A stretch of 45,523 nt of DNA, from contig CAIJZY010000037.1 of NCBI GenBank assembly GCA_903825285.1, positions 1 to 45,523 on the forward strand. Direction: 5' to 3'. Numbering within the stretch: position 1 is the first letter of the stretch; each line of letters begins with the position of its first letter. Positions 1 to 45,523 of the stretch are shown here, one piece after another. Under the pieces are notes generated by a model. That model was given only the letters and a program-made list of their open reading frames with translations. It did not search any database and was not told the origin of the DNA. Made by a program: the position numbers and the translations under genes. The DNA comes from an uncultured Opitutia bacterium. GTDB lineage: Bacteria > Verrucomicrobiota > Verrucomicrobiia > Opitutales > Opitutaceae.

Positions 1-37
1 CCGCCGAGGAAGCGCGTTGCTCGCGGGCCATCAAGCA

Positions 38-58
38 GGCGGGGTCGGCGACCCCGCC
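38..58 (-). terminator. possible terminator hairpin after the rhamnosidase gene
   Basis: A 10-base inverted repeat (GGCGGGGTCG and its complement) is separated by one base and lies 26 bases beyond the stop codon of the minus-strand rhamnosidase gene. It could form a GC-rich hairpin at the transcript end. There is no following T run, so a Rho-independent terminator is only a guess. Confidence 0.35.
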
Positions 59-83
59 CTCCATCCTTCGTCCTGAACCAATC

Positions 84-2393
84 TTACCGGCAGGCCGCCA
101 GCGGCCAGGACGCGGTGAAGGTGCGCTCGACCTCGACCTGGCGCGGGGCGCCGCCGGTCAGCCGCGCGGCGAGGTGCAGCACGAGCGGGACCGGGGTCTC
201 GAGGGTGTAGCGCACGCCGGACGCATCCTTGGCCCAGCGGACCGTGATGGTCTCCTCGCACCCCGCGATCGGCACGCGGCCGGTGACCTCGGCGAGCGAG
301 CCGGTGGCCAGCGCGAGTTCGAAGTGCAGCTCCCCGAGGTCGCGGCGGGGCCGCAGGCCGAGGAGGTAGCGCGAGAGCTGCCACGTCGGGCAGCCGGCCC
401 ACTGGTGGCAGTGGCTCCAGCGGGTGTCGAAGACCTCCAGCCAGGTCGTGCGGCCGTCGCCGAGCGACCAGCCCCAGCAGGTGCGGTACTGGCCGAGCAC
501 AAAGTCCATGTCCCCATGCTCGATCAGCTCCGGCAGCGCGAAGTGGCCGAAGTAGGGCGTGATGAGCTGCGGGTTGTTCGCCGCGGGGTCGCTGAGGCGC
601 GGCGCCCCCGGGTGGTTGGGAAAGCAGCGGAGCATGTGGGCCTTCAGGAAGGTCCGCCCGGCCGTCGCCTGCGCCGCGTCGAAGCAGCCGAGCCGCAGGC
701 CGAGCGCCGCGCGGTGGTAGCCGATGCGCGTCCAGGCGTCCCCGCCGGCCGCGAACTCGCCGGCGAAGTACCGCGCAATGATCGCCTCCAGGTTCGCGGC
801 CATCTGCGCGTAGCGCTCCGCGCGGTCGGGATGGCCGAGCACCGTGCACCAGCGGGCCAGGTCGCGCATTGCGGCGAGGGCGTGCAGGTTCACCCCCATG
901 TCGCTCGGGCCGGGATTGCGCACGTAGCCCCAGTCCACGAAGCCCCAGCCGATGCTGTCCTTCAGCCCGTCCGGCGTGCCCTGCGCGTCGAACGCGCCGA
1001 TGTTCCGCTCGGCGTACGGCAGCATCTCCTCGAGCAGCGCGCGGTCGCCGGTGATTTCCCAGTAGTGCAGGCAGGCCGTGACCCACTGCGCGGCGTAGGT
1101 CGTGAGATAGGCGCAGTCGCCGGGACACAGGCCGGCCACGAGGCCGTCCTCCCGGGCGCATTGCGCGCACTGCACGAGCCCGCGACGGCACATGCGGAGG
1201 TCGGAGAAGGCGGTGGCGGCGAGGTCCATGCCGACGGTGACGACGTCGCCGGCCCATTGGCCGCGCTCGCGCGTGGGGTTGTCGGTGAGCGCGTCCTCGG
1301 CGCAGGCCCGGTGCGTCTCCACGCCGACGGACCAGATCCGGTCGAGCAGTGCGTCGCCCGTGCGCAGCGCGCCGGTCGCTGGCCCGTAGTACACGCGCTC
1401 GAGCACCGACTCGCGGTGGAACTTCACCGCGGCCGCGGGCGCGAAGATGTGCACCTCGAGGAAGCGGCCGCCGCGCGGCGTGAGCGGGAAGAACTCCTGG
1501 CGGCCGCCGCGGGCGACGTAGTGGTCCAGGTTGCACGAGGTGCTCGTCGAGAGCGTGATCCACGGGTTCACGCGGCCGGCAAGCAGCGCCTCGCTGTAGG
1601 CGAACTCGACGACGGTGCCGGCGGGCAGGTCGAGCTCGAAGCGCGGCCGCATCAGCCGCACGCGGCTGAGGTCGTAGCGGCGCCAGATGCCCTGCGGCGG
1701 CAGCGCCGCGGGCGCGAGGTCGCGCAGGAAGAAACGCGCCGGCGGGTCGTCGCGGTCGTAGCCGAACATCTCCACGAATTCGCCATGGGCGAGGAGCCTC
1801 GGCTCGTGCGGGAGCTGCTGCGGGTTCGCGCTGCGGAGCGGCTGCAGCGGGCCGAGCGGGCGCGTGACGGGCTCCGGCGCGGCCCAGGCGGAGTCGTCGA
1901 ACGCCGCCGGCCGCCACTCCGGCACCTCCCGGGTGTCGAGCCACTCGATGAAGCCGAGCTGGAAGTTGATCACGCGCACCTGCGGCGTGTAGCCGGGCAG
2001 GCGCAGGCATTTCCAGCGCACCGGCAGCTCCTGGCCGCCGGCGTGGGCGGTGCAGGCGAGGAAGGGGTCCATCGGCAGCAGGCTGCGCGTGGGCGCGCCG
2101 ACGCGGTGCACCTGGATGGCCAGCACATGACGGCCGGCGCTGAGTTCCCGCGTGAAGACCTGGTACTCGGGAAACGCGGCGGTGAAGCGCGCCGGGCCCT
2201 CGCAGAAATAATCGCCGTCGAGCCAGCCGGTGAACCAGGAGGCGCCGAAGAGGCGGAAGGTCACCACGCCCGCGGCCGGCAGCTCGACCTCGCCGCGGAA
2301 CGCGACGTGGTAGTCCTTGTCGTCGGCGTTGGCGCCGGGCAGCCAGAGATAAGGGGCGGGCGGGACGGCGTCGGCGTCAGGGGCGGGGAACAT
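84..2393 (-). CDS. alpha-L-rhamnosidase-like glycoside hydrolase (GH78 type)
   Basis: This 769-residue protein has the organisation of family 78 glycosidases, which hydrolyse terminal alpha-L-rhamnose from plant polysaccharides and glycosides. The N-terminal part (about 1-330) is beta-rich, with the W-x-A-x-x-F-D-D-S-x-W pattern of a carbohydrate-binding beta-sandwich (EWRPAAFDDSAW). The catalytic (alpha/alpha)6 barrel follows and contains DNPTRERGQWAGD, matching the family signature D-x-P-x-R-x-E-R that supplies acidic catalytic residues. The C-terminal third ends in a beta-sandwich. No signal peptide is visible after the start (MFPAPDADAVPP), so the enzyme is probably cytoplasmic and acts on imported oligosaccharides. 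It stands alone, with no transporter or regulator beside it. The substrate is inferred from family resemblance; another six-hairpin glycosidase specificity is possible. Confidence 0.82.
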   Translation of the reverse strand: MFPAPDADAVPPAPYLWLPGANADDKDYHVAFRGEVELPAAGVVTFRLFGASWFTGWLDGDYFCEGPARFTAAFPEYQVFTRELSAGRHVLAIQVHRVGAPTRSLLPMDPFLACTAHAGGQELPVRWKCLRLPGYTPQVRVINFQLGFIEWLDTREVPEWRPAAFDDSAWAAPEPVTRPLGPLQPLRSANPQQLPHEPRLLAHGEFVEMFGYDRDDPPARFFLRDLAPAALPPQGIWRRYDLSRVRLMRPRFELDLPAGTVVEFAYSEALLAGRVNPWITLSTSTSCNLDHYVARGGRQEFFPLTPRGGRFLEVHIFAPAAAVKFHRESVLERVYYGPATGALRTGDALLDRIWSVGVETHRACAEDALTDNPTRERGQWAGDVVTVGMDLAATAFSDLRMCRRGLVQCAQCAREDGLVAGLCPGDCAYLTTYAAQWVTACLHYWEITGDRALLEEMLPYAERNIGAFDAQGTPDGLKDSIGWGFVDWGYVRNPGPSDMGVNLHALAAMRDLARWCTVLGHPDRAERYAQMAANLEAIIARYFAGEFAAGGDAWTRIGYHRAALGLRLGCFDAAQATAGRTFLKAHMLRCFPNHPGAPRLSDPAANNPQLITPYFGHFALPELIEHGDMDFVLGQYRTCWGWSLGDGRTTWLEVFDTRWSHCHQWAGCPTWQLSRYLLGLRPRRDLGELHFELALATGSLAEVTGRVPIAGCEETITVRWAKDASGVRYTLETPVPLVLHLAARLTGGAPRQVEVERTFTASWPLAACR

Positions 2394-2482
2394 GGTGATC
2401 GGCGCTAGCGAACACCATCGCCGGGTCGATTCGAGCCGATTCGGTCCGCGCTCTCAGCGCATTGGCCAACGCGGAGGGGAAA

Positions 2483-2630
2483 CCACGAAAAACACGAAAC
2501 ACACGAAAAGGCTGAGACCGGATTGTTGCCCACGGAATCCACGGATTACACGGAAGCAGGATTTCCGTGTGGTCCGTGGATTCCGTGGGCAAAAAACTGC
2601 CCCGTTTCGTGTGTTTCGTGCCTTTCGTGG
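2483..2630. repeat. nested inverted repeat, family A copy 1
   Basis: Outer arms (2483-2509 and 2605-2630) read CCACGAAAAACACGAAAC and its near-complement. A second pair (about 2528-2554 and 2564-2590) reads GCCCACGGAATCCACGGATT and complement. The whole 148 bp could fold as one long interrupted stem. It fills most of the gene-free 2394-2717 stretch between divergently transcribed genes. Related copies occur near 9.1, 10.2, 15.0, 19.1 and 21.2 kb. Confidence 0.9.
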
Positions 2631-2717
2631 TGACCCGTCCCGTTTGCGGACCGGCGGATTGCCGTTATCAGTGCGCGGGCCTGGGAATATTCCCGCGCCG
2701 CCTTGCTCTCATCCGCA

Positions 2718-3317
2718 ATGAAACGCCTTGTCCTGCTGCTGGGCCTCCTTGGCCTCTCCCCTTTGACCATGACTGCTGCGAATCCCTCCTCCGTGAAAAC
2801 CCAATCCCTCGTGCTGGGCGGGGGCTGCTTCTGGTGCACCGAAGCGGCCTACCAGCTCCAGCCCGGCGTGCTCCATGTCACCAGCGGCTACGCCGGTGGC
2901 GCCGAGCCGAACCCGACCTACGAGGAGGTCAGCGACCATGCCACGGGGCATGCGGAGGTGATCAAGATCGACTTCGACCCCGCGGTCGTGTCGCTCGCCA
3001 CGCTGCTCGACTTCTTCTGGTCCGTTCACAACCCCACGCAGGTGGGCGGGCAGGGCAACGACGAGGGTCCGCAGTACCGCTCGATCATCCTCTACGCCGA
3101 CGCGGCGCAGAAGGAGGCCGCCGAGTAGTCCCGCGCCCGCGCGCAGCAGACCTTCCGCGACCCGATCACGACGGAGATCGTGCCGCTGACCAAGTTCTGG
3201 CCGGCGGAGGGCTACCACCAGGACTACTTCGCGAAGAACCCCAACCAGGGCTACTGCCGCTTCGTGATCGCCCCCAAGATCGACAAGCTGAAGTCGCACC
3301 TGCCGGACACGAAATAA
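2718..3317 (+). pseudogene. msrA: peptide-methionine (S)-S-oxide reductase MsrA with an in-frame TAG
   Basis: MsrA reduces methionine-S-sulfoxide in proteins. The reading frame from ATG 2718 gives a signal-peptide-like start (MKRLVLLLGLLGLSPLTMTA), then the catalytic GCFWC motif (Cys37, Cys40), the GYAGG segment and the EEVSDHATGHAEVIKI block. Codon 137 (3126-3128) is TAG. The same frame then continues for 62 residues with the family C-terminus ([29 protein letters not shown]) to TAA at 3315. The full frame would be about 199 codons, normal for MsrA. The 136-residue product lacks the GYHQDYF region needed for a complete active site. TAG serves as an ordinary stop elsewhere in the window, so this is a nonsense mutation, a sequencing error or, least likely, readthrough. 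The leader suggests a periplasmic enzyme. Confidence 0.88.
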
Positions 3318-3333
3318 GGCGGCCGCCTTATTT
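3312..3333 (+). terminator. perfect palindrome overlapping the msrA stop codon
   Basis: A 22-bp perfect palindrome (arm AAATAAGGCGG) starts on the last sense codon of msrA, so the TAA stop lies inside the left arm. The right arm ends in TTATTT. This looks like an intrinsic terminator placed on the stop codon. Confidence 0.65.
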
Positions 3334-3482
3334 CGGAGCTCGCAGCTCGGAGTGCGCGGTTCGGGTTCCGATCCCCCTTCCGCAGGGTTGCGATCGCACG
3401 CTTGCTAGCGCTGGCCCTCGCCGCCGGCCGCGAGGTTTGTGGCCGGTCGATCTGCGAACTTCGAGCTGCGAGCTGCGAATTC
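3334..3482. repeat. family D repeat region (GAACTTCGAGCTGCGAGCTG type)
   Basis: The spacer between msrA and hslO carries related blocks in opposite orientation: GGAGCTCGCAGCTCGGAG near 3335-3353 and GAACTTCGAGCTGCGAGCTG near 3456-3476. Similar GAACTCCGAGCTGCGAACTG blocks occur at 6044-6085 and 23415-23447. No coding signal is seen here. Confidence 0.6.
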
Positions 3483-3535
3483 CGCTAGACTGTCATCATC
3501 TTTACAAGCGACCGGGTCCGGTGATGGTGGGGGCC

Positions 3536-4336
3536 ATGTCCGCCACCACGCCGCCCAATCCTGCCGAGTCCGGCCTGGAGGTGCGCACGTATTTCGTGCG
3601 GGGGCGGAACGTCCTGCTGGCCCGCGCCGACTGCAGCGAGCTGTTCGTGGACTACTACCTGCACCTGGCGGCGCAGCGCCTGGCCCCGCCGCCGGCGGCC
3701 GACGCGCGCTTCAAGCGCGCCCTGGCGGCCTTCGCGCTGCACATGGCGTCGCGGCCGTGGGACGAGTTGACGGCGTGGACGATCAATTTTCAGGAGCCGC
3801 TCCTGAACCTGTTCCTGACCGGGGACAACGAGACGGGCGCGGTGACGGGCCGGGCGTTCGACGAGCACGTGAAGGTGCTGCCGGAAAACCTGTTCTATGC
3901 CGACGTGGTCCGCGGCCGGCAGCCGAAGCGCCGCAGCACCGTCGCCTTTGCCGGCGACGACCCGCTCACGGCGGTGGAGCATTTCTACACGCAGAGCGAG
4001 CAGCGGCTCGGCCGGTATTTCCAGCTGGGCGAGGAGGACTTCGCGCTGGTGGTGGAGCATCCCGACTGCGACCTGTCCTGGCTCCGCGGCCTGGCGGCGG
4101 ACGACGTGCGCCGGCTGGACCGCGCGGAGACGCTGGTGCTGATGGAGCGGCGGATCGTGCGCTGGCACTGCGGCTGCAACCAGACGCGGATGATGGAGGT
4201 GCTCGCCCCCACGATGCGCCAGGAGCCGCGCGAGCTGTTCGGCGAGGAACCCAAGCTCGAGATCCGCTGCCCGCGCTGCGGCGCCCGCCACGCCATCACC
4301 CGCGAGGCCCTCGAGGCCTTCATCGCGGAAAACTGA
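3536..4336 (+). CDS. hslO: Hsp33-family redox-regulated chaperone
   Basis: The 266-residue protein resembles Hsp33, a cytosolic holdase activated when oxidative stress releases zinc from a four-cysteine centre. The C-terminus has CGC (Cys212, Cys214) and CPRCG (Cys245, Cys248). The 31-residue step from the second to the third cysteine equals the CxC-to-CxxC spacing of E. coli Hsp33. The N-terminal two thirds (TYFVRGRNVLLARAD onwards) is weakly conserved but matches the length of the substrate-binding domain. ATG 3536 is preferred over ATG 3524 because a GGTGGGGG stretch lies just upstream. It follows a broken oxidative-repair gene (msrA) but is separated from it by a terminator and repeats, so joint transcription is unlikely. 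All four cysteines are present. Confidence 0.85.
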   Translation: MSATTPPNPAESGLEVRTYFVRGRNVLLARADCSELFVDYYLHLAAQRLAPPPAADARFKRALAAFALHMASRPWDELTAWTINFQEPLLNLFLTGDNETGAVTGRAFDEHVKVLPENLFYADVVRGRQPKRRSTVAFAGDDPLTAVEHFYTQSEQRLGRYFQLGEEDFALVVEHPDCDLSWLRGLAADDVRRLDRAETLVLMERRIVRWHCGCNQTRMMEVLAPTMRQEPRELFGEEPKLEIRCPRCGARHAITREALEAFIAEN

Positions 4337-4355
4337 CCGCCCCTCCCTATAGACC

Positions 4356-4509
4356 GTCATCCTGAGCGAAGGCGAAGGATCGCTGTTATTCCACCCAGTG
4401 AGTCCGCGATAGGTGAACGACACTCCCGCGACGCCGTCTGAGTGTCTGGAATCATAGGTTAGCTAGAGTGCACTGATAACAGCGATCCTTCGCCTTCGCT
4501 CAGGATGAC
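4356..4509. repeat. family B element, copy 1 (TCATCCTGAGCG arms)
   Basis: Terminal inverted arms of about 33 bp (GTCATCCTGAGCGAAGGCGA and complement) enclose about 90 bp. That interior contains a smaller stem, GACACTC...GAGTGTC, also found at the same place in copies 2 and 3. The element fills about half of the gene-free 4337-4649 stretch. The rest (about 4540-4575) is half of a family A inner palindrome (CATCCGTGTAATCCGCGGG). Confidence 0.9.
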
Positions 4510-4649
4510 GAGAACAATGGAGGCGTGGCTTGAAGGGCCCCATCCTCATCCGTGCCATCCGTGTAATCCGCGGGAAAGCTCCGGGGTCATGTTTCCGTCA
4601 AAAATGAAGGGTGTATTCGCCGCGGTTTTTCGCCCTACTGGGCCGGACG

Positions 4650-5276
4650 ATGCGTGAGATCCTGCACAACATCTGGGCCGGCCTGACCACCGCCGCGCCG
4701 CTCGACCAGGCCAACCTGGTCCTCGGCGTGGTCGGCGTGTGGCTGATGATCCGGCGGAGCCTGTGGGCGTTCCCGGTCGGGCTCGCGGCGGTCACGGTGC
4801 AGGGCGTGCTGTTCTACCAGACCCATTTCCCGGCGGACGCGACGCTGCAGATTTTCTATTTCGTGGCGCTGGCCTGGGGCTGGCGGCACTGGGTGAAGGA
4901 CCGCGGCGACGCGCCGGAGCTGCCCGTGACCGTGCTGTCGTGGCGCGGGCGCGCGCTCACGCTGCTCGCCGCCGGCGCGGCGACCGTGGTGTGGGCGCTG
5001 ACGATCGGGCCATGGATGCACGCGGTGATGCCGTGGCGCGACGCGTTCATCGCGGCGTTCAGCGTGGCGGCGCAGGTGCTGCAGGTCCGCAAGCAGATCG
5101 AGAACTGGCCGCTCTGGGTGGCCGTGAACCTTGTGGCGATCGTCTCCTACTGGAGCGCCGAGCTGGCCTACACTGCTTTTCTCTACGCGATCTACCTCGG
5201 GCTGGCGGGGGTGGGCTGGAGGGAATGGGGGAGGGAAGCCCGAACCCGAAAATCCGAAATTCGAGTTACGACTTGA
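4650..5276 (+). CDS. pnuC: nicotinamide riboside transporter PnuC
   Basis: This 208-residue integral membrane protein has about seven hydrophobic segments. It carries PnuC-type features: the W-A-F-P-x-G-L...QGVLFYQ block in the first third, and a final section with W-V-A-V-N-L-V-A-I-V-S-Y-W, in which conserved tryptophan and asparagine residues line the vitamin pocket. PnuC proteins carry nicotinamide riboside across the inner membrane by facilitated diffusion, driven by phosphorylation inside the cell. ATG 4650 gives the usual family length; an upstream GTG at 4611 would add 13 unlikely residues. The next gene, 124 bp downstream on the same strand, is the matching kinase, which strengthens the call. 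Confidence 0.88.
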   Translation: MREILHNIWAGLTTAAPLDQANLVLGVVGVWLMIRRSLWAFPVGLAAVTVQGVLFYQTHFPADATLQIFYFVALAWGWRHWVKDRGDAPELPVTVLSWRGRALTLLAAGAATVVWALTIGPWMHAVMPWRDAFIAAFSVAAQVLQVRKQIENWPLWVAVNLVAIVSYWSAELAYTAFLYAIYLGLAGVGWREWGREARTRKSEIRVTT

Positions 5277-5383
5277 AGCCCGAATCTCGGATAATTGGTG
5301 CCCAGACGGCTTCGTCCCGCGCCCCCTGGCCTTTGCCGCTTGGCGCTGGGTGCTTCCTCGCTTAACTCGAATTTTGAATTTTG
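5250..5383. repeat. inverted repeat flanking the pnuC-kinase spacer
   Basis: AAATTCGAGTTACGAC near the pnuC stop is mirrored by TTAACTCGAATTTTGA near 5362-5378, with at least 11 complementary bases. The arms bracket the spacer. It may be another intergenic repeat or a weak processing hairpin. Confidence 0.5.
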
Positions 5384-5400
5384 CCCTTCGTGCTTCTCCC

Positions 5401-5946
5401 ATGAGCCTCTCTCACCCGCTGCGCATCGTGGTCTTCGGCACCGAGTCCACGGGCAAGACCACGCTGGCGCAGGCGCTCGCGGCGCACTTCCGCGAGCCAT
5501 GGTCGCCGGAGTTCGTGCGGGAGTTCTGGGACCTGAAGGCGGGGAAGATCTCGGGTGCCGACCTCGGGACCATCGCGCTCGGGCAGATGGCCAACGAGGA
5601 CCGGGCGGCGGCGCGGGCGCGGCGCGCGGTGTTCCTCGACACCGACCTGGTGACGTGCCTGCTGTGGGACGACCTGCTTTTTCCCGGCGAGTGTCCCGCG
5701 TGGGTGCGGGAGGAGGCCGAGCGTCGCGCGGCGGGCGTGGCGCTGTGGCTGCTCTGCGACACGGACCTGCCGTTCGCGCCGGACCCGCAGCGCTCCCTGC
5801 CCGACGCGGCCGGCCGGGCCATGGGCCGGAGGCTCTGGCGCGAGGCGCTGGAAAAGCGCGGCCGGCCGTTCGTGGAAATCACCGGCCAGGCCGGGGCCCG
5901 GACGCAGGCGGCGATCGCCGCGGTGGAACGGTGCCTGGCGGGGTAG
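5401..5946 (+). CDS. NadR-type ribosylnicotinamide kinase (AAA ATPase)
   Basis: The 181-residue protein begins almost at once with a P-loop (GTESTGKTT, residues 13-21). This is the form found in the kinase domain of NadR, followed by EFVREFWDL and the DTDLVTCLLWDDLLF segment typical of that domain. Family knowledge predicts phosphorylation of nicotinamide riboside to NMN. The N-terminal repressor and adenylyltransferase domains of E. coli NadR are absent, so NMN adenylylation must be done elsewhere. It lies directly downstream of pnuC, so the two form a nicotinamide riboside salvage unit: transporter plus trapping kinase. No separate regulatory site was identified. Confidence 0.84.
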   Translation: MSLSHPLRIVVFGTESTGKTTLAQALAAHFREPWSPEFVREFWDLKAGKISGADLGTIALGQMANEDRAAARARRAVFLDTDLVTCLLWDDLLFPGECPAWVREEAERRAAGVALWLLCDTDLPFAPDPQRSLPDAAGRAMGRRLWREALEKRGRPFVEITGQAGARTQAAIAAVERCLAG

Positions 5947-5955
5947 GCACCGTTC
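5926..5955 (+). terminator. hairpin with the kinase stop codon in its loop
   Basis: Ten perfectly paired bases (GAACGGTGCC at 5926-5935 with 5946-5955) surround a 10-base loop holding most of the TAG stop codon of the preceding gene. The stem is strong but no T run follows. Confidence 0.5.
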
Positions 5956-5978
5956 GGCGATCGGAAGCCGGTTGGAAT

Positions 5979-6012
5979 TTATGTGGGAGCGAGCAAGCTC
6001 GCTCCCACATAA
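5979..6012. repeat. family C REP-like palindrome, copy 1
   Basis: An almost perfect palindrome (TATGTGGGAGCGAGCAAGCT and complement) lies between the convergent kinase and malic enzyme genes. It strongly resembles the GTGGGAGCG...GCTTGCTCGC repetitive extragenic palindromes known from Pseudomonas. A family D block (GGAGTTCAGTCGAACTCC, 6044-6061) follows. Confidence 0.85.
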
Positions 6013-6107
6013 AACCCTATTAATACAAACAGCCCACAGGCCGGAGTTCAGTCGAACTCCGAGCTGCGAACTGCGAACTCCGGCAGGCCGGCAGGCCGGC
6101 GGCCCGC

Positions 6108-7751
6108 CTAGATGTAGTTCGGATATGTCGGCTCGTACATCTGCGCCCGGACGCGGGCGGGCAGGTCCTCCGGGCACAGCATGTCGGTGAGGCCGCGCTG
6201 GAACGCGACCTTGGCGACGGCCGTGGCGATGGCGGCGGACACCTCGCGGATCCGCTGCAGGTCGGGGAAGATGCGACCGGTGGCGAGGTCCTGCTCGGTG
6301 ACGAGGCTGGCCAGCACCTTCGCGGCGACGAAGAACATCTCGTCGGTCACGCGGTTGGCCTGGCTGACAATGACGCCCAGGCCGACGCCGGGGAAGATGT
6401 AGGAGTTGTTGCCCTGGCCGGGCTTGAAGGTCCGGCCCTGGAACGTGACGTCCGGGAACGGGCTGCCGCTCGCGAAGATGGCGCGGCCGTCGGACCAGGT
6501 GTAGGCCTGCTCCGCGGTGCATTCCGCCTTCGAGGTCGGGTTGGAGAGCGCGAAGATCACCGGGTGCGGGTTGAGCCGCGCCATGGCGCGGACGACCGGC
6601 TCGGTGAAGGTCGCGGGCATGCCCGAGACGCCGATGAGCATCGTGGGCTGGAGGTCCTCGACCGCCGCGAGCAGGGAGGCCGCGCCGGGATGGTCGTGGG
6701 CGAAGCGGCGCTTGTGCGGCGCGAGGTCGGTGCGGCGCGAGACGACCAGGCCCTTCGAGTCGACGTACCAGCACTGCCGGCGGGCGACGTCCTCGGCGAT
6801 CCCCTCGGACCGCAGGGCCTCGACGACCAGTTCGCCGATGCCGATGCCGGCCTCGCCGGCGCCGAGGAACAGGAAGCGCTGGCGCGCGAGCTGGCCGCGG
6901 CTCAGGCGGAGGGCGGAGTAGATGCCGGCGAGCGTCACGCCCGCGGTGCCCTGGATGTCGTCGTTGAAGGAGCACACGCGCGTGCGGTACTCCTGCAGGA
7001 GCCGGAAGGCGTTGGCGTTGCCGAAATCCTCGAACTGGATGCAGGCCCGCGGGAAGATTTCCTGCACGCCCTCGACGAACTCCGCCACGAGGGCGTCGTA
7101 GGCCGGGCCGCGCTCGCGGGGGAGCGACGTGCCGATGTAGTTCGGGTCCTTGAGGAACGCGGCGTTGTCGGTGCCGACGTCGAGCATGACCGGGAGGGTC
7201 TGCTCGGGGGCGACGCCGGCGCAGGCGGTGTAGAGCGAGAGCTTGCCGACGGGGATGCCCATGCCGTTGGCGCCGAGGTCGCCGAGGCCGAGGATGCGCT
7301 CGCCGTCGGTGACGACGATCATGCGCACGTCGGCGTGCGGCCAGTTCTGCAGGATCTGCTTCACGCGGCCGCGGTCGCGGATGCTGATGAACAGGCCGCG
7401 CGGGCGGCGGAAGATGAACGCGTAGCGCTGGCACGCCAGGCCGACGGTCGGCGTGTAGATCAGGGGCATCATCTCCGTCACGTTGTCCGTGACGAGCCGG
7501 TAGAAGAGGTTCTCGTTCCGCTCCTGCAGCGAGATGAGGTAGATGTAGCGCTCGAGGTCGGTGGGCTTGCGCCGGACGGTCTCCAGGACCCGGGCGACCT
7601 GCTCGTCCTGGGAGGCGATGTGCGGCGGCAGCAGTCCCCGCAGGCCGAGGGCGTCGCGCTCGGCCTCGGTGAAGGCCGTGCCCTTGTTGAGCAGCGGATC
7701 ATGGAGGAGATCGGCGCCGCGTTTGCCGTGGAGGTGGGGCTTCATTTTCAT
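6108..7751 (-). CDS. maeA: NAD-dependent malic enzyme
   Basis: This 547-residue protein oxidatively decarboxylates malate to pyruvate with reduction of NAD. Length and sequence fit the large (about 60 kDa) malic enzymes. The N-terminal domain has the catalytic tyrosine context MPLIYTPTVG (Tyr99), RGLFISIRD, and GLGDLGANGMGIPVGK with a candidate catalytic lysine at 170. The malic enzyme signature FNDDIQGTAGVTLAGI sits at residues 262-277. The dinucleotide-binding glycine motif FLGAGEAGIGIGELV follows. NAD preference is inferred from resemblance to the MaeA/SfcA group. MKMKPHL offers two close methionines; the first is used. It is transcribed alone, divergent from tcdA, and separated from it by a repeat-filled spacer. 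Confidence 0.92.
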   Translation of the reverse strand: MKMKPHLHGKRGADLLHDPLLNKGTAFTEAERDALGLRGLLPPHIASQDEQVARVLETVRRKPTDLERYIYLISLQERNENLFYRLVTDNVTEMMPLIYTPTVGLACQRYAFIFRRPRGLFISIRDRGRVKQILQNWPHADVRMIVVTDGERILGLGDLGANGMGIPVGKLSLYTACAGVAPEQTLPVMLDVGTDNAAFLKDPNYIGTSLPRERGPAYDALVAEFVEGVQEIFPRACIQFEDFGNANAFRLLQEYRTRVCSFNDDIQGTAGVTLAGIYSALRLSRGQLARQRFLFLGAGEAGIGIGELVVEALRSEGIAEDVARRQCWYVDSKGLVVSRRTDLAPHKRRFAHDHPGAASLLAAVEDLQPTMLIGVSGMPATFTEPVVRAMARLNPHPVIFALSNPTSKAECTAEQAYTWSDGRAIFASGSPFPDVTFQGRTFKPGQGNNSYIFPGVGLGVIVSQANRVTDEMFFVAAKVLASLVTEQDLATGRIFPDLQRIREVSAAIATAVAKVAFQRGLTDMLCPEDLPARVRAQMYEPTYPNYI

Positions 7752-7947
7752 GGGGAGGAGAGTTCCGGGCTCGGCCCGGTTGGTTTTGGTGCCCGCAGCT
7801 TAACGCCGGGATCGCCGGAGTCAGAAGCCGGAAAGCCCCGCCGGGATCATTCATCACGGAATAAACCGCGCCCCGCTGCTCAGGCTAATGACAAGAAATG
7901 CGCCAGATTTCCGGCGCGGGAACCGGATTCGGGTGATGGTGGACCCC

Positions 7948-8010
7948 AGGTGGGAGCGAGCTTGCTCGCGACCTTTGGCCTGCAAGTCGCGAGCAAGCTC
8001 GCTCCCACCT
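7948..8010. repeat. family C REP-like pair, copy 2
   Basis: Two REP-like units face each other: AGGTGGGAGCGAGCTTGCTC at the left and its complement ending at 8010, joined by GCGACC...GGTCGC-like bases around a short loop. Together with copy 3 it occupies the gene-free 7752-8265 stretch between malic enzyme and tcdA. Confidence 0.88.
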
Positions 8011-8041
8011 CAAAACCTGGCCGCGAAACAGTCCGCAGACA

Positions 8042-8058
8042 GGAGTTCAGTCGAACCC
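8042..8058. repeat. family D block between two REP pairs
   Basis: GGAGTTCAGTCGAACCCC is nearly identical to 6044-6061. In both places it lies within about 35 bases downstream of a family C palindrome, so the two repeats seem to travel together. Confidence 0.55.
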
Positions 8059-8135
8059 CGGCGGTCCAGCGGACCACACCGAGCCGGGCGGGCAGGCCCG
8101 CACGGAAACCGTGGCACGGATACCAGATCGGACTC

Positions 8136-8197
8136 AGGTGGGAGCGAGCTTGCTCGCGACCTTTGCCTGTAAGTCGCGAGCAAGCTCGCTCCCACCT
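8136..8197. repeat. family C REP-like pair, copy 3
   Basis: Almost identical to copy 2 (AGGTGGGAGCGAGCTTGCTC...GGGAGCG complement), differing by a few bases in the loop. It is followed by a degenerate fragment (CGCCCCCACCTCGCTCCC). It sits about 70 bp upstream of the tcdA start. Confidence 0.88.
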
Positions 8198-8265
8198 CGC
8201 CCCCACCTCGCTCCCGACTTAAATTTTCCCCTCGCGCCGCGCGGAGTGGCGGCTAGCAGTGCGGC

Positions 8266-9057
8266 GTGGACGGCGAATATCTCCAACGTTTCGGCGGCGT
8301 GGGCCGGCTGCTCGGCGCGGCGGCGCTCCCGCGGCTCGCCGCGGCGCATGTCTGCGTCGTGGGTGTCGGCGGCGTGGGCTCGTGGACCGTCGAGGGCCTC
8401 GCCCGCAGCGGTGTCGGCGCCCTGACCATCGTGGACCTGGACGACGTGTGCGTGACGAACGTCAACCGCCAGCTGCCCGCGCTCGACGGCCAGATCGGGC
8501 GGCCGAAGGTGGCGGTGCTGGCGGAGCGGGTGCGGGCGATCAACCCCGCGTGCCGGGTGACCTCCGTCGCGGAATTCTTCACGCGGGAGTCGGCCGACCG
8601 GCTGCTCGCGGCGCCGTACGACTTCGTGGTGGATGCGATTGACCGGATGTCGCACAAGGCGCTGCTGATCGCCGAGGCCCGCGCGCGGGGCCGGCGCGTC
8701 CTGACGATCGGCGGCGCGGGCGGCAAGCGCGACGCGACGCAGATCCGCGCCGGCGACCTCGGCGAGGCCTGCAACGACGAGCTGCTGCGGCAGGTGCGGA
8801 AGAAGCTGCGGCGCGACCACGGCTTCGCCTCCGGCACCGAGCGCGGCAAGATGCAGTTCGGCGTGCGCTGCGTCTGGTCGGGCGAGCTCCCGGTCTACCC
8901 GTGGGCCGACGGCACCTGCGCCGCCGAGCCGGAGCCGGGCAGCAACCTGGCGATGGACTGCGAGAGCGGGTTCGGCTCGGCCGTGTTCGTCACCGGCGCC
9001 TTCGGCCTCATCGCCGCGGGCGACGTCGTCACTCAATTGGTGCAGGACCGATTGTAG
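8266..9057 (+). CDS. tcdA: tRNA threonylcarbamoyladenosine dehydratase TcdA
   Basis: TcdA, an E1-like ATP-dependent enzyme, cyclises t6A at position 37 of ANN-decoding tRNAs to ct6A. The 263-residue protein has the nucleotide-binding motif VVGVGGVGSW (residues 31-40), then VDLDDVCVTNVNRQ and an AIDRMSHKALLI helix, all typical of this subgroup. It also has the C-terminal segment NLAMDCESGFGSAVFVTGAFG. The start is GTG 8266 (VDGEYLQRFGGVGRL), which matches the family N-terminus; no ATG gives that start. It is a single-gene unit. The sulfur-transfer partners CsdA and CsdE are not in the window, although a SufE gene lies 1.2 kb downstream. Confidence 0.9.
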   Translation: MDGEYLQRFGGVGRLLGAAALPRLAAAHVCVVGVGGVGSWTVEGLARSGVGALTIVDLDDVCVTNVNRQLPALDGQIGRPKVAVLAERVRAINPACRVTSVAEFFTRESADRLLAAPYDFVVDAIDRMSHKALLIAEARARGRRVLTIGGAGGKRDATQIRAGDLGEACNDELLRQVRKKLRRDHGFASGTERGKMQFGVRCVWSGELPVYPWADGTCAAEPEPGSNLAMDCESGFGSAVFVTGAFGLIAAGDVVTQLVQDRL

Positions 9058-9075
9058 GCGGGTGGGTGGGATTAG

Positions 9076-9260
9076 CCACGAAGGGCACGAAGCCCACGAA
9101 AAGAAAATATTTTCCGCGGATCACGCGGATGGAGACGGGAAGCGGAAGGCCTGTTTCCCATCCGATTCATCTGTGTTATCCGCGGAAAGTCAGGTTGCGG
9201 CACAATCCGGATGCATCGCCACGGCCTGGACTCTTCGTGGGCTTCGTGCCCTTCGTGGTG
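9076..9260. repeat. nested inverted repeat, family A copy 2
   Basis: Outer arms CCACGAAGGGCACGAAG (from 9076) and complement (to 9260) enclose a second pair, TTTTCCGCGGATCACGCGGA (about 9109) and ATCCGCGGAAA (about 9178-9188). This is the same two-layer architecture as copy 1. It lies between the convergent tcdA and TatD-type genes. Confidence 0.9.
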
Positions 9261-9267
9261 ACAATCC

Positions 9268-10107
9268 TCAGCCGAACAGGCGGTGAAAGTTTTCCTCCAC
9301 CTGCTGCGCGAGCGCGACAGGTTCGAGGCCGCGCCATTCGGCGAGGCCGCGGTAGGCGGCGCGCAGGTTGGCGGGATGGTTGGCGAGCTCGCCCTCGGGC
9401 GTGGGGAGTGGCGGGAACTCCTCGCGCGGCGCGGGCAGGCGCATCGCCGGCGCATCCGTTTCCACCAGCAGCCGGTCGAGGGGCACCGCGGCATACACCG
9501 CGCGCAGCCGCTCCTTGCGCGGATCGAGGAAGGCGCCGTTGAAGGAAAAGTACGCGCCGAGCTTCGCGAACGCGGGCACCAGCTCGGCGGAGCCGTTGTA
9601 GGCGTGCAGGAGGAAACCCGGCGCCGGGCGCCGCGCGGCGCGGAGCAGGTCGTGGAGCGCACCATGGGCGTCGAGGCAGTGGACCGACGCCGGCAAGCCG
9701 CGGCTCACGGCCAGCTCGAGCTGCCAGCGGAATACGTCGCTCTGCTCGGACAAGGGCGCGCGGCGCTGGCCGGCAAGCCGTGGGTCGTCGGGCTTGGCCC
9801 GGTCCAGGATCCAGCGGTCGAGGCCGATCTCGCCGACGAAGGCGCGCGGCTCGGCGTCGAGGCACGCCACCAGCCGGGCCTGCCAGTCGGACGTGCGGTT
9901 GCCGACGTCCCACGGATGCAGCCCGTAGCTCGGCCGCACGATCGGCCGCGCCGCGGCCAGTGCTGCGACCTCGGGCCAGTCGGACTCCGACGATCCATTG
10001 ACCACGACGGCCTGTACACCGGCGGCCGCGAGGTCGGCGAACACCCGCCCGCGATGCGGCGTGAGCCAGCTGTCCTGCAGGTGACAGTGGGCGTCGTAGA
10101 GATTCAT
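9268..10107 (-). CDS. TatD-family metal-dependent hydrolase
   Basis: The 279-residue protein belongs to the TatD group of amidohydrolase-fold enzymes, mostly metal-dependent DNases. It has the metal-binding DAHCHLQ (His7, His9), SYGLHPWD, the glutamate ligand in FVGEIGLDR, HCLDAHG, FLLHAYNGS and the C-terminal VETDAPAMR with the conserved aspartate. The N-terminus at 10107 is exact for the family. Its stop lies seven bases from the family A copy 2 arm. It precedes sufE, separated by family A copy 3. Substrate cannot be read from sequence; DNase or RNA 3'-end activity is typical of relatives. Confidence 0.87.
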   Translation of the reverse strand: MNLYDAHCHLQDSWLTPHRGRVFADLAAAGVQAVVVNGSSESDWPEVAALAAARPIVRPSYGLHPWDVGNRTSDWQARLVACLDAEPRAFVGEIGLDRWILDRAKPDDPRLAGQRRAPLSEQSDVFRWQLELAVSRGLPASVHCLDAHGALHDLLRAARRPAPGFLLHAYNGSAELVPAFAKLGAYFSFNGAFLDPRKERLRAVYAAVPLDRLLVETDAPAMRLPAPREEFPPLPTPEGELANHPANLRAAYRGLAEWRGLEPVALAQQVEENFHRLFG

Positions 10108-10122
10108 GAGGGGATTATTTTA

Positions 10123-10282
10123 CCACGAAGTGCACGAAGTGCACGAAGCGCACGAAGGCTTGGGCTTCGCGAGCGTGGCGGGCTTAGCGGTAATAAAACA
10201 GAATCAGGTATAACCGCAAAGGCCGCGAAGAGCTCGAAGGATAAATCGTGCGTAGGCTTCGTGCTTTTCGTGCACTTCGTGG
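10123..10282. repeat. nested inverted repeat, family A copy 3
   Basis: The left arm CCACGAAGTGCACGAAGTGC is lengthened by two further GCACGAAG units. The right arm is CTTCGTGCTTTTCGTGCACT and ends in GTGG at 10282, five bases from the sufE stop codon. The interior differs from copies 1 and 2 (CCGCAAAGGCCGCGAAG). Confidence 0.88.
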
Positions 10283-10287
10283 TGAAA

Positions 10288-10698
10288 CTAGCCCGCGGCC
10301 CGCGCCAGCTCGCGGATGCGCGCGCGGACGGCCGCGAGGCCGTTGCGGCGGGTGGGGGAGAGGTTGCGGTCCAGTTCGAGCGCGGCGAGCGGGTCGGCGT
10401 CGCTGGCGGCGATCTCGGCCGGCGTCGCGCCGCTGAAGAAGTCGGCGACGAGGTGCACGAGCCCCTTCACCAGCGGGCCGTCGGCGTCGCAGCGGAAATA
10501 CAGCCGGCCCTCGCGCGCCTCGCCGAGCAGCCACACCTGGGAAATGCAGCCGCGCACGCGGTGGGCCTCCGTGCGCTCGGTCTCGGGCAGCGGCGGCAGC
10601 CGCCGGGCGCGGTCCACCACCACGCTCAGGCGCTCCGGCCCGTCCGGGATGACCGTGAGGTCGTCCACGAGCTGCTGCTGTTTCTCGGCGAGGGTCAC
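10288..10698 (-). CDS. sufE: SufE-family cysteine desulfuration protein
   Basis: SufE takes sulfane sulfur from a SufS/CsdA cysteine desulfurase and passes it to Fe-S cluster assembly. The 136-residue protein carries VRGCISQVWLL, with the acceptor cysteine at residue 51, followed by the aspartate-rich GRLYFRCDADGPLVKGLVHL block and the NLSPTRRNGL C-terminal signature. The chosen start is GTG 10698 (VTLAEKQQQLVDDL), which gives the usual family length; the frame stays open upstream but overlaps the divergent methyltransferase gene. No sufBCDS genes are nearby. It could also serve as a CsdE-like partner for TcdA. Confidence 0.88.
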   Translation of the reverse strand: MTLAEKQQQLVDDLTVIPDGPERLSVVVDRARRLPPLPETERTEAHRVRGCISQVWLLGEAREGRLYFRCDADGPLVKGLVHLVADFFSGATPAEIAASDADPLAALELDRNLSPTRRNGLAAVRARIRELARAAG

Positions 10699-10812
10699 GC
10701 GCCGAGCTTCGGCCGCCTCGCGGGTGGAATCAATCCCGCGCCGACCGCGGCCTCCCGGAATTTGCCCTGGCTGCTTGCCTCCGGGTTTTCCGCCCGCAAC
10801 CTCTGCCGGGTC

Positions 10813-11598
10813 ATGAAACTTGATCCCATCCAGGCCGCGTCGGCGGCGCAGTTTGGCCGGCAGAGCGCGTTTTATGGCAAGGGTCACATCCTCGCGCAGA
10901 CCGCCGACATCGAGGGCGCGCTGCGCCACATCCCGCTCGCGGCGGGCTGGCGGGCCCTGGACGTGGCGACGGGCGGCGGCCACACGGGGCTGCTGCTGGC
11001 GGAAAAGGGCTGCATCGTGACGCTCGGCGACATCGCGGCGCCGATGCTCGAGCGGGCGGCGGCGCTGGGACGGGAGCGGGGGTTGCAGGTGGCGACGCGC
11101 GTGTTCCCGGCGGAAACGATGCCGTTTGCCGACGGTGAATTTGACCTCGTGAGCTGCCGCGTGGCGCCGCACCACTTCAGCGACCCGCCGGGCTTCGTGC
11201 GCGAGACGGCGCGGGTGCTGCGGCCGGGCGGGTATTTCCTGCTGATCGACGGCAGCATTGAGGACGGACGGCCCGAGGCGGAGGCGTGGCTCCACCACGT
11301 GGAGAAGCTCCGCGACCCGAGCCACCACCGCTTCTGGAGCGACGCGACCTGGCGCCGCTGGTGCGGCGAGTCGGGGCTGGAGGTGCTGCACTGCGAGCTG
11401 CAGCCGATGAAGCAGCCCGACCTGGAGTGGTATTTCACCGCGGCCGACACGCCGCCAGCGAACCGGGAGCAGGTCCGCGCGGCGATCCGCACGGCGTCGC
11501 CCGCGGTGCGGGAATTCATGCGCCTCGGCGAGGAGGACGGTAAAACGGTGTGGTGGTGGCAGCGGCTCGTCCTGGTCGCGCGCAAGGACGCGCGCTGA
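10813..11598 (+). CDS. class I SAM-dependent methyltransferase
   Basis: This 261-residue protein has the Rossmann methyltransferase motif I LDVATGGGHTG (residues 49-59), the acidic ribose-binding position after it (LGDIAAPML), motif II-like FDLVSCRVAPHHF and VLRPGGYFLLID. This pattern is that of the UbiE/MenG-like Methyltransf_11 group. The C-terminal half has a helical cap. The substrate is unknown. A quinone methylase is unlikely given the divergent C-terminus (KTVWWWQRLVLVARK). Start ATG 10813 is 114 bp from the divergent sufE start, so both may share a promoter region. Confidence 0.78.
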   Translation: MKLDPIQAASAAQFGRQSAFYGKGHILAQTADIEGALRHIPLAAGWRALDVATGGGHTGLLLAEKGCIVTLGDIAAPMLERAAALGRERGLQVATRVFPAETMPFADGEFDLVSCRVAPHHFSDPPGFVRETARVLRPGGYFLLIDGSIEDGRPEAEAWLHHVEKLRDPSHHRFWSDATWRRWCGESGLEVLHCELQPMKQPDLEWYFTAADTPPANREQVRAAIRTASPAVREFMRLGEEDGKTVWWWQRLVLVARKDAR

Positions 11599-11821
11599 GC
11601 TCGCCCGGGACGATGGAAGATTGGGGTTAGGAGATGGCTGAACGAAGCCGATAGGGAGGTGGCAACCGGAACTCCCGTCGCCCATCTCCTCACGTTCACC
11701 TTTCATCCTTCATCTCCCCTAAGTCATTTACTGCGGCTGCCATAGCCGCTGCGCGTGATCGACAAGCGCCGCCGGACCCGCAAGCTGGGACCGGCTCGCC
11801 GACCGCATTCACGCCCCTTTG

Positions 11822-13939
11822 ATGCGCCTCCCGGACTCAGTCTCCTCTGCCGCGACCCAGTTTCGCCGCGCCCCGCTCTGGTGGCAGTGCGCCCTCGTGG
11901 CCACGGCCGGCTTTGCGGTTTGGCTGCTGACCGCGCCGACCAAGACGTCGGGCATGCGGCTCTTCACCATCGCCTTCCTCGCGGTCCTCAACTTCGTCGG
12001 CGCCGCGGCCTTCGCGCAGGCGGCGCGGCGCCCGGCGCTGTCCCGCCGCGTGCGGCAGGCGCTGGGCTGCTTCGCCGCGGGCCTCACCATGGTGGGGCTC
12101 GGTGCGACCTACCTCGGGCTCGAGGTGGCGCTCGTGACCAACTACCAGAGCACGTTCAGCGTGGCGGACGGGCTGTTCCTGCTCAGCTACCCGCTGATGC
12201 TGGCCGGACTCACTCGGCTGCCGCGGGGCGAGCGGCCGGCCGCGGGCCGGTGGCGGATCGCGCTCGACGGCCTGGCCTGCGTGGTCGGCGTCGGCGTGCC
12301 GCTGTGGCTTGGGGCGGTCGGCCCGGCCTGGCATGAGAACACCGGGATGGACGCCGTCCTCGTGCTGCTCTGGCCCTGCGTGGCGTTTGTCGGCCTGATG
12401 GCGCTCAACGGCGCGCTGCTCACGCGGGCGCCCGTGCCGACCCGCGGGGCGCTCTGGTGGCTGCTCGGCAGCCTGGGGATCTCCTGGCTGGCGGACCTGA
12501 TCTTCTCGCTCGACGCCTCCGCCATGGTGATCCGCAACAGCGCGATCCACTGGACCAACCTCACCAACGCGGTCGCGCTGGGCTGCGGGCTGGTGGCGGC
12601 ACGGCGGTTCGCCGCCGACCCGCTGCCGGCGTCGCCGCGCCTGCGGCCGGCGGCGTTCTCCCCGGTGCCGATGGTGACCATGATGATCGTGGCGGCGTGG
12701 CTGGTCGTGCTGGGCACGGCGGCCGCGGCCGACCCGCAGATGCTCCGCCGCACGCTGCCCGGGCTGGTCATGCTCCTGCTCGTGCTGCTCGTGCGGGAGC
12801 TGCTCGTGATGGCGGACACCGTGCACTGGATGGCGGCGGAGTTTGAGCACGAGGGCGAGGCCCGGCTCGTGGCCATGGTGCGGCAGTCGTCGGACGTGAT
12901 GATGATCGTGGACCCGCAGAACCAGGTGCGCTTCGCGAGCCCGTCGCTCACTGCCGTGCTGGGCCGGCCGGTGGAGGCGGTGGTCGGCCGCTCGCTGCTG
13001 GAGCTCGTGCACGCGGAGGACGTGGCCGCCGGGGCGCGATTCCTGCAGCGGCTGGCGGAGCAGCCGGGCGCCGTGGCGCACCTGCGCTGGCGGCTGCGGC
13101 ACGCGGACGGCACCACGCGGCAGTTCGAGACGGCCGGGAGCAACGCGCTGCTGGAGCCGGCGGTGTCCGGGCTGGTGCTGAACTCCCGCGACGTCACCGA
13201 CCACCTGCAGCTGGAGGAGGAGCTGCGCGAGTCGCAGAAGCTGGAGGCGATCAGCCGACTCGTCGGCGGCATCGCGCACAATTTCAACAATGCGCTCGCC
13301 TCGACGCTGCTGGGCCTCGGCCTGATGCGGAACGAGAAGCAGCTCCCGCCGGAAGTGGCGCGGGAGTTCGCGGCCCTGGAGCAGGGCGCGAAGCGCACGG
13401 CCGAGCTGATCCAGCAGCTGCAGTCGTTCGGCCAGGTGCAGTTTCTCCGGCGGCAGCGGCTGGACCTGGGCGAGGTGCTCACCCGCTTGCATCCCGTGCT
13501 TGCGCGCATGCTCGGCGACCGCATCCGGCTCGAACTCGCCGGCACCGGCGAGCCGGCCTGGATCCGGGCGGACGGCGCGCTGATGAACCAGGTGGTCCTG
13601 AACCTGGTCGCCAACGCCCGCGACGCGATGCCGGAGGGCGGTCAGCTCGTCCTCGCGATCACGTCCGGGCCGGCGGATCCGCCGGCCGGCGGGGCGGTCG
13701 CGCGCGGGCGCGAGGTGTGCCTGAGCTGCCGTGACACGGGCCGCGGGATGGACGAGTCCGTGCGCCAGCACCTGTTCGAGCCATTTTTCACGACGAAGGG
13801 CACCGGCCAGGGCGTGGGCCTCGGCCTCGCGGTCGTGCACGGCATCGTGCGCCAGCACGCCGGCCGGCTGAGCGTCGAGAGCGAAGTCGGCCGCGGCAGT
13901 ACCTTCCGGGTCTACCTCCCCGAGGCGACCGACGCTTAA
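11822..13939 (+). CDS. membrane-bound PAS sensor histidine kinase
   Basis: The 705-residue protein begins with about eight to ten hydrophobic segments (residues 20-330), a membrane sensor region without a recognisable ligand domain. A PAS domain follows (about 345-460, starting DVMMIVDPQNQVRFASPS). The dimerisation helix has the phosphoacceptor His486 in LVGGIAHNFNN. The ATPase domain (about 580-705) shows the N box NLVANARDAM, the G1 box DTGRGM, EPFFTTKGTGQGVGLGL and the final GSTFRVYLPE. The asparagine after His486 (AHNFNN) places it in the NtrB-like HisKA group. No response regulator is adjacent, so the partner is unknown. ATG 11822 follows a TTG; either start changes only one residue. Confidence 0.86.
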   Translation: MRLPDSVSSAATQFRRAPLWWQCALVATAGFAVWLLTAPTKTSGMRLFTIAFLAVLNFVGAAAFAQAARRPALSRRVRQALGCFAAGLTMVGLGATYLGLEVALVTNYQSTFSVADGLFLLSYPLMLAGLTRLPRGERPAAGRWRIALDGLACVVGVGVPLWLGAVGPAWHENTGMDAVLVLLWPCVAFVGLMALNGALLTRAPVPTRGALWWLLGSLGISWLADLIFSLDASAMVIRNSAIHWTNLTNAVALGCGLVAARRFAADPLPASPRLRPAAFSPVPMVTMMIVAAWLVVLGTAAAADPQMLRRTLPGLVMLLLVLLVRELLVMADTVHWMAAEFEHEGEARLVAMVRQSSDVMMIVDPQNQVRFASPSLTAVLGRPVEAVVGRSLLELVHAEDVAAGARFLQRLAEQPGAVAHLRWRLRHADGTTRQFETAGSNALLEPAVSGLVLNSRDVTDHLQLEEELRESQKLEAISRLVGGIAHNFNNALASTLLGLGLMRNEKQLPPEVAREFAALEQGAKRTAELIQQLQSFGQVQFLRRQRLDLGEVLTRLHPVLARMLGDRIRLELAGTGEPAWIRADGALMNQVVLNLVANARDAMPEGGQLVLAITSGPADPPAGGAVARGREVCLSCRDTGRGMDESVRQHLFEPFFTTKGTGQGVGLGLAVVHGIVRQHAGRLSVESEVGRGSTFRVYLPEATDA

Positions 13940-13954
13940 TCCCAATTTCCCACT

Positions 13955-14818
13955 TCAAAATTCCACGTCGCGGCAGCGGGCCTCGAGCTGGCGGGCGATG
14001 TGGTCGATCTGGGCGGGGGTGAGGCTGGCCGGGCGGTTGCGCACCAGGCCGGGGATGGCGCTGGGGGCGACGACGTGGACCTCGGCACCGGCGGCGGTCG
14101 TGGTGACATTCCAGCCGGGGAAGGTGAGCACGGGCACGGGCGTGAGCGGCTCGCCGGCGGCGTCGCGCAGCCACGTGGCGAGCCACGCGGCGCGGTGCAT
14201 GGCCTGGTCGAGCCCGTGCGTGTCCTCGCCCCACGGGAACACCAGCTGCGTGCCGTCGAACTCGATCGCGTCGGGCGCGCGCCCGGGCAGCGCGCGGCCC
14301 GCGCGGCGGGTCTTGGTCTCGATCGCGAACACGCCGGTCGGGGCCACGATGACGTGGTCGAGGTTGAAGCTGCCGGCGGGCACGTCGTGGAAGATCCGCG
14401 CGCCCTCCGCGGCCAGCGGCGCGAGGGCCTCGGCCACGATCTTCTCGCCGAGGAGGCCGAGGTGACAGTCCCGGCGCAGCGTGAACTTCTGCAGCATCCA
14501 CCGGCCGGCGAAGAACAGGGTGACGAGGAACAGCGCAAACGCGCCAAACATAGCGGGGTCGCGCTCGTCGGCCGGCAGGTTGAGCGCGAGCATCAGGCCG
14601 CCGACAAAGACGCCCATCGGGAGGAACGCCGCGCCGAAGGCGTGCAGCAGGAGGGCGTCGTCGAGCCGCTGGAGGCGCCAGCGGAGCGACTCGCCCGGGC
14701 CGCGCAGGAGGGTGGGGGCGACGGGCGGACGCTCACGGCTGCGGTTGACGCGCCAGACCCAGAGCACGCCGAGGCACAGGGCATACGCCGCGAGGTAAAG
14801 CGCGAGGGCCAGGATCAT
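13955..14818 (-). CDS. NERD-domain membrane protein
   Basis: The 287-residue protein has an N-terminal hydrophobic helix (2-22), two more around 65-105, and then a NERD domain (about 115-230). The domain reads LGLLGEKIVAEALAPL...FHDVPAGSFNLDHVIVAPTGVFAIETKTRR, with the D-H and E-x-K residues expected of a nuclease-related fold. NERD proteins are thought to act on DNA or in processing, but most are uncharacterised. It is convergent with the histidine kinase gene, with only 15 bp between stop codons. The active-site-like Asp/Glu/Lys positions are kept, so catalytic competence is possible but unproven. Confidence 0.8.
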   Translation of the reverse strand: MILALALYLAAYALCLGVLWVWRVNRSRERPPVAPTLLRGPGESLRWRLQRLDDALLLHAFGAAFLPMGVFVGGLMLALNLPADERDPAMFGAFALFLVTLFFAGRWMLQKFTLRRDCHLGLLGEKIVAEALAPLAAEGARIFHDVPAGSFNLDHVIVAPTGVFAIETKTRRAGRALPGRAPDAIEFDGTQLVFPWGEDTHGLDQAMHRAAWLATWLRDAAGEPLTPVPVLTFPGWNVTTTAAGAEVHVVAPSAIPGLVRNRPASLTPAQIDHIARQLEARCRDVEF

Positions 14819-14913
14819 GCCTCAGCATCAGCGGCGAACCGCCCGGGAGGCAAACGCTTTGACGTCTCACGGGGCGCTCAGGATGTGAAACCGCTCCTGG
14901 GTGATGGTTTTTA

Positions 14914-15152
14914 CCACGAAGGGCACGAAGCTCACGAAGGTCGCCCGCCTGCCCTGAACCAGTCGAACGGGCCTGCTCTGAGCCTGTCGAACGGGCCTGC
15001 CCTGAGCCTGTCGAATGGGCCGCCCTGAGCCAAGGGTCAGTGGTATGCTTCCTTATCCAGTAAGTTCGGACGAAGTCCTGCGGCACGCAGGGCGCGCGTC
15101 CGAACGGATCTTCGTGTGCTCCCCCTCTTCGTGTGCTTCGTGCCCTTCGTGG
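14914..15152. repeat. family A copy 4, enclosing tandem 24-bp units
   Basis: Outer arms CCACGAAGGGCACGAAGCTC (14914) and CTTCGTGCCCTTCGTGG (to 15152) are separated by about 190 bp. The interior lacks the usual CGCGGAT pair and instead contains the family E tandem array. This fills the gene-free 14819-15252 stretch together with about 100 bp showing no recognisable signal. Confidence 0.88.
14947..15035. repeat. family E tandem repeat, 24-bp period
   Basis: Three full units, 14947-14970, 14971-14994 and 14995-15018, each containing a form of CCTGAGCCTGTCGAACGG, are followed by a truncated fourth. Spacing is exactly 24 bp with no spacers, so this is a simple tandem array and not CRISPR. A single unit recurs at 21487-21510. 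Confidence 0.92.
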
Positions 15153-15252
15153 TAACAAACGGATTGGAAAGCTCCCCGCCTCCGCACTTCCGCGTCTCCG
15201 CGATCAATCAACCGGTATTATCCGCCGGAAGGCCTTCACTTTCGCTCAGTGG

Positions 15253-16029
15253 CTATTTTTTCGCCGGCTTGGGCGCGAGGTGCAGGCCGGCGAGGGGTTT
15301 CAATTCCAGGGTCACCTCGAGGCGCGCCTCACCCGCGTAGCTGCGCAATGTGAGCCGACGCGGGCCCGGGGTCATCGGGAAGAACAGGCTGCCCTGCGCC
15401 GACGCCCCGGGGGAAACCATCAACGGCAGGTTCAGCTTCCGGCGCGCGAACTCCGCTTCCACCTTGTTCCGGTTGTTGTGGTTCATCACGGCCACCGTGG
15501 TGACATCCACGAGGGCGACGAGGGGGATGACGTCCGCGACCAGAAAAACGGCGCCCGAGGCCGCGCTGCCGGCGGCCATGCCCGAGAGCGCGACCCCGGT
15601 GACGGCGGCGCCGTACACCACGACCGCCCCGGCCCCGGCTGCGAGCTTGAGGCCCACTTTCCCGTACTTGTCCCAATTGGTGTAGCTGAGTTTCTCCAGC
15701 GCCCACGGGTCGTCGCCCGGATGCTGCGGCACCCCCTGCAGGTCCACCAGCTCGGCGTCATAGATCGCCAGCGGCTGGTTCCCCGTGTTCGTCACGCGGA
15801 CAATGTACTCGTCCCAGCGCGCCTCGCGCTTCCACGAGCCGGGTCCCTTGAACACGACCAGCGTCTCCAGCGTGAGCGTGGCGGCGGGGGTGGCGGCGGT
15901 CCAGCCGAGCGCCTGGGCCGGCGGCGTGTCGTCCTTGGCGAGGCGATATTTCTTCGAGGTGACGCAGCCGACTTGGGTGAGCAGCGCCGCGGCCAGCGCG
16001 ACCGAGCAGAGGAGGTGTCCGCGGATCAT
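15253..16029 (-). CDS. predicted lipoprotein of unknown function
   Basis: The 258-residue protein has a lipoprotein signal peptide ending in the lipobox LTQVGC (Cys22). The mature part has a beta-rich segment (about 45-110), then an Ala/Gly-rich stretch with small hydrophobic helices (about 130-180) containing AAGAGAVVVYGAAVTGVALSG, and a beta-rich C-terminus ending in a basic tail (APKPAKK). I do not recognise the family. It should be anchored to a membrane in the periplasm. Its ATG overlaps the stop codon of a 42-residue ORF by the ATGA arrangement, so translation is probably coupled. Confidence 0.72.
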   Translation of the reverse strand: MIRGHLLCSVALAAALLTQVGCVTSKKYRLAKDDTPPAQALGWTAATPAATLTLETLVVFKGPGSWKREARWDEYIVRVTNTGNQPLAIYDAELVDLQGVPQHPGDDPWALEKLSYTNWDKYGKVGLKLAAGAGAVVVYGAAVTGVALSGMAAGSAASGAVFLVADVIPLVALVDVTTVAVMNHNNRNKVEAEFARRKLNLPLMVSPGASAQGSLFFPMTPGPRRLTLRSYAGEARLEVTLELKPLAGLHLAPKPAKK

Positions 16030-16154
16030 GGCGACGGCGGGGGTGGGTGAAGATCCGGGGTGCGGGAGGAATCACCGTCCTCGGGCTCCGTCGGCACCGG
16101 ATCGGTGGCGACGAGCGCGACCAACAGGCCGAGCAGGATCACGGCGGGAAGCAT
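16026..16154 (-). CDS. 42-residue single-helix small protein
   Basis: This short ORF begins ATG at 16154 and ends TGA at 16026-16028, overlapping the lipoprotein start codon by four bases. The product has one hydrophobic helix (MLPAVILLGLLVALVATD) followed by an acidic and proline-rich tail ending HPPPPSP. It could be a small membrane protein or simply an upstream coupling ORF. It lies between two secreted-protein genes on the same strand. Length alone gives little statistical support; the overlap and the hydrophobic start are the arguments. Confidence 0.5.
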   Translation of the reverse strand: MLPAVILLGLLVALVATDPVPTEPEDGDSSRTPDLHPPPPSP

Positions 16155-16242
16155 GGCGCCGCCAGCATAACCGAGAGCCGCGTCGCCGCGTTAATTGATA
16201 AACCCGATGCCGGGCATTGAGTGGGGCGATGGCCGCGCCGGG

Positions 16243-16833
16243 TCAGTGCGCGGGCGCGGGCTTGGCGGATTTTTTCTGGGCGCGGGCGGCGAGGCTCTCG
16301 ATGTCCCTCCGGTCGTCGAGCTTCTCCCGCATCTCGGCCTCGTCGTAGAGCGCCCGGGCGCGCGCCTCCTGCGAGACCGAGCCAAAGGGAATGAAGGGGA
16401 TCATTTTCAGCACCGGAATTTTCCTCCAGAGGTCCCCCAGCGTGATCGCGTTCAGGTAGCCGCGGTCGAGTCCGTCCGACGGACCGAGGTATTTGTTCAT
16501 GGCGGCAAGATCCCGCCCGTGCTCGGTCAGGATTTCCGTTTCATCCGGCAGCCGCGGCTCGCGCACGATGTAGTCGGGCAGCCGCATGACGCCGGGATGG
16601 GCGGCGTCGGCCGGCAACCGCGCCGCGCCCCCCGCCCGCGCCGGGTCGTACCGGGGCAGCTTGGCGGCGATGTAGGCACTGAGCCGCGGCGAGACCAAAT
16701 GGACGCGTGCAGCCTTGGCCGCCGCGTCGCCGTCCGCGCCCGCCGCCACCGCGGACAACGCGAGCGCGAGGAGCGCCCCAAGCGTGAAGCGCGCAGGGTG
16801 CGCCGGGAGAAAGGAGAAGGGAGCAGGGGGCAC
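16243..16833 (-). CDS. secreted protein of unknown function
   Basis: The 196-residue protein starts at GTG 16833 and has a long n-region followed by a hydrophobic core (FTLGALLALALSAVAAGADG) that fits a signal peptide. The mature part has an L-P-x-Y-x-V-R-x-P motif (LPDYIVREPRLPDE), repeated acidic residues and a basic Lys/Ala/Pro tail (KKSAKPAPAH). I do not recognise a family. It is the first gene of a likely three-gene run with the 42-residue ORF and the lipoprotein (88-bp gap, same strand), which suggests a shared envelope role. Confidence 0.62.
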   Translation of the reverse strand: MPPAPFSFLPAHPARFTLGALLALALSAVAAGADGDAAAKAARVHLVSPRLSAYIAAKLPRYDPARAGGAARLPADAAHPGVMRLPDYIVREPRLPDETEILTEHGRDLAAMNKYLGPSDGLDRGYLNAITLGDLWRKIPVLKMIPFIPFGSVSQEARARALYDEAEMREKLDDRRDIESLAARAQKKSAKPAPAH

Positions 16834-16895
16834 GGAAGAAAACCAAGCTCGGAGGGCCGCCGTGTGCGTAGCATGACGCCCACGCCTCTTACAAC

Positions 16896-17080
16896 GTCAT
16901 CCTGAGCGGATGCGACGCGTCCGCCGAAGCCTTGGCGAAGGGGGGAGGGTCGCTGTTAATTTTCCTGCAGAGCCAGTGTTGGTGAAACGACACTCCCACG
17001 ACGTCGATTGAGTGTCTGGCATCGGAGGTTAGCTCATGGGCAATGAAAACAGCGATCCTTCGCATCCGCTCAGGATGACG
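16896..17080. repeat. family B element, copy 2
   Basis: Arms GTCATCCTGAGCGGATGCGA and complement enclose the conserved GACACTC...GAGTGTC stem and the GGAGGTTAGCT block also seen in copy 1. The left arm is lengthened by about 30 bases (GTCCGCCGAAGCCTTGGCGA), a variant shared with the right arm of copy 3. It fills most of the gene-free 16834-17191 stretch. Confidence 0.9.
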
Positions 17081-17178
17081 AGCTCTTTGGTGGAGAGATT
17101 CGAACACACACCATCCAGACGCTTCCCAACTTTCAGCAGCTGCTCGCCTTGGCCCTTGTCCCTTGCTCCTTGTCCCTT

Positions 17179-17207
17179 ACTGCGGCCCGTCTCAAACGGG
17201 CCGCAGT
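17179..17207 (-). terminator. hairpin over the fucosidase stop codon
   Basis: A 12-base perfect stem (ACTGCGGCCCGT and complement) has a 5-base loop; the TGA stop of the fucosidase gene (17192-17194 on the complement) lies in that loop. It is a strong terminator-like structure, without a clear U tract. Confidence 0.6.
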
Positions 17208-18955
17208 CTCACCCCCACGATCAGCGGCGTGAGGTCGTCCCAGAGCGGCCGTTCCTTCGGCGGGGGCAGGATCTTGTCGAGGTGGAGCCGCAGCTTGAGC
17301 GGACCAGCGCGGTCCACGCGCAGCCGGCCCATCCGCGAGGCAATGCGGGGAAAATAGGCGGCCTGCATGTACTCGAGCTCGGCGTCGCGCGTGAGCGCGT
17401 GCCGCAGCGACTGGCCGCATGCCTCGACCCGCGCGGTGTGGCCGCCGCTCCATGGCTCCAGGTGCTGGTGCGTGGTCACGACCTCGACGGTGAACTCGCC
17501 CGGCGCCAGCACCGCGCCCTGCCACTCGAGCCAGTCCGTCGTCCGCGTCCAGCCGGTGGTGAGCCCGAGCGGTGAAAGGCGCAGCTTCGCGCCGCGGGGT
17601 CCGACGCGCGCCTCGCTCGCGAGCAGCGTGAGCGTGCCATCGGGCTCCTGGATCGGGCCGGGCGTGACCGCCGGCGCCCCGGCCAGCCGGAGGGCGACGA
17701 CCGTCACGGGCGCGCGGAAGCGCAGGCGCGCGAGGTCGAGGCGCAGCACGGGCAGGCCCGTCGCGGCGTCCTCCGCCTGCGTGCAGGGCAGCGCGGTGCG
17801 CGGCGCGAGCAGCGGCGCCGCGCCGGTGACACGCGTCCTCAGCCCGCGCAGCTCGAAGCGGCGCGGCGGGCGCGCGAAGAAGTGCAGGTAGAGCACGCGG
17901 CCCTTGGCCGTGATCCGGCCCCACGGGAAGTCATGCCCGAAGGGCGAGGGGGTCGTGCCGTAGACGGACTCGCCGTTGGCGCGCAGCCAGCGGCCGACGG
18001 CGCGCAGGCGCGTCGCGCTCGGGGTGGGCACGCGGCCGTCGGCGTCGGGCCCGATGTTGAGGAGGTAGTTCGCGTTCTTGCTCGCCGACTCGACCAGCGT
18101 GCGCACGAGCCGCGCCGCGGGCTTCCACGCGTGGTCGTGGCGCTTGAAGCCCCACGTGTGGTTCAGCGTGGCGCAGACCTCCCAGTCGCCGCGCAGCCGG
18201 CCCGGCGGCATCTGGTTGTCGCGCGGGATGCCGTAGTCGCCCTGGCCGTGCCCGATGCGGCCCGACACGAGGCAGCGCGGCTGGAGCCGCTTCACGAAGC
18301 GCCGGATCGCCGCGGCCTGCGCGACGGTGATGGTGATGGGCGTGTCGAACCAGATCAGCCCGACGGGCCCGTACTGCGTGAGCAGCTCGCGCAGCTGCGG
18401 GTAGACCTTCTCGCGCAGGTAGCGGTCGGTGTCCTTCGGCTTCGGGTAATCCCACGTGTTCCAGCCGCCGTCCGGGTGGTGCCAGTCGAGGTCCTGCGAG
18501 TAGTAGAAGCAGAGTTTCACGCCCTGCCGGCGGCACTCGCGCGCGAGGTCGGCGAGCGGGTCGTGGTGCCACGGCGTCGCGTCCACCACGTTGTACGGGC
18601 TCGCCGCCGAGCGGTACATGGCGAAGCCCTCGTGGTGCTTCGCGGTGATGACGAGGTAGCGCTGGCCGGCGTCCTTCGCGAGGCGGACGATCGCCGCGGC
18701 GTTGAAGTGCCGCGGGTGGAAGCGCGCGGCGAGCGGCTCGTAGTCGGCGACGGGGATCTTCCGCGAATACATCAGCCACTCGCCGATGCCGGGCACGCGT
18801 TCGCCGCGCCAGATGCCGGCGGGGAGGGCATAGAGCCCCCAATGGATGAAGAGGCCGAAGCGCGCGTCGCGCCACCAGCGGAGCGGATCGCGCGCGGCCG
18901 CGGAGCTAGGCTGGCGGCGCACCTGACGAAGGGTGGAAAGGTCACCACGGGGCAT
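17192..18955 (-). CDS. alpha-L-fucosidase (GH29 type)
   Basis: The 587-residue enzyme resembles family 29 fucosidases, which release alpha-linked L-fucose by a retaining mechanism. The N-terminal (beta/alpha)8 domain contains RFGLFIHWGLYALPAG, AKDAGQRYLVITAKHHEGFA, the C-F-Y-Y-S-Q-D-L-D-W-H-H-P block and the nucleophile context GLIWFDTP. The SKNANYLLNIGPDADG motif closes the domain. A C-terminal beta-sandwich domain (from about 340) follows. ATG 18955 is preferred to an upstream TTG at 18991. No signal peptide is visible, so it is probably intracellular, as is the rhamnosidase at the left edge. Together they suggest use of rhamnose- and fucose-containing glycans. No transporter or regulator is adjacent. 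Confidence 0.88.
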   Translation of the reverse strand: MPRGDLSTLRQVRRQPSSAAARDPLRWWRDARFGLFIHWGLYALPAGIWRGERVPGIGEWLMYSRKIPVADYEPLAARFHPRHFNAAAIVRLAKDAGQRYLVITAKHHEGFAMYRSAASPYNVVDATPWHHDPLADLARECRRQGVKLCFYYSQDLDWHHPDGGWNTWDYPKPKDTDRYLREKVYPQLRELLTQYGPVGLIWFDTPITITVAQAAAIRRFVKRLQPRCLVSGRIGHGQGDYGIPRDNQMPPGRLRGDWEVCATLNHTWGFKRHDHAWKPAARLVRTLVESASKNANYLLNIGPDADGRVPTPSATRLRAVGRWLRANGESVYGTTPSPFGHDFPWGRITAKGRVLYLHFFARPPRRFELRGLRTRVTGAAPLLAPRTALPCTQAEDAATGLPVLRLDLARLRFRAPVTVVALRLAGAPAVTPGPIQEPDGTLTLLASEARVGPRGAKLRLSPLGLTTGWTRTTDWLEWQGAVLAPGEFTVEVVTTHQHLEPWSGGHTARVEACGQSLRHALTRDAELEYMQAAYFPRIASRMGRLRVDRAGPLKLRLHLDKILPPPKERPLWDDLTPLIVGVRLRPV

Positions 18956-19061
18956 GCCAGCGAAAGACGGCCGCCCAGGCCCGGACGGCAACCCTGTTCT
19001 TCCGGAATGTTCAAGCCACCGGGAGGGAGGTCACCACGTACCGACCGAAGGGAGATCAGCC

Positions 19062-19175
19062 AATATACGAAACACACGAAATCGAACCAGACGGACTCAC
19101 CGCGGATGACGCGGATGAATTCCGCCAACCGGCTTGGAGTGATCCGCGTCCATCCGCTTCATCCGCGGGAAAACA
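19062..19175. repeat. family A copy 5, incomplete
   Basis: A left outer arm (TACGAAACACACGAAAT) and a full inner pair (CACCGCGGATGACGCGGATG and complement ending near 19171) are present, but no good right outer arm is seen. The rest of 18956-19250 shows nothing else recognisable. Confidence 0.75.
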
Positions 19176-19250
19176 AACCGTGGCCCGAGTTCGAGTCAGT
19201 CCACAAAAAATGGTTCGTCTTCGGCCGCGGGGCGGGCTCGTAATTTGGGG

Positions 19251-21158
19251 ATGAACTCCTTTCGCATCCTGGCCGGGCTGGTGGTCGCAATGGCGGGCGT
19301 CGTGGCCGCGCCCGCGGCGCCGGATCGGGCGTACCCGGGCACGGTCCGCCTCAGCGTGGACGCCACCGACCTCGCGCACCGCGTCTTCCACATCCGCGAG
19401 TCCATTCCCGCCGCGCCCGGCAGCCTCGTGCTCTACTACCCGAAGTGGATCCCCGGCCACCATGCGCCGACGGGCCCGATCGACTCCCTCGCCGGCCTGC
19501 AGCTTTCCGCCGGCGGCCATCGGGTCGAATGGCGCCGCGACCCGAGCAACGTCTATGCGTTCAACGTGGATGTCCCCGCCGGCGCCACCCAGCTCGACGC
19601 CGAGTTCGACCTCCTCTCGCCGGCGGAGCCCGGGCGCGGGCGCGTCGTGATGACGGATGCGATGGTCTCCGTGCAGTGGACCGACCTGCTGATTTATCCC
19701 GCGGGCTACGAGGTGAGCCGCATCCCCTTCGCGGCGGAGCTCACGCTGCCCGCCGGCTGGAAGCTCGCGACGGCCCTCGGCGACGGCACGCCCGCGGGCG
19801 CCGCGGTGCGCTTCGCGCCCGTGTCGCTCGAGGTGCTGATGGACTCCCCCGTGCTCGCCGGCCGCAACTTCGCGCGGCTCGACCTCGACCCCGGCTCGCC
19901 GGTGCCCGTGTCCCTCGACGTGTTTGCGGACACGCCCGAGGAGCTGGCGGCCACGCCCGCGCAGGTGGAGGCGCACCGCCGGCTCGTGCGCGAGGCCCGG
20001 CAGCTGTTCGGCGCGCGGCACTTCGACCACTACGATTTTCTCTTCTCGATCAGCGATGACCTCGGCGGCGTCGGCCTGGAGCATCAGCGCTCGAGCGAGG
20101 ACAGCGCGCGGCCCGGCTTTTTCCGCGAGTGGGACAAGGCGGAGGACGCCCGCGTGGTGATGTCGCACGAGCTCGTGCACTCCTGGAACGGCAAGTTCCG
20201 CCGTCCGGCCGATCTCTACACCCCCGACTACAACACCCCGATGCAGGACTCGCTGCTCTGGGTCTACGAGGGCATGACCGAATACTACGGCGTGGTGCTG
20301 GCGGCGCGTTCCGGGCTCTGGACGCCCGAGACGGCCCGCGGCTTCTTCGCCTTCCACGGCGCGCAGCTCGACGAGGAGCGCGCCGGCCGCAGCTGGCGTC
20401 CGCTGCAGGACACGACCAACCAGCCCGTGATCAACCGCCGGACGGCGCAGGCCTTCGTGTCGTGGCAGCGCACGGAGGACTACTACCGCGAGGGCGCGTT
20501 CATCTGGCTCGACGCCGACACCAGGATCCGCGAGCTCACCGGCGGGAAGCGCTCGCTCGACGACTTCGCGCGGGCGTTCTTCGGCGTGGAGGACGGACGC
20601 TGGTCGCCGCTCACGTACACCTTCGATGATGTCGTGCGCACGCTCAACGGCGTCGTGGCCCACGACTGGGCCGCGTTCCTCCGCACGCGGCTCGACGGCC
20701 ACGGTCCCGGCGCGCCGCTCGACGGCGTGGCGCGTGGCGGCTGGCGGCTCGAGTACAAGGAAGAGCCGATGCCCTACCAGAAGCAGCGCGACGAGCACGA
20801 CAAGTCATCCAATTACTCCCACTCGCTCGGGCTCGTGCTCGATGCGGCCGGGAAGATCACGAACGTCGTCTGGGCCAGCCCCGCGTTCACCGCCGGCCTC
20901 ACGCCCGCGTGCACGGTGGTGGCGGTCAACGGCCGCGCCTACAAGGCCGAGCGCCTCAAGCAGGCGGTCCGCGCCGCCCACTACGGCGGCCCGATCGAGC
21001 TGCTCGTCCGCGACCTCGACAGTTACCGCACGGTGCCGGTGAAGTACGCGTCGGGCCTGCGCCAGCCGGTCCTCGTCCGCGCGGAAGGCACTCCCGACCG
21101 CCTCGACGACATCCTGCGCCCCCGCCTCCCGGTGGAAACGGCGCCGGTGAAGAAATAG
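19251..21158 (+). CDS. M61-family metallopeptidase with PDZ domain
   Basis: The 635-residue protein has a signal peptide (MNSFRILAGLVVAMAGVVAA) and should act in the periplasm or outside the cell. It matches M61 glycyl-aminopeptidase-like enzymes: an N-terminal beta domain with LYYPKWIPGHHAPTGP, the substrate-binding GLEHQRSS segment (about 275-282), the zinc motif HELVH (306-310) and a third ligand Glu340 in WVYEGMTEYYG. A helical domain follows, then a C-terminal PDZ-like domain (about 520-605, with SLGLVLDAAGKITNVVW and GLTPACTVVAVNGR). Start ATG 19251 is preferred to the TTG two codons upstream. Family members remove N-terminal glycine or alanine; the exact specificity here is unknown. 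Confidence 0.9.
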   Translation: MNSFRILAGLVVAMAGVVAAPAAPDRAYPGTVRLSVDATDLAHRVFHIRESIPAAPGSLVLYYPKWIPGHHAPTGPIDSLAGLQLSAGGHRVEWRRDPSNVYAFNVDVPAGATQLDAEFDLLSPAEPGRGRVVMTDAMVSVQWTDLLIYPAGYEVSRIPFAAELTLPAGWKLATALGDGTPAGAAVRFAPVSLEVLMDSPVLAGRNFARLDLDPGSPVPVSLDVFADTPEELAATPAQVEAHRRLVREARQLFGARHFDHYDFLFSISDDLGGVGLEHQRSSEDSARPGFFREWDKAEDARVVMSHELVHSWNGKFRRPADLYTPDYNTPMQDSLLWVYEGMTEYYGVVLAARSGLWTPETARGFFAFHGAQLDEERAGRSWRPLQDTTNQPVINRRTAQAFVSWQRTEDYYREGAFIWLDADTRIRELTGGKRSLDDFARAFFGVEDGRWSPLTYTFDDVVRTLNGVVAHDWAAFLRTRLDGHGPGAPLDGVARGGWRLEYKEEPMPYQKQRDEHDKSSNYSHSLGLVLDAAGKITNVVWASPAFTAGLTPACTVVAVNGRAYKAERLKQAVRAAHYGGPIELLVRDLDSYRTVPVKYASGLRQPVLVRAEGTPDRLDDILRPRLPVETAPVKK

Positions 21159-21221
21159 GGGCTCGGCCCGGAGTTTTCACCGCCAAGGCCGCGAAGCGCG
21201 CAAAGCTTCTCCGATCCTTTT

Positions 21222-21302
21222 CCACCACGAAACATACGAAACACACGAAAGCAGATCCGGCATCAGGTTCCTTTTTCGTGTGTTTCGTCTGTTTCGTGGT
21301 GG
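21222..21302. repeat. family A copy 6, short-loop hairpin
   Basis: Arms of about 29 bp (CCACCACGAAACATACGAAA and complement) enclose only about 23 bp and lack the inner pair. It lies in the gene-free 21159-21520 stretch between the M61 and sigma factor genes. Confidence 0.9.
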
Positions 21303-21362
21303 CCCCATCCGGAAATGCTCCAAGACGGGCGGCCCTGCCAAAACCCCTATCCGTTTCTTTTC

Positions 21363-21382
21363 TGTAACACTTTTTGACGTCT
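21363..21382 (+). promoter_or_regulatory. candidate promoter segment upstream of the sigma factor
   Basis: TGTAACACTTTTTGACGTCT stands out as an AT-rich island with TTGACG and GTAAC words, about 140-160 bases before the sigma factor start. It lies between two repeats. No matching -10 element was identified, so this is a weak suggestion. Confidence 0.25.
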
Positions 21383-21486
21383 CCGCTTGTTCGGGCTCGC
21401 GCTCTGGTTACATTTCCGCCCCAAGGTTCGCCCCCTCCCTTGAGTCCGCCCCACTCAATTTCTGCTAGCGTCGGCCAATCGGCGCC

Positions 21487-21510
21487 GCCTGCCCTGAGCA
21501 TGCCGAACGG
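21487..21510. repeat. single family E unit before the sigma factor start
   Basis: One copy of the 24-bp unit found in tandem at 14947-15035 (here CCTGAGCATGCCGAACGG). It contains ATG 21500, in frame with the sigma factor. That ATG therefore looks like part of the repeat and not the native start. Confidence 0.8.
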
Positions 21511-21520
21511 GCCGTGCATC

Positions 21521-22069
21521 ATGGCGGAGACGGCGGGCGCGACCACCCCGGGCACCGGCGCGGACAACCGCTGGTTCCAGGAGCAGGTGCAGCCTCACGA
21601 GTCCCTGCTGCGGCGGTGGCTCCATGCGCGGTTTCCGTCGCTGGCGGACATGGATGACGTCATCCAGGACGCCTACGCGCGGCTGTTCCGGGCGCACCAG
21701 CTGGGCAAGGTCAAGAGCGCCAAGAACTACCTCTTCGCCACCGCCCGCAACGCCGCCGTGGACCGCGTTCGTCACAACGGTGTGATTCCGATGGAATCAC
21801 TAGAGGATAATGCCGAGGTGGACGTCTTGCAGTCAGAGACCGGCGTCGTCGAAGCCGTCAGCCGGGACCAGGAACTCCAAATCTTGCGCGATGCCATGAC
21901 CTCCCTGCCCACGCGATGCCGCCAGGTGTTCACGCTGCGCAAGCTCTACGGGCTGCCCCATGCCGAGATCGCCCGGCAGCTGGGGATCTCGCCCAAGACG
22001 GTGGACGTGCAGATCAACAAGGCCATGCGGCTCTGCGCCGCGTACCTGCGGGCGAGGGGGCTCCCATGA
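21521..22069 (+). CDS. ECF-type RNA polymerase sigma factor (FecI-like)
   Basis: The 182-residue protein has a sigma region 2 (about 25-88, with DMDDVIQDAYARLFR and AKNYLFATARNAAVDRVRH) and a sigma region 4 (about 120-178, with LPTRCRQVFTLRKLYGLPHAEIARQLGISPKTVDVQINKA). This is the FecI-like group used in surface signalling. ATG 21521 is chosen because the upstream in-frame ATG lies in a repeat. Its TGA stop overlaps the FecR ATG (ATGA), so the two proteins are translationally coupled. Together they would switch on a TonB-dependent receptor gene, which follows in damaged form. Confidence 0.88.
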   Translation: MAETAGATTPGTGADNRWFQEQVQPHESLLRRWLHARFPSLADMDDVIQDAYARLFRAHQLGKVKSAKNYLFATARNAAVDRVRHNGVIPMESLEDNAEVDVLQSETGVVEAVSRDQELQILRDAMTSLPTRCRQVFTLRKLYGLPHAEIARQLGISPKTVDVQINKAMRLCAAYLRARGLP

Positions 22070-23160
22070 AGACCGACTCGCCCCGTCCCCTCTACGACGC
22101 CCCGGAACCGGTCATGCGGGAGGCGGGCGCGTGGCTCGCGAAGCAGGACCGCGGCCTCACCCCCGAGGAGGTCCGCGCCTTCGAGCACTGGCGCCGCGCG
22201 CACCCGAGTCACCAGGCCGCCGTCGCCCAGTTGGAGCAGACCCTCGCCGCCTTCGACCGCATCGCGGAACTGGCGCCGGACTTTTCGCCCCGGCCTGATC
22301 CCGACGCCTTCGCGCCCGCCCGCCCGACGCGGCTCAACTGGCTCTGGCCCGCCGCCGCCGGCCTCGCCGCGGCCGCCGTGCTGGCGGTCATCTTTTTCCA
22401 TCCGACCGGTACGCCCGCCGCCGTGCACCAGCACTACGCCACCGCGCCCGGCGGCTACCAGCGCGTGACGCTCCCCGACGGCTCGGTCGTGGACCTCAAC
22501 GCCGGCACGGTGCTGGACGTTGACCTCGCGCCCGCCGTGCGCCGTGTGGAGTTGTCCCAGGGCGAGGCCCACTTCCAGGTCGCGCACAATCCCGAGCGCC
22601 CGTTCATCGTCACCGCGCAGGGCATCTCCGTCCGCGCCGTCGGCACCGCCTTCGACGTCCGCCTCGGCCCGCAGGATGTGGCGGTGCTCGTCACGGAGGG
22701 GCGCGTCAAAGTCGCGAGGCGCCCGGACGCGGGGGAAGGAACCAGGGAGAGTGGGGCAGGGATCGCACCGTCCACCGTCCACGGTCCCCCATCCACCGGC
22801 GATAGCGCTTCGCTTTCGCTCGGTGCTGGCGAAAGCATCGTCGTCCCCCTCGCCGTTGCCGCCCCCACGCCTCAAGTGGCGGTCGCCACCCCCGCCGACA
22901 TTGCCCAGCGCCTGGCCTGGCAGCCGCACGTGCTGGAGCTGCGGCAGACGCCGTTGTCAGAGATCGTGGCGGAGCTGAACGAGCACATCGGCCCGGACCA
23001 GCCCCGGATCGTGATCGCGGACCCGTCGCTCGCGTCGCTGCGCATCGGTGGCAACTTCCGCGCCGACCAAGCCGACGCCTTCGTCCGCCTCCTCGAGACC
23101 AGCTTCGACGTCACCGCCGAGCGCTCGGGCGACACGATCACCCTCCGCCGCGCGCGGTAG
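22066..23160 (+). CDS. FecR-family sigma regulator
   Basis: This 364-residue single-span membrane protein carries an N-terminal cytoplasmic anti-sigma segment (about 15-60, REAGAWLAKQDRGL...FEHWRRAHPSHQAA). One transmembrane helix follows (about 92-112), then a periplasmic FecR domain (about 125-217: GGYQRVTLPDGSVVDLNAGT, GEAHFQVAHNPERPFIVTA). A C-terminal STN-like domain (about 285-360) resembles those of TonB-receptor signalling. It should hold the sigma factor inactive until the receptor reports substrate. Residues 219-248 (Gly/Ser/Pro-rich, encoded by 22720-22810) interrupt the domain boundary and include the self-complementary ACCGTCCACCGTCCACGGT, unlike the rest. This may be a repeat captured into the reading frame. 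Confidence 0.87.
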   Translation: MKTDSPRPLYDAPEPVMREAGAWLAKQDRGLTPEEVRAFEHWRRAHPSHQAAVAQLEQTLAAFDRIAELAPDFSPRPDPDAFAPARPTRLNWLWPAAAGLAAAAVLAVIFFHPTGTPAAVHQHYATAPGGYQRVTLPDGSVVDLNAGTVLDVDLAPAVRRVELSQGEAHFQVAHNPERPFIVTAQGISVRAVGTAFDVRLGPQDVAVLVTEGRVKVARRPDAGEGTRESGAGIAPSTVHGPPSTGDSASLSLGAGESIVVPLAVAAPTPQVAVATPADIAQRLAWQPHVLELRQTPLSEIVAELNEHIGPDQPRIVIADPSLASLRIGGNFRADQADAFVRLLETSFDVTAERSGDTITLRRAR

Positions 23161-23191
23161 CTCGCGCTCTCCCTCCACTCCTCACATAGCC

Positions 23192-23377
23192 GTCATCCTG
23201 AGCGAAGGTGAAGGATCGCTGTTACTATCTGTGCTCGGCCCGCAATGAGTGTACCGACACTCTGGCCACACCGCTTGAGTGTCAGGATTCCCATGTTGGC
23301 TCTGGGGCATTGGAAACAGCGATCCTTCCTCCTGCGCGAAGGCTTCGGTGGACACGTCGCAGTCACTCAGGATGACG
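23192..23377. repeat. family B element, copy 3
   Basis: Arms GTCATCCTGAGCGAAGGTGA and complement enclose the conserved GACACTC...GAGTGTC stem. The right arm is lengthened by GAAGGCTTCGGTGGACACGT, the complement-orientation counterpart of the copy 2 insertion. Downstream, up to 23500, come a family D block (23415-23447) and CCATCAACTATCTACCATCA. The 23161-23560 stretch has no gene. Confidence 0.9.
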
Positions 23378-23503
23378 ACCTTTGGTGGTTTCCATTAAGG
23401 CACCACAGCCGAGCCCCATCGAACTCCGAACTGCGAACTCCGATCTCCGGCGCCCGCCTCCGAGGCGGCGCTTCCATCAACTATCTACCATCAACTAGCT
23501 ACC

Positions 23504-23551
23504 ACGGACCAAGGGCTGAAAACCCATAAGGGTTTTCAGCCCTTGGTCCGT
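23504..23551 (+). promoter_or_regulatory. perfect 22-bp hairpin just before the receptor start
   Basis: A 22-base stem (ACGGACCAAGGGCTGAAAAC... ) closed by a four-base ATAA loop ends ten bases before the ATG at 23561. In RNA it would lie over or next to the ribosome-binding region and could act as an attenuator or translational block, or it may be one more mobile palindrome. Confidence 0.6.
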
Positions 23552-23560
23552 CTCGCGGGT

Positions 23561-24202
23561 ATGACCACCCCAGTCTCACCCCTCCTCCGGAGGCTTCTGG
23601 CCTCCCTTGTTGTCGTCTTGTGTCTTGGCGTTGGCAGCGTGCTGCGTGCTGACGAACCCGCGAAGAGCTTTGATATCCCGGCCGGCGATGCGGCGGCGGC
23701 GCTGAAGAAGTTCTCGGAGCAGTCCGGCAACCAGGTGATCTTCCCGGAAGACGCGGTGGCGGGCGCGGTCACGTCGGAGCTGAAGGGCGACTACGCCCCG
23801 GCCGAGGCGATGACGCACCTCCTGGCCGGCAGCGGACTGAAGTCCCACCGCGACGCCAAGTCCGGATCCTTTGCGGTGACGCGCCAGGCGAACCTCCAAC
23901 CCGACCTCGACCCAAACGTCAGTCGGGCGATCGCGCAGGACAGCGTTCGCCCGGCCAAAAATCCAAGGACTGAGGAAAACGCGAACGGCGAGAAGGTCAT
24001 CAAGTTAGATACTCTATTACTTCTGCGTCGCCACCGTTCGTTAACAATCTTGCCTCTCGATCCGCGCAGTTGCTTCCAACCTTCACTTCATACGAGGTCG
24101 CCGCAGGCGCAACGAAGTATACGACCGGCTTGCGATATCGTCCTGTTGATTGGTTTGCATTCCGCGCAAGCTATGGGACGGGGTTCTTGCCGCCGAGTAT
24201 AA
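23561..24202 (+). pseudogene. 5' fragment of an STN-type TonB-dependent receptor
   Basis: The first about 150 codons are the normal beginning of a signalling TonB-dependent receptor. They comprise a signal peptide (to about residue 30, ending VGSVLRADE), an STN domain (about 35-105: SFDIPAGDAAAALKKFSEQS, VIFPEDAVAGAVTSELKGDY), and a linker ending NANGEKVIKLDT. At this point the TonB box and plug domain should follow. Instead the frame runs into unrelated codons (LLLLRRHRSLTILPL) and stops at 24200. The homologous reading resumes in another frame (see 24010-25131). The upstream sigma/FecR pair is the expected regulator. The plug domain is completely missing. Confidence 0.85.
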
Positions 24203-25131
24203 ATCAGATTCCGCCTCAATCCCCCTTCCAATCCATTGCGCTATTGGTGGACCCAAAGCGCGGAAATGTTTCTGGTTTCACAGACGCTATCACGCAGATA
24301 AACGGTGGAAACCCAAACCTGCGACCTGAACAATCGAAGAGCACATCGGCAGGCATTGTCATTGAACCGCCAGCGATTCCTGGTCTCCGGATTTCAGCAG
24401 ATTACACGCAAATCGAAAAACGAGACGAGATCATAACGCCATCAACTGACGTGCTTCTGGCTCTGGAGGACATCGTACCGGGCCGTGTCACACGCGCCCC
24501 ACTAACGCCTGCAGACGCAGCTTTGGGGTATACCGGCGGAGCGATTACGGCGCTCGATTTTTCTTTGATCAACATCGCTTCAAGTAAGGTGGAAGCCTTG
24601 GATCTAGCTTTGGATTATAATCGCAAGCTCGGTAACGCCGATGTTCGATTCTATGCTCTCGCCACCCACGAGTGGGTATTTTGGCGGCAGGCAACGAGTG
24701 GACAGCCAAAGATCAGTTATGCCGGCTATCAGAATGGTGCGCTCAAGTGGCAGGGAAACGCAGGCGTGAATGTTGATGTCGGTCACTTCACTCTCGGATG
24801 GAACGTCCAGTATTACAATTCATATCTGGTATATAGCGCGGGAAGCACCGCTTCCGCTATTGCGACCGCAGTGTTGAATCAGGGTTCCGACAAGATCCCT
24901 TCCCAGAGTTACCATGATTTGTTTATCCGCTATCGTCTTGTAGGTTTCAAGCGTGCCTGGGCGCGGCCGCTGAGCAACATGGAGATCACGCTTAATGTGC
25001 AGAACGTATTTGATACGAGTCCACCGATCGTCGTGCCACTCGGAGGCATCTCGGTTCGGCTGGGTGGATATAGCTACTACGGCGATCCCCGTTTGAGCAG
25101 GCTCCAGCTAACGCTAAAGAAGCGATTCTAA
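24010..25131 (+). pseudogene. 3' fragment of a TonB-dependent receptor (beta-barrel end)
   Basis: From about 24010 a second frame carries the last about 370 residues of a receptor barrel: TKYTTGLRYRPVDWFAFRAS, YGTGFLPPSINQI, the NGGNPNLRPEQS motif, long amphipathic strands and a C-terminal LSRLQLTLKKRF ending in the phenylalanine used for outer-membrane insertion. It has no start codon of its own in a plausible place and no plug. G+C content falls sharply here (about 47% in one hand-counted line). It is therefore either the remainder of the upstream gene after a large internal deletion, or the end of a different receptor joined to it. It ends 17 bp before the peptidase gene. Confidence 0.85.
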
Positions 25132-25148
25132 CATCAACAAAACCCAAT

Positions 25149-27485
25149 ATGCTTATTCGTCTCACCGTCGTTCTGCTCGCCACAGCGTCACTTGGACTTA
25201 GCAATGCTGCTGAGGGACAAGCGTCATTACCCGAAAAAAAACACATGTGGCAACCAGCGGACTCAGTGGCGGTGCGCACCTACACTGATGCAGTATTTTC
25301 GCCAAACAGGGAACGCTATCTTTATACATACTCATATGGAGAACTAGCAAGTGACTCTGTTATAGACGTGTTAGAGGTGTTTAGCTCCGATGATACAAAG
25401 GCTGCTTTGTTGGGCGGAACGAAGCCTCAACCTTTACATAAGTTAGTACGCCGAACCTACGATCATGCTGGAAATGCTTTTTTTAATCCGCGGTGGTCAG
25501 AAGACGGTATTAGCATAACATATGGAGGGGCAGACGAACAAAACCGGCGACAGCTTTACAGCCTAAATGTTGTCAATGGGGTGTCGACTGCACTCACAGA
25601 GTGGCCGACCGGTACAGCTTTTGCTCTGCAAAATCTCGGGAAGACGATTGTTGCACGTGACGTTCCATCTCCCCGGGAAGCTGTGTCATTTCAGTATCCA
25701 ATGCATTTGCTGGGTGCTGAAGATATACAGGAAGTATTCTACAGAGGGTTGCGTTATAAGCCGCACTTGACCTATATCTCCTACGACGGGGCTGCGCCAT
25801 GGGTAATGGCATCCAGGAATTTTGATCTCGTTGCCGCTTCCGATATTAGCGGCAAGACACTAGTCGGCGTGGCGGGTAGGCCTACGGATCTCGTTCCTGA
25901 ATTCTGGTATAACTACGATGGTGCAATGCGCCGTGGAATATTGTCCCCGCCCTTTCCGACGGAATTCAAGTTAGTTGATGCTGAAAAGGGGACTGAACGA
26001 TCGATACTTGGATCGCCGACAGGTGATGCTACTAAAATTGGCAGTTATCAGCTATTGCATATTCGCCCCAAGGCTCTTTGGGCTGCTAATGGACGCAACG
26101 TGGTGCTGGTAAATACGACATTGCCGATAGACGATAGTCACCCTGAACGCGCCCACATTCCTTTTATTGTGGGCTACGACATCAAAACCGGTGAGTATCA
26201 GATCCTCGAACCACTTCAGGACGTGGATGGTGTAACCGGAAAGAACCGGCAAGTGATAGGAGTGGACTGGCTGAAGCCGGGGCTCGAGCTACTCGTCCGC
26301 CATCGACAGGGGACAGAGGAGGCAGCGGTGGTATACCGATTGCAGCAGGGGAAGTGGATTGGTGAACCGATCAAGTATCAAGCGCCATCGCCAATTGCAA
26401 ATCGCGGAGGGGAGCTTGCAGGCAGCGAGCTACGGGTAGTGATGGAACAGGACGCGAATACCCCGCCGCTAATGGTCGCATATTGCCGAGATCGTCGTGC
26501 TGCCCTTGACGAACCAGACCCGGCGCTGACAAACGTTAGCTTCTCTCGTGAGGAGCCGTTGCGCTTCCTACAAGACGGCCAAACACGCGTGGGCGGCTTA
26601 ATTCTGCCTCCTCATACGGATGGTCGCGCTATCCCGCTAGTGATCCAAGTTTATGACTACAAGCCAGACACATTCCATCCTGACGGCGCCGCTTTAAACG
26701 GTTCGCAGTCTTTGATCAGTGAAGGCATTGCGGTACTGATTGTAGACATGGAAGCCCCTGGTGGAAAGAAAAAGGGGCACGAAGTAGAGGACTTGGCCAA
26801 CTTTGTTGGGCAGATCGATGCAGCCGTCGGGACCTTGGCAGCAAAAGGAATCGTTAACCCTGAGCAAGTGGGGCTAGTAGGATTTTCGCGGGGCGGCTAC
26901 TATACATCGTATGCAATTAGCCATCCAGGAAAAATAGCCCTAGCGGCAGCAATGAACGATGACTCGTTTCCGGGTACTTATAGTTATATATAAACCAATA
27001 TGGCGGGGAGTGGCTCTGATGGTTCCCACAATTACGATGGTAGTTTCTGGGAGAAGAAGGAGACTTGGCTACAGCATGAACCATCGTTCAATGTAGATCG
27101 TGTTAGAACGCCCACTATGTTCGCGATTCATGAGCAATCGTCGGTACTATATGTAACGGATATGGTGGGCGCCTTCGTATTTAATAAAAAACCATACGAA
27201 TACTTGGTATTTCCTAAAGGTACTCATAACCTTGAAATGCCGCGCGAGCGTGTTGCCAGCCAGCAAGCCACGATCGATTGGATGAAATTCTGGCTTAAAG
27301 GAATTTCGCCGTCTGATCCAAAGCTTGCTTCCCGCTGGGCCATTCTCCGTAAGGAGCAGGACGAAGTCCTCAAGACCCCGCCGCCACCCAAGGGGAAGTG
27401 GGTGTTTCAAGCGGATGCGGAACAACCAGCCTGGACACCACCGGAGAACGCGAAACCGGGCCAAACTAAGGGGTCAGGCCGCTAG
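25149..27485 (+). pseudogene. S9-family (prolyl oligopeptidase-like) peptidase with an in-frame TAA
   Basis: The frame starts at ATG 25149 with a signal peptide (MLIRLTVVLLATASLGLSNA), so the product would be periplasmic. A long beta-propeller-like region (about 40-470) precedes an alpha/beta-hydrolase domain with the nucleophile motif GFSRGG (Ser580). Codon 615 (26991-26993) is TAA. The same frame continues with ATG 27000 and contains candidate acid Glu662 (MFAIHE) and His693 (FPKGTHNLEMPRER). The 614-residue product lacks the histidine and would be inactive. The last eight codons lie in the terminal repeat of the transposase element that follows. One hand-counted line is about 37% G+C, far below neighbours. 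Order and residue spacing recall lasso-peptide isopeptidases. Confidence 0.83.
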
Positions 27486-27663
27486 TTCTTAAATTTCTCG
27501 GGGAAGGCGCCGCGGACGGAGCTGGCGACCTGTACGAAGAGACAGGCGTCCGCGGATTGCAGGCCAAACTAAGGGGTCAGGCCGCTAGTTCTTAAATTTC
27601 TCGGGGAAGGCGCCGCGGACGGAGCTGGCGACCTGTACGAAGAGACAGGCGTCCGCGGATTGC
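27459..27663. repeat. tandem 102-bp duplication, period 103
   Basis: Bases 27459-27560 and 27562-27663 appear identical. Each copy contains one left terminal sequence of the transposase element (TAAGGGGTCAGGCCGCTAGT at 27467 and 27570). The left end of the element is therefore present twice in direct orientation; the right end is present once. Confidence 0.95.
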
Positions 27664-28630
27664 GGGTTGCTGGGGCGCGCGGTTGGCTGGGAGGATGCCC
27701 CGGCCGCTGCGTCTCGATTACCCTGGCGCGATCCATCACGTCTACAATCGCGGGAACTACCGGCAGGATGTGTTCGCGATGGCGGGGGCGGCGCGGGCGT
27801 TCGAGACGTGCGTGTTCGAGGCGTGCGAGCGCTGCGACTGGCGGCTGCACGCGTACACGACGATGACCAACCACTACCACCTCGCACTGGAGACGCCGCG
27901 GGGCAACCTGGTCGCGGGGATGCAGTGGCTGCAGAGCACGTATGCCTCGCGGTTCAACCGCTTCCGGAAGGAACGCGGGCACCTGTTCCAGGGACGGTAC
28001 GGCGCGGTGCTCGTGGAACCCGGGGAGGCGTTGCTGCGCGTGGTGAACTACATCCACCTGAACCCGGTGAAGGCGAAGCTCGTGACGGTGGACCAGCTGG
28101 CGCAGTACCCATGGAGCAGTTTCCGGCGGTTCGTGGGCGGGGCGCGTCCGGGGTTTCTGGTGTGCGAGGACTGGCTGGCGGAACTCGAGCTGGTGGACAA
28201 CGCGGTGGGCTGGGCGAGTTACCGAAGCTACCTGACGTTTCTGTCCGCCAACGATGACGAGCAAAGGCGACAGGCGTTTGACCGCATGAGCAAGGGCTGG
28301 GCGGTCGGCAGCCCCGAGTGGCGCCAGGAGGTCGCCCTGGTGCAGTCCGCGCGCGTCGAGCAACTGCAGGGCGAGGCGACGCGAGAGTTGAAGGAGGTGC
28401 GGTGGGCGCGCGTGCTCAAGGAACTGTTGAAGCAGGCGGGCCGGACCCGGGCTGACGTCGCGCGCGACGCCTATGGCGCGGAGTGGAAGGTGAGGATCGC
28501 GGCCGAGCTGCGCCGCACGACCACGGCGACCAACGCCTGGATTGCCCGTGAACTCGTGATGGGCTGCCGCAGCTCGGTGAGCGTGTACCTGAGCCAGAGG
28601 AAATTTAAGAACTAGCGGCCTGACCCCTTA
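27467..28630 (+). mobile_element. RAYT-type transposase element with 30-bp inverted ends
   Basis: Thirty-base inverted repeats (TAAGGGGTCAGGCCGCTAGT... at 27467-27496, again at 27570-27599, and complement at 28601-28630) bracket one Y1 transposase gene. The element is GC-rich inside AT-richer DNA. It supplies the final codons and TAG stop of the upstream peptidase frame. No target duplication was seen. Whether the element itself moved, or the ends are REP-like substrates of the encoded enzyme, cannot be decided from one copy. Confidence 0.85.
27695..28615 (+). CDS. REP-associated tyrosine transposase (Y1/HUH, TnpA-REP-like)
   Basis: The 306-residue protein starts MPRPLRLDYPGAIHHVYNRG, the typical RAYT N-terminus. 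It has the HUH metal-binding motif HYH (His60, His62, in MTNHYHLALE) and a candidate nucleophile Tyr83 in LQSTYASRFN. HLFQGRYGAVLVEPGEALL and VNYIHLNPVKAKLV follow, both highly characteristic of the group. RAYTs nick and join single-stranded DNA at palindromic repeats. The C-terminal region (about 220-306) is the extended helical type. ATG 27695 has a GGGAGG ribosome site directly before it and is preferred to TTG 27683. Its final codons (RKFKN) are encoded in the right terminal repeat. The gene looks intact. Confidence 0.92.
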   Translation: MPRPLRLDYPGAIHHVYNRGNYRQDVFAMAGAARAFETCVFEACERCDWRLHAYTTMTNHYHLALETPRGNLVAGMQWLQSTYASRFNRFRKERGHLFQGRYGAVLVEPGEALLRVVNYIHLNPVKAKLVTVDQLAQYPWSSFRRFVGGARPGFLVCEDWLAELELVDNAVGWASYRSYLTFLSANDDEQRRQAFDRMSKGWAVGSPEWRQEVALVQSARVEQLQGEATRELKEVRWARVLKELLKQAGRTRADVARDAYGAEWKVRIAAELRRTTTATNAWIARELVMGCRSSVSVYLSQRKFKN

Positions 28631-28652
28631 GGATTGGGTGATCGGGAGCCTT

Positions 28653-29528
28653 CTATAGACTCACGCGCAGGCTCGCTGCATCATAAACGGTCTTTTGAAG
28701 GTGGTTCACTACAACCAATATCGCCTCACCAATACGATCTCGCGCTATTGAAGGATGCTCACTGCCGAATGTCGCATGTCCCGTTGCTTGGGAGCAGCCC
28801 TTCCAGACCTCAGCAAGGAGCTTAGCATCCGGTGATTTTAACGGGATGTAGGCACCTCCAGGGAGGTCCATAATGTCAACATCATGAGGGAACCTTTCGC
28901 GTCCCTTGCGGCCTCTGCGGCGTAACGATTCTATTGGGAGTCCGTCCGAATCGCTATTCACGCCCACAAAATCAATGAGCCATCGAGTTGCCGCATGTCG
29001 GCCTTCCCACGCCGACATATCCCGACAAAACTGATGCTTCTGTTCTCGCTCGCGGCCATCTGCGATTTGCTGAGCCAATAAGCCCTCCAATACCTTTGTT
29101 TGGGCGAGACTGGCTCGTAGACGGTGAGGCAAATCTTGAGTGAGCCACTGGTTGCGCACCTTGGGGTCAGAGAGCTTTCCATTAACGTCGCTGATAGAGG
29201 CGCCTATTCTTGGCATATTTCGACTTCGGTAAATTACCAACGAAGCACATTCAATCGTCACAGAGATGCTGAAAAGAAATAGAGCAATTGCCGTCGCGAG
29301 AAGTGGCCAGTGCAATTGATCTGGGGCATAATACGCTGAGATCTGGAAGCTGATGTAAAAGTAGAGCGATGCGCCCAGGCTAAGTATGCACAGCAATGCT
29401 GTGGTCAGGCGGTAGCGCCACTTAACCGTTGGCACGCCAACGATGGCAACGACACCAACTGCCACACAGAGCGCCAACGGGCACTTCGATGCCAGCCAGC
29501 TGATACACTCAACTATGCCCATCTGCAT
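28653..29528 (-). CDS. membrane protein of unknown function, low G+C
   Basis: The 291-residue protein has three hydrophobic segments in its first 100 residues (about 16-32, 42-62, 73-98). A soluble, charged and partly helical domain follows (SKVRNQWLTQDL-like region to the end). It contains no motif I can assign: DMSAWEGRHAATRWLIDFVG and HDVDIMDLPGGAYIPLK are the most distinctive parts. Base composition is closer to the AT-richer peptidase and receptor DNA than to the flanking M48 gene, suggesting joint acquisition. Its stop lies three bases from a TAG that would end the peptidase frame if the transposase element were removed, so the two genes would be tightly convergent. Confidence 0.6.
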   Translation of the reverse strand: MQMGIVECISWLASKCPLALCVAVGVVAIVGVPTVKWRYRLTTALLCILSLGASLYFYISFQISAYYAPDQLHWPLLATAIALFLFSISVTIECASLVIYRSRNMPRIGASISDVNGKLSDPKVRNQWLTQDLPHRLRASLAQTKVLEGLLAQQIADGREREQKHQFCRDMSAWEGRHAATRWLIDFVGVNSDSDGLPIESLRRRGRKGRERFPHDVDIMDLPGGAYIPLKSPDAKLLAEVWKGCSQATGHATFGSEHPSIARDRIGEAILVVVNHLQKTVYDAASLRVSL

Positions 29529-29567
29529 GTTTTCGCTCCATCATTCCAATCAGTTCAGGCTTCGTCC

Positions 29568-31547
29568 TCACGCCGCCGCCAATTGATTCTGCGCCCCCAG
29601 CGCGGGCATCGGGCAGTCGAGGGCGGCGGCGATGGCGCGGATAAGCTCGACCTCGGCGGGGAGGAAGATGCCGTCGGCGGCCGCGACGTGCGCGGCGGCC
29701 ATGAGCGTGCGCTGCTTGATCGGGCCGCTCGCGCCGGCCAGGCGGTCGAGCGCGGCGTCGAGCTGCACGAGGTTGCAGGCCGACTCGGGCAGGAGGTTGA
29801 GCCGGCCCTCGAGGAGCTTGAGCTGCCCCGCGCCGGACGCGAAGGCCGCGGCGGATGCGAGGCCGGAGTTGTCGGCCGCATGCGCCACGGCGGAGAGCAC
29901 GACGTTGAGCTCCGTCACAACCGCGTTGAACGAGTAGATCTGGATCACGCCGGCCTGCGGCGTGCGGCCGAGCGCGAGCGTGCGCGTGAGGAGCTTCTGC
30001 AGCGCGAACTCGAAGGTCGAGACGCGGCCGTCGGCGTGCACGAGCTCGTCAAGGGTGTCGAGGAACGGCGCGAGCGCCGTGGGCGGCAGGGAGCGGAGCG
30101 CGGGCAGCGTGAGCTGGAGCAGGGGCAGCCGGTGCTCGGGTCCGAGCGCGCGCAGCGCGGGCTCGAGCTCGTCGAGCGTGTGCAGCGCGTCGCCGCCGGC
30201 GCGGCTGGCGACGAGCGCCCGCTGGCGGGCGCGGACGGTGGCGTCGGGGTCGAGCAGCAGCCCGTACAGCAGCACGGCGGCGTCGGCGGGACGGCGCGCG
30301 GCGGACCGCACGCGCTCGGGCACGCCGGCGAGCAGGGCCTCGGCGTTGGCGATGTTCTCCGGGGCCAGCGTGCCGATGCTGGCGATCAGGGCGGCCGGGG
30401 TGGCCGCGGGCGCCGGGCGGACGTGGACCGAGCCCGGGGCAAACCCGGCCTGGGCGAAGTTCTCATGGACGACGTCCACCGGCTCGGGCGGCTGGAACAT
30501 CTGGCCGTCGAACTGGGGGTCGATCGCGCGGATGCGCTCGGGCAGCGGCGGGTGCGTGGCCCAGAGGCCGCCGAACGCGGACTCGAAGCCCTGGGCGAAG
30601 AAGAAGTGCCCGATGGCCGCGCTCTCGTGCGAGACCAGCGACGAGCCCAGGGCGAAGCCGCCGATCTTCTTGAGCGCGCCGGTCAGGCCGCCGGGGTTGC
30701 GCGTGAACTGCACGGACGAGGCGTCGGCGAGAAACTCGCGCTGCCGCGAGACGGCGGCCTGGATCAGCCGCCCGAAGAAGTAGCCGACGTACCCGATGAT
30801 CAGGAGGGCCAGGCCGACGGCGAGGAGGGCGACGACGGCGCCGCCCGAGTTGCGTCCCGTGCGCACCCGGCCGCGCGTGAGGGCCCAGAGCAGGCCGCGG
30901 CCCGAGAGGCCGAGGGCGAGGATGCCGAAGATCAGCGCGGTCAGCCGCAGGTTGAGGCGCATGTCGCCGTTGAGGATGTGGCTGAACTCGTGGCCGATCA
31001 CGCCCTGCAGCTCGTCGCGGTTGAGCTTCTCGACGGCGCCGCGGGTGACGGCCACCACGGCGTCGCTGGTGGTCAGGCCGGCGGCAAAGGCGTTGATGGC
31101 GGGCTCCTCGTCGAGCAGGTAGACCGTCGGCATGGTGATGCCCGAGGCGATGGCCATCTCCTCGACGACGTTGAGCAGCCGGCGCTCGCGGAGGTCGGTC
31201 GTGTGCGGGTCCACCCGCCGCCCGCCGACGCCCTCGGCCACGGCGGAGCCGCCGGCGGAGTACTCCTGCCACTTGTAGAGCGAGGCGAGCCCGATGACCG
31301 CCAGCGTGGCGCCGGTGACGATGAGGAACACGCGCGGCTGCCAGAGCTCGAGTTGGGGCGGCGCGCCATAGTTATAGGCGTCGTCCGAATAGGTCCGCCG
31401 GTGCGGCCGGGCGTTGCCGACCTGGGAGAGGATCAGGACCGAGGCGAAGTAGCCGGCGGCCACGGTGCCCAGCACGGCGAGCGCGAAGAGGGCGACGAGG
31501 CGCGAGGTGCGCTGCTTGGCGCGGGCCTGGGCTTCGAAGAAATCCAT
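29568..31547 (-). CDS. M48-family membrane metalloprotease with TerB-like C-terminus
   Basis: The 659-residue protein has two N-terminal transmembrane helices (about 18-42 and 72-91) and the M48 zinc motif GHEFSH (His186, His190). Third ligand Glu271 lies in REFLADASSVQFTRNP, after two more helices (about 202-222, 236-258). This is the HtpX/Ste24-like core. The remaining half is unusual: a long Ala/Leu-rich helical region with two acidic DG-containing segments (LVHADGRVSTFEFALQ and HVAAADGIFLPAEVELIRAI) that resemble TerB domains. It is followed on the same strand by no gene, and its upstream neighbour is LemA, a pairing seen widely. A role in membrane protein quality control is inferred. Confidence 0.85.
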   Translation of the reverse strand: MDFFEAQARAKQRTSRLVALFALAVLGTVAAGYFASVLILSQVGNARPHRRTYSDDAYNYGAPPQLELWQPRVFLIVTGATLAVIGLASLYKWQEYSAGGSAVAEGVGGRRVDPHTTDLRERRLLNVVEEMAIASGITMPTVYLLDEEPAINAFAAGLTTSDAVVAVTRGAVEKLNRDELQGVIGHEFSHILNGDMRLNLRLTALIFGILALGLSGRGLLWALTRGRVRTGRNSGGAVVALLAVGLALLIIGYVGYFFGRLIQAAVSRQREFLADASSVQFTRNPGGLTGALKKIGGFALGSSLVSHESAAIGHFFFAQGFESAFGGLWATHPPLPERIRAIDPQFDGQMFQPPEPVDVVHENFAQAGFAPGSVHVRPAPAATPAALIASIGTLAPENIANAEALLAGVPERVRSAARRPADAAVLLYGLLLDPDATVRARQRALVASRAGGDALHTLDELEPALRALGPEHRLPLLQLTLPALRSLPPTALAPFLDTLDELVHADGRVSTFEFALQKLLTRTLALGRTPQAGVIQIYSFNAVVTELNVVLSAVAHAADNSGLASAAAFASGAGQLKLLEGRLNLLPESACNLVQLDAALDRLAGASGPIKQRTLMAAAHVAAADGIFLPAEVELIRAIAAALDCPMPALGAQNQLAAA

Positions 31548-31555
31548 GTTCAGCG

Positions 31556-31645
31556 AGGTTAAGGGGTAGGGTTTAAGGGGTAAGCTTTTTCAGCGGCGCG
31601 GCCCCGGCCGCGCGGGGCCGACCCGAGCCTCGGCCCTTACCCCTG
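31556..31645. repeat. inverted repeat between the M48 and LemA genes
   Basis: TTAAGGGGTAGGGTTTAAGG near 31558 faces GCCCTTACCCCTGATCAC near 31634-31650, around a GC-rich palindrome (CGGCCCCGGCCGCGCGGGGC). It may be an intergenic hairpin or terminator of lemA. Confidence 0.45.
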
Positions 31646-31684
31646 ATCACTGACACCCTAAAGCTGTGCGCCGCGCCGCGGCGC

Positions 31685-32287
31685 TCAGGTGAACTGGACC
31701 TTCGGGGCGTTGCGCTCGGTGGGGTCGTCGATCTTGAAGAGCTCGGCGGGGAGGAAGCTGAACATGCCGGCGAAGACGACGTTCGGGAAGGTCTCGCGCG
31801 CCGTGTTGTAGGTCATGACGCAGTCGTTGTAGGCCTGGCGGGCGAAGGAGACCTTGTTCTCGGTCGAGGTCAGCTCCTCGGTGAGCTGCATCATGTTCTG
31901 GTTGGCCTTCAGGTCCGGGTACTGCTCGGAGACGACCATCAGGCGGCTGAGGGCGCCGGTGAGGCCGGACTCGGCGGAGAGGAGACCCTTGACGGCGTTG
32001 GCGTCGGCCGGGTTGGCCGCGGCGGACTGCGAGGCGGCGAGGGCGATGTTGCGCGCCTTGATGACGGCCTCGAGCGTCGTGCTCTCGTGCTTCATGTAGC
32101 CCTTGGCGACCTCGACCAGGTTGGGGATGAGGTCGTAGCGGCGCTTGAGCTGAACGTCGATCTGGGCGAACGCGTTCTTGAAGCGGTTGCGGAGCGAGAC
32201 GAGGGAGTTGTAGATGCCGGCGACCCAGAGCGCGAGGATCACAACGAGGGCGAAGAGAACGCCGAGGACGATGAGCACGGGAGTCAT
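31685..32287 (-). CDS. LemA-family protein
   Basis: The 200-residue protein has one N-terminal transmembrane helix (about 3-24) and a helical periplasmic or cytoplasmic domain. The conserved LemA core YNSLVSLRNRFKNAFAQIDVQLKRRYDLIPNLVEVAKGY is clear, as are SLLSAESGLTGALSRLMVVSEQYPDLKAN-like segments and a FPNVVFAGMF C-terminal motif. LemA proteins have no established biochemical activity but often stand next to M48 proteases, as here (137-bp gap, same strand). Start ATG 32287 gives the family N-terminus. The spacer to the divergent TPR gene is about 125 bp and could hold both promoters. Confidence 0.9.
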   Translation of the reverse strand: MTPVLIVLGVLFALVVILALWVAGIYNSLVSLRNRFKNAFAQIDVQLKRRYDLIPNLVEVAKGYMKHESTTLEAVIKARNIALAASQSAAANPADANAVKGLLSAESGLTGALSRLMVVSEQYPDLKANQNMMQLTEELTSTENKVSFARQAYNDCVMTYNTARETFPNVVFAGMFSFLPAELFKIDDPTERNAPKVQFT

Positions 32288-32411
32288 GGTAGGAAGAATA
32301 TGTGGCTGAACGCCGACCAGTTTGGCCAGGGAACCTCGGCGCGCCAGACGGAACTGATTATAACGCGGTTGATTGTTTCCATGGGGAGCAGCAACCTCGC
32401 TGGGCCTCCGC

Positions 32412-35039
32412 ATGCTTCGCCGAATCCTTTTCCCCCTGCTGCTGGCTGCCGCGGCCTGCCTGCGCGGCCAGGCGCCGCTGAACGCGCCCGTGCCGCTCCT
32501 GCCGGCGGCGCCGGCGGTGTCCGCCGGCGAGAGCGCGCTGGCCCTCGCGGCGGCCGACCGCGCGCAGGAACTGGGCTTCCCCTCCGTGGCGGCCGAGCTT
32601 TACCGCGGCCTGCTGGCGGGGCCGCATGGCGATCGTGGCCGCCTCACGCTCGGGCTCGCGACCGCGCTGCTCGATGACGGGCGTCCGGCCGAGGCGGAGC
32701 TGGCGCTGCAGGGCTACACTGGCCCGCGCGGCGCGGCCTGGCACCTGCGGGCCGCGCTGGCGGCCGCGCAGCAGCAGAAGCCCGCGGTGGCGCGGGCCGA
32801 GCTGGCGGCGATCAAGGCCGAGGACGTCGGCGCGGCGGACCGCGCGTGGTATCTCTATGTGCAGGGGCAGGTCGCGGAGTCGGTCAACGACATCAACCGC
32901 GCGAAGGAACTCTACCAGCAGGCGGAGGCGGCGGCGCCCAGCAGCCTGGCGCGCGCGCGCTTCGTGCTCGCGCGGGAGCAGGCGCGGATGCGGCTCGGGC
33001 CGGTCACGGAGGCCGACGCCGAGGTGCAGCGCAAGAACCTCGAGCAGTTCCAGGGCCGCCAGATCAGCTACGGCATCGCGCGGACCTACGCGGCGATGCT
33101 CGACGCGCTCGGGCACCGCAGCGAGGCCGTCGCGCTGCTCCAGCGGCAGCTCGCGACGATGCCCCTCGAGGAGCGCAACGAGCTCGACACCACGCGCCTC
33201 GTGCTCGGCCTGATCGGCGGGGCGGCGGACGGCGCGGGCCGGGCCGCGCTCGGCGAGCTCCTCCGCGATGGCCACGACCGCGACATGCAGCGCGTGGCGC
33301 TGCAGCTGCTGGCGCGCGCGTCGGACCGCGACCCGGCGCGGGCGGATTTCCGGCGCCGGCTCGAGGCGCTGATCGGCCTGCCCGCGGCGCATCCCATCCT
33401 GGAGGACCTCCTGCTGTTCCGCGCGGTGCAGTCGCTGGCGGACCAGTCCTACGCTGCGGCCGAGGACGACGCCCGCGCGCTGCTCCAGAGGTTCCCCGGC
33501 TCGCCGCTCAAGGCGCACGCGTTCGGCGTGCTGACCGCGGCGGCGTGGGAGCAGCGGCGCTACCGCACGGCGGCGGACCACGCGGCGAAGGCCCGCGAGG
33601 AGCTGGCCCCGGGCCCGACGCACGCGCAGCTCGGCGTGCTCGTGGCCGAGGCGTGGTTCCGCGCGAAGGATTTCCGCAATGCCGCCGACGCCTACGCCGC
33701 CACCCTGCGCGAGCCGCCGGTGGGCGTGGCCAAGGGCGACCTCATGTTCCAGCGCGTGCTCGCGGAGATCGCGGCCGGCGCGCTCGACCCGGCGCAGAAG
33801 GTGCTCGACGAGCTGACCCGCGACCCGGCGTTCGACGCCGTGAACCTCTGGCAGGCCGAATGGAATTTGGCGCGGGCGCTGCAGGTGCAGGGCCAGACCG
33901 CCGCCGCGTTTGCGCGCGTCAACCGCCTGCTCGCCGCGCCGCGCCCGGCTGGACGCCTGCCCGCGGAGCTGCGGGCGCGGATGGCCTGGCTGCAGGCGCG
34001 GCTGTCGCTCGACACCGGCCAGCCCGACCAGACCCTGCGGCTGGTGGAGGCGCTGCCCGCCGTGATGGAGGGCATCGCGCCCGCGCTCCGCGAGGAGATC
34101 GCCAGCTCCAGCGCGCTGCTGAAGGGCGAGGCCAGCTTCCAGCTCGGCCACGACGCCGCGGCGCTGGCTCTGCTGGCGCAGCTGCGCCAGGATTTTCCCC
34201 GCTCGGACGCCGCGGTCCGCTCCTACCTGCTCGAGGCGAGCAACTATGAGAAGCAGGACCGGACGGTCGAGGCGCAGCAGCGCCTGACGAGGCTGGCCGA
34301 CGAGTTCAAGGACAGCGCCTATGCCCCGTACGCGCTCTACCAGGCGGCGCTGCAGGCGGAGCGGCGCGGGCAGGAGGCCAACCTGATCGAGGCGAACAAG
34401 CTCATCGTGGACCTCGTGAAGCGCTACCCGCAGAGCGACCTCGTGTTCTACGCGCAGCTGAAGGAGGGCGACCTCCTGCGGAAGCTGAACCAGTTCCAGC
34501 AGGCGCAGCAGGTGTACGAGTCGCTCGTGAACAATTTCCCGCAGCACAGCGACGTGATCCTCGCGCAGCTCGCGCTGGCGGAGTGCCACCATGCGCAGGC
34601 GGCGGGCGACCCCACGCACGCCGAGAGCGCGATCGTGCTGTTCGAGCACCTCCGCGACCGGATTGACGCGCCGGTGGACGTCCGCGTGGAGGCCGGCTTC
34701 AACCTCGGCTACCTGTATGCGCGCCGCAGCTCGGCGGCGCGAGAGCAGGGCGACGCGGTGCGCGAGCAGGAGAACGCGGCGCGCGCGCAGGGCGTGTGGT
34801 GGAAGGACGTCGTCCACGAGTTTCTCGTCAAGGACCCCGCGGTGGCGGCCCAGCTCGGCCCGAAGGGCCGGTACTGGATGGCGCGCACGCTGGTGGAACT
34901 CGGCACGCTGTTCGAGCAGGAGGAGAAGCTGGAGCAGGCGAAGGAGGCCTGGCTGCTGATCCTGCAGTACCGGCTGCCCGGCGAGGACCAGGCGCGGGCG
35001 CGGCTCGCGCGCTTCAAGCTCCCGGAGGCGAAGCCATGA
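32412..35039 (+). CDS. secreted TPR-repeat protein
   Basis: The 875-residue protein has a signal peptide (MLRRILFPLLLAAAACLRGQ) and then almost continuous helix pairs with the A/G-Y/F-A spacing of tetratricopeptide repeats, for example FPSVAAELYRGLLAG, YAAAEDDARALLQRFPGSPL, DFRNAADAYAATLREPP and QFQQAQQVYESLVNNFPQHS. The second half resembles BamD/CpoB-type repeats. ATG 32412 is chosen because the upstream frame (from 32373) would place the hydrophobic leader too far in. It is the first gene of a run with exbB and exbD, and probably forms a periplasmic scaffold for that energy-transducing complex. The role is inferred from neighbours. Confidence 0.82.
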   Translation: MLRRILFPLLLAAAACLRGQAPLNAPVPLLPAAPAVSAGESALALAAADRAQELGFPSVAAELYRGLLAGPHGDRGRLTLGLATALLDDGRPAEAELALQGYTGPRGAAWHLRAALAAAQQQKPAVARAELAAIKAEDVGAADRAWYLYVQGQVAESVNDINRAKELYQQAEAAAPSSLARARFVLAREQARMRLGPVTEADAEVQRKNLEQFQGRQISYGIARTYAAMLDALGHRSEAVALLQRQLATMPLEERNELDTTRLVLGLIGGAADGAGRAALGELLRDGHDRDMQRVALQLLARASDRDPARADFRRRLEALIGLPAAHPILEDLLLFRAVQSLADQSYAAAEDDARALLQRFPGSPLKAHAFGVLTAAAWEQRRYRTAADHAAKAREELAPGPTHAQLGVLVAEAWFRAKDFRNAADAYAATLREPPVGVAKGDLMFQRVLAEIAAGALDPAQKVLDELTRDPAFDAVNLWQAEWNLARALQVQGQTAAAFARVNRLLAAPRPAGRLPAELRARMAWLQARLSLDTGQPDQTLRLVEALPAVMEGIAPALREEIASSSALLKGEASFQLGHDAAALALLAQLRQDFPRSDAAVRSYLLEASNYEKQDRTVEAQQRLTRLADEFKDSAYAPYALYQAALQAERRGQEANLIEANKLIVDLVKRYPQSDLVFYAQLKEGDLLRKLNQFQQAQQVYESLVNNFPQHSDVILAQLALAECHHAQAAGDPTHAESAIVLFEHLRDRIDAPVDVRVEAGFNLGYLYARRSSAAREQGDAVREQENAARAQGVWWKDVVHEFLVKDPAVAAQLGPKGRYWMARTLVELGTLFEQEEKLEQAKEAWLLILQYRLPGEDQARARLARFKLPEAKP

Positions 35040-35092
35040 GCCGCGCCGCCCGGGTGCTTTCAGGTTTACGCGGTGAAATGAAGCCACTCTAA
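35036..35092 (+). CDS. possible 18-codon ORF overlapping the TPR stop
   Basis: ATG 35036 overlaps the TPR gene TGA (ATGA) and encodes MSRAARVLSGLRGEMKPL before TAA at 35090, 12 bases before exbB. This is very short. It may be a leader that couples translation to exbB, or chance. Confidence 0.25.
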   Translation: MSRAARVLSGLRGEMKPL

Positions 35093-35104
35093 CTCCCCCG
35101 ACCC

Positions 35105-35767
35105 ATGTCTGCGCTCGACTTCAGCCTGTTCGCCAAAGGTGGCCCGATGATGGTCGTCCTGCTCGCCCTCGGCCTGCTGGGCCTCGTGATCTTCATCGAG
35201 CGGACGCTCTACCTCCACCGGGGCCAGATCCGCTCCACCGCGTTCCTCGCCGGCCTCAAGAACATCCTGGCCAAGCGGCGCCTCGTCGAGGCGCTGACCG
35301 TGTGCGAGGAGACGCCGGGGCCCGTGGCGGCGGTGGTGAAGGCGGCGCTGCTGCACGCCGACGCCGGCGCGGACGAGATGCGCTTCCATGTGCAGGAGGC
35401 GGCGATCGTCGAGCTGCCCTCGCTGGAGCGCCGGCTCGCGAGCCTGGCGGCGATCGCGCAGGTGGCGCCGCTGGTCGGGCTCCTCGGCACGGTCCTCGGG
35501 ATGATCGAGACGTTCCTGGCCTTCGAGAAGGGCGGCAACTACGCGACGGCCGCCGCGCTCTCCGGCGGCATGTGGCAGGCGCTGCTCAGCGTGGCGGGCG
35601 CCCTGATGCTGGCGATCCCGGCGCACCTCGCGCACCATTTTCTCAGCGGCCGCGTGCGGGCGATCGTGCGCGACGTCGAGTGGTCGGGCAACGAGATCAT
35701 GAAGTACCTGCTGACGGAGTACCGCGGGGCGGGTCCGGCGAACGGCGGGGGAGGGGCGGCCAAGTGA
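35105..35767 (+). CDS. exbB: ExbB/TolQ-family proton channel protein
   Basis: The 220-residue inner-membrane protein has three transmembrane helices (about 14-32, 120-145, 157-180). It shows the MotA/TolQ/ExbB signature region VELPSLERRLASLAAIAQVAPLVGLLGTVLGMIETF and AALSGGMWQALLSVAGALMLAIPAHLAHHFL. With ExbD it would use the proton gradient to drive a periplasmic partner. Its stop overlaps the exbD GTG start (GTGA), so expression is coupled. Position after a TPR protein is a recurring arrangement in several phyla. TolQ or a gliding-type motor role cannot be excluded. Confidence 0.87.
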   Translation: MSALDFSLFAKGGPMMVVLLALGLLGLVIFIERTLYLHRGQIRSTAFLAGLKNILAKRRLVEALTVCEETPGPVAAVVKAALLHADAGADEMRFHVQEAAIVELPSLERRLASLAAIAQVAPLVGLLGTVLGMIETFLAFEKGGNYATAAALSGGMWQALLSVAGALMLAIPAHLAHHFLSGRVRAIVRDVEWSGNEIMKYLLTEYRGAGPANGGGGAAK

Positions 35768-36213
35768 TCACGCGGCCCCTGGACCTGGCGTCGAAGCTGC
35801 GGCCCGCGCCGCGGAACTTCGACCCGCTGTTCCTGGTGAACGGCGGGCTGCTCGTGCTCTTCTTCATGCTGTTCGACTCGCAGTTCGTGCTCTCGCCCGG
35901 GCTCGGGGTGGACTTCCGCCTGCCGCAGATGCCGGGGGCGATGGCGAACGCCATGGCGACCTCAAGCACCATCAGCGTGAAGAATTCCGGGCAGATCTTT
36001 GCCGACGGGCTGCTGACCATGGACCAGCTGCGCGAGTGGCTGAAGGCGGAGGCGCGGCGGTCCAAGCACCCGTCGCTGCTCGTCCGCATGAGCGCCGGCG
36101 TCTCGGTTTCCGTGCAGAACGACATCGTCAGCGCGGCGCGCGAGGCCGGCTTCGGCTCCAACATCGTGCTCGCCGCGGAGGAACCCGTGGTTGAGCCGGG
36201 ACGGGCCCGCTGA
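35764..36213 (+). CDS. exbD: ExbD/TolR-family protein
   Basis: The 149-residue protein has a short basic N-terminus, one transmembrane helix (about 24-44, FLVNGGLLVLFFMLFDSQFV) and a periplasmic domain with VDFRLPQMPGA, TISVKNSGQIFADGLLTMDQLREWL and the C-terminal SVQNDIVSAAREAGFGSNIVLAAEE, all ExbD-like. The usual membrane aspartate of ExbD appears to be Asp40 in MLFDSQF, placed near the end of the helix. It starts with GTG 35764 inside the exbB stop. Two bases separate its stop from the next gene. Confidence 0.82.
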   Translation: MITRPLDLASKLRPAPRNFDPLFLVNGGLLVLFFMLFDSQFVLSPGLGVDFRLPQMPGAMANAMATSSTISVKNSGQIFADGLLTMDQLREWLKAEARRSKHPSLLVRMSAGVSVSVQNDIVSAAREAGFGSNIVLAAEEPVVEPGRAR

Positions 36214-36215
36214 GC

Positions 36216-36938
36216 ATGAACCCGAATGGCCGCCGGTTCGGTTGGGGGTGGGGCACCGCCGGGGCGGGGCTCGTGCTGGCGCTCGCCGTCGCGGCCTTCC
36301 TGCTTCGGCCGGAGCGGGAGATGCCGCTGGCGACGGAGCGGCCAAACCCGGCCCGGCCGGCGCCGGTCAAACTGGTGAATTTGAAAAAAAATGAGGCGGT
36401 GCTCACGGACCCCACGCCGCTCTTCCTTCCGACCGAGTGGAATGCCGGGGAAAGCCCGCTGCCGGCGAACACTTTGCAGGCTCCGGGCAGTTCATTTGCG
36501 GATTATCCGGCCAAGCTTCAGTTCGGCGAAAGCGAGCTCAAGCTGACGTTTCCCGCGGCCGTGGAGGTGCCGGCGCGGCCGGCGGATGCCCTGGGGGCCG
36601 GCAAGCCGCCGGCAGTGTATCTGGGCCGGGATTCCAGCGGCGACAAGCAGATCCAACTGACTGCAAGGAAGGCCTTTGTCGAAGTGATGGTGGCGGTCAA
36701 TGGCCAGCGGGTTTTCGCGCAGTCGCTGGTGGATGCGGCGCCTCCCGGTGGGGTGGATTGGCAGCCTTTGGAGCTGTTGGTGGCGGTGGACCCGATGGGG
36801 TTGGTGGGGCCGCCGATCGTGACGGAGAGCTCGCGGGTGACGGCGGTGGACGACTACTTCCAAAACTACGTCGTGAAAACGCTGCGGGCGGGTCAGCGAC
36901 TGGCTCCGGGATTTTATCGGATCAGTGTTGGGCCCTAG
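36216..36938 (+). CDS. single-span protein in the ExbB-ExbD operon, function unknown
   Basis: The 240-residue protein has an N-terminal helix (about 12-30, WGTAGAGLVLALAVAAFLLR), a Pro/Ala-rich stretch (RPNPARPAPVKLVNLKKNE) and a globular beta-rich domain. The domain ends VDDYFQNYVVKTLRAGQRLAPGFYRISVGP. Topology and position (directly after exbD, two-base gap) are those of a TonB or TolA energy-coupling protein, but the TonB C-terminal motif is not visible. It is therefore either a divergent partner or a structural subunit. Codon use in its second half is slightly less GC-biased than neighbours. Confidence 0.6.
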   Translation: MNPNGRRFGWGWGTAGAGLVLALAVAAFLLRPEREMPLATERPNPARPAPVKLVNLKKNEAVLTDPTPLFLPTEWNAGESPLPANTLQAPGSSFADYPAKLQFGESELKLTFPAAVEVPARPADALGAGKPPAVYLGRDSSGDKQIQLTARKAFVEVMVAVNGQRVFAQSLVDAAPPGGVDWQPLELLVAVDPMGLVGPPIVTESSRVTAVDDYFQNYVVKTLRAGQRLAPGFYRISVGP

Positions 36939-36965
36939 TTTTCCAAGAAAAGCGCAAGTTTGCTG

Positions 36966-36994
36966 TTGACGGGGTATTTTGGGGCCTGCACTTT
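36966..36994 (+). promoter_or_regulatory. candidate promoter before tRNA-Thr and tuf
   Basis: TTGACG at 36966-36971 lies within an AT-rich stretch and is about 60 bases before the tRNA gene. The -10 position (CACTTT after 17 bases) is poor. It is the best sigma-70-like -35 word in the spacer. Confidence 0.3.
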
Positions 36995-37031
36995 CTACCC
37001 TCTTTTTCGTTTTTTGACGCTCCCTTGGTCT

Positions 37032-37107
37032 GCCCAGATAGCTCAGTTGGCAGAGCACCCCCTTGGTAAGGGGGAGGTCGCCGGTTCAAATCCGGTTCTG
37101 GGCTCCA
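37032..37107 (+). tRNA. tRNA-Thr (anticodon GGT)
   Basis: The 76-base cloverleaf has acceptor GCCCAGA pairing with TCTGGGC, a D arm with AGCTCAGTTGG, the anticodon stem CCCCC/GGGGG with loop TTGGTAA (anticodon GGT), TTCAAATC in the T loop, and an encoded CCA end. It reads ACC and ACT codons. It stands directly before tuf, a common bacterial arrangement. Confidence 0.96.
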
Positions 37108-37183
37108 GGTCACCGTCGCGCGACTTCTGCGACGTAAAAATAGAGGTCAAACATCGTCTAACCCGCTAACACTCAAACTCCAC

Positions 37184-38374
<1,191 letters not shown>

Positions 38375-38402
38375 GGCCTCCTCAATCGTTTAACCCGACA
38401 TT

Positions 38403-38430
38403 GCCGAGGCCTCGATTCCGGGGCCTCGGC
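38403..38430 (+). terminator. hairpin after tuf
   Basis: GCCGAGGCC (38403-38411) pairs perfectly with GGCCTCGGC (38422-38430), 28 bases beyond the tuf stop and before tRNA-Trp. No T run follows, so it may be a processing or partial termination site. Confidence 0.5.
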
Positions 38431-38455
38431 TATGTCGTCTAAGAAAGCCCATCAC

Positions 38456-38531
38456 AGGCGTGTAGCTCAATTGGTAGAGTAGCGGTCTCCAAAACCGTTG
38501 GTTGGGGGTTCGATTCCCTCCGCGCCTGCCA
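38456..38531 (+). tRNA. tRNA-Trp (anticodon CCA)
   Basis: The 76-base cloverleaf has acceptor AGGCGTG pairing with CGCGCCT (one G-T pair), AGCTCAATTGG D arm, anticodon stem CGGT.../ACCG with loop containing CCA, T loop TTCGATTC, and an encoded CCA. The secE start codon lies 11 bases beyond its end. Confidence 0.96.
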
Positions 38532-38542
38532 AATTCCTGCCC

Positions 38543-38746
38543 ATGAAAAACCCGTTCAGCAGCACCCGCATCTTCCTCGGTGAAATGGTCGGCGAGCTCC
38601 AGAAAGCCACCTGGCCGACGCGCACCGAGCTGCGCGACTCCACCGTCGTCGTGATTGTCGCGGCGGTGATCCTCGGCGCTTTCACGGCCATCAGCGATTT
38701 CTCCCTCATCAGTTTCGTGGACCTGTTCACGAGGTTGGTCAGCTAA
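38543..38746 (+). CDS. secE: preprotein translocase subunit SecE
   Basis: The 67-residue protein is a short single-span SecE of the SecYEG translocon. It shows the conserved cytoplasmic amphipathic segment FLGEMVGELQKATWPTRTEL and one transmembrane helix (about 33-53, VVVIVAAVILGAFTAISDF). The start ATG 38543 is set by the tRNA-Trp gene immediately upstream; an open frame begins inside the tRNA but is not coding. It precedes nusG by nine bases, the usual order. Confidence 0.93.
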   Translation: MKNPFSSTRIFLGEMVGELQKATWPTRTELRDSTVVVIVAAVILGAFTAISDFSLISFVDLFTRLVS

Positions 38747-38755
38747 CCGCGCATC

Positions 38756-39334
38756 ATGTCCACCCCTACGACGATTCCCGCCTCGGCCCAGTGGTTCGCC
38801 CTGCACACGCTCTCCGGCCAGGAGGGCAAGGTGAAGAACTACATCGAGAAATTCAAGAAGGCCGAGGAGCTCGATGACTCCATCTTCGAGGTGCTGCTCC
38901 CGACCGAGGTCGTGTCGGAGGTGAAGAACGGCAAGAAGAGCACCAAGGTCCGGAAGCTCTACCCGGGCTACGTGTTCATCCAGATGTGCCTCTTCGGCGA
39001 GGACAAGAAGCTGATCAACAAGCCGTGGTATTTCGTGAAGGAGGTCTCGGGCGTCATCGGCTTCGTCGGCGGCGACCAGCCCGCCGCGCTCCGCCAGTCC
39101 GAGATCGACGAGATCCGCGCCCGCATCGAGGCCGCCAACGGCAAGGAAGTGCCGAAGGTGCAGTACAGCGTCGGCGAGGAAGTGAAGATCAACGACGGCG
39201 CGTTCGCCAGCCTCACCGGCCGCATCGACGAGATCGATCCCGACCGCGGCAAGCTCAAGGTCTCCGTCTCCATCTTCGGCCGCTTCACCCCGGTCGAGCT
39301 CGAATACTGGCAGGTGCAGCGCGTCACCGAATAA
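38756..39334 (+). CDS. nusG: transcription termination/antitermination factor NusG
   Basis: The 192-residue NusG binds RNA polymerase and couples transcription to Rho or the ribosome. The N-terminal domain (about 10-125) has WFALHTLSGQEGKVKNYIEK, the YPGYVFIQM strand and the GVIGFVGG segment. The C-terminal KOW domain (about 138-192) has VGEEVKINDGAFASLTGRID and VSIFGRFTPVELEY. Both domains are complete. It is followed by rplK after 47 bp, as in most bacteria. Confidence 0.96.
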   Translation: MSTPTTIPASAQWFALHTLSGQEGKVKNYIEKFKKAEELDDSIFEVLLPTEVVSEVKNGKKSTKVRKLYPGYVFIQMCLFGEDKKLINKPWYFVKEVSGVIGFVGGDQPAALRQSEIDEIRARIEAANGKEVPKVQYSVGEEVKINDGAFASLTGRIDEIDPDRGKLKVSVSIFGRFTPVELEYWQVQRVTE

Positions 39335-39381
39335 GCCCTCAGAATTTCACCACCCGTAACTCGTAAAACGTAAATTTTCCT

Positions 39382-39807
39382 ATGGCCAAGAAGATCCAAG
39401 GTTACATCCGCCTCCAGTTGCCCGCCGGCGCCGCGAACCCCGCGCCCCCGGTCGGCCCCGCGCTCGGTGCGCAAGGCGTCAACATCATGGCGTTCTGCAA
39501 GGAGTTCAACGCGCGAACCAAGGACCAGAACGGCATGATCCTGCCGGTGGTCATCACGGTTTTCTCGGACAAGAGCTTCACCTTCATCCTGAAGTCGCCC
39601 CCGGCGTCGGTCCTCCTGAAGAAGGCGGCCAACATCGCCAGCGGCTCCGCCAAGCCCAACCAGGACAAGGTGGGCAAGGTCACGAAGAAGCAGCTCCTCG
39701 AGATCTACAACATCAAGAAAGCCGACCTGAACGCCCGGACCCCCGAGGCCGGCATCAAGGTCATCGCCGGCACCGCCCGCAACATGGGCATCGACGTCAT
39801 CGACTGA
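39382..39807 (+). CDS. rplK: 50S ribosomal protein L11
   Basis: L11 (141 residues) binds the GTPase-associated region of 23S rRNA. The N-terminal proline-rich segment [23 protein letters not shown] and the C-terminal [10 protein letters not shown] rRNA-binding end are both present at normal length. It starts ATG 39382 and ends 78 bases before rplA. Confidence 0.97.
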
Positions 39808-39885
39808 TTTTAGTCCGCAACCCAACCCACTCACCGCGGGAGTCCCGGGACCCACCCGAGACGTTCGCACCGCAAGGAGTCACCC

Positions 39886-40584
39886 ATGCCCATCGCCCAC
39901 AGCAAACGCTATCGCAGCGCCGTCAAGGTCGCTGATCTCACCAAGGAGTATCCACTGGCGGAAGCCGTGGAGGTCCTCTCCAAGTTCCCGAAGACGAAGT
40001 TCGACGAGACCGTCGAGCTCTCGTTCCGCCTCGGGGTTGACGCCACCGCCGGCGAGCAGATGGTGCGCGGCACCACGCCGCTCCCGAACGGTTCCGGCAA
40101 GAAGGTCCGCGTGCTCGTCTTCACCGACGACGCCGCGAAGGCCCTGGCCGCCGGCGCCGACCATGCCGGCCTGCAGGACATGATGGCCAAGATCAACGAG
40201 GGCTGGCTCGACTTCGACGTCGCGATCGCGACGACCGAGGCCATGAAGACGGTCCGCACGATCGCCCGCGTCCTCGGTCCGAAGGGCCTCATGCCCAACC
40301 CGAAGTCCGGCACCGTGACCGACGACATCGCCGCCGGCATCAAGGCCGTGAAGGCCGGCCGCGTGGAGTTCAAGATGGACAAGGCCTGCAACATCGGCGT
40401 CGGCATCGGCAAGCGCTCGTTCACCGCCGCGCAGATCATCGAGAACGCCACCGCCGTCATCGACGCGGTGGGCAAGGCGAAGCCCGCGACCTTCAAGGGC
40501 AGCAACTACATCAAGACCGTGGCCATCTCCTCGAGCATGAGCCCGGGCGTGCATGTCGCCGCGGTGGAGTTCAGCAAATATTAA
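39886..40584 (+). CDS. rplA: 50S ribosomal protein L1
   Basis: L1 (232 residues) forms the mobile stalk near the E site and in many bacteria represses its own operon by binding the mRNA. It contains KRYRSAVKVADL, the LGPKGLMPNPKSGTVTDD motif and the C-terminal GSNYIKTVAISSSMSPG segment. The AAGGAG ribosome site ends six bases before ATG 39886. Length is typical. No obvious L1-binding mimic was identified in the spacer before rplK. Confidence 0.97.
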   Translation: MPIAHSKRYRSAVKVADLTKEYPLAEAVEVLSKFPKTKFDETVELSFRLGVDATAGEQMVRGTTPLPNGSGKKVRVLVFTDDAAKALAAGADHAGLQDMMAKINEGWLDFDVAIATTEAMKTVRTIARVLGPKGLMPNPKSGTVTDDIAAGIKAVKAGRVEFKMDKACNIGVGIGKRSFTAAQIIENATAVIDAVGKAKPATFKGSNYIKTVAISSSMSPGVHVAAVEFSKY

Positions 40585-40598
40585 CAGGAGTCCCAACC

Positions 40599-41096
40599 AT
40601 GAGAGCCGAAAAAAATTACCTGATCGCCGAGGTTGAGACCCACCTCAAGAAGTCGGACTACGTCATCCTGGCCAACTTCACGAAAGTGACCGTGGCCGAC
40701 GTCGCCGAGCTGCGCAAGCGGCTCGACGCCGAGAAGGCGGAGTTCCACGTCGTGAAGAACAGCTCGCTGCGCGTCGCGGCCAAGGCCCTGGGCCTGCCCG
40801 AGTTCGAGGCCGCCCTGACCGGCCCGACGGCCGTCGTCGTGGGCGGCAAGAACTCCGCCGGCGTCGCGAAGATCCTCAAGAAATTCTTCGAGGAGAAGCA
40901 GAAGCTCGAGGTGAAGGTGGGCGTGATGGACAAGAAGATCGTCACCGCCGCCGACCTCGCCAAGATTGCGGACCTGCCCTCGTTCGAGGCGCTGCGCTCG
41001 CAGTTGCTGGGCCTGTTCATGCAGAACGCCGCGGCCTTCGTCCGGGTCATCGACGCCAAGGTCAAGAAGGAGCAGCCCGCTGCCCCGGCCGCCTAA
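40599..41096 (+). CDS. rplJ: 50S ribosomal protein L10
   Basis: L10 (165 residues) anchors L7/L12 dimers to the ribosome. The N-terminal domain has YVILANFTKVTVADVAELRK and FHVVKNSSLRVAAK; the C-terminal helix binds L7/L12. An AGGAG site precedes ATG 40599, only 14 bases after rplA. The short rplA-rplJ gap leaves no room for the long L10 leader known in enterobacteria. Confidence 0.96.
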   Translation: MRAEKNYLIAEVETHLKKSDYVILANFTKVTVADVAELRKRLDAEKAEFHVVKNSSLRVAAKALGLPEFEAALTGPTAVVVGGKNSAGVAKILKKFFEEKQKLEVKVGVMDKKIVTAADLAKIADLPSFEALRSQLLGLFMQNAAAFVRVIDAKVKKEQPAAPAA

Positions 41097-41245
41097 CCCT
41101 CACTTTTAACCAAAACAATTTTCGGGTCCGCGCGGTCCTCCGCCCGGGCCCGAAAGCAACCAATCCATTGGAGCCGGCTAGGGGATACGTCTCTTAAACG
41201 CGTTTCACTTTCCGAAACCGCTAGTTCGTTCCAGGAGCAGTCACC
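41097..41245 (+). promoter_or_regulatory. rplJ-rplL leader with stem-loop
   Basis: This 149-bp spacer contains an inverted repeat, TTCGGGTCC near 41121 with GGGCCCGAA near 41147 (one G-U pair), then an A/T-rich stretch and a good AGGAG site. It may set the higher L7/L12 expression needed for four or more copies per ribosome. Its specific function is not established. Confidence 0.45.
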
Positions 41246-41626
41246 ATGAGCAACATCACCAAAGACCAAGTCATCGAATGGCTCTCGAGCCAGACGGTTC
41301 TCGACCTCGCCGCCCTCGTCAAAGATCTCGAGGGCAAGTGGGGCGTGTCCGCCGCCGCGGCCGTCGCCGCCGCTCCCGCGGGCGCCGCCGCCGCCGCTCC
41401 CGCCGCCGAGGCGCAGACCGAGTTCACCGTCGTCCTCAAGGAGGCCGGCGCGAACAAGATCGGCGTCATCAAGGAAGTCCGCGCCATCACCGGCCTGGGC
41501 CTCAAGGAGGCCAAGGACCTCGTCGAGGGCGCGCCGAAGTCGGTCAAGGAGAACGCTCCGAAGGCCGAGGCCGAGGAAATCAAGAAGAAGCTCGAGGCCG
41601 CGGGCGCCAAGGTCGAACTCAAGTAA
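41246..41626 (+). CDS. rplL: 50S ribosomal protein L7/L12
   Basis: The 126-residue L7/L12 recruits translation factors. The N-terminal dimerisation helices (to about residue 35), an Ala-rich hinge (about 36-56, with [11 protein letters not shown]) and the C-terminal domain [35 protein letters not shown], all standard, are present. It is followed by an attenuator-like hairpin before rpoB. Confidence 0.97.
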
Positions 41627-41668
41627 GACCGCTTGGCGAGTTTGTCCGCACAGTCTCCGTCCCCTTCC

Positions 41669-41698
41669 GGGCAGGCCGGGTTCATCCCCGGCCTGTCC
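41669..41698 (+). terminator. attenuator-like hairpin between rplL and rpoB
   Basis: GGGCAGGCCGGG (41669-41680) pairs with CCCGGCCTGTCC (41687-41698, one G-U pair) and is followed by a T-rich stretch to about 41730. This is positioned like the partial terminator known upstream of rpoB in E. coli, which lowers polymerase relative to ribosomal protein synthesis. Confidence 0.65.
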
Positions 41699-41800
41699 TT
41701 TGCCTTTTCCGTTTTCGTTCTTTCGTTCTTTTTTCGCGCCGCGCGCTGAGCGTGGCGCCTTGCCTCCTTTTCCGTCCTTCAACCCTCACCGGGAACTCTC

Positions 41801-45523
<3,723 letters not shown>

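Follow-up and report, generated by a model that had tools for sequence, protein, structure and literature searches.

The window analysed here (45,523 nucleotides of contig CAIJZY010000037.1, from an uncultured Opitutia bacterium of the family Opitutaceae) carries four genes on its plus strand, in the order ECF sigma factor, FecR, STN-type TonB receptor and S9 peptidase, just as a preliminary description of the sequence had listed them. The FecI-like sigma factor (21500..22069; Sigma70_r2 and r4_2 matches, with candidate ATG codons at 21500 and 21521) is followed by a FecR anti-sigma regulator (22066..23160), which finds its best local match in the FecR of another genome of the family (G007, C22; 37.6% identity). 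A perfect inverted repeat without strand assignment (23504..23551; 22 nt, with a loop of 4 nt) stands immediately upstream of the start of the receptor, which is found as two fragments in different frames: an N-terminal one comprising the signal and part of the STN region (23543..~24005, with an ATG at 23561), and a C-terminal one corresponding to the second half of the beta-barrel (~24006..25131). The layout of a FecI/FecR-regulated TonB uptake system, with sigma factor and FecR adjoining a receptor that bears an N-terminal STN region, is thus present, with its receptor broken. The S9 peptidase (25149..27485; Ser580, His693 and a helix residue, Asp671) adjoins a REP-associated transposase element (27459..28631, plus strand) and its tail enters the repeat DNA of that element, which displays a 103-nt tandem duplication (27459-27664), perfect 32-nt inverted repeats (27466-27497 and 28600-28631) and a transposase (27683-28615) that scores 57 bits for NF047646, where the cut-off is 80.

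The two receptor fragments match only residues 43-171 and 752-1058 of an intact relative (L069), and therefore some 540-580 residues, including the plug and the first half of the barrel, have been lost. The frame of the N-terminal fragment continues as nonsense to 24202, and its STN remnant scores 23.1 bits, below the Pfam cut-off of 28.4 that the intact relative L070 exceeds. The frame of the S9 peptidase is interrupted by a single TAA (26991-26993, codon 615) that precedes the regions of the catalytic acid and histidine. Because the receptor as assembled cannot be whole, and because the S9 product ends short of the regions that hold its acid and His, the window probably has a dead copy of the module, in agreement with the earlier suggestion of a decaying locus; both lesions are read from a single contig in the assembly of a draft genome (62 contigs, 3.74 Mb, 96% complete).

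When the stop is read through, the S9 protein matches NF033523 (Atxe2 family lasso peptide isopeptidase) at 114.5 bits, and that profile is the top NCBIfam match for each half of the protein as well as for the whole. The profile search of the repaired protein proposed in the preliminary description thus gave the isopeptidase family as best match, but with a score below the family cut-off of 400. AtxE2 is the sole match of the C-terminal piece among PDB sequences at E values up to 1, and among 28 plasmid records the best is a lasso isopeptidase and 10 are annotated as Atxe2 family. In a first tree (supports 99/96 and 100/100), the protein groups with the Atxe2 family to the exclusion of other S9 peptidases (100/100). 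In a second, it is joined to proteobacterial lasso isopeptidases at 100/98 and falls in one clade (99/97) with S9 proteins from lasso loci of Acidobacteriota, a clade that is sister to the canonical isopeptidases rather than nested within them. An approximately unbiased test against placement with other S9 peptidases gave p 0.048, barely under 0.05. Sequence comparison therefore supports a grouping of the protein with the lasso isopeptidases rather than with the other S9 peptidases sampled, and the phylogenetic check proposed in the preliminary description thus favours its isopeptidase reading. The 400-bit cut-off was abandoned as a means of finding further members, since it was passed in none of 387 genomes of the phylum (with at most three candidates scored per genome); a profile of the clade itself, at E 1e-30, recovered only the window's own genome among the same 387 (two candidates scored per genome, with G007 and G603 outside the rows listed). 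Among viral contigs, 69 pattern matches included no relative of the S9 protein.

This second clade comprises 19 sequences including that of the window, and the nearest relatives of the window protein outside its own family lie mostly in lasso loci. Such loci house 11 of the 19 (10 in Acidobacteriota and one on an Asticcacaulis plasmid), and near the remaining eight the models for lasso B and C match nothing; the clade thus takes in S9 proteins of lasso loci outside Proteobacteria, where the preliminary description had placed the window's locus. The Acidobacteriota loci (L038, L147-L149, L151 and L154-L158) resemble the window in that the S9 gene lies downstream of an outer-membrane receptor, and their S9 proteins likewise score under the NCBIfam isopeptidase cut-off. 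They differ in possessing B and C genes, and the only one of their receptors checked against Pfam (that of L038) is Oar-like, with a CarboxypepD_reg domain and no STN, whereas that of the window is STN-type. In the plasmid locus (pASEM-1 of Asticcacaulis excentricus M6, whose S9 forms a long branch in the tree), a FecA-type receptor adjoins the S9 gene; unlike the window, it is complete as a lasso locus, having genes for C and B2 together with a small open reading frame.

The residues named in the preliminary description as a triad (Ser580, Glu662 and His693) are found at those positions, provided that the numbering includes the stop as codon 615. Ser580 and His693 occupy invariant columns of a 14-row alignment, together with the serine and histidine of AtxE2-type enzymes. 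The acid is a different matter. The acid of the AtxE2 triad, given as Glu610 in that description, lies in a column that is Glu in each of the 10 canonical rows; the window has Ser there, and none of the 18 second-clade rows with data has an acidic residue. Glu662, which had been equated with it, falls two columns earlier and is absent from the nearest relatives, and was rejected as the catalytic acid. All 18 of those rows, the Acidobacteriota lasso-locus proteins among them, instead carry an acid in the helix that comes next (Asp671 in the window); it occurs in 22 of 22 sequences when four intermediate rows are added, versus 5 of 19 other S9 peptidases (Fisher p 3e-7, for a contrast chosen post hoc that ignores relatedness). 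A fold predicted from a two-row alignment of the L038 and window proteins had a mean pLDDT of 40 and was set aside. The second clade constitutes a catalytic puzzle.

All nine canonical plasmid sequences lie in lasso loci (seven by annotation, L079 and L084 by models), and eight of the nine loci have all four genes in the window's order. In canonical loci these genes converge on those for C, B2 and the precursor. The AtxE2-type alphaproteobacterial loci (NF033523; for example, on plasmids of Caulobacter sp. FWC26 and Novosphingobium sp. PP1Y) share with the window the run of sigma factor, FecR, TonB receptor and S9 peptidase on one strand, S9 proteins that group together (100/98) and an aligned Ser and His. 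The module of the window, in contrast, is broken and has none of the lasso genes A, B and C beside it, and its S9 protein lacks both a family-level score and the Glu of the AtxE2 column. A genome-wide search for lasso B2 gave no match at E 0.001, and with neither that match nor B or C neighbours the window does not qualify as a lasso biosynthetic locus.

Four loci in three genomes of the family, the window included, combine a sigma factor, FecR, a window-type receptor and such an S9 protein, and B2 is found above its cut-off in none of the three. Two of these loci, both intact, are in G007; that genome is 83% complete, so the absence of B2 there carries less weight. The idea of a module that stands apart from lasso biosynthesis genes is thus matched by intact examples in the family, while no four-gene locus with such genes, which the preliminary description had also proposed to look for, was found there.

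With a probability only slightly better than even (roughly 0.55), we interpret the window as the wreck of an inducible module for the import and cleavage of foreign lasso-type peptides. It is built on the gene order, the grouping of the S9 protein, the same-clade S9 genes beside lasso genes elsewhere, the missing B2 match and the two lesions of the assembly. In the intact module, the FecI/FecR pair would sense the loaded TonB receptor by way of its STN region and activate the genes of both the receptor and the peptidase. Through the receptor a peptide of lasso type (closed by an isopeptide bond) would enter the periplasm, where the S9 enzyme, probably exported to judge from its N-terminus, would hydrolyse that bond. 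The ligand would be foreign, because no lasso B2 was found in the genome, and might serve as food, be a cargo that is carried in, or be a toxin that the cell destroys.

Gene order in itself, offered earlier as evidence, proved weak and was dropped as proof, because sigma-FecR-receptor cassettes are common in the family and no S9 partner is seen beside the receptor's nearest kin. The receptor family is matched in 58 of 240 family genomes, and its partner genes vary: the 20 regions around its best relatives (26 receptor model matches) contain one S9 model match, and the closest kin (46-48% identity), some of them at contig ends, have none adjoining. Most cassettes examined share the sigma-FecR-receptor run with the window (the receptor's C-terminal part being at most 48% identical) but have other partners or none, where the window has an isopeptidase-group S9. 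One genome, G003, even has the same order twice with other S9 proteins, one outside the lasso-isopeptidase group (L075) and one a weak model match of 52.5 bits (L229). It is therefore conceivable, if rather unlikely, that the window is one of many paralogous FecI-FecR-STN uptake cassettes, whose S9 trims ordinary peptides, or cargo borne on peptides, after import and retains the ancestry of an isopeptidase rather than its substrate; the sub-threshold profile score and the missing AtxE2 acid would fit. Against it stand the grouping with lasso isopeptidases in both trees and the predominance of lasso loci among the closest extra-family relatives.

The convergent arrangement of the same four genes with C, B2 and precursor in canonical loci, and the presence of B2 in 14 of 252 family genomes, also raise the prospect that the window is the remnant of a complete lasso locus of the lineage's own, from which precursor, B and C were lost, rather than something acquired or kept for foreign peptides. 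This we consider improbable: B2 is found in none of the 12 genomes of the genus that were searched, nor in G007, with its two intact loci, or G603, and around B2 in 15 regions retrieved from the family the models for sigma factor, FecR, receptor and S9 match nothing. Still less probable is that a misassembly created the receptor junction or the stop, and that the module is whole in the cell. The draft offers a single contig, and composition steps abruptly at the receptor junction; but composition falls in the same direction in intact relatives, the lesions are two, independent and in neighbouring genes, and the S9 gene of G603 is broken as well, by an insertion.

As to the benefit that isopeptidase-type lasso peptides bring to their makers, one published proposal, outlined in passages of PMC11006600, which cites Chekan 2016, is that of a siderophore-like shuttle with release of its cargo. 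Loci that pair a receptor with an isopeptidase, in genomes without a lasso B2 match, would offer a natural test of the role of lasso peptides, in that they would be expected to respond to, and process, foreign ones. More tentatively, bacteria that make no lasso peptides may keep inducible receptor-isopeptidase modules in order to pirate or disarm those made by neighbouring Acidobacteriota and Alphaproteobacteria, with enzymes that might represent a second class, in which the acid of the triad has shifted out of the loop behind the last strand and into the next helix.

The four genes proposed in the preliminary description as a lasso-peptide uptake and cleavage module do follow one another on the + strand of the window: an ECF sigma gene (about 21500-22069) and a FecR gene (22066-23160), both with profile matches, then a fragmented TonB receptor and, last, an S9 peptidase. 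Of the receptor, an N-terminal piece (23543 to about 24005) carries the STN part, and a C-terminal piece (about 24006-25131), in a different frame, corresponds to the latter half of the barrel. Because these pieces align only to residues 43-171 and 752-1058 of the intact receptor of a related locus (L069), the plug and the first part of the barrel are absent. The S9 frame (25149-27485), which starts 17 bp behind the receptor, has as its sole interruption a TAA at codon 615 (26991-26993), and at its 3' end it merges with repeat DNA, namely a tandem repeat of 103 nt and the terminal repeats, perfect over 32 nt, that belong to a REP-type transposase element; Ser580, Glu662 and His693 lie where they had been placed. 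With its receptor in fragments and a stop in its peptidase, the module is broken in this assembly (3.74 Mb, 62 contigs, 96% complete), as had been suspected. Between the genes for sigma and an M61 peptidase, positions 21222-21302 contain an inverted repeat of 29 nt (97%) of the GAAACACACGAAA type.

Profile searches and phylogeny both place the S9 protein with the isopeptidase group. Its best NCBIfam match is the model NF033523 (Atxe2 lasso isopeptidase; cut-off 400 bits), against which the halves reach 57 and 48 bits separately, and the protein read through the stop reaches 114.5 bits. Among PDB sequences, the C-terminal piece found only AtxE2 (E 5.7e-7), and the N-terminal piece had only weak matches (best E 0.005), to FAP, hydrolases, the 5jrk/5jrl protein and AtxE2. 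A search of 72,556 plasmids returned 28 matching records; ten carry an Atxe2 family annotation, and at the head of the 28, with E 2e-17, is the Caulobacter sp. FWC26 lasso isopeptidase.

In a tree of 45 catalytic domains, the window protein, two proteins of G007 (a genome of the same family), that of L038 (a contig of a member of the Pyrinomonadaceae, phylum Acidobacteriota) and one of Asticcacaulis excentricus M6 group together (99/96), and are sister, with joint support of 100/100, to nine plasmid lasso isopeptidases, all housed in lasso loci (seven by annotation; L079 and L084 by our own models). In a 52-row tree, the isopeptidase side comprises 33 rows (100/98), and the window falls within a 19-row ‘second clade’ (99/97), nearest to the protein on contig 23 of G007 and that of G603, also of the family (98/99). 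Proteins of G000, G007 (two), G603 and G609 lie on the isopeptidase side; a third G007 protein lies outside, as do the proteins of G003 and G252. Rows were hand-picked, as the strongest matches plus a sample of other S9 proteins. AU tests gave p 0.048 for placing the window with 19 other S9 proteins and p 0.038 for placing it with the canonical (AtxE2-type) rows only; alongside these tests, the S9 of L075, a G003 locus, fell provisionally on the isopeptidase side at 82/88, the G003 proteins being outside in the 52-row tree.

The AtxE2-type acid column, presumably Glu610 of AtxE2 (by the numbering given in the preliminary description and by alignment of the window's C-terminal piece to AtxE2), holds Glu in all ten canonical rows, G609 included, and is acidic in none of the 18 second-clade rows with data; scattered acids occur near it in the window, L149, L150 and L151. 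A helix column some nine residues further carries Glu or Asp in 18/18 clade, 6/10 canonical, 4/4 intermediate and 5/19 other rows, and by eye the separate C-terminal piece of G603 has Glu there too. In seven Acidobacteriota rows an inserted loop carries an Asp, so that the loop acid may be the catalytic one in those proteins. Full lasso loci on plasmids of Sphingopyxis indica (L112) and Blastomonas (L113) contain an S9 annotated only as prolyl oligopeptidase, without the AtxE2 acid column.

The gene order, which had been offered as a sign of a lasso system, does not serve as one. At E 1e-25, receptors that match the window's barrel occur in 58 of 240 genomes of the family, and 20 fetched receptor regions, with 26 receptor model matches, yielded a single S9 match (L229 of G003, 52.5 bits); within those regions, no S9 partner was seen beside the nearest receptors, which are 46-48% identical to the window's. 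Other genes downstream were thioredoxin-/TPR-like, M16-like or ABC-like (by reading), or none was seen, some regions reaching contig ends. In G003, L075 has the same four-gene order but a distant S9. This leaves the S9 as the only basis for the lasso reading. One contig (L221, G614:C210) bears three consecutive sigma-FecR-receptor cassettes.

Lasso loci account for 11 of the 19 second-clade rows, the remaining eight being L150, L152, L159, L161, two G007 loci, G603 and the window. In L038, the S9 lies 33 bp behind an Oar-like receptor, and of two convergent genes one encodes a cyclase-like protein with Asn_synthase and GATase domains (best model NF033535, at 372 bits of the required 525), the other a protein that combines PqqD and Transglut_core3 (58 bits, above the B2 cut-off of 33). 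These two genes are preceded, at 13379-14586 (-), by a set of four small ORFs that look like candidate lasso precursors in their start (of YxxP or YE type), LGxA motif and acidic ending D(D/E)F(D/E)E. The A. excentricus M6 protein is also within a lasso locus. At E 1e-30 the clade profile matches at least 45 of 396 Acidobacteriota genomes, a lower bound because two candidates were scored per genome. Among L038 and the 15 strongest further loci, B and C (cyclase) model matches lie on the strand opposite to the S9 in ten of 16 and were not found in L150, L152, L153 (a 10-kb contig), L159, L160 or L161. B2 scored above cut-off in 12 of 17 genomes searched; G857 and G677 have B2 and S9 on different contigs. 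A further gene adjoins the lasso B gene in the Acidobacteriota loci L149 (3970-5991), L157 (4455-6485) and L158 (13080-15113), and is prolyl-oligopeptidase-like by its DPYRWLEDR-like start, read by eye.

Within the window's family, the clade profile matches 13 of 252 genomes at E 1e-20, the matches of seven of them not being placed in the 52-row tree. All four genes, in the order sigma, FecR, receptor, S9, occur at two loci of G007 and also in G603 (L115, G603:C42), where the S9 (9061-14160) is interrupted by an insertion bearing, by reading, an IS21-like gene pair. That break lies close to where the window's frame stops (matches run to about window residue 607 and start again at about 629), and two of the four copies in the family, the window and G603, are decayed. 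In G609, which has no lasso B2 match, an S9 with the AtxE2-type Glu (L116, G609:C426, 7528-9714 (-); 399.9 bits, 0.1 bit below the 400 cut-off) adjoins a partial receptor, which is at the end of its contig. Of the 252 family genomes, 14 have a lasso B2 above cut-off, and G000, G007 (only 83% complete), G603 and G609 are not among them; around B2 in 15 regions of the family, some on short contigs, the models gave no match to sigma, FecR, receptor or S9. Lasso B2 genes and such modules stand apart in the genomes examined. Relatives with lasso genes, for which a search had been proposed, were found outside the family, in those 11 clade rows; the G007 loci lie in a genome with no B2 above cut-off.

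Composition changes along the window's module: GC3 falls from 0.90 in FecR and 0.81 in the N-terminal receptor part to 0.55 in its C-terminal part and 0.50 in the S9, with 0.94-0.97 in three flanking genes and 0.89 in the transposase. A weaker drop from sigma or FecR to S9 is seen in the relatives L069, L070 (G007:C22), L115 and L075. These values fit a horizontal acquisition of the receptor and S9 at the least, whether or not a swap also took place inside the receptor. A 291-aa ORF beside the transposase (28653-29528 (-)), with GC3 of 0.55 amid high GC and no Pfam match at E 0.01, is a possible second foreign piece.

Published work places isopeptidases beside lasso clusters chiefly in alphaproteobacteria (PMC13352647), describes a cluster layout that hardly varies, with a TonB receptor and a sigma/anti-sigma pair, as well as a catalytic Ser-His-Glu/Asp triad (PMC9266682), and proposes a siderophore-like role with cargo release (PMC11006600); among titles and abstract openings in the open-licence literature, no account of modules of this sort that lack lasso genes, or that come from the window's phylum, was recognised. 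From the families named, a ligand would be imported by the TonB receptor, the loaded receptor would be sensed through STN and FecR, and the S9 would cleave the ligand after import; the ligand, chemistry and benefit of the module we can only infer. What stands of the original reading, once gene order is set aside as lasso evidence, is that the window, from a bacterium outside Proteobacteria, holds an uptake module of the isopeptidase group that stands apart from any lasso B2 gene and is broken as assembled. The interest of the finding lies in its intact relatives.
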